Source of the DNA: Dimargaris cristalligena
Taxonomy: Eukaryota; Kickxellomycota; Dimargaritomycetes; Dimargaritales; Dimargaritaceae
DNA: 40,303 nucleotides
NCBI GenBank assembly: GCA_027576995.1
Contig: JANBQC010000221.1
Location: forward strand, 1-40,303
Direction of reading: 5' to 3'
A program made the position numbers and the translations under genes. The notes under the pieces are model-generated. The model saw only the letters and a list, made by a program, of their open reading frames with translations. It was not told the origin of the DNA and made no database searches. Shown piece after piece: positions 1 through 40,303 of the stretch. Within the stretch, counting starts at the first letter, position 1; every line of letters begins with the position of its first letter.

Positions 1-2
1 AT

Positions 3-74
3 GGGCTCGGCCGGGAATCGAACCCGGGACCACTCCCACCCTAAGGGAGTATTATACCACTAAACCACCGAGCC
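3..74 (-). tRNA. tRNA-Pro, anticodon AGG
   Basis: Read on the minus strand this is a complete 72-nt cloverleaf. The acceptor stem GGCTCGG (74 down to 68) pairs with CCGAGCC (10 down to 4), and the discriminator base at position 3 is C. The anticodon stem CTCCC/GGGAG encloses the loop TTAGGGT, giving anticodon AGG, which reads CCU (and CCC after inosine modification). The T arm contains GGTTCGAATCC, the internal B box for RNA polymerase III. There is no intron. It lies at the very edge of the window, so its 3' flank and terminator are not visible. Confidence 0.97.
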
Positions 75-1464
75 ACTGCATATTAATTTCCAAGCTTTGT
101 GCTATATATCAACATAAGAATAATTAACTCAGTTTCTTAAATTAACGACAATTACTCTACTCGTCTGGAATTCTAGAATGCCCGGAAACAGTCGTAGATA
201 ATATGCCAATACATCCTGTAGCATTTATTAGTTGATATTTTAGCCACATACTTGATGTCCTAGGATGCTAACACCTTAAAATGGATGATATCAGAAGGTT
301 ATAAATGAACCATCCAACAGTTATGGCAAATATAATAGAATACTTATAGAAATATGTACTGTGTAACCGATATTGCTAATAATTATTGGCCTTTAATAGG
401 TAGCCAGTGGGCTATACTAATTGTATGCTTTAAAACTTAGGGGCACTATTGATACTGAATATATTTAGGTAGTACTCGATCCCTCATTATAAGTTTTATT
501 GAAGCTGCCTCCCGACCTTCAAGCACCGAGCGTCCCTGAGAGACTAATGGGTTACCCCAAGTCTCAATGATTGTGATTGTTGGCCAAACCTGAAAGGAAA
601 TATCGCTATTAGTACCGATTTTTATAGGAATGCTCCTGGTCAATCTACTGTCATACTTACTGCTATTATGAACATTATAGATGATTTGGCCCTTTTAAAA
701 TATGATCCCCAAAGCCCCTAATTATATGGAACTCAGACTGGCGTCTACATCAGCTGTTTTCCCAGTTCAAAAATAGTTTTGGGTAGTTATATACAGCTAT
801 GCTTAATGTGCCACTAGGCCCAAGTGCATCAAGGTGCCATGTCAGCGATTCTCTCCTCCCAATAGATGTATACTCATTTTGTAGCAATTGAGACCACTCA
901 CACTGGCTAAGTTTAATGTTGGGCTGTCCCTACCTACACCTGCCCCACATCCCCTTTCCTCTTCATTGTACTATTTTTCACCATGCCCTTACTTAGTTCG
1001 ATTGAATATATTCCTTACACCATTCTAATTTAACCAACTGGTAGTATTAGTAGCCGTAGGACTAGTATTCCAAATGTTTCCTTGACAATGTACTTAAGGA
1101 TGTTTAAATATAACCAGATATTTATTTGAAGGTATGCGTGGCAGAAATGAAATAAAACTAATTGGATTGCTAATAAGGAAACTAAGACTAATATCGGCTA
1201 CAATGGCCGCCCATACTATCTTCGGCGAGTATTACTACCAAATGCAGTAGAAAGCGAACCATTACACCTGGGTGGATAGGTAAAATATGGTGATCGTGTG
1301 GGCCCTGCCGTACAGTGGCCATCATTTGAAGAAAAAAAGTGGATTTTAGAAGGTATTTGAAACCACTTAACCAGCCCAGTGTTGGGGGCTCGAGGCGGGT
1401 CGATGATCGTGTCATCAATGCGGATGCTTTCATCCTGCAAGCTCGCTGAACCATCGGAGGAATT
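75..1464. other. Intergenic, AT-rich, no gene seen
   Basis: About 1.4 kb between the tRNA and the 3' end of the acidic secreted-protein gene. Only short open frames occur (the longest clear one is 65 codons at 446-643, minus), without splice-consistent extension or recognisable motif. The part next to 1464 must hold the 3' UTR and polyadenylation site of the minus-strand gene. Confidence 0.6.
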
Positions 1465-1938
1465 TTATTCGCTGCTGTCTTCGCTTTCCTCATCGTCGTC
1501 GCCGGCATCTTCTTCGTCGTTATCGTCGCCGTCGTCTTCCTCGTCGTTATAATCGCCGTCATCTTCCTCGTCGTTGTAATCGCCGTCATCTTCCTCGTCG
1601 TTGTAATCGCCGTCATCTTCCTCGTCGTTATAATCGCCGTCATCTTCCTCGTCGTTATCATCACCATCATCTTCCTCGTCGTTATCGTCATCGTCGTTGC
1701 CGCCCTTATGGTGCTTCTTACCATGGCGCTTCTTGCCTTCATTATCACCATCGTCATCACCGGGGGTGCGACGGGTCAATTGGACAGTACTACCCTCTTC
1801 CCGTCGAACCAGACGGTGGAGAGAAACGGAATTGGCCAGAGTCGGGTTGCGCAGCCCATTGGGAAGCGGGCGGGCATCCACGGCGATACATAGTACGCCC
1901 GCGGCAAGGATAGTTAGGGCCAGAGTGGAGAACTGCAT
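1465..1938 (-). CDS. Secreted, highly acidic tandem-repeat protein
   Basis: This single-exon gene encodes 157 residues. Residues 1-22 form a clear signal peptide (hydrophobic core TLALTILAAGVLCIAV, small residues before cleavage). A short propeptide-like stretch follows with two dibasic pairs, RR45-46 and RR56-57, typical Kex2 sites. Next come a Lys/His-rich patch (about 69-79) and about 70 residues of nine-residue repeats of the form D-Y/D-N-D-E-E-D-D-G, almost entirely Asp and Glu. No catalytic domain is visible. A cell-wall, calcium-binding or mineral-binding role, or processing into acidic peptides, is possible but inferred. The repeats are coded by a 27-bp minisatellite, so length probably varies between strains. 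The start is favoured by the signal peptide and by a TATA box and pyrimidine-rich leader upstream. No homologue is recognised. Confidence 0.85.
   Translation of the reverse strand: MQFSTLALTILAAGVLCIAVDARPLPNGLRNPTLANSVSLHRLVRREEGSTVQLTRRTPGDDDGDNEGKKRHGKKHHKGGNDDDDNDEEDDGDDNDEEDDGDYNDEEDDGDYNDEEDDGDYNDEEDDGDYNDEEDDGDDNDEEDAGDDDEESEDSSE
1509..1697. repeat. 27-bp minisatellite, seven copies
   Basis: Seven consecutive 27-bp units start near 1509, 1536, 1563, 1590, 1617, 1644 and 1671. The four central units (1536-1643) differ only by an A/G change in the ATAATC/GTAATC segment; the outer units are more diverged. Each unit keeps frame and encodes the nine-residue acidic repeat of the secreted protein. 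The near identity of the central copies points to recent expansion or homogenisation. Confidence 0.95.
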
Positions 1939-2090
1939 AGTGGACGGAGAGGGCGGCGGTGAAGACGAAGAGGGGTAAGAGGTGAGTGGGAAAAGGAGGG
2001 AAGGTTGTAGAGAGGAGAGAAGTTGACGTGTTGCTATTGAAGGACGGTTGCTGTAATTGATGGATAGTAAAGGAGGGGGGTTATACCGAC

Positions 2091-2100
2091 CATTTTATAC
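2091..2100 (-). promoter_or_regulatory. TATA box of the acidic secreted-protein gene
   Basis: The minus strand reads GTATAAAATG here, about 155 bp before the start codon at 1938. Between the two lies a pyrimidine-rich minus-strand stretch (about 1975-2035), as often found around fungal transcription starts. Confidence 0.55.
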
Positions 2101-3380
2101 TTTTTCAGACGAGGTGCTAATTTGGGATACGCCCTTTTGATGCGAAGCGCTAAGGTTAAACTATTACCCCCACGGAGGCCTTTTATCTATGGCTTAAAGG
2201 GACTAAATGGGAGATAGAATGGCTCCTAATGCACCGTGCAATTAATGACCCGAAGGCCCCACAGGCATGGGTTGTGGTGTTAATGAGATAGTTTTCGGCC
2301 AACCGCGACCTTTATGCGATGGTGGCGAATAGCACAGGGGGGAGGGAGGGGGCTGGAGAAGGAGAGAGGGCACACTCCCTGACCATAAAGAGTATTAGTG
2401 GCTGAGTGGCCGGATATTTGGATGAGACGCCTGGGTCCTCGAATTTTAGAGGCCCTATTGGATTCGGGTACTATCAACAATGACCCCCCGAATGTGTGCA
2501 ACAAAGCAGAAACCTGGGTAATAAAGGGACTAGGCTAAGTCATTCGCTTGAAAGCAATCCACTATGCCTCTCTTGTTCCTCCAACATCCAACCCCCTCCC
2601 TCCTCTTTTTTTAAATTGTTATTTTGCTTTACACTATAGCATGGGGGGGAGTATTGGGGTGAGGATGTCCTGAAAGATTTCGGGTATACAACCCACCGAA
2701 CGCCCCAGGTCCGGAGGTCCCGATTAATTGAGACAATACAGCGGGACAAAGTGGGGCCTTTACCCGAGGCCAATTGAGTGTCTCGCGTTGCCCTTTTCAC
2801 TACTGGGCCCTTCGATTGTTGCTCAAATTAAAAAGGGTCAGCCGAGGGGATTTACATTTACCCCCCGAGTACCCTTAGTAGGCAGGCACTCGTAACTGTA
2901 GGGGCCTGGCGGTGTCCCAAATTATCCACATATTTTTCACCTCGATAGGTGGCTCAGCCGCTGAGGAAAAGTTGCCCATTAGTTCCGTGGGGTTTGGGCC
3001 CACTGTCTCTGTTTCTTTTAATCGAAAAAAAGAATATGCTACAGTGACTACCTCGGCAGTATCTGATAGTAATTTCGCTTAGCTGATGAAAAAAATGTAA
3101 CCAACTTGTAAGTCAGCATCCCTTAGAGCGTGGTGATAGTAATGCAGCTGAAGTAGAGGTATGTCCATACAATTAATTATTCGTGTGACTCAGTGACATT
3201 TCTTCAACTACCTAATAACTAGTATTATTTTTTGATTTGACACTGATGCCTAATAATTATCTCGTATATATAGGTTAAATGGTTTATTGTAGCGGAAATG
3301 CTATAAAAAATCCTAATTTATGTAAGCGAAAATGCAACAAGACCTTTGTAATTGTTAATGTAACATACAGATTCAACATA
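2101..3380. other. Intergenic between two minus-strand genes
   Basis: This region separates the promoter of the acidic-protein gene from the stop codon of HBS1. Open frames at 2280-2504 and 2540-2800 (minus) show no domain, no consistent splice structure and simple composition. I see no gene in it. Confidence 0.55.
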
Positions 3381-6300
3381 TTAGAAAATTGCAGTCACGA
3401 TGCCCGCACCGATGGTTTCGCCTCCCTTTCGCAGAGTAATGCGGCCGAAACTCTTGGAATGCTGGAACGTATCCAGGCAAACCGACCGATCGGATGTGAT
3501 TTCGATTTTAGCAGCCGAGGTCTTGGGAAGATGTCTTCGAAGAGGTAAACAATAAATAAATGCAACAGGGCCATGTCGGGAGTTAGTGGTAGTAACAAGG
3601 TCTGGTATACTAAATACAGGGGAGTGATAGCAAGGGCTAAAAAGCAGAAACCACCACTAATAATGAACGGCCAGTCGCTTACCTCGGTCGCTTTTTAATT
3701 ACTTCGCCCGACGATTTATCTAATAAGGCCACCAATTTAGTAATAAAGGCGGGCTCATTACGACTTTGGTAATGGAGAATGATCTAATAAATATATAACA
3801 AAAGAAGTAAGATGTATTCACAAGGTTAGTCAAATGAATGAAATGTCAGAAATCCATCCAGCCCTCTGTTGATTTCCTGACCAGCACCAGCCCACTGAAT
3901 TATATACCCCACATGTTCATAGTATCTAAAAGGGTAAAAGAAGCCTTCCCCTCTCCTCCAGCGGATTAATACCCAAATGAATAGCCAAGGCAGCTTACCG
4001 GGTACCCCTGCGTAATGGGAACCTTCGTCTCGAATACCACGATTTGAGCTTCGAACCGGCTCGTAGTGGGTATCGGGTGGTCACGCGGACACAGCACCGA
4101 ACCCACACTATACTGGGTAAGATCGATTCCCTGTACTGTCATTAGAATACTGTCCCCCGCGGCCGCCCACTGCACCAAGTTGTCGAGGTGATCAATCGCT
4201 TTGACGGTGCCGATTTCAAGACCGGGTACGAGGGCCAGTCGTTCGCCCACGCGAACGGATCCACTTTCCACCCGACCACTGACGGTCACGGTAGTTCCCG
4301 TGGTCCCGCCACTGGCGGCCGAGCCGACCGGGATGGTGGCCGCGATGGAGGCGGCTTGGTTATGTGTCGTTCCACCAAGTAGGCTACCCCGGAAAAAGTC
4401 ACTCACCGATAGGCGGAAAGCCCCCTCGAGCGTTCGGGTGGGCGGGGCCAGTTGGTCAATGACCTCGACCAAGCAGGGCCCGGAGTACCATTCGACCAAG
4501 GCCTGGGCGTTCGTTTCCTTACTACTAGCCTTTTCCGGCTCGTTTCCGACCCTATAGGTCAAATTGGTGCCGCGGAGGCCACTGCAGGGCACAAACACCA
4601 ACGTTTCGGGTCGGAATCCAATTTGGGTCAAAAAGGTGGACACCTGGTCCCGGATTTCCAGAAACCGGGCCTCCGACCAGTCCAGGGTATCCAATTTATT
4701 CACTGCTACCACGAGTTGCTGCACCCCGAGACTGCGGGCCAAAATGGCGTGCTCTTTCGTTTGCCCGTAGTCGCTAAATCCCGCCTCAAAGCCTCCGAGA
4801 CTGGCGTCCACCACCAGAATAGCAGCGTCCGCTTGTGTGGCCCCCGCAATCATGTTGGGTATAAAGTCACGGTGCCCAGGTGCATCGAGAATTGTGAACT
4901 GGCGGTTTTCGGTTTCGAAATTGGAGGTGGCGATGTCGATGGTAACCCCCCTAGCGACCATTGATATACAAACCGACATCCGTTGTAGCGGCAGTGGGGT
5001 AATGGTTATAATCAATAAATATAGAAGCATGTTAATAGGGTGCAAGGCAATATGGTCTCCAATAGCCAGGGTATGCGGGTGTAACATGTTAGGTAATTCA
5101 AGTACTCTCCGTGGCTTTGTCTCAGGCTCCACTTTTCGGGGCCAAGGTTGCCAACCCCAGTAGATATCAATAGTAGCAACTCCCAATTTCCTCCCTTACC
5201 TTGACCGTTCCTCTTCGGTTTCGTCCAAAACCCATGCGAAATGGAAAGACGATTTGCCCGATTTCGCCGCGTCCCGTTCGTATTTCTGCATGACCCGATC
5301 GGAAACTTGGCCCATGCGGTAAAGCAAGTGGCCCATCAGGGTACTCTTACCGGCATCGACGTGCCCCACCACAATGATGTTGATGTGGCCCTTACCCTGC
5401 CCCCGCTGTTCGAACTCCTGTGCTACATTGATGCGGGGGGCGGTTTTGGTCGGATCCGGCCCTTGACTGGTGGGTTTTGTAACCGCCGGGGCTGCGGCGC
5501 TGGTCGATGGATCTATTTTTAGCTGGTTCATCTGCGCCACGGTATCACCAACATCTTGTTGATTTGGTTGGGAGGCGGCGCCTAATGGAAATCAATCAGC
5601 CAATTGGGAAAATGGTGTAAAGTGGCGTTACAGCCAGTGGGGGTTTTCGGGGTTAATACCTCAGTTTACGTTCCATTTTGGTAAATCATGGCATTACCAT
5701 ATTCATCAACTTTAGCTAAACTACTCGATCAACGAGGCTAACCAGTGATTCCTAATAAAGGCGATTTCATTAAGAAATAGAAGAGAACCCCTCTTGATAT
5801 GATGGCAGACGAAAACTAATATAGAAACAGGTATGAACAGGAGAAGGCGAATAAAAATAAGAGAAAATTATGAACTCGTACCTTTAGCGGATTTACCCCA
5901 ATTGCTACCACTTTGGGCATTCGCAACAATATCATCCCGACTGGGTTGATCGAATCCAAAGGGTTGGACCGTCGCAGCCTTGGCTTTCTTATTTTTGTTT
6001 TCTAGGGCCCAGGGAGTAAAATACAGCAAAGAATTTAACAAAGCAGGGGGGAAATTAAAATCCTGTAGGTCCTGGTGGCCTTGGGCCAAGGAATGGTAGA
6101 GGTTAGGGGGGATACGGGGGGAAGAAGAAGAGTCGGGGAAAGATGAATGTGTGGGAGGGGGGGAAAAGAGAAATTGGGCCAAAGGCGAGGGACTGGTTGT
6201 AAGAGGCGGCTTGGGGGATTTAATGACCGAGGGGGGGGGCGGAGCAGCGGCAGTGGCAGTGACAGCTGGGGGAGAGGCGGCAGTAGAGGCCAGGGGCGGA

Positions 6301-8093
6301 TTTCCCTTACCCAACAGGCCCAGACGTGCTCCGATCGTCCTTGGCTTACTACCAGGGGCTGCCATCTGGCCCAAGGAGGGACCAGTTGATGGGCGTTTCT
6401 TCATCAGGTCCGCCAACGACGGCTTCGCGGCAGCGGATGTCGAATTTGAAGGTTTTCCCGGGGCCAAGCTGAGGCGGGGCCGTTGGTTCAGTGCCGGCCG
6501 TCCGCCGAGTCGGGGCGTAGCAGCGGAGGCCAACGGCCCTCCTTCAGAGGGAGGCTGTGTTGGATTTAATCGAAGGCTGGCCAGCGCCGCTGACGCCGAG
6601 AATTTACCCTTGGCGCCATGGGCCAGGGAACGCAGGGACGTGGTAGTGGGCGGTGTCGCTGCCTCCATAGGCGAATTGGGTTCACAGGCTGGTTCCGGTT
6701 GTATGGGCTTTATGCGAGAGTGGTCTTCCGAATCAGGAGACGACGAAATAACTGAACAATCACCAACTTTGTTTTTAAAAATAAGAGAAAATAACGTAGT
6801 GTATGTTCAGGTTGGTGAAGTATAATAAACCCCACCCGGTCGAATCAAACCATGGGAAATGCAATCGGCTGTTCAGTAGCAGCACCCTCGCCTGTGGTCC
6901 CCAGTCCCTCTGTTTGATTACAACATGTTTATCAAAGAATGTATCTTGGAATTTTGATCAGAGTTTAATTAAATGGACGCTACTTACTTTTACCTTTACT
7001 TTTCGATTGAGCAGCACTCTTTTGGCGCTTCTCGGCCGTTTCTATCATAAATAACATTAGTATTAATGTGTAGGTTATCAATCGAAAGGTCAGCTAAAGG
7101 ACTCTATAACGTATGCCCCAGATCCGATTACTTGGCTTGGTTCAAGTATACATATGGACATGCCAAAGTGTCTACATATATACATATATAAATCAACCCC
7201 GAATGCAGAATATCCAAATGAGGGACCTACCTATGGCCCAGCCCAGGGTCTGGTCCACGTCAAAATAGCTATCCCATAGTACGTCCTGGATCTCTTTATC
7301 GGTCATAGGAACCCCGTCGCCTATGACCTCCCTAATCTTGGCAAGACCCTGCTGTAATTTGGCTGATTTGGATAATAACGATGGTATTGTTTGGAAGGAG
7401 CAGCGCATATAGAAAGGGCGGGTAAGAGTATTGATGATGTATACAAAGGGGTTGTGTAAGTATGGTGCGGTCACTGTTAGTAGAGTCCCTCTCATTAAAG
7501 AATACGGGCCAGAGTAACGAGGGCAACGGGCCCCTCACCCAGCCAGCCTTACAGTATTATTCCCAGGCGAAACACGATATATGAAACGGCTCGTTTAACG
7601 TATAGTCAAAGTATGGTAGCACTGAATGGTGTTTAAATAAAAAGAATTGGCTTACCGAAATCCTCCTCGGACATTTCGTCCTCGGGGTATTCTTCGTCGT
7701 ATTCATCGTCGAATACGTCTAATGGCCATACAATAAGGCATGTAGTCGAAAGCGGGGGTTGGGTTAAGGACCAACAACATTATATATTTACATAGATAAA
7801 TACAAAAAACCGACTCAGTTAGAAATTACACCAATTCGTAAAGCCCATGCGCACATCCACCCCCTAGACTCGACTGACAAATTGGGGGTATTCGGTCTGG
7901 TTTCGGGGTGGCGGGTATAGCACCTGGAAAAATACGGGATGGAAGGGCCGAGGCAATGGAAAGTATGCCCCCACAAAAACCCGCCCTGTCTCGCCCGTTC
8001 AAGAAGCGAATGCACCGAACTTGGGAAAAGGCTCTCTATTTGCAATAACCTACCGTCGAGATCTAGGTTACGAACGTTGCGGTGGCGTGACAT
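3381..8093 (-). CDS. HBS1: HBS1 ribosome-rescue GTPase, with Ski7-like exon
   Basis: Translational GTPase that acts with Dom34/Pelota to split stalled ribosomes in no-go and non-stop decay. Exons: 8093-8054, 7718-7656, 7362-7231, 7041-6988, 6766-5882, 5581-5200, 4950-3999, 3783-3683 and 3534-3381. They sum to 2763 nt, 920 residues, all phases matching. The N terminus MSRHRNVRNLDLDD and the acidic MSEEDF segment match the HBS1 N-terminal domain (about 1-96). Exon 5 (97-391) is Pro/Ser/Ala-rich and ends with FGFDQPSRDDIV, a motif near the GTPase in fungal Hbs1. The G domain has GHVDAGKS (464-471), GVTID, DAPGH (541-545), NKLD (603-606) and SGL (642-644). WVLDETEEERSRGVTID marks Hbs1 rather than eRF3, which has a different sequence here. 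The C-terminal barrel ends with GGETIGAGIVTAIF. Exon edges are inferred from GT/AG and homology. Confidence 0.95.
5882..6766 (-). other. HBS1 exon 5, possible alternatively used Ski7 cassette
   Basis: An 885-nt exon, exactly 295 codons, flanked by phase-1 introns on both sides, so skipping it would keep HBS1 in frame. Its donor (GTACGA) is the weakest of the eight in the gene. Reading through it adds three codons and then a stop near 5868. The product is low-complexity but has a Leu/Phe-rich patch (SLAQGHQDLQDFNFPPALLN) and a SLADLMKKRPS segment. In several eukaryotes one gene makes Hbs1 or Ski7 by alternative splicing around such an exon; that this one does so is inference. Confidence 0.5.
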
Positions 8094-8875
8094 GGTAAGC
8101 AGTTAACAGGGGGGAAATAAACGGAAAAACTATAAAACCAAAAATTAGGAATGAAACCAAGGTGAGAGAATGTACAAGTGGAATGGGGGGTACAGCTGGG
8201 ACAAATAGACCCGCCGAGCCACCCTCACCCTTTCACGACAAAGTTTGAGTCAGCGGAGTTGGCGGGGGCGGTGTCAATAAAGTGCCTCGGCTTTGTGAGT
8301 AAACTGGCTGTTCTATTGTAGCAACTCATGTTCTAACTTCCTCCGTCAAGTCAAATAGCGACAAGGTAACCTAGATGTAATTCCCGCTCGCTTACTTTGA
8401 ATAGGGCACAAATGGCCCACTGAATAGCCAGCAGGTTGGACTGCGCCTCCCACTTGGTTCTTAATTTCACCTCCCATCTTTTAAATTATGTAATATAGAA
8501 TCGGCCAATCGCGAATTGTCAATATCCAACCAAGCAAGAGTTTTAATCAATAATAATCAACCGATTTAATCGTACACAATAAATTGTCTACTGTATCGTA
8601 CATTGTAGGTAAAATGAAGTGATATCTCCCAAAAAATAAAACGAATACTACTAAAAAAACAACAACCATCACTTCAGTGAAACTATCCATATCGTAAATC
8701 AAAAAAATAAAATAACCGACAGGTAAGAGCGGAATTCAAATCAACCATCCGCTGCCTTATTGCTCTTTTCAAATTAAAGAGACGTGTCGGTTCCGTATCG
8801 TTCACAGGTAAACATAAGTAACACATGTTCATAACCAAACATATTAAAGGGATGATATACAGTGCGGCCCATCCT
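8094..8875. other. Intergenic, HBS1 promoter and sestrin 3' end
   Basis: About 780 bp between the HBS1 start and the stop codon of the sestrin gene, both minus. It should contain the HBS1 promoter near 8100-8400 and the sestrin 3' UTR near 8875. A TGAGTCA element (8246-8252) lies about 155 bp upstream of the HBS1 start. No open frame of note. Confidence 0.6.
8246..8252. promoter_or_regulatory. TGAGTCA (bZIP/Gcn4-type) element upstream of HBS1
   Basis: A perfect 7-bp match to the AP-1/Gcn4 core within the likely HBS1 promoter. A 7-mer occurs by chance in a window of this size, so only its position supports it. Confidence 0.25.
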
Positions 8876-11730
8876 TTAATTGTAGTCCGGTCGGACAAGT
8901 TTGCGCAGGGCCAGCATGAGGGTCGCTTGACGCTTGGCTTGGCACACCAAAAAGTTAATCAGGCAAGTTTCGTCGACACGGAGCTGGTAACCGATATCGT
9001 GATTAAAATCACGGGAGGTGATGCTGTCGGGCTGGTATACGATTTTGGTAATATACCGGCGCAGCTTTTCGGACAATAGCGCTGGCACCCGATGGTGGTC
9101 GTAATCGGACCACTGCACCCCACATAAACTTTGGGTAAAGTGCCACACGGCCATCCGGAATGGTTCCGTGTCGATTCCCGAATCGGTCGCCCAAATATAT
9201 TCGGCGGGGTCACCCACAGTATAGTCCGTCTGCTGGACCGAGAGTCGAAACTCTAGTTTGAGATGCTCCTCTTGGTCGGACAAATACTGGCCAAGCAGGT
9301 AGCTCCCGTGCTGATCCCACGTCAGGTCATTACGGAAGGCTGACTCGGGCTTGGAACCGAGACCAAGCCCCGGCTTTGGGTACATCACCGGGGTTACCCG
9401 GGCATCGGGGCCCAGCACATAGCGATACATGGTACGCTCAAATCGTTGAAGGGGCGCGAATTTAGGACCTAGCGACATGTGAACATCGGCCATTTCCGGG
9501 ACGCGGGTAATAATGGAGGGGTGGGCTAGGCTGTCGTAGGAGGCTAGAGGGTTATGCGGAACCACGGCGGCCGGAATGGACTGCTCGTCGTCCCCAAATG
9601 ACACTATGCTGAGCGGAGTCAGAGACAGGGCCTGGTGACTGGGCAAGGAATTCAACGAAGAAATCTCGGGCATACTAATACTGCTGCCAATGACTTCAGG
9701 CACAGGGCTGACGGTGAATTCGGGCATCGACAGATTCGCTCTGTGGTAGTGCTCATGCCTGGGGTTAGGCTCAAGTAGGTCGGGCGATGCACTGCGCGAT
9801 AGCTTGGCGTACTTGAATTTCCGTAAGTCGTCTTGCGAGTGCCGGCGGAGGGTTTGGAGCAGCTTCCACGTCATGGCTTTATTGGCCGGAAGTTGGGCCG
9901 TTTCCATTCCGGGGACAGCCGACAGCGAATAGGCAGGAGTGCTCAGGGTTGGAATGGGGAAGATTCGGGTAGTGGGTGAATGAAATACATGATACTCCAC
10001 CTGGCGGTTGATACGAGCGAAGAACGGATCTTCCGTCAACTCTGCCGTGGCTTGCGAGTTTCGGTAGGACTGATCTGAGGACGACTCAGCGGGCTCCGTA
10101 ATCAGGGCAAACCCACCCGGTATGTCCACTTCAGGCACTGCCCCACAGCTAAGGGCCAGTCCTGCAAAGGCGTGGCAGGTAGTGAGTAAGAAAACGGCGT
10201 GGCTCAGATCGGAGGCCAGCCAACCTTGGGCCATTGTGTGCGACCGCGGGCGGTATACCAGTGGGGGAGGGGATGGAATGGCATCGGGCCCCAAAGTCAA
10301 AAAGGCCTCTCGCTGCCGGGTTACCCGCTCCATGTTTTCCGTAGTTCCTAGGCCGACGAACAAAAGCTGGAAGTGATCGCGAGAGACAGCCCAAGGACGA
10401 TGAGCTAAGAGAGAGTTAAGGTAGGCCAGCGACTGTAGTTTGGGGGGCACGTAGTTCAGTCCGGCGAGCCATTTTGGGTCTCCCTCGTGGCGCAAGAACT
10501 CCCGCTCGAACAGGGATACGCCGTAGTAGCAGTTGAGCTCCGCACAGGCCATGATGGCCAAGTAATAGCGCTGGGCCATCGGAAGATGCCCGTTCATCCG
10601 GATTTGGGCATTGATATTAATGAATGTATTGGTGAGGAGAGTTGGGAAATACATGAAAATACGGCCCAGGTGGTTTAGACGGTGATCCTGGCAGAACAAG
10701 GACTCGGCCGCTTCCTGTGCCGCCTCGCTACATTCAATTTCTTCCTTGTCATCGCCCGACTCATACACGCAGGAGGGGAATATGGGGTCGTAAAGGCCCG
10801 ATGGTGACAGCAAGTGTGTAAAGTCCTGTGCCTGGATCGGCTTCTGAGGCAGTTTGACTAGGTAGCGAGGCAAGATAAAAAACGACGGGGAGCTGGTGAG
10901 GGGCTGGGGAACCAGATATTTGTACTGTTCTAAACGGCCTAGATAATGTGACCACTTTAGACGAGTCTCCGGAAAGGGACAGTTGATGCTTAAATGCAGT
11001 GCGGTGAGGATACGTACTACAACCAAGGACCGAATGTGTCGCTCATCCCGAGTACCTAAAGTACCGAGATTTTTCTGGTGTTGCTGATGGGGAAGGAATG
11101 GGGCGAGGGCAGGGTGCCCAAGCGGACTATGCATAGATGGGGCCGGCAGGTTCAACTGGGGCAGCTCAGGGCTCAGGTGATCGGTGGGCAGGGACAACGA
11201 TTGTGAACGACTGTGAATAGAGTGCACCTTGCGAATTTGGGGCTGGTCTGAATGGCAGGGAATGAGGCTTGGTGAGGGGGAGTGATGAGCTCCCGGCCGC
11301 GTAGGGAAGTACGCCTCCGAGTGATTCAATGGGCGGGCTCCGTAGAGGGTGCGCTTAAGACAATGCCAAGTGGTTTTGGTGGCCTCCAAGCGGCCCTTGA
11401 TCGACGGGGAGTATACAAGCCGTAGGGGTTGGCTGGCTTCGTACAGGATACTGGGCTTTCGGACATAGTCGGCCACCTCTATTAGTATGATCAGCAGTAC
11501 ATTATGGGGTATATAAAAAACCGGTATGATGAAAATAGGTAAAATCGCACTGTTAGTAAAATCATCCGTAAGATGGTGGAAAGTGTTAGCAAATGAGAAT
11601 CTTAACGGTCGGTAGAGATGGTTAAAATGCACGGCCGGGTTCGATAATTGCAAGGCAAAGGAAAAGCGAGAGGGAGATTAATAGACAATCCGATTAACTT
11701 ACCTTCATGAAAAGCACAGTTGGGGTCCAT
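8876..11730 (-). CDS. Sestrin (PA26 family), fungal
   Basis: In animals sestrins bind leucine and inhibit GATOR2, so TORC1 is held off when leucine is scarce. Exon 1 is 11730-11703, exon 2 is 11478-8876; the spliced product is 876 residues against about 480-550 in animals. Family blocks: YYLAIMACAELNCYYGVSLF (314-333), FLRHEGDPKWLAGLNYVPPK (337-356), LNSLLAHRPW, LSHAVFLLTTCH, LTWDQHGSYLL (728-738), a C-terminal helical part with GVQWSDYDHH (796-805), and ALRKLVRP near the end. By my alignment with human SESN2, C125 and Y127 are kept (C326, Y328) while H132 is Phe333. Leucine contacts R390, T386 and E451 are kept (R784, T780, E846), but W444 is lost. Long Ser/Pro-rich additions lie before residue 250 and at about 461-690. 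A TTACAG acceptor just upstream of exon 1 means further 5' exons are possible. Confidence 0.9.
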
Positions 11731-11841
11731 TGGGTGTGCCGCAAGGACTGTAATGGGAACACAAACCCGAAAATCGAGAAAGTGGAAAGGGATACACGGC
11801 CAAAGGGCGGCGCTGGAACCACAGAGCGATGAAAAAGGCAA

Positions 11842-13800
11842 TACTGGTTGACCGAGCCCAGCAAAAGAACGCGATGTTTAAGAGGCTATTTTTAAATGAT
11901 TGGGGAATGGGAAAATAAGCTACCGCTATAGACTTCCTAATGTATATAAAAAAGTGATCGGGAATTAATACCCAGACTCGGGGGATTGGAACAGGGGGCT
12001 AGCTGAACCAACAAAACTGGATGTTGGGGCCCAGGGGCAAGTAACTAGTTAAATGAAGATCGGTAGCAGTGGTATCACACTTCGACAGTATTAAATGAAT
12101 GTAAAGAATAGATGCGTGAGAGGTGAGCTGTTCGATAAAATCCGTTAAAGCGGGTGCGTGATGAGCTGCAGCCAGGACGACACAGCGATAAGAAACAATA
12201 ATATTAAAGGGAAGAATTCGACTATCAACGGCACATCACGGACACTTATTAAAAATAATGCAGACAGGGTCCTAAATCCAAAATTTGGACACTGCCAGCG
12301 ACTTGAGCGATGTTTATAACCTGGAGAGCGGCTGGTAAGTGAGTTCAGTAGGTTATTGATGGGGTTGATCAGGCATAGAAGGCCAAAGTAAAGTACTTGT
12401 CAAGATACGGTAATATAAGGGGAAGGAACCCCAGGGGGTCATTCCCGGGCGGACAACCCACAGTAAATTGTAATAAAGAGGAGTAAGGACCAGCGGCGGG
12501 GTGAAGCCAGGAGTTACTCCCTAGTAATAATTAGGCTGGAAGTTTAAAGAGCAGACGACGTAACCGGGAGGGTGGGTGATTATTCGAAATTAAGGCAAGG
12601 TGTAATCAAGCAAATATAGATGCTATGTGGAAATGCCTGAATGGGGGCGGCCCATACGAAAAACACATGGACGCCAATGCCAGCAATCAAACGGGTGGGT
12701 GAACTACCCGCTTCGGGGCCAAGGCAGCTTAGCAGGGTTAAATAGTAGCGTGAAGTAGATACACGACCACAGGGGGTAGCAGTGTCGATGAGAAAGAAAC
12801 AGGGGGTGGGTGGAGCTGAAGAGAATATAGGGATAGGCGCCACTGGCAATAGTAGTTGCGAATTAAGGTTGGATACGACAATCCAGTGGGTGGGTGTGAA
12901 ATTCAATTAAACGATTGAAATGTTTAAGGAAGGTATTGAGGTATATAGGTGTACGTGTGTGAGTATGTCAGTGTCGGTGTCGGTGTATTAGGTGGGGAAA
13001 GAAAAGGTGGGGAAATAGTGTGGGAGTGAATGTTTAATAGAGACTTGAAAAGGGAGGATCGGCGGATGGAAGAACGAAGCTCACCCGCTACAAGATGCTT
13101 AAACGGGGGACTAGAAAAGAGCCAAGCCACCGGGAACGGGCGAAGAAGAAATGCAACAGGGGGTGGATTAGGCACCAGGGCCCGGCGGGGCGTGTCTTTA
13201 TATACTCGAAAGGATAGCGGGGGATTCGGGCCAGTGCAGCCCAGAAAAAGAGTGGGTCCGCGCACACACTGTGGAAGGGTGGGTAAATGCCCTTGCCGGC
13301 TTACACGTATACATACTATGATGAGTAGCATAGCCGGTGACTAAATGGGAGCCATTGACATACCTTCTTAGATGGTGCATACAGTGTGGTAGTACATCCA
13401 CCCTCCCTCAATGCGCATACAAAGAATGGTCCAAGAAATAGGCTGGAGTAATAAGGCAAGGCGAGTGCATTGAGCATTTGGAAGTAGAGCCATGTGTTGC
13501 GGTGAAAGGCCTGCAAAAACCCCACTCCCCCCAACGTACGTCGGCGCATATATCCCGTATAAATATTGAATCATTGCCGTTTTTCGTTGTTCAAATGCCA
13601 TTCAACTCTTCTCTTTCTTGTCTCTGATAAATTGTACGGACTCATTGGACCAAAGTGATGCCCCCCAAAGTAAGTAAATAGCCGTGGCGATTTCCCTCAC
13701 ATTAAAAAGGTCCATCCTAGGGTGGGATGTGGGTGTCATCCGCCTCCTCCCACGCTTACTGTGCCCTCCGCCCCCTCTCTGGATTATTTCGAACTTTTCC
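11842..13800. other. Sestrin upstream region, no intact gene
   Basis: Upstream of the minus-strand sestrin gene. The minus strand of 12950-13050 is strongly pyrimidine-rich (CCACC, ACACC and CTCACAC motifs), which suits a promoter or 5' leader, perhaps of an unseen 5' sestrin exon. Frames at 12580-12906 and 12924-13331 (minus) are open but look low-complexity and match nothing I know. Confidence 0.4.
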
Positions 13801-13809
13801 ACGGGGGGG

Positions 13810-14900
13810 GGGTCCATTTAGCCAGGCTACTTCCAAGGACGGCCCGGAATGGCTAGATGTTGTCTACTCCCCAGCACCTACTGACCTGATCAACAAAGAC
13901 TCCCAACGAAGTGGTGTTGTTCGGTAGATTTAGCTTTGGTGTGCATTGTTGATTTTAGTTGGTATCAACCTGGCCTGTCGATCCCTAACTGGTGTCGTCC
14001 TCAACCCACTTATCGATTTCTGATTCTGCCCCACACACAGAAGTACGTGGTACCCCTATAGCTCGCCCCGCCCAGATTTGAAAACCACGGGTACGCCGCC
14101 CGCCAAACGTCAAGTGAGCGGGCGCAAGGGGCAAATCAACTGATAGTTACTCGACCAAGCCTCCCCTAAGTAATAGTTGCATAGTACAATTTAACCAAGA
14201 ACGCCACGAAAAATCCCAATTCTCAAATGAAAATGATAACCACATAGATGTTCGTTTTTCCTATACCCCCCTTCATCACCAGTATTTAGTCCCACCGTTT
14301 CCCAACACTACTCAGCTATATTGTGGAGATAGTTGTTCCACAACATACATCTCACCAGGTCACAACCATTACTACCTATATCACTGGACCCATTGACCTG
14401 TCCGATGGCCCGATAGCTGGTGCCAGATGTCCACTCAGCATTTAATCGGATATTATAAACTACAACTTACTCCCCTATTACAGTGGTCGGGAAAAAAGGG
14501 AAGAAAGCAACCAGCTGCACGGGTATCTTTGTGGCCAATCCATGTTTAAACGCAACTGGATACCTTGCATACACTCGCCACCTAAACAGCCCTATAATGC
14601 GAAATACCGAGTGAGCAACCTTCGTTCCCCCAAAAGACACCACGCCTACATACCAGCTAGACATGATCCTCTATTCATACTGCCTGGTTATAGAATGGTT
14701 GCAGGACTTTAGTCGTCATCGATGAATACCAACAGGTAAGTCCGTATTTGGTCAAATGACCAACATCTCACTCTAAGGGTGTCGTGGTCATGGTCGCGGA
14801 TGGATCTATATCGCATCTGCATCTCGGCCAACTCCGACTTCCGACCATCCAGCCAGTAAGCCCCGTTGACTCGCCCAGCCTCCCTTTTGCCTCCTTATAT
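13810..14900 (+). pseudogene. Possible remnant exons of unknown plus-strand gene
   Basis: Several short plus-strand stretches look like exons with plausible splice sites. A 24-residue stretch starting STWYPYSSPRP runs from a CACACAG acceptor near 14040 to a GTGAGC donor near 14113. TLVVIDEYQQ near 14710-14740 is followed by GTAAGT. GVVVMVADGSISHLHLGQ starts after CTCTAAG near 14778 and runs to GTAAGC near 14857. I cannot join them into one continuous gene, and no family is recognised. They may be chance or a decayed gene. Confidence 0.2.
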
Positions 14901-15410
14901 TCAAGGGGCTGATTATGGATGCATCGGAATAGAGAGCTGCTTCTTCCCCTCTCCGTTTATGGTCTATCACATCTTATCAGTTATTCCGATGCAGATTCAC
15001 TGTCGTGGTATATGTAAAATCATATCTAAGAAGGACCGGGATGAGGTGCAGAATCATAAAACGTACAGAAAACAGAACTCGTGCTATCCCTCGGTAACTT
15101 AGTCAGATTATCCCATGGTAAGGTATACGTCTTTACCCGACGCTATCCATTCGGATGTATTCAGGCTCTAACGAATGATTCACTCCCACCCAGATACGAA
15201 AGATGGCATATTATAGCACGACAACTAACTGCCAGTGCGTCTCCTCTGACGTAGTCTGGTCTGTTCCATATGTGGTTTCTATCGGCCTATTGTCCCGACC
15301 ACAATTGCTATATTCCTGCACTATTGCTATGGTTCCCATGTTGGGCGTTTGATGGGTGATGAGGACCGGGTTTGCAGCTGAAGACCGGAAGAACACATAC
15401 GTACAGTCCG

Positions 15411-15688
15411 TGTGGCTGAACTTACGAGAGCCTCCCGCTCTTTCTGCTATATTTCGGCTGATGAAAGAACCGATGGTGTAACGCTCTGCGATGGCAACAG
15501 CCAGGCCCACGGGCGTGGTGGAGAGATACCGGACTGGGAAATGACCCAAACCGCATTGACTGCCACGGCTACACTGCCCCAACCCTATCCAGTACGCACC
15601 CAATATGGCTGTGTTTGGAGACAGGGGTGTGTACATTGGGCCATTTCCCAGCCTAGATCCGCCATTAGCCATGAGTACCGCGGAATAA
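15411..15688 (+). pseudogene. Possible relic of a calcineurin-like/purple acid phosphatase
   Basis: One plus-strand frame here contains VAELTRASRSFCYISADE, which resembles the Fn3-to-catalytic linker of purple acid phosphatases (xxLxxLxPxxxYxYxxGDE). A second frame, from 15590 to a stop at 15686-15688, reads PNMAVFGDRGVYIGPFPS, resembling the metal-binding VFGDxG motif. The two lie in the expected order and distance but in different frames, and I see no downstream GNHE or GHxH motif. This suggests a frameshifted, truncated copy. The opposite strand (15211-15672) is also open, which weakens the case. Confidence 0.25.
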
Positions 15689-15849
15689 GACTTCTACGAG
15701 TAGCATCCCTCTCACATACCCTCCTTCTCCAGCCTCCGATTTCCTATCCACCCGACGTAGGGGGCTGTGTCTACCAGAGGTCCGTTTGTGATTCGGTCCT
15801 AGGTCGCACTGATCCCAATTTGGGCTGACATTTTTGGTGGTCAAATGAG

Positions 15850-17515
15850 GCCGTTGGTACTTGCAGATTCCAATGTAAAAAAAAAGTCTAACCCACTGTG
15901 AATGAGTGGTTGATTCGTCTGGTAGTATTAATGGCTGGTCTTAGGGTGCATATGTTTATTGTCTCCATATAACATTTGTCTTGAAAAGTGGTGCGAAGAA
16001 GTGTGGTTCACTCTTTGAGATATAAAAGGCAGGGCGAGCAGGAGAGCATGGATCCGAGGAGAATGGATTCTCTACCCAGACAGCCAATAATACAGATGGC
16101 AGGATTATGGAGTCTGGAGTCTGGCCTTCTCTGCTTCCCCGTCTAGCACCTTGTCCTTCTAACCAATGTACAAGTTCCATTATATCTTTCCATTCGCTAC
16201 CTCCTACTTTTTGACTACTCTATATAGCAAACTCCATGGCATACATATAAAGCCATATATCTATATCCATACTGCCCCTTACACTGAATATTGGATTACT
16301 TTGCGGATGCATTGGCCTGCGTATTCGTCTGCATCCGTATCTGCGCACCGAGAAAGCCTTCCTGATTAGGCCAGCCTGGCCTGCCGTGTGGGTGCGGGTC
16401 GTAAAGGTAATATGCTACTCACCCACCCACCAATGGCGATTTGACCCTCATGGATGACATGGTACGCCTGCGTCTAGTCAGGAGTATGCATGGCGCTTCG
16501 GTATTTTTACCCGTTGGATAGACGAGCAGGGGCAATATGCGGTGAGTTATATAGGGAATCTACGGGCCAAATTTTCATTGGTCGGAGTGGCCTGATTTAC
16601 GAGTCCTTCTAAGCGGGCACATATACAACCGACTCAACCATCATATAATGCTAGCCAATCTACATTGTAACTGCAATTCAACAATTTGGTGTTGTCTAAG
16701 TGGCTCCAGTATTTGGATTAACTTTTGATTCTATAGCAATGTATCTTAAAATGTCGAAACCCTAAATGCCATATTCCAATTTCACCGAGCCGTAGTAATT
16801 ATAAAAGGTTGCAGTAGTATATAGTCACGGATGCACTTGGGAAGATGGCCATAAGGGAGGGGTATTCAGACCAGTCGGATTAGCGGGGCTATTAAGCAAC
16901 AGTAGGAGACCAGGCCTCTAGAACCCCTTTATAAACCGGGCTCTACTACATTTCGACAGACACACACACTCTCACCTTTAATTACATGCATTGAATAGAA
17001 CCCACATGGGTGTTTTACAGCGGAGTCCCAGATTGGCAGCAGGCCCGCTCCCCACTTCTCGCTATTAGGCTTATGGGGAGGGAAAGGCTCGAGGTGCATG
17101 ACTACTGCCGAGTCCAATAGGAAAAATTGGGTCGCGTCGACTCTCAGCCATATCCCCCCTTCCATTCCCTCACTAACCGATCTGGCGGCTGAACAAAAAT
17201 AATAGGATAATAACAGTCGCTTTATGCACGAAACGTATTCCATCAGCCCTGCCCAACCCCCAGACCCAGTGTTAGTGGTGTGGGTTCTATAGTATAATGG
17301 GCCAAACTGTTAGTCTGAGTAATCAATTTGTGCATCTTCGGATTACACTTAACATTATCGGGTACATCTTTCCGAGGGTTTTACACCCATTTGCGTTTGT
17401 ATTTAAAATTTGGATTTAAAATTATATGGTATTTTTCATTACTAGGCCGTCTTCAGTAGTTGTCACTGTATCTTTCTACATGTACATATACATAGGTATA
17501 TATATATATATATTG
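15850..17515. other. Gene-poor stretch
   Basis: No intact gene seen. A 104-codon minus frame at 16929-17243 contains WLRVDATQFFLLDSAVVMHL, which looks coding-like but has no recognised family. A TA run lies at 17497-17513. Confidence 0.45.
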
Positions 17516-17575
17516 CCTATTTGGGCCATTCGGTATAAATCGGGAGGGCACATGTTGGTATAATCGGAAACAACC

Positions 17576-17776
17576 TTATACCGCCGCCATGGACTTTGAC
17601 AGTGCCCAAGGAAATGCCTTCAAGGGCGAATGCATAGATGGTGGATGGTAGAACCAAGGCGGGCCCAAAACAAGCTCGATAAGCGGCTCTAGACCCAATC
17701 CGCTCAGCCAAGGAAAAAGGGCCGGCACTGAGCAATCTATTTTTTTCCAAAATGAGAAAGGAAAGACTGACCACAA
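17576..17776 (-). pseudogene. Possible membrane-transporter exon relic
   Basis: The minus strand encodes a hydrophobic segment ending in FSLAERIGSRAAYRACFG and ALVLPSTIYAFALEGISLG, a layout like an MFS transporter loop (basic ERxGxRxxYR) followed by a membrane helix. A CAG acceptor-like site precedes it (TTGTGGTCAG) and a GTATAA donor-like site follows. No companion exons could be found on either side, so it is at most a fragment. Confidence 0.2.
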
Positions 17777-17799
17777 TATCAGAATAGGGTGCTTCCCCC

Positions 17800-20700
17800 T
17801 CTATATCTTTCCATTTCGGATATCCAGTGGGATGTTGAATTAGCTGCTGCTAGAATAAACATAGACAAAACCTGGGTTTTATTTTTATCGCTCTCCCTAC
17901 CTTATCAATTACCCGGTCTATTATTCTCTAGCGGTTAGCCGCATGGACATCCATTCACTGGTTTAAACCACTGTTCACTCGAAAAAACCGGTTTTTATCG
18001 CGCACCATTGTTCCCACCATTCCCCGGTCGGACTTTTTATTTCATTATATATTCTTTGATGAAGAAATAGGGACAGTCATAATCCGACTCCCCCAGACGA
18101 TACTTCTCAATAGAGGGATTTTCCCCCGGCGGGATACACGCCCACTGGGCTCATAAGGCACACGAGACATAGTCCACTGACAGTGTATAATGCCAAGGCT
18201 GACCCTACCCAAACTGGGAATGTGTAGTGATATCAGTAGCCTGGTTGACTCGTCTAGAGTGCATGGGTGTGTGAATAGAAGGGTTAGCAATATACACGAC
18301 GTTTAGTGGGGGTAGACTTGGGTTTTCCAAAGATCCCTCGGGCGAAGGTAAGTGCAGCCAGCTAGTTCAACGCCCTAGGCAACTCTAGATAGCTAGATAC
18401 CTCTCTTACACGCCAGTAGACGATGAACTGTCGATTCGGCCAGAGGGGCTGGATATAGTTACTTGTCCTTGAGAAACCTTGCGGCTGTAAGATTGTAATG
18501 GATATACCCTGCTAGTAATTGGTAATACGGGATTTACCCTTAGCATGTTTCCGGGACTGCCGGCCGGTAACTATGGGCAAACTTCCCAGACATTTAGGCA
18601 AAGGCCCAGATGAGGCTACAGTAATGCTGCCGAAATTGCACAACGCATCACCAAGGAACCACCCATTAGATAAGTTTGGTGCTCGCGAGAGCGATGGAGC
18701 AGGAATGTAGCAACAAACGGAGCGTATCAAATCCCAGCCTCTCCTGTTTGAGCCCGGCCGCCTAGATCTGTCTTACCGTTGGTGTTCTTCTAGAGACCAT
18801 TCCACGGAAGTCTTAGAGAAGCCGCATTGAGATACCCGGCCTGGCCTGATTAGGCATACTATACATTGGTTTCTAGAATAGGAAAATACGATTTGAGGGG
18901 GAAAGGGCGGCCCAAAGGTTCACCTCACTCTTCACTGGTTTTTTGACGTATGCCAGAAGGGGGAAATCCACCCTCCCTTCCCTCTCCATCCCACACCATG
19001 GGTTGTTACTTCATGCTGCGATCCGATAGTCGGCGCCCTTTAAACCAGTGGCGGTTGACCCAAGATGGCTCAGTGGGGACAGTGAACCCGCCCCCATGTC
19101 GCCATACTCCCATAGTCCGACCAAAATTGACCGAATGAGTACCTCCCAGTATATGACATAGGGCAATGTGGATAGGCATCCACGGCGTCCCTGACCATAA
19201 TATTCACAAGCCATAGCCTAGTTTGTCTGTTGTTGCTGTTGTTTTTCTATCATCAACCGACCACCGGGGCGATGGTGGTGAAGAATCGTGAACGAATGAA
19301 TAGGTAGGAAGGAACACGAAATAAACGCCCCCCCCGCACAAATAGGAATTGTCAGCCTGGGCCAGTTTGGGGTTCTACGTGGCCGGATGTTGTGGATAGT
19401 TTACGCTGTAGCCTTGCTGACAGTAGTTGTTTTTTTTTTCGCCCGTGGAATGGTTCGTGTGAGGCACGGAGCGGTTGGTGCTACATCCCGGTTTCTATGG
19501 AGTGGTGGACTATCCGAATTGTCATGTTCATCAGAGGGGCAGTTATACACAGCGGAGTAAATATATATGATGCCCAATATCACCTACTGAAGGGCATGTA
19601 TACTCGTCTTGCTAGCCCTCTGCATCGGTTGGAGGCCGAGTCTAACAAATGACGTCCCCCTGATACGGCGACCTCCTCCTACATGGAGTCACTGACTAGA
19701 GGTGATTTCTTAGGAACCATTCGTTGACGCACGTTGAGTCGCATACGACAAAGTCTATACACCGCCTATTTATTATTACAGCGCAAAAAAACGATGCTAG
19801 CGTGAATGGAGTATGTAAGGCCAGTCGGCGGGCAATACTAAGCCCTTCTGGTGAGTTTCCAGGTCTATCGCATGAATTGTTAATTCGACGGGGCGATACA
19901 CGTGTGTGGTGGAGAGGGATTTTGTATAGAACACCCTCGTGGCGTTTCCAAGCAGTGGGCATGGGTGCGGGATATTACCCCTCATTCCCCATTGGTATAC
20001 TAAGCGAGAGTGCTGCAGGATTTTACCAGGGCTTAAAGCGTATTAGCGGGTGAAGGTGGGGTAAGTATCGCAATTAATCTTAAAGCATGACCTGTCCAGA
20101 TGCCAACTTAATGCCACTAAGTCCAAGCGACACTTAAACATCGATAATGTCCCCCTCCCTCCCACTCGCGCGTGCGACTGGTTTGGTTACTGGGGTCCAC
20201 GGGTTAGCCAAATCATTGGAGTGAAATTATGGGTGGAACATACGTGCGGCTATTAGCTAGGGCCACCTCGAACAGGGTGTGTCTAACCATGCTGGCCTGG
20301 TTCAGGCTGATAGTAACCACCACCCTGTCTATGTTTTCGCCTGATTATTATGGTTTGGCGCACTAGTTATTTGGTCCATGCCAAGAGAAGATGTGGTGCA
20401 TTGGGCTCTCCATGGCCTAAAGCACCCCCACCCGGACATCTGGTCGAATGGCATTAATCCCTAGAAGAGCCGCCATCCGTCCGTTAATGCAAACAGATTA
20501 GTGGAGCGAGATGGGGTGGAGGTGGGAAGTGGAAGAATAAGCACAGCTCTGCTCCCAACGCCACACCTTATTTTCCGGTTACTCGAGGTGACGGTTCAGT
20601 CCAGCCGTTCGGCAGCGGGTAGAAGGGGTAACACAGGACCACATCGCTTAGGTGGGGCGAAGGGATGTACAGCCGGGGCTCAAGATTGGTTAATTTTAGA

Positions 20701-21720
20701 GCATGGGGGGTGGGTTTAGTTTGTGACGGATAGATGTTTCCAAGGTACGAGGGATACTCTCCTTTACATACAGACAAGCTCATGAGGAGATATATCTGCA
20801 TCCGCCCTATACTTCCTTTGAAGTTCCCCGAGCAGCTGTGGTTGATCGACAATTATTCTTTGATACATAATATATATATATATATATGTTTAAACAGCCG
20901 CGGTAGGTCGTATCAGATGCCCACCAGACCGGCCTGGTTTCAGGCTAAACCATATTCCGTAACCCCATGGTGCACAGGGAGTCACACACCCCAGCAGCCG
21001 GAGAACTCCTTCAAGGACCGCGGGGGCTTCCCGAACGAAGCTAATTATTAAAGACTCATTAGTTCTCCGTATCTTGTCGAGTAGGAAAGATGTCTTCCCT
21101 TCGTGCCTTCTATAAATCAATGGGAGAAAGTGGGTCGTACGGCGCGGGGGAAAATGCTAACCTTTAGGCCTTTTCAGCCAAATAGGAAGACAGGGAGGGT
21201 TACAGCGTTGGGTTTGGCCTGTTGAACTCGAGACGAGGCTGTTGTCTTCCTTCCGCCTGCCCTACCGAGGCGCTGGATGGGGTAGTGGTCCCCCTCTGAG
21301 AATTCGATAATGGCAGGACCCGTAGTAGTAGTATATCGGCCGCCCTTTTGTATAAGTAAGCCGCCAGCCGTCCGCTCTTCATGATACGCTGCCCTCCTAC
21401 TACCATTATCATCATAGAACTCTTCTCCTTGTTTATTCTGCAAAGCGCACCCCACACTGGCGGTAGGTTGTTTTTCAACGGGCTGTCGACCAACCCCCAT
21501 AGCCTTTTCCGCTCTCATTATATTCGCCCTCTACTACTACGGCCTTGGCTTATGTTAGGATTGGCCCCGTTTCCTATTGTCGCGCGGTAATTGTAGTGGC
21601 GACCCTTATGAATTAACGGCACCTGCATTAGCCTCATTTTAAGCCGCCCTCTGGCCTGCATATACTGTCCTTTCTTATATTCTCCCTTTTTTTCTGGCTA
21701 TTGTTGTATGCATTTATGCG
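17800..21720. other. Gene-poor stretch upstream of the phosphatase gene
   Basis: Nearly 4 kb with only short, uncharacteristic open frames on both strands, the longest about 109 codons at 19724-20053. A TA run lies at 20871-20887. Short related segments with a GGCCTGG core recur near 16365, 18832, 20284 and 20926. I cannot support a gene. Confidence 0.45.
20871..20887. repeat. (TA)n microsatellite
   Basis: A run of about eight TA units in gene-free sequence. A similar run lies at 17497-17513. Confidence 0.9.
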
Positions 21721-21727
21721 CCCTGCT

Positions 21728-21735
21728 TTATATAT
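21728..21735 (+). promoter_or_regulatory. TATA box of the lipid phosphate phosphatase gene
   Basis: TTATATAT about 240 bp before the start codon, followed by a C/T-rich stretch (about 21780-21930). A second TATA-like ATATAA (about 21943-21948) is only 21-26 bp from the start codon, too close to give a normal leader. Confidence 0.4.
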
Positions 21736-21968
21736 GTCAGTTCGACTAAGTCCCACGGCTTGAAGCTATAGTTGACTCCGCTCACCGTGTTCTTTGAAAC
21801 TCTTGACATTCGCACTCTCCTCGGTTATCTCTTCTTCCTTTATTTTTCTGTTTTCTATTTGGCCGTGTTTGGTTTGAGCCCATTTCCCGCCTCCACCTCT
21901 TCTTTAGTCTGTCCATTCCTTCGTTTCCCCAAGGCCTGCTTTATATAACCTTTGCCCCCTCCCGTTCT

Positions 21969-23294
21969 ATGCTCAAAATGTTCGGCAACTCGAGTGCCCC
22001 GCGCACTCGTCTCAACCGCCTCGTATGGTCCTACCTGCCCGACTGGGTTCTGGTGATCATCATGGCCCTGGCCTTCTTCGCCATTGACAAAATTCACCCC
22101 TTCCGCCGTGAATTCTCCCTCGAGGACAAGACTATCCAGCACCCCATGAAGCCCGACACCGTCACCCCGACTATGCTTATTATCATTTCCTTCGTCATTC
22201 CCATTGTCGTTATCTTTTTTAACGCCGTCTTTATCCGTCGTAGCTGGTTTGACCTGCACCAGGGCTGGTTGGGTTGTATGCTGGCCCTGACCCTGACTAT
22301 CATGGTTACCCATACCCTTAAGGTTACCGTGGGTCGTCTGCGCCCCGACTTTATCGACCGGTGTAAGCTGGACCGCAGCAACGGAACCCCCACTGACCCT
22401 GGCATTGGCCTGTCCAACTCCTCCCTATGCACCCAGACGAACAGTAAAATCCTCCGGGACGGCATGAAGAGTTTCCCTTCAGGCCACTCCTCCATGACCT
22501 TCGCCGGCATGACCTATCTGACCCTGTACCTGGCCGGTAAACTCCATATCCATGACCAGAAGGGTCACACCATCAAGACCTTTATCACCATCATGCCCCT
22601 GCTGGGCGCCGCCCTGGTCGCTGTGTCGCGGACCTGTGACTACCGCCACCACTGGCAGGATGTCACCATCGGCTCCATCATTGGTATTCTGTGTGCCTAC
22701 TTCGCCTACCGCCAGTACTATCCCCGTTTGGCTTCCCTCACCTCCCACCGGCCCTACTCGCCCCGTATCCCCGCCGACGACGATGAAATGGGTCAAGGTC
22801 GCCTGGCCCGGCCCCAGCGCTTCGGCGCCAGCCCCGAGAACTCCATGTACCCCATCCCCGAGCGTACCAACCCGTCCGGTAAAGCCAGCTCCGCCGGAAC
22901 CAGCCACCTAAACCCCCATCTTCCCGACTACAATGACACTACCGATGCCCAGACCATTTCGGATGACCTGGGGTACACTCCGGCGGTCCACCCCCATGAT
23001 GCCACGGCCATTTCGGTGGTCCCCTACCACGCCAACCGGAGCGGCGGTGGGAACCAGTATCTCCAATCCCAGCCCTCCTCCTCCTCCCAGTCAGGTAATT
23101 TAAATATTGTTCACTCTACTGCTACTTCAACACCCTCTACCTTAAATGCCCCCCATGTTTTGGGTGGCCTGTCGCCTACTTACGGTAACCACCCGAGTGA
23201 TTTTGGCCGGACGAGTTTCAATAGCGAGTCCGAACTATTGCCAGACACCAATAGCCCCTACCACCTGCGGGAAATCCGAACCAATGGCCAGTAG
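21969..23294 (+). CDS. Lipid phosphate phosphatase (PAP2 family, Dpp1/Lpp1-like)
   Basis: Integral-membrane enzyme that dephosphorylates phosphatidate, lysophosphatidate and diacylglycerol pyrophosphate; yeast Dpp1 sits in the vacuole and Lpp1 in the Golgi. The 441-residue protein has six predicted membrane helices in residues 20-255. All three phosphatase motifs are intact: KVTVGRLRP (118-126), PSGH (170-173) and SRTCDYRHHWQD (220-231), with the catalytic histidines H173 and H227. FSLEDKTIQHP (49-59) matches the FxLxDxTIxHP segment typical of fungal members. A tail of about 185 residues, rich in Ser, Pro and Asn, is absent from yeast Dpp1. There is no intron, unlike most neighbours, and codons favour C-ending forms, suggesting strong expression. 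The start may be the second ATG (21978), which has the better context (AAAATG). It converges with the Cuz1 gene. Confidence 0.95.
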   Translation: MLKMFGNSSAPRTRLNRLVWSYLPDWVLVIIMALAFFAIDKIHPFRREFSLEDKTIQHPMKPDTVTPTMLIIISFVIPIVVIFFNAVFIRRSWFDLHQGWLGCMLALTLTIMVTHTLKVTVGRLRPDFIDRCKLDRSNGTPTDPGIGLSNSSLCTQTNSKILRDGMKSFPSGHSSMTFAGMTYLTLYLAGKLHIHDQKGHTIKTFITIMPLLGAALVAVSRTCDYRHHWQDVTIGSIIGILCAYFAYRQYYPRLASLTSHRPYSPRIPADDDEMGQGRLARPQRFGASPENSMYPIPERTNPSGKASSAGTSHLNPHLPDYNDTTDAQTISDDLGYTPAVHPHDATAISVVPYHANRSGGGNQYLQSQPSSSSQSGNLNIVHSTATSTPSTLNAPHVLGGLSPTYGNHPSDFGRTSFNSESELLPDTNSPYHLREIRTNGQ

Positions 23295-25055
23295 CAGCAC
23301 TTTCCCCTCCCCGCTTCTCCATCGACTCTCCCACTCACTTGCCAGTGTAGTTTATAGTTCATGTTGTCATTTTCTCCTCCTTCTTTTCCCGCCTCTTTCA
23401 CCCTTCACCTTGCACTTCATATCCATCTACTATATCGACCACCACCAATGGACTATCCCAGTTCCCTCTTCGAATCCCAAACGAGAGAAGTATATTGTTT
23501 GACTCCGCCATTACATATATCTTGCGTAATTAATTACTATTTTTTAATTGGGTGGCTTTAGTTTCGCTTTCTCCGTCACTTTAACGGCTGAACAGCAGGC
23601 CTAAACACGACCCCAATAAAACTCCTCCAATATTCGTTCCATTCGGTGGATTTCCGCTCGTTCGTGCCTGTTTCATCCATTTTTATTCACCGTCATGTCC
23701 ATTTTTATTTTTGGTCATTCTGCCCCTTTTAACTACTTTCTTTTACCGTGGCGGTGGCTATACCGATACATTTTCTGACAACCATGGCGACGCGAAACGG
23801 GGAGGAGACACACCGAATCATATTTGGTCTTGTGCAACAAGTGGGTGGGATCCTATAGGTGGAAGTCTCCGGTCGGGTGGTGCCCTATCCTTGGTGACCA
23901 AGGGGTTCCTCTCCCTTTCAATAATGAGCTCTTGTTTTTTCTTTATCTTTTTGATATGGGGAGTGGCGCCTGCCATACATTGCTTCTCTTCCTACACTTT
24001 TTTGGCCACCCCCCCTCCTTGCCCCCATTTCCTACTGCGTACAGCTTGTTTTGGTGTCCCTGATTGAGTAGGCGTCTGGGCAAACTTAACTGCACCGTTG
24101 GAATAGAATACTTCTTCTATACGGGGATTGGGGGATGGCGAGGCAGTGGTTGAAGGAAAGGCAAAGGGTATGGAGCGAGGTGGTCGTGTGTGGCGGGTTA
24201 CACCACCCGGGTGCTAAAGGGGACTCGGCTGATTTCCTCTCTCTTCACTATCATATTTCCGTCGTAATGACAGGTGGTATATTCTTGTCACTTGCTTTTG
24301 TATGGGGGTGTGGGTTATTACTCAGTCCTTCCGCTGTACCCACTAACCTCACACATCCCTATTAACTAGCTACTAACTGTCAACTTAATTTTGTTATATG
24401 ATAATATGCGGTTTTTTGGGGGGGCATTCGATAATAATGCAAATCCTTACAATACGATGTCCATACCAATAGCCAGCCGCTACTAGTCACGGTCACGGCG
24501 TATATTACCAAGGTGCTTGTAGCTCACCGGCCACTATCTAGACATTCTACATAAGACTGTTCTAGCTTCATTGTTCAATGACCTTTCTGATTACTTTAGA
24601 GTATGCAATTGGTCTAATAGTGGTGAAAATTTATTATTCTGGTGAGAAAAACTTTCGGATAGACCACGTGTAACAATTTCCAACCCCTGGGTACCTTTAT
24701 CGACGTCCTGGCAGCCACTTGAATTTAGCACGCGGATTGGGAACAGTTAAATCAGTTGAAGGACATATGTGTAGTTCACATTCGCCATTAGTATAGTTGG
24801 CCTGTTATATTTTTTTGAATCGCTTTATCATATCTATTTAAGTCACAGTTGCTATGTGCTGTCTATGTTAAATATCCCCCTCCATTTAGTCTGTATTCCC
24901 ATATCCCCGCCAATATCATTCGTGATATCATTTTTTATATTTATTTAGTCTTTTACGCTCTATTTCAATAATAATACATTCTTTACCCTGTCCCTTGTCA
25001 GAATGGTTAAGCTGAAGAAAGTTATGCTTCAGGGAGATAATGTCCGAATGAATCA
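23295..25055. other. Convergent intergenic region
   Basis: Between the 3' ends of the phosphatase (plus) and Cuz1 (minus) genes. The first 300 bp are C/T-rich and probably 3' UTR. A 118-codon plus frame at 23711-24067 has no ATG at its head and no recognisable domain. A run of eight G follows TTTTTT near 24410-24424. I see no gene. Confidence 0.5.
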
Positions 25056-26571
25056 TCAGGAATAAAAGTCCGCCAACTCAATGACATCATTGGTGGCGAC
25101 TACCAAGTAACAGCCGTTGCTTATGGATTTCGATGCGACCAAGTCACTTAATCGGCAGGCCTTGGGTAGGTATGTTTTGGCCATAATAGAGTATAGTCTC
25201 GTTTCCTAGTTGGTGAAATCAAAGCGAATTTCAATGTAGGGGATTGTTAGTCTCGTATTCCACGGGAATGTCTTAGGTATTCGGGGATAATTGTACAAGT
25301 GGGATATCAAGTCAGTCATTTTTACGCGAATACCGACTCCAGCTTAACCCCAATAGATTGAATGCAAAATGAATGGATGGTAATTAAATAGATCCTCGGA
25401 CTGTAATGTATAGATGTGCCTTACTGTAGTCAACGCTGACGGCGATATCTTTAGACTCGACCAAATTATATCAATGGCCTTGCCCACCAGAGTATGCTAA
25501 ACCGAAGAGGGGAGATGAGGTAAAGTACAATTATCGGTAGTCAAATCCCGGATTAGTCCCTGCAGGATTAAAGTCTCCGAAGGTTGGGGTCCCCCCTATT
25601 GGTTCCTATCAATAGTATGTGTGTGTGGGGGGGGGGAGGAAGAGGAGGGATTGTGTGGTCCTACCAAAAACCAAAAAACATGGAGCCACATCGAACCCAC
25701 TAAGTAAGAAAACTCATTCCATAATTTTACCTGGTCAAGATAGCATTCGAGATCCGGCAAGTTGGGCTTATGGTGAAGGCGAACCCGGAAATAGAGTCGA
25801 TCGGCTACGGGTGTTTTGGGATTGCCTGTGGCTCGGGTTTTGAGCTTCATTAGTTCGACCATGGAAACTCGGGGGTTGGACCAGGCGGGGGGTGGTCGCG
25901 GTGATACTGATACTGATACCAATGCTGGTACGGCTGGTTGGCAGGGTGGGTCAGTTTTGGCTAACGATGCGTTTGGTTTACGAGTGTGAGGGTCTAGGCC
26001 TAGGGTGGTTCGGATGGCCTCACGCTTTCGTTGGCGATCAACGGCCGTCTGATCGGCTTCGGCTTGGATTTGGTGGCACTGGTGTTCGTCTGGATGGCGG
26101 TGCCTGTGTGTATGCAATATACGGGTATTTATATAGCATATTATAGAATACGCCACGGTGAAGGCGGTTAGAATAGGATAATCGGGTTATAATAGGGTTT
26201 TCCAAGCGCCGGCCCATTAGGCAGGACTAGCACTGCCTCTTGATACTCCCATATTAGTTTTCACGGTTATATATTACGTACTCGAAGCAGTAGCCCTGGC
26301 GGCACCGGGGACATACGGCGATGGTGATGCTCCGGGTGCGACAGTGGGAGTTGGCGCAGGGGATTTTCAGTGACTCGAGACGCGGTTGGTTAGGGCCGCT
26401 ACCGGAAGTTAGGGTGTCGGGGGACTCGGTTGCCGATGGACACTGGTGACTCAATGGCAGGCGATGGGTGAGGCAGAACGTCTGGTGACATAGTTGGCAT
26501 ACAAACGGCAGAAAGTCCAACTGACCACACTTGGCCAATGCGCAATTATGGCCCACTTGAGGTAGCTCCAT
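25056..26571 (-). CDS. CUZ1: AN1-type zinc-finger protein, Cuz1/ZFAND1 type
   Basis: In yeast and human this protein links the Cdc48/p97 segregase to the proteasome under arsenite and similar stress and helps clear stress granules. Exons: 26571-26282, 26103-25731, 25496-25425 and 25205-25056. Phases match and give 294 residues (yeast 274, human 268). Two AN1 fingers are complete: C10, C15, C25, C28, C33, H36, H42, C44, and C72, C77, C87, C90, C95, H98, H104, C106. The first intron splits the second finger between Phe96 and His98. MVELMKLKTRATGNPKTPVA matches the ZFAND1 region before its ubiquitin-like fold, and RLYFRVRL, LVGKAIDIIW, TRLYSIM and NGCYLVV align with that fold. The start ATG (GCCATGG) has a strong context and matches the family start MELPDIG. 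It is divergently arranged with the DDX42-type gene, 488 bp apart. Confidence 0.94.
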
Positions 26572-27059
26572 GGCTGGTCGACGGGTCAATATGCAACGGA
26601 AACAACTAAACAAATGAGTGCGCGCAGTAAAGTATATCAAGAAGAAATGCGGATAAGGTAGGGAGAGTGGAGTCCCTTTACTATACGTTGCAAAGTTATT
26701 GGAGGCTAATACATTGAAAGTTGGGTGACGTGACATACGCGGGGAACTACTTACTTTCCGTTTCTCTCATCCAAAAGGTAAGCCAGCTCACTACGGCAAG
26801 TTGACTGTGCTTATATTGGAATCCGCCTAATGTTTAGTTCGAAAGCCCTTACACTTTATTTATAGCTTCATTTTTGGGTTGCCAATGTACATTCATTCGA
26901 TTACTTTCTCTCCGTGAAATATAGCCACTATACCGCTGCCTCGTTAATACTACCAATTCTCCTCGTCGAACCCATTCCCCCTCGACATTCCATCGTCAAG
27001 TTCGAACGCTAACCTTATTCAACCATACCGAAATTACGCGCACCGCGTGAATTCCAGTC
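26572..27059. promoter_or_regulatory. Divergent promoter region, Cuz1 and DDX42-type genes
   Basis: A 488-bp interval separates two divergent start codons, so it must carry both promoters. No clear TATA box at a canonical distance is visible on either side. An upstream minus-strand frame continues 55 codons before the Cuz1 ATG but is unlike the family and is taken as leader. Confidence 0.55.
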
Positions 27060-30000
27060 ATGCAGTGGAATCGGCCAGGCAGCCAAAATGCGTCAGGGTT
27101 CAAACCCAAGTTTCAATTCGGACTGCAGGCCGGCAAGACCCTATCCAAACCCGCCGAGAAGAAGCTGACTAAAAATGCACTTACTGGCAATAACGATACG
27201 GACGACCAGAGTGACGGTGTCCCTAAATACCGACCCTCCCTTCGGTTTACTGAGCAGTCCCAGCCACCCATTGGCTCAGAAGGAGAAGATATTACACTCG
27301 AGAAACCACCGTCACCACCCGTAGGTAGTTCTTCGCTGCCGGACGAAGGAACCTCTGAAATACGCCGATGGCCGAGCCCGGAACGAACTGAGTCTGGTGA
27401 ACATACCCTATCTGCTCCCGAATCGCTCTCTCATGACCAGGCCAATATAAAAGCAGTTGGTGGTGCCGTACTAAAGGAAGATGAGGAGGAGGAAGAAGAT
27501 CCGCTGGAAGCGTTTATGGCAGGTATCGACCGACAGGTTCAGCACGAATCAAGTGCCCCGAAGAAATCCCCACCGGTAGGTCTACTTTTATGCATGGATC
27601 CCTTAGATTCAACGAATACAATGCGCCATTGTTTGAAATTGTGATATCCGCTGTCCTTAAGCCCAACCCTCCACTGCTACTCATCGGAATACGGGTAAAT
27701 GGTCTACTTTACCACTCTAATACCAATTTGTATTATGTTGTGCTATTCGACACTACTCTCTATATTCACCACGAACTAGTTCCGGGCTGAACGCTTGAAT
27801 AAAGATGACCCACTCGATAATTTTCAAGAACTTGAAGAGGCATCGGCCGCCAACCCGGGTATGTTGGTCCGTACCGGCACCTTGGATAATTCCGACGACG
27901 AAGTGTACGAAGCGGCCCGCCTCGCGGACGAGCGACTAGGTGACTCCGAGTCCACTTCCGAGCCGCTATCCAAAGACGTTGAGCCGCTAGCCGCCATTGA
28001 TCACTCTAGCATCGCCTACATTCCCATTGAAAAGAATTTCTATCAGGAACATCCCGACGTCAGTCGGTTGAATGACGCGGAAGTATCCCAACTCCGGCGG
28101 GATTTGGATATCTCGGTTCGGGGCGCGGGGGTACCCCGACTGGGGCTTTCGTTCGCCCATTTCGGATTAGATACTGACCTGTTGGACGGGATCGCGGCCC
28201 ACGGCTACCGGGAGCCCACCACGATCCAGAAACAGGCCATCCCCACCGCCCTCACGGGCCGCGATATTATTGGCATCGCCCAGACGGGTTCGGGCAAAAC
28301 GGCGGCCTTTATCCTGCCCCTCCTCGTCCACTTGCTGGACCAACCGGAGCTGGAGCCGGGCGAAGGTCCCATTGGTTTAATTTTAGCCCCGACCCGCGAA
28401 CTGGTGCAGCAGATCCACCGCGAGGCCCGGCAATTCGCGGGGGTTTATGGGGGCGGGGCAGTACGGTGCCGCATGGCTTACGGCGGCACCTCCCGTATGG
28501 TCCAGTTCCGGGAACTGCGGCACTCAACCGTAGATATTCTGGTGGCCACCCCGGGGCGCCTCATCGATTTGGTGAAAATGAAGGCCACCTCCCTTCGGCG
28601 CGTCTCGTACCTGGTGCTGGACGAGGCCGACCGGATGTTAGATTTGGGGTTTGAACCCCAAGTACGATCGATTTGCGAGCGCATCCGACCCGATCGCCAG
28701 ACCCTGCTGTTTAGCGCGACTTTCCCCCGAAAAATTGACCATCTGGCCCGCCAAATCACCCGCGATCCGGTCCGGATTGCGATTGGGCAGATAGGTGAAG
28801 CGAACAGTGATATTCGGCAACATTTCCATATTTTACCCGACGACACGGCCAAATGGGAGTGGCTAAGGGTCCATATTACCCCATATTGTATCGAGGGCAG
28901 TGTATTGATTTTTGTCGCCCGAATGGGGGAAGTGGACATTTTGGCCGAAGGTCTACACGCCATGGGAATAGAATGTAAGTAACTCTCTTTGAATTGTTTA
29001 GGCTGGTTATTGCTTCAAAGGACCGGCGTATGACATTTAAATCGTCTGAAACTCTCGCTTTTTTTTTGGCAGAGGTCGTTGTGGGTCAAGCTACACCACC
29101 ACCCGGAGGGGGAGAATTTCCGATGGGCGGAATCGAACACCCATTAACCGGTGGTGCCACTTTTTCTATTTCCCCGACGGATGCATTGCATATATTTTAG
29201 GCGGCACCATCCACGGCGGTATGATGCAGTCTGAACGAGACCGGGTGATTCGAGACTTTAAAAACGACAAATTATCGGTGGTCGTGGCGACTGACGTTGC
29301 AGGTAAGTAAGCGCGTGGGCTTGGTTTATCCGACTTGCTTTTTAGAGAGCCGATTGGGATGTTGGAGTTGCTCACCCTTCTTAAATCGACTCTTTCTTTC
29401 CAGGGTCAGATTTCGAATTGAATGATGCTATGAAATCCTCATCCCCACTTAACCATGCATTTATTTAACGACAGCGGCATTATATATATATATATATATA
29501 TATACTCTTTTAGCGCGGGGACTGGATATCAAATCTATCCGGACGGTGATCAACTACGACCCTGCCCGGGATATCGATTCCCACGTTCATCGAATCGGAC
29601 GGACGGGTCGGGCGGGTATTAAGGGTGACGCCCATACGCTTTTGAGTGCCAAGGAATCGAAGGCGGCGGGTGATCTGGTTCGGCTACTGGAGTCGGCAGG
29701 GGACAGTGTCCCTACCGAAGTAATGAGTCTGGCTATGCAGGTAAGTAGTCAAGTGGACTGCATGTTGGGTGGCTGCAGACACGGTAAGGGGTCGATTATA
29801 TGAAAAAGGGAGGGGTAATTAGATGGATCGAATATGTACATGATATAAAAGACGCACCTTGTGAATTGACTAGGCTGGCGGTAAAGTTCACTTACATACC
29901 CTCGTTAAGTTTTTTTACCTCTACCCCAAAGTTGGTGAACTTCGGGTGGACTTGATAGCAGGGAATATAGTATAACTCATCGCTGTTTTTAATCTGCACT

Positions 30001-30466
30001 TCTGAACCATGACATGTCCCGGTGCTAGAATCCCAAATTCCGACAGTCAAGGGATTGGACGTCCCATCGTGGTCGTAGAGGCGGCGGTCGAGGTGGAAGA
30101 GGCGGTAGAGGAAGAGGGGCGGCTAATCGGCAATGGAACCCGCGGCCCGGCGCCAATGTCCCGGATTTGGCCCATCTCAGCCCACTGACTGCCGGGGCCC
30201 GCTTGGCTGGCGACCGATCGGGGATTGGGGCCTCTGGTCCGAATCGGCCGTCTGCCTCCCAAGGTCGATCGAACGGCCCCATGTTCCGCCCCGCAAGTAA
30301 GCCTTCCGAATTTTCGGGGTCGCATGAAGCGACACCGCTACCGTCGCAGTCACAATCACAGCCACCTCCGCTCCCGAACAATGTTAATCCAAGCGAGCCC
30401 GACTCTGCGCCGAATGCGAACCCCTCTTCGCCACCTCGTAAACGCAACCGATGGGACCAGAAGTAA
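27060..30466 (+). CDS. DDX42: DEAD-box RNA helicase, DDX42 type
   Basis: DDX42 is an ATP-dependent RNA helicase associated with the U2 snRNP component SF3B. Exons: 27060-27575, 27780-28974, 29201-29302, 29514-29740 and 30029-30466; phases match, 825 residues. The family signature covers the N terminus ([17 protein letters not shown]), [20 protein letters not shown] (245-264) and the helicase core. Motifs: Q ([10 protein letters not shown]), I AQTGSGKT (339-346), Ia APTREL, Ib TPGR, II DEAD (453-456), III SAT (484-486), V TDVAARGLD and [10 protein letters not shown] (630-637), all intact. The C-terminal exon starts [10 protein letters not shown], has an RGG cluster (about 694-710) and ends RKRNRWDQK, as DDX42 ends KRKKSRWDS. 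The other candidate, Prp5/DDX46, lacks these end signatures. Intron 3 carries a (TA)12 run next to its acceptor. Confidence 0.96.
29481..29504. repeat. (TA)12 microsatellite in DDX42 intron 3
   Basis: Twelve TA units end nine bases before the 3' splice site (CTCTTTTAG at 29505-29513), occupying the usual polypyrimidine tract position. Confidence 0.95.
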
Positions 30467-31184
30467 AAAGGGACCACTTAATTTTGGGTTGGGGTGGGCG
30501 CAATCGACGCCTTGCTATACAGGGCTATTTGAATGAATGACCATACTGGCAGAGTGTATAATTCCATTCAATTGAACCCTGGGGCAGTTTTGGGAGATCG
30601 ATACTTACAGTCAATAAATACGGCTGTGAACCCTTTGTGCGCTTTGCCCTTTTGGATGATCCAGGCCGATTGTTGTGTGGTTTTGGCTCAGCCGTCAATA
30701 GTACTCTGTAAACACCATGTGAAGGGGGGAGAGATGCACTGGGAAAAGGATTTGCCTATCCTAACCGGGTGTGGATTGGTTGTTCAGTGGCCTCTAGAAG
30801 AATAGTTTAGTTCAAGCCCCGATGGCCTTTGGTATTCGCCCGCTGAGTTGGTATTAGAAACACGCTTTCCCACTTCTTTGACGTCTCTCTACTGTTGTTA
30901 TCTTTGGGGTTTCTTTATAATATATATATTTTTTAGTAAGACATTCTACAGTTGCTTTAATTTTCATGTTGGCCTGTTTGTAAATAGTCTTTTCAGATAC
31001 CCGAGTTAACTACATAAACTATTCGGTCAGCTCTCGTTGTTACCTTAAGCCGCTCGACTTTTTCCGCTGGGGTGGAGGGTTAGTATCACCTCCACTGTAG
31101 ACTTCTCGCTCTCTAATTATTCTATTGTTTTGTTGATTTTTTCGTCCCACGCATTCGCATTCCGGGGTAACCAGTACGATCAGC
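30467..31184. other. Intergenic, kinase promoter
   Basis: Contains the 3' UTR of the DDX42-type gene and the promoter of the PX kinase. A TATAATATATATA stretch near 30917-30930 lies about 260 bp before the kinase start. A plus frame at 30533-30805 begins with an ATG but shows no known domain. Confidence 0.5.
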
Positions 31185-34100
31185 ATGCAGCCCATGCCCA
31201 CTGCCCTAAAGCAATTGCTCTCCAAAGGCGATGTCAAAGCCGTCAGCTCCCTTTTCCACCAGGAACACCCGCGCAGTCGGGCCAGCGGCCGTTGGTCCGG
31301 GTCCGTGGGGCTTGGCATACCCCGTAAACCGTCGCACCGTTTACCGCAGGCCTTCGCCGCTTACATTATCACCACCGAAACCCGGGTCGAGTCTAACGCG
31401 GCTCGCAAGAAATACACCGCGTATAAGGTCCTGGTCTCCAACGGACCAACCCAAACTTGGGTAGTGCGTCGGTATAGTGACTTTTACCAGCTGCACCTTC
31501 AGGTCAGTGAATATATACAAAACCCCCCGCTTAGTTCATTTTGCGACCGGGCCAATTTTTACCCCTTATTTCATCATGATACCTCTCTCCTGTACCCTCA
31601 TGCGTCTGGCCCAAAGCACTCAATATGCCCTCTCTCTAACGAACTATTCCACAAACCTTGCCGCGAATGTACGACTGGTATATTAACCTAATTTTACTCC
31701 AATTGCATACCCCGGATTCCCATCTATACGATAAATACCCCCCTCCCCTCCTATGCTGTGTTTGGCGGGGCTGCAGATTGGCAAACGATTTCCCACCAAG
31801 AAGCTTCCCCCATTCCCGCCGAAGCGTTTGCTAGGTAACCATTTTTCATCCCAGTTCGTGCTGGCCCGCCGGGAGCAGCTCAATCAATACCTGGCGGCCA
31901 TTACCAGCGACCCGGAAATCCGATGCCTGGATATGGTCAAGGGGTTTTTCAGTCATATCGCGCTTGAACCAACGTTCTTCGACGGACCATCCAATCCCAC
32001 CGAAGTGCCAACTAACGGAGTAACCCCACGCCAACGGCCCGGTGGCAATAGCGGTGCTAGTTCTGCGCATGGTGTTGGAAATAACCGACTGTCGATATTC
32101 AGTTTATGGCGCAACTCGTCCAAATCAGCCGAACCCTCTAATAGCCGCAAGCCGCCCCTACCACCATCGGCCATAGCAGTCGTATGCGCCTCCCAGGCCC
32201 CGACCTCCAGCCCCGGAACACCCTTGGCACATGACCTAACCCCGGTCCGGCCGGTGCCCGTCAAACCGGCCTCACCCGATGACCCTATGCTGAAACGGCG
32301 CACCTTCTCCGTTTATAATGCCCGCCGTAAATTAGGTCTAATTAAGCGAAAGGATCTTACCAAGAAGCGGCGAGTTCACCTACCACCGGTCAATGGGATC
32401 CAAACTACCCCATCACCGTCCCAGTCGTCCGAAGCGAAATCTACCGAGGCGCCGACCCATTCCACGAGAACCCCGGAGGGGGGTGTGGTCAAGGCCAGCC
32501 GTCGCTTATCGCTTTCGAGTACCGATGATCCGTACGATCAGGACGAATTAACCCGAGATACGTCTAATCCTTGTTTTCCGCGGGACAACACCACTATTGA
32601 CGATTTCTACCTACTCAAGGTCATCGGGAAGGGCAGCTACGGCAAGGTAAGTTGTAATAACCCTGGGAACAAATGGAGACTGGTCACATAATACCTTCCA
32701 CATGATAGCTTTTGCAAGCCCCATGACCAGCGTTGAACATCGACCATAATACTATTGGCGAGCTGTATCTAGCCCCATTAATCCAAATACAATTGAAACG
32801 AATATCCGACCACCCTTATATGAACAACCCAATTGGACTTCCCTAGGTCATGCTCGCCCGGCATAAAAACTCGGGCAAAGTGTACGCCATCAAAGTAATC
32901 ACCAAGAAGTCCCTCCAACGCCGACCCGGGGATATCGCCCGGATTATGGCTGAGCGCAATGTATTGGCCCGTAATATCAGTCACCCTTTCCTAGTCGGAC
33001 TCCAGTACGCTTTCCAAACCACCCAGAAGCTGTACTTCTGCATCGACTACGTCAATGGCGGCGAGCTCTTCTTCCATCTCCAACGGGACCAGCGCTTTGA
33101 CGAAAGGCGGGCCCAATTTTACGTGGCTGAAATCACCCTGGCCCTGGAGTACCTGCACAATCTCAACATTGTCTACCGGGATCTCAAACCCGAAAACTGT
33201 CTACTAGACTCCAAGGGTCATATTCGTATCGTCGATTTCGGATTGGCCAAGGATGTCTCCCGGGCGGCCGACGCAAAAACCTCCACCTTCTGCGGCACCC
33301 CCGAGTACCTAGCCCCCGAAGTCCTCCGCCAGGAGGCCTACGGGAAGAGCGTAGATTGGTACTGTTTGGGAGCGGTGCTGTACGAAATGTTGGTCGGAGC
33401 ACCCCCGTTCTACTCGCGTGACAGCAAGGACATGTTCCACGGCATTCTCCACGGGTCCCTCGAATTTCCGGACCATGTCAGTCCTGTGGCCCGCGATCTA
33501 ATCGTCCGACTTACTTCGCGGAACCCACTCACACGGCTGGGATCGGGGGTCCGGGGCTCGTACCATGTTAAGGCCCATCGGTTTTTTGAGGTAAGCATAT
33601 CACTGGTTTCGGCTAATGGCTTAAAGTGAAATACCTTTAGAGTATGAAGTCCCTTAGAATCATTTGGGGGTATGATTACTAACCATTTTCGATGAATTAT
33701 ATTTTATTATTATAATAATTATCTGGGGGGTGTAAATGTCCTAAATTTTTCGTATTCTCTAGGGTATCAACTGGAAGAGGCTATACACCAAGGAAATCAC
33801 TCCGCCGTACAATCCGGATGTGGTATGTAGTTTCAGTAATCCTGATTGCCCTATTAACGGTTGCATAAAGTACCGGGCCACTCTAATCATCTAACGGCCA
33901 TTTTAATAACTATAATGGCCATCGACTCTGACCAGTTAGATCCGAATCTAACACATCACTGAACCACAATATTGCCCATTATTGTCCTATTTCTCTCGTC
34001 TCGGCCCCCCCCCCAAAACTGTAGGCCGGTATTTTCGATTTAAAGCACATTGACCCGGCTTTTAGTAATGAACCCATCCCCCAGTCGCTACTCGATGAGG

Positions 34101-34489
34101 GAACCATTTCCCTGGCGTTACGCGAAGAAGTCGATAGCCACATTCCCCCTTCCTCGTCCGTGGGCGCTGGATTGAACTTCCGCGAAGGTCTAAACACCAG
34201 TCCTGACCGAACCGCTAATGGGCAGCTACCCTTATCATTTACACCCACGTCGACGAAATCGCTATCATCTAATGCGGGCCATATTAGCCGTACCACGACG
34301 CCCCAGTTACAGCCTAACCGGCTGCCGGGACTGGGCCCAGGTATGAAGCATATGCCGTCCACTGAGTTTGACCTGGAGCAGGCTATGGAAGAAACGGAGG
34401 ACGCCTTTCAAGGGTTTTCATTCGTGGCACCGGGTGTGAGCGACGACGAGGAGAGTGGGCTGTATCATAGCAGTGGCTGCAAACCGTAG
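31185..34489 (+). CDS. PX-domain AGC kinase, SGK3-like
   Basis: A Ser/Thr kinase probably recruited to PI3P-containing endosomal membranes and activated by PDK1 and TORC2. Exons: 31185-31502, 31777-32646, 32847-33590, 33763-33822 and 34025-34489; phases match, 818 residues. The PX domain spans about 55-165, with RRYSDF (95-100), a proline-rich turn (PPFPPKRLLG) and RR137-138, the usual phosphoinositide-binding elements. A Ser/Pro-rich linker follows. The kinase domain has GKGSYG (390-395), K412, E432, YRDLKPEN (506-513), DFG (526-528), activation-loop T543 in TFCGTPEYLAPE, then ITPPYNPDV. The hydrophobic motif FQGFSF (792-797) has Ser796 at the phospho-site and resembles SGK FLGFSY, not the FxxW of Ypk1. 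All catalytic residues are present. The C-terminal tail is unusually long. Two in-frame ATGs (31185 and 31194) compete as start. Confidence 0.93.
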
Positions 34490-35742
34490 CACAACCATTG
34501 AGGGTGTATCCACCATTACCTAATCCGGCAAAGCCCGCCTGTACATTTATATTTATCGAAATTAGCCCAAACTATACGAGTTGACCCTTAGTCGCTTTTT
34601 ATTTTAGTAGTTATCAAAGGATAGCCCATAGTAATTTAATTATTTTTTACTGACGAGATTATAAATTTTTAAAAAAGGATATCTACCTGTTGAACAGAAC
34701 TAGGCACATACAGGGAGATAAAATACGTTCATTTTAGTAATACACAAGGATGTCTAAACTACAAATGAAAGTGTTTGTGGGTGTCACTCAGGTTTGACAC
34801 GGACCACCCGAACTACCTCATGTATTTTTGAGTATATAACCATTGGAGGTATCTTCAAGCCGGTGTTTTGGGCCTACTTCGTCAGGATTATACACTGACC
34901 GGGAGAGTAGTTTATATAGAGCATTTGTGAGCTATAAAATGCCAACAGGCGACTAATAGACAGGGCAGTAAACCATTCGAATAGTACATTAATATATCGT
35001 AGGGGGCAACATGCCTTCCTGTAGGTCCAGCCTTAGACCAGCAAGCTCTTATTTCGTAAATGCTAGTTTGGAAAAATAGAGTGTCAATTGCCGGGGTAAT
35101 TGAGGAGCCGATGCACTGGTGTTTTTAGCAGGACCGTTGGGGGCTCTTTTTGCCATTAGAGTAGCCCCTGTCGCGCCGACATTATAGTGGTTCACCCAAG
35201 GGAGTTCGCTCAATGGTTGTGCTATTCCTCCCCCCTAACTTCGTGTAGCCCTGAGTCAAAATTGATTGAAAAGGGGAACTCTAGAAATCCAAATGACTTA
35301 TCCGCACAAGAACATAACTCACCTTGTATTACATATATTGGAAGAGAGTCCCCTATTGTCCATTAGATTTCGTTGCGCAAGGGGGTTCATATACTGAGAA
35401 CCCGCCACACCAGGCCCCTAACTTTAAGGACCCTTGTTTTGCCGTGACCCCAATTATGAACATTTTTCATATGGGTAACGACTCGTGGTTAACTCGGGCT
35501 CCCCTTTTACCAAGCTCAAGTAAACGCCGACTATAAAATCTACCCCTCCGCCCGCTTTCCGGCTGGTAGGTTATCTTCCCCGATTCCCCCTTCTCCTTTG
35601 TTTACCATTTTTTTTAATGATCCAGACCATTATTTATTGTCGATTAACGTCCCTCTATTAAGGCGTACCTCCTTACTTTAACCCACGTCCCCGCAGTCTT
35701 TAGCACCTTACCCTGATCCTATATCACCCACTGTGAGGCAAC
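34490..35742. other. Intergenic, no gene seen
   Basis: AT-rich sequence after the kinase stop, then C/T-rich sequence (35540-35740) that suits the promoter of the next gene. The frame at 35324-35536 (70 codons) has no supporting feature. Confidence 0.55.
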
Positions 35743-37282
35743 ATGCGTCTTGGCGAAATTATCTATCCTCTGCTGGCCACTCATTTCACGGCCTTCAACT
35801 CACCGCTTAATCCCACCAAACAATCGCCTAATGCATCGGAAGCCAAATGGGTCAAGCAATTTCTCGCGTTGCCAGATTTGGTGCGAAATCCGGCCGCAGA
35901 TGTTATTGTCAAGCAGTTGTCCCTGTCAGCCTATGTCTGGTGGGCCCCCGCGCTATTAAACACGAGCCCCAAAGATTTGCCCCTGCTCAACGAAAAGGTA
36001 AGCACAACTGAATTAGTTCATATTTCACTATCACCTGCATTATACCACCCTAAAATTTTCATGCATGCTTTTCGAACGGTTATGCCCAAACTATGGCATA
36101 TGACATGCCCCCCATCCAACGAATACCCAAGCTGTCCTAGACGAATGGGTACATCCACTAATTTCACTACATGTGCCGCTCTTGGCCTACTTACTAATGC
36201 GATTCTGGTGGATGGTAAGCTACTGCTACATTGATTTGAATTGTGCCTAGGCCAACACTTTTGTAGACCAATCTGTTAAATATTTCAATCCCGAATCAAA
36301 CCGATTGGTCGATAGTCAGAAATTTATGGATATCTGGTTGGCCGGAATCCCGCTGGAGGCTACTAATGCCATAGTGGAAGGTTTATCGGGAAGTATAGAC
36401 GAAAAACGGCGAAGTGTTTTGAAAATATTGGGGAGAGGGCTCGGGCTGAAAAGCCACCCTGACAAAATTGTTGGTCTAAATATCGGGAACCCTCTATTCA
36501 CCCGCGCCAATTGGAAATACGTTAATTTGGCTAAGATTGGGCTCTTGGAATTCACTCGACACTTCCCGCTGGCCCAGGCGGCGACCGCTAACCTGTTAGG
36601 TCTAATTGTCACTCTGAAGCCTGCCAAGGACCTGGATACCAATATCATTTGGGAAACTCGGGTAGCGTTAAACCAATCGGATTTTGAGGTGTATATCGGG
36701 GATCAGGTGAAACTTCAGCTTGACCTTAAATTGACCTACCCAAGAAGTGCCTCAACCTTTCTTTGCGTGGCACTCTGGCACCTTTATCATACCGGACAAG
36801 AAAAGGAGATCCTAGAATATATCAACGGACCTGTTATTGATTTAGAACGATCACGCGAAATTCGAAAGAACGATGCGCTTAGGGGCTCTCTAAATTTTTT
36901 GTTGACTCTGGCAGCGATTAACCATGACGAACCCATAATCAAAGCAATTAACGAACGCTGGATTATATCGACTACCATAACGATTTATGATTTCAACGAA
37001 ATACATAGTGATTATCATACGGTTTTGACGGATTGTATGCGTACCAACGGCCTCGATAAACACGCAAAATACCTCGAAACGTTATGGGATCTTCCCCTTA
37101 TGCCCAGACCCCAAAACTCGGCCTTCTGCACAGAATTTATGTTCGGCAGCGACTGGGTTTGGATCGAGCCAAATGGCGATGTTCTCTTGGCCCACTATGC
37201 GCGACAGTTTGTTTTCGATGAAAGCGCCACAATTAATGTTTCAGTCTATAATAAGGTGCTTCCAATTATGAATTTTTTATAG
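35743..37282 (+). CDS. Unrecognised 428-residue protein, two exons
   Basis: Exon 1 (35743-35997, 85 codons) and exon 2 (36251-37282, 343 codons plus TAG) join in phase 0 across a 253-nt intron with GTAAGC and CCTAG ends, a length normal for this locus. The product looks mainly helical and soluble: WLAGIPLEATNAIVEGLSG, LGRGLGLKSHPDK, and TFLCVALWHLYHTGQEKEIL. A weakly hydrophobic start (MRLGEIIYPLLATHF) could be a signal sequence but is not a convincing one. No catalytic motif, zinc site or known repeat is visible. An alternative exon at about 36140-36212 (DEWVHPLISLHVPLLAYLLM) has a good donor but its phase does not fit exon 1. I do not recognise a family; it may be specific to the lineage. 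Confidence 0.75.
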
Positions 37283-38105
37283 CGACTCTAGGATGGAGAT
37301 TATGGACAAGCAACTACCAGTGGCAAGCCAACCCCTACAACTATCCCTTTTGCAGTCTAGTGGGGACCTTTTTTTATGTACACTTGTAAATCTATCTATA
37401 AAGACTTTTAAATGAATGTCTCGAGTAATGCCTTCCGGAGAAGCAGTGTGCGGGTTGGCCCAAGTGCACCGAAGGTTCACGCATACAGCGAGTGGTGCGC
37501 TGGTAGTGTAGTGCCATCCAGAGGTCGGTACTTATCCCCAGACTATGGGCAGCCAGTCCTCATTGTCAGAGGGCGGAATATGCCATGACATGCAATGGCA
37601 GTATCACTCCCACTATTTACCCATGAATATATATATATATATATATATATACCGCCTATACTGTGGCATACACAAAAGCTAACAAAAATATTATTCATTC
37701 CTTTATACTCGTGGTTTGCATTAAAAAGCCCACCATTTTTTCCTTGCTTCTAAAAGTCTGACCTATTTTTCGGTGGATTCCCGGTTATTCCATCTTGTTC
37801 CATTTCTTGACCTTTCTCTACATCCTTTTTCTTGCACCTAACAGCCCCTAAGGCCCTCGGGATGGCTACATAAGTAACCAGCGAACCCCCACTTGTTTGA
37901 GAAAAAAATCATCACTCGTTTTATTTCAAACTCAAATTCCACAATTCCTTGAACTCAGTCCCGATTTTTTTATTAATTATTTCTTATTTGTTAAACACCA
38001 CTGTTTCTTATATTTATTTTCAATAAAACTCTTGTGTTACTCATTATATCCTCCCCCCATCCTCCGTCCAACCCACTGACCACTCACCCCCTCCAAAAAC
38101 CCACC
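37283..38105. other. Intergenic with (AT)n run and C/T-rich leader
   Basis: Begins with the 3' UTR of the unrecognised gene. An AT run lies at 37627-37651. From about 37740 to 38105 the plus strand is rich in C and T, including ACCCACTGACCACTCACCCC, like leaders of well-expressed fungal genes. Confidence 0.55.
37627..37651. repeat. (AT)n microsatellite
   Basis: About twelve AT units in intergenic DNA. Confidence 0.95.
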
Positions 38106-38282
38106 ATGTCAATGTCCAATTCTGCCCTGGTCTCATCCCACTCCACAAACCTCCCGACTTCTGCCACCAAGGAGCTGGCTGCCATGACTTCAGGCCATGT
38201 TGATAAGGAGGCTACTACCTCCTCACGAATCCCGAAGGCTGATAACAACAGGCCGGATGTCCCAGGTAGTACAGTAGTGTAG
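38106..38282 (+). CDS. Possible small hydrophilic protein, 58 residues
   Basis: The ATG sits in a strong context (CCCACCATGTCA) after a long C/T-rich leader, which supports translation. The product is Ser/Thr-rich and disordered-looking (MSMSNSALVSSHSTNLPTSA, then TKELAAMTSGHVDKEATTSS), with no signal peptide or known motif. A CAG|GTAGTA near 38266 could be a donor, in which case this is only the first exon of a longer gene. I do not recognise it; its reality rests on leader and start context. Confidence 0.4.
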   Translation: MSMSNSALVSSHSTNLPTSATKELAAMTSGHVDKEATTSSRIPKADNNRPDVPGSTVV

Positions 38283-39469
38283 GGTACTATTTTAATATAG
38301 GAAGATAGATACTTTAAGGTGGGGAATGTATAATTTTTTTTAGCTCTTAGTCATAGTGTAGGAATAAATTGAACTAATAGACAGTGAACACAAAAGAGAA
38401 TGATGTCTATTTTCGTAAATGATAAAATGGTCGAACACAGTAATTGTTCCTCTCTAACGATATTTTGACACCAGCTTTATAAATATTATAGTCCTAGTCC
38501 CTTCATTTATTATGTGGCAATTAATTAAAGCCAACTTCGCACTCAAACTGCGAGCAGCCATTATGCTGTGATGGATAGGCTAAAAATTGCATTCTAAGGC
38601 ATCTCCACCCATAAACACACATGTTCTATTTCTGGCATGATATAAATGTAATTTTGGCCACTTTACTATTAATTGGTCGTTCTGAAGAGAGAATAGCCCA
38701 GTAGCACTCTTGAACCACTTTTTTTTTGCATTACCCCCTGTGTTTTATGGCTGTTACTACTTTATTTTATTATTTTTAGCAATTACACAATCAGTTTCAT
38801 ACTTACCCACCTTGCTATACTAACTAGTGGGTTCCTACTGTTCCAAAATAAGGGTTACACTCTACCCCAATAATCTAGCTACCAGCCCAGTGAATATTGG
38901 AGTTTCTGCTGGTAGGGAACTAACCCCATTGGCTATAGACCACACCCATTATCCAAATCCCAAAGTATAGACACCCAGGGCTGGAGTCGAACAATACGTA
39001 ATTCAAAATGTGTCTAGCATGAACCAGATATTAGCCACATTAGTATTGACAGTTTGCTGGGGGGTGAAGGTAAGCAATTCCCACTAAAGAAAGAGAAAGC
39101 TGGTCCCATTAAATACAGTTGAATCAATTTATTGATCAAGAAAATACTTGATGAGGACAGTTACAAATGGTTCAAATGCTGAAATGATGAATCCCAGATT
39201 CACGAAATTATATAGATATATGGGATGGGTATAATTCAAAGTATGCTGACAAGATGGGCATTTTAAAGGCAGGGGGAAATAAAATGGAGAATGTGTGAAA
39301 GATGTGCCTGCCCGCCTCACAGGAGTGATTAAGGCCCAATATCTGGATAATGTGGACTAGTATTATGATAGCCAATAGACTTTCAATACTTGCCGATACA
39401 ATGCAATCAATGACAACTAGCTGCTGCTTATCAAGTGTATGCCAGCTAGATGATATTGGTGCTAGGGAG
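38283..39469. other. AT-rich intergenic with a tRNA-like promoter pair
   Basis: No protein gene seen; a 63-codon minus frame at 39129-39320 carries a CPSCQH pair but nothing else. On the minus strand an A-box-like TGGCTAATATCTGG (39037-39024) and a B-box GTTCGACTCC (38992-38983) lie 31 nt apart, the spacing found in tRNAs. Confidence 0.4.
38983..39037 (-). ncRNA. tRNA-derived (SINE-like) element, tentative
   Basis: Paired RNA polymerase III promoter-like boxes with tRNA spacing, but the flanks do not form an acceptor stem, so this is not a functional tRNA. A tRNA-derived SINE head or a tRNA pseudogene would look like this. No poly-A tail or target-site duplication was identified. Confidence 0.25.
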
Positions 39470-40156
39470 CTAACTTTGGTCAGGGATTAGGGTAGGAACT
39501 TGGATAGCTTCAGTAGACTGTCCCTTCACGGGAGTTCCACTGGACTTTCCCTTCACGGGGGCTTTGACTTTACTGCCCATATTCCTCATGCCACTAGCAA
39601 TTCTGCTGTCCGTACTCTTTGTGAGGTTTTTGATAGTACCAGCAGTGTTACCAGCCACAGCTTTGAGGTTTGCCCTGGATATTACTTTCATTTACTTCAT
39701 TTTTTGAGTACCTAAATTTTGGCTACTCATTTTCAAACTGTTCACAACTATCCATCCATCCTTTTTGACCCATCGGGCACCTGCAAGACTGCCTGAAATG
39801 ATGCCACAACTGTCTGACCCATTACTGGAACAATGATTATGTGGACACTGTGACAATCTGTTCAATATTCCACCAATTTCATGAGTATTTTGAAATTTGC
39901 ATCTCAGATCTGAGATCCCATTCGAATTTTGAAATTTGAACTTTAACTTGGTGATTTCAACCACATTGCTACCATATGACTGTGATGACTGGCCCACTAT
40001 GCCCCCACTCAAACCGGTGCTAGTGCTATAGCTGAGCTTGAGAAAAGACTGGAAGTTCTGGAAAGAGAGGTAGCTGAACATCGAGTACTCCAGGCTGAGC
40101 TTATCCCCTGCTAAAAGGCTCTGCAGGAGTCCCAGGCCACTGTTGCCCAACTCCAA
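39470..40156 (-). pseudogene. Interrupted minus-strand frame of unknown origin
   Basis: Two open frames, 40156-39692 and 39691-39470, are in the same frame and separated only by a single TAA at 39694-39692. Joined they would span about 229 codons. The second part is Lys-rich with a short internal repeat (KAPVKGKSSGTPVKGQS), from a duplicated CCCTTCACGGG on the plus strand. No family is recognised. The plus strand at 39989-40200 is a competing reading. Confidence 0.25.
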
Positions 40157-40200
40157 TCTAAGTTAGCAAGCCAATCAGCCACCCCCAGCCCAATCCCCAC
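39989..40200 (+). pseudogene. Coiled-coil frame with internal stop, gag-like
   Basis: The plus strand reads AELEKRLEVLEREVAEHRVL, a clean heptad coiled coil, then hits TAA (40112-40114). It continues in the same frame with KALQESQATVAQLQSKLASQ and a Pro-rich run. This resembles the N-terminal part of an LTR-retrotransposon gag, but no zinc knuckle, protease or polymerase is in the window. It runs off into the G/C-only edge. Confidence 0.35.
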
Positions 40201-40202
40201 CC

Positions 40203-40303
40203 CCGCCCCCCGCCCCCGGCCCCCGCGGGCCCCCGGGCGGCCCCCCCCCGGGGGAGGCGGCGGGCCGGCGCGCGCGCGGGCCCCCCGCCCCCGGCCGCAG
40301 GGG
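40203..40303. other. G/C-only window edge, probable assembly artefact
   Basis: The last hundred bases are C and G with only two A and no T, in runs such as CCCCCCC and GCGCGCGCG. Nothing else in the window looks like this. It continues from a natural proline-coding CCACCCC stretch, so it is best explained by an unreliable extension at a contig end. Confidence 0.7.

Follow-up and report, generated by a model that had tools for sequence, protein, structure and literature searches.

By sequence, the closest solved structure to the protein described here is that of human Sestrin-2 (SESN2; phmmer E-value 1.5e-37). The available text of PMC11429811 names T374, T377, T386, R390 and E451 as the polar leucine contacts of SESN2 and H86 as the latch partner of Y375. 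Y375 and H454 are given as contacts in the available part of PMC12735963, and W444 belongs to an apo-locking triple mutant according to the excerpt of PMC12136191. On the GATOR2 side, alanine at D406 abolishes binding by human SESN2 (PMC4674687, excerpt), and SESN2 D406/D407 were modelled on WDR24 R46/R121 (PMC10938194, excerpt).

PMC11429811 sets 213 non-metazoan sestrins against 1006 from metazoans. For the 213 non-metazoan sequences, its accessible sections report E451 in 80%, T374 in 76.1% and T386 in 75.6%; D406 in 53.5%, with Glu there in 25.4%, and D407 in 80.3%; C125 in 90.1%, Y127 in 91.5%, H132 in 1.9% and T377 in 4.2%. The same sections mention a sestrin of Yarrowia and suggest a metazoan origin of leucine sensing. 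Fungal sestrins are thus known from surveys, and the surprise that an earlier note on this DNA had expressed at a fungal sestrin is not borne out, as the protein is reported across early-diverging fungi in the available text of PMC11836306. With that text and PMC11429811 in print, neither a fungal sestrin nor a kept E451 is new, and the sestrin of Dimargaris cristalligena is new only as a family member. No paper on it was found in the open-licence literature searched. No ligand or docking test on a fungal sestrin was seen there either, in searches not aimed at that alone.

Gene structure and family membership

Dimargaris cristalligena is placed in Kickxellomycota, Dimargaritales by NCBI taxonomy. 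The window, the whole stretch of 40,303 nucleotides that was analysed, carries on its minus strand at 8876-11730 a two-exon gene with a product of 876 aa (Table 1). The spliced product is identical over all 876 aa to H4R33_003588 (P0001), which was deposited as "hypothetical protein". In a scan of donor and acceptor positions, no splice but that of intron 1, or one of two slides equivalent to it in sequence, gave this protein. In Dispira simplex, the homologue (P0002) has a similar start, MDLNSLFHEEVA, and the common motif spans the splice. A TTG-start frame of 925 aa was rejected as gene model; there, 58 intron residues replace the first nine. Elsewhere in the window, on the plus strand, a PX-domain frame (31753-32691) is directly followed by a protein-kinase frame (32850-33629); the two are probably exons of one PX-kinase gene.

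Table 1. Features of the Dimargaris sestrin gene in the window.
Feature	Position	Strand	Basis or remark
Exon 1	11703..11730	-	28 nt, MDPNCAFHE + 1 nt, ATG at 11730; reproduces the N terminus of H4R33_003588
Intron 1	11479..11702	-	224 bp, GTAAGT...TACTAATAG
Exon 2 (remaining sestrin, stop at 8876)	8876..11478	-	Open frame, identical to H4R33_003588
SESN-A (N-terminal AhpD-like) segment	10355..10729	-	Residues 260-384; PA26 positions 18-142; SESN2 alignment
Second SESN-A stretch, WSLAEL motif	10070..10231	-	PA26 positions 145-198; weak phmmer, i-Evalue 0.013
SESN-C domain, leucine-pocket and GATOR2-docking equivalents	8891..9331	-	PA26 positions 306-443; phmmer, MAFFT
T760-D-Y-T763, lid motif T374-Y375-N376-T377	9218..9229	-	Three MAFFT modes
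Lid loop V764-D779, 16 residues	9170..9217	-	8 longer than SESN2 I378-D385 (MAFFT alignment)
T780 (T386), F783 (L389), R784 (R390)	9155..9169	-	phmmer, MAFFT
S800-D801, equivalent of D406-D407 (DD motif)	9104..9109	-	phmmer, MAFFT
G839 at W444	8990..8992	-	MAFFT; D840 in Dispira, G747 in Tieghemiomyces
E846, equivalent of E451	8969..8971	-	phmmer, MAFFT

The protein matched Pfam PA26 (PF04636) at 231 bits (E 3.3e-68; cut-off 29.4), and PA26 was the sole Pfam family matched at E up to 0.1 and again at up to 1. The PA26 profile is covered in order, so that both halves of a sestrin, SESN-A and SESN-C, lie in one chain. Protein searches gave a homologue set of three Dimargaritales sestrins, the query's own record included; the relatives from Dispira simplex and Tieghemiomyces parasiticus (P0003) scored 181.7 and 203 against PA26. 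Two wider protein searches returned only the query (1 of 7993 and 1 of 31 candidates) and were insensitive, the first missing even Dispira and Tieghemiomyces. A profile search of the 27-Mb assembly, with one candidate place scored, reported no further PA26 match. Judged by its profile and alignment matches, the Dimargaris protein is a genuine sestrin.

In SESN-A, the redox-site residues C125 and Y127 of SESN2 are kept as C326 and Y328, and H132 is replaced by F333. The rarity of H132 among non-metazoan sestrins in the available text of PMC11429811 means that this residue is not family-defining. W429-L430 correspond to W189-S190 in the weak phmmer stretch; S190 is thus Leu in Dimargaris and Ser in both relatives. 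AF2 models had a mean pLDDT of 30.2 for the full protein, from an alignment of three sequences, and of 39.6 for SESN-C, from four rows of which one was the query's own full protein; both values are too low for structural use.

Upstream of PA26, residues 156-220 (LHLSINCPFPETRLKWSHYLGRLEQ...SPSFFI; window 10847-11041, minus strand) have 33 of 65 positions invariant among the three Dimargaritales proteins. No Pfam family matched this segment at E up to 1. It is possibly an extra N-terminal domain.

Kept and changed residues of the putative ligand pocket

Residues were matched to human SESN2 by sequence alignment, using phmmer and three MAFFT modes. The earlier note had numbered T780, R784, S800-D801 and E846 correctly on the 876-residue protein, and its pairing of R784 with R390, E846 with E451, T780 with T386 and S800-D801 with D406-D407 came out the same in phmmer and all three MAFFT modes. 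The charged pair R390 and E451, the latter presumably holding leucine's amine in SESN2, is therefore in place. T374 and T377 are also kept, as T760 and T763 (three MAFFT modes). Equivalents of all five polar contacts, T374, T377, T386, R390 and E451, are found in all three Dimargaritales sestrins.

The remaining pocket residues differ. L389, which we take to line the pocket of SESN2, is Phe in each of the three proteins (F783 in Dimargaris), and Y375 is Asp in each (D761). The earlier note had also reported W444 missing, and the three MAFFT modes agree, with G839 in its place; the residue is Gly, Asp and Gly in Dimargaris, Dispira and Tieghemiomyces, respectively. This region contains a one-residue indel, and a shift by one would place Ile, Val or Met there, so that an aromatic residue fits at neither placement. 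H86 is replaced by Phe in Dimargaris (F287) and Dispira and by Asn in Tieghemiomyces. H454 is L849 in Dimargaris and Phe in Dispira, and is kept in Tieghemiomyces. In Dimargaris, the hydrophobic floor and lid latch of SESN2 (L389, W444, Y375-H86, H454) thus read F783, G839, D761, F287 and L849. The lid loop that separates T377 from T386 is also longer than in SESN2, by 8 residues in Dimargaris and Dispira and by 19 in Tieghemiomyces.

Is the kept grip more than chance? Across SESN-C of human SESN2 and the three Dimargaritales proteins, 22 of 138 aligned positions are invariant, and 9 of the 63 polar human residues. All five polar leucine contacts are among these nine (P 1.8e-5). When the lost Y375 and H454 are counted, with Tyr as polar, 5/7 polar contacts are kept (P 4.5e-4). 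For T374, T377 and E451 alone, none of which lies in the conserved DT..R helix, P is 0.0023; for the pocket sites as a whole (5/9 kept) it is 0.0054. The five contacts are not independent, because T386 and R390 share one generally conserved helix. The tests nevertheless treat sites as independent, the three fungal sequences come from a single family and the sites were picked after the claim had been made; for these reasons the values support, rather than prove, a kept amino-acid ligand grip in Dimargaritales sestrins.

D341, D385, R448 and N456 match the ligand contacts in conservation. This similarity would suit a sestrin that docks on GATOR2 in a stress or redox role and does not sense amino acids, its kept polar residues being structural and leucine sensing having been refined only in animals. 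Such a protein could well have the changed lid latch, W444 and L389 seen here, with H454 lost in two of three species, and a CxY redox site that retains C326 and Y328; the accessible sections of PMC11429811 argue that the lid and base motifs arose in metazoans. The redox role fits less well with Phe at the proton-relay position H132. Lid residue T377 also speaks against it, since all three Dimargaritales sestrins keep a residue that is rare in the non-metazoan set of PMC11429811 (available text), although they are close kin and the loop alignment is uncertain. We consider this explanation unlikely, while giving it more weight than the other alternatives below.

GATOR subunits and the putative docking surface

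The earlier note had proposed a search for GATOR2 subunits, and WDR24, WDR59, MIOS and SEH1 were found in the Dimargaris genome. WDR24 is a single open frame (L011:2847-5999, G000:C78) of 1050 aa with human WDR24 as best match (1e-46); no second copy was seen among the candidates scored (one full match, eight weak partial). WDR59 matched at 2.6e-24. MIOS was identified by PF21720 (73 bits), PF21719 (31 bits) and human MIOS (1.5e-16), which in the search for structural relatives stood below an engineered chain labelled WDR24. SEH1 (8.7e-65) is encoded at L035:376-1842 on the minus strand (G000:C194). This clear SEH1 gene stands in contrast to the available text of PMC11836306, where Kickxellomycota, taken as a group, are said to lack Seh1. 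On the GATOR1 side, the genome encodes DEPDC5 (42 bits) and NPRL2. ITFG2 gave a partial match of 68 positions; KICS2 (PF09404) gave no match in the Dimargaris genome, and likewise none in the control genomes.

The DD motif of SESN2 is not intact. Its first acid is Ser in all three Dimargaritales sestrins and its second position is acidic in all three. At SESN2 positions 346, 351, 364, 406 and 407, Dimargaris has Q732, Leu, K750, S800 and D801 (MAFFT). L351 is Ile in Dispira and Arg in Tieghemiomyces. In human proteins, where the sestrin-WDR24 contacts come from AlphaFold models and mutants, the excerpt of PMC10938194 covers tests of R46, K120 and R167 of WDR24 and of D346, L351 and D364 of SESN2, and places S190 near SEH1L in models. 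It judges the contribution of K120 weak and the effect of single D346R and D364R mutants very limited. R228D in WDR24 breaks binding (PMC12136191, excerpt).

We aligned the Dimargaris WDR24 with its human counterpart at these positions. R46, K120, R121, R167 and R228 are replaced by N60, S133, C134, V181 and N241, so that none of the five is basic. As a control, the 250 aligned propeller residues (25% identity) include 33 human Lys/Arg, of which 11 are still Lys or Arg in Dimargaris, and against this rate 0/5 has P 0.11. Loss of the basic patch was therefore downgraded as a strong argument, being within general divergence.

The contact between sestrin and GATOR2 might all the same be rewired in Dimargaris, with docking weaker, made through other contacts or directed to another partner. 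Acids D346, D364 and D406 are lost from the sestrin together with all five of the WDR24 basic residues that face them in the human pairs (R46/R121, K120 and R167 in the available text of PMC10938194; R228 in that of PMC12136191). Weighed with the control value, with a WDR24 from one species placed at 25% identity and with human pairs of which K120 is weak and D346 and D364 count for little (PMC10938194, excerpt), this joint loss leaves a rewired interface possible but weakly supported. D801 is still acidic, L351 is kept as Leu and neighbouring R135 may substitute for R121. We hold such rewiring to be quite improbable.

Proposed reading and comparison with known sestrins

The earlier note had suggested a fungal amino-acid sensor with a changed pocket or partner, and this suggestion survives in part. 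With the charged pair kept, W444 and D406 changed, and GATOR2 and GATOR1 genes present, a changed-pocket TORC1 amino-acid sensor is the best reading. Replacement of D406 by Ser and the changes at W444, Y375, L389 and H86 in all three species count against it. On balance, we think it rather probable that the Dimargaris sestrin is an amino-acid-responsive TORC1 inhibitor of ancestral type whose pocket and lid were remodelled and whose ligand need not be leucine. Its fold is inferred, as are the binding of a ligand, docking on GATOR2, control of TORC1 and common ancestry.

Under this TORC1-inhibitor reading, ligand-free sestrin would dock on the WDR24 and SEH1 propellers of GATOR2, and GATOR1 would then turn off TORC1 together with the Rag GTPases. 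Once in the pocket, an amino acid would be held by R784 at its carboxylate and by E846 at its amine, with T760, T763 and T780 as further holders, and its binding would release sestrin from GATOR2. With a floor that lacks Trp at 444 and has Phe at 389, and a lid that has a longer loop and lacks the Tyr-His latch, the pocket departs from that of SESN2, so its affinity and its choice of side chain probably differ as well. A more specific proposal goes further. The Dimargaritales sestrin would have been re-tuned for a different amino acid, the grip of Arg, Glu and three Thr being held while floor and lid were rebuilt, and paired losses would have shifted the WDR24 contact from a salt bridge to a mainly uncharged one. 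In this full form we find the proposal doubtful, to about the same degree as rewired docking.

The genome also carries genes for leucine synthesis. A 2-isopropylmalate synthase (L014:1552-3144, G000:C201) scored 617 bits, above the cut-off of the bacterial-type model NF002086. The same frame scored 126 bits against the yeast-type model (cut-off 697), a weak leuA match explained by the enzyme being bacterial-type. Two frames, L044:589-3933 (G000:C3) and L045:1647-5213 on the minus strand (G000:C203), of 1114 and 1188 aa, join a 3-isopropylmalate dehydrogenase (Iso_dh; leuB above cut-off) to aconitase-type large and small domains. Models of leuC type stayed below their cut-offs on these frames. 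They are possible LEU2-LEU1 fusion enzymes, in which the aconitase part, to judge from the fusion, would be isopropylmalate isomerase. Given the synthase and the leuB-aconitase fusion, obligate leucine import by Dimargaris was not supported, and with leucine-synthesis genes present the need for a leucine signal from outside is not obvious.

By sequence, the Dimargaritales sestrins divide the SESN2 pocket, keeping the general amino-acid grip and not the part that would choose leucine. The three proteins make it testable what the ancestral sestrin sensed and whether GATOR2 docking came first.

Compared with human SESN2 (PDB 5DJ4, 5CUF), the Dimargaris protein shares PA26, the SESN-A and SESN-C halves and the residues C125, Y127, T374, T377, T386, R390, E451, D407 and L351. 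It differs at Y375, H86, L389, W444, H454, H132, S190, D346, D364 and D406 and in a lid loop longer by 8. SESN2 has 480 aa, whereas the Dimargaris protein, with an extra N-terminal region and a long linker, has 876. Dispira simplex and Tieghemiomyces parasiticus, both Dimargaritaceae, have 35% and 36% identity to Dimargaris over 99% of the query and resemble it in the five polar contacts, Ser at D406 and a longer lid. Unlike Dimargaris, both have Ser at S190, and Tieghemiomyces has H454 and a lid longer by 19. Compared with the non-metazoan set in the available text of PMC11429811, the Dimargaritales sestrins have T377 in 3/3 rather than 4.2%, and Ser at D406, where over 75% of that set has Asp or Glu. 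For other early-diverging fungi, the accessible part of PMC11836306 reports that several non-Dikarya groups keep sestrin alongside GATOR parts and homologues of TSC and KICSTOR, with scattered occurrence elsewhere.
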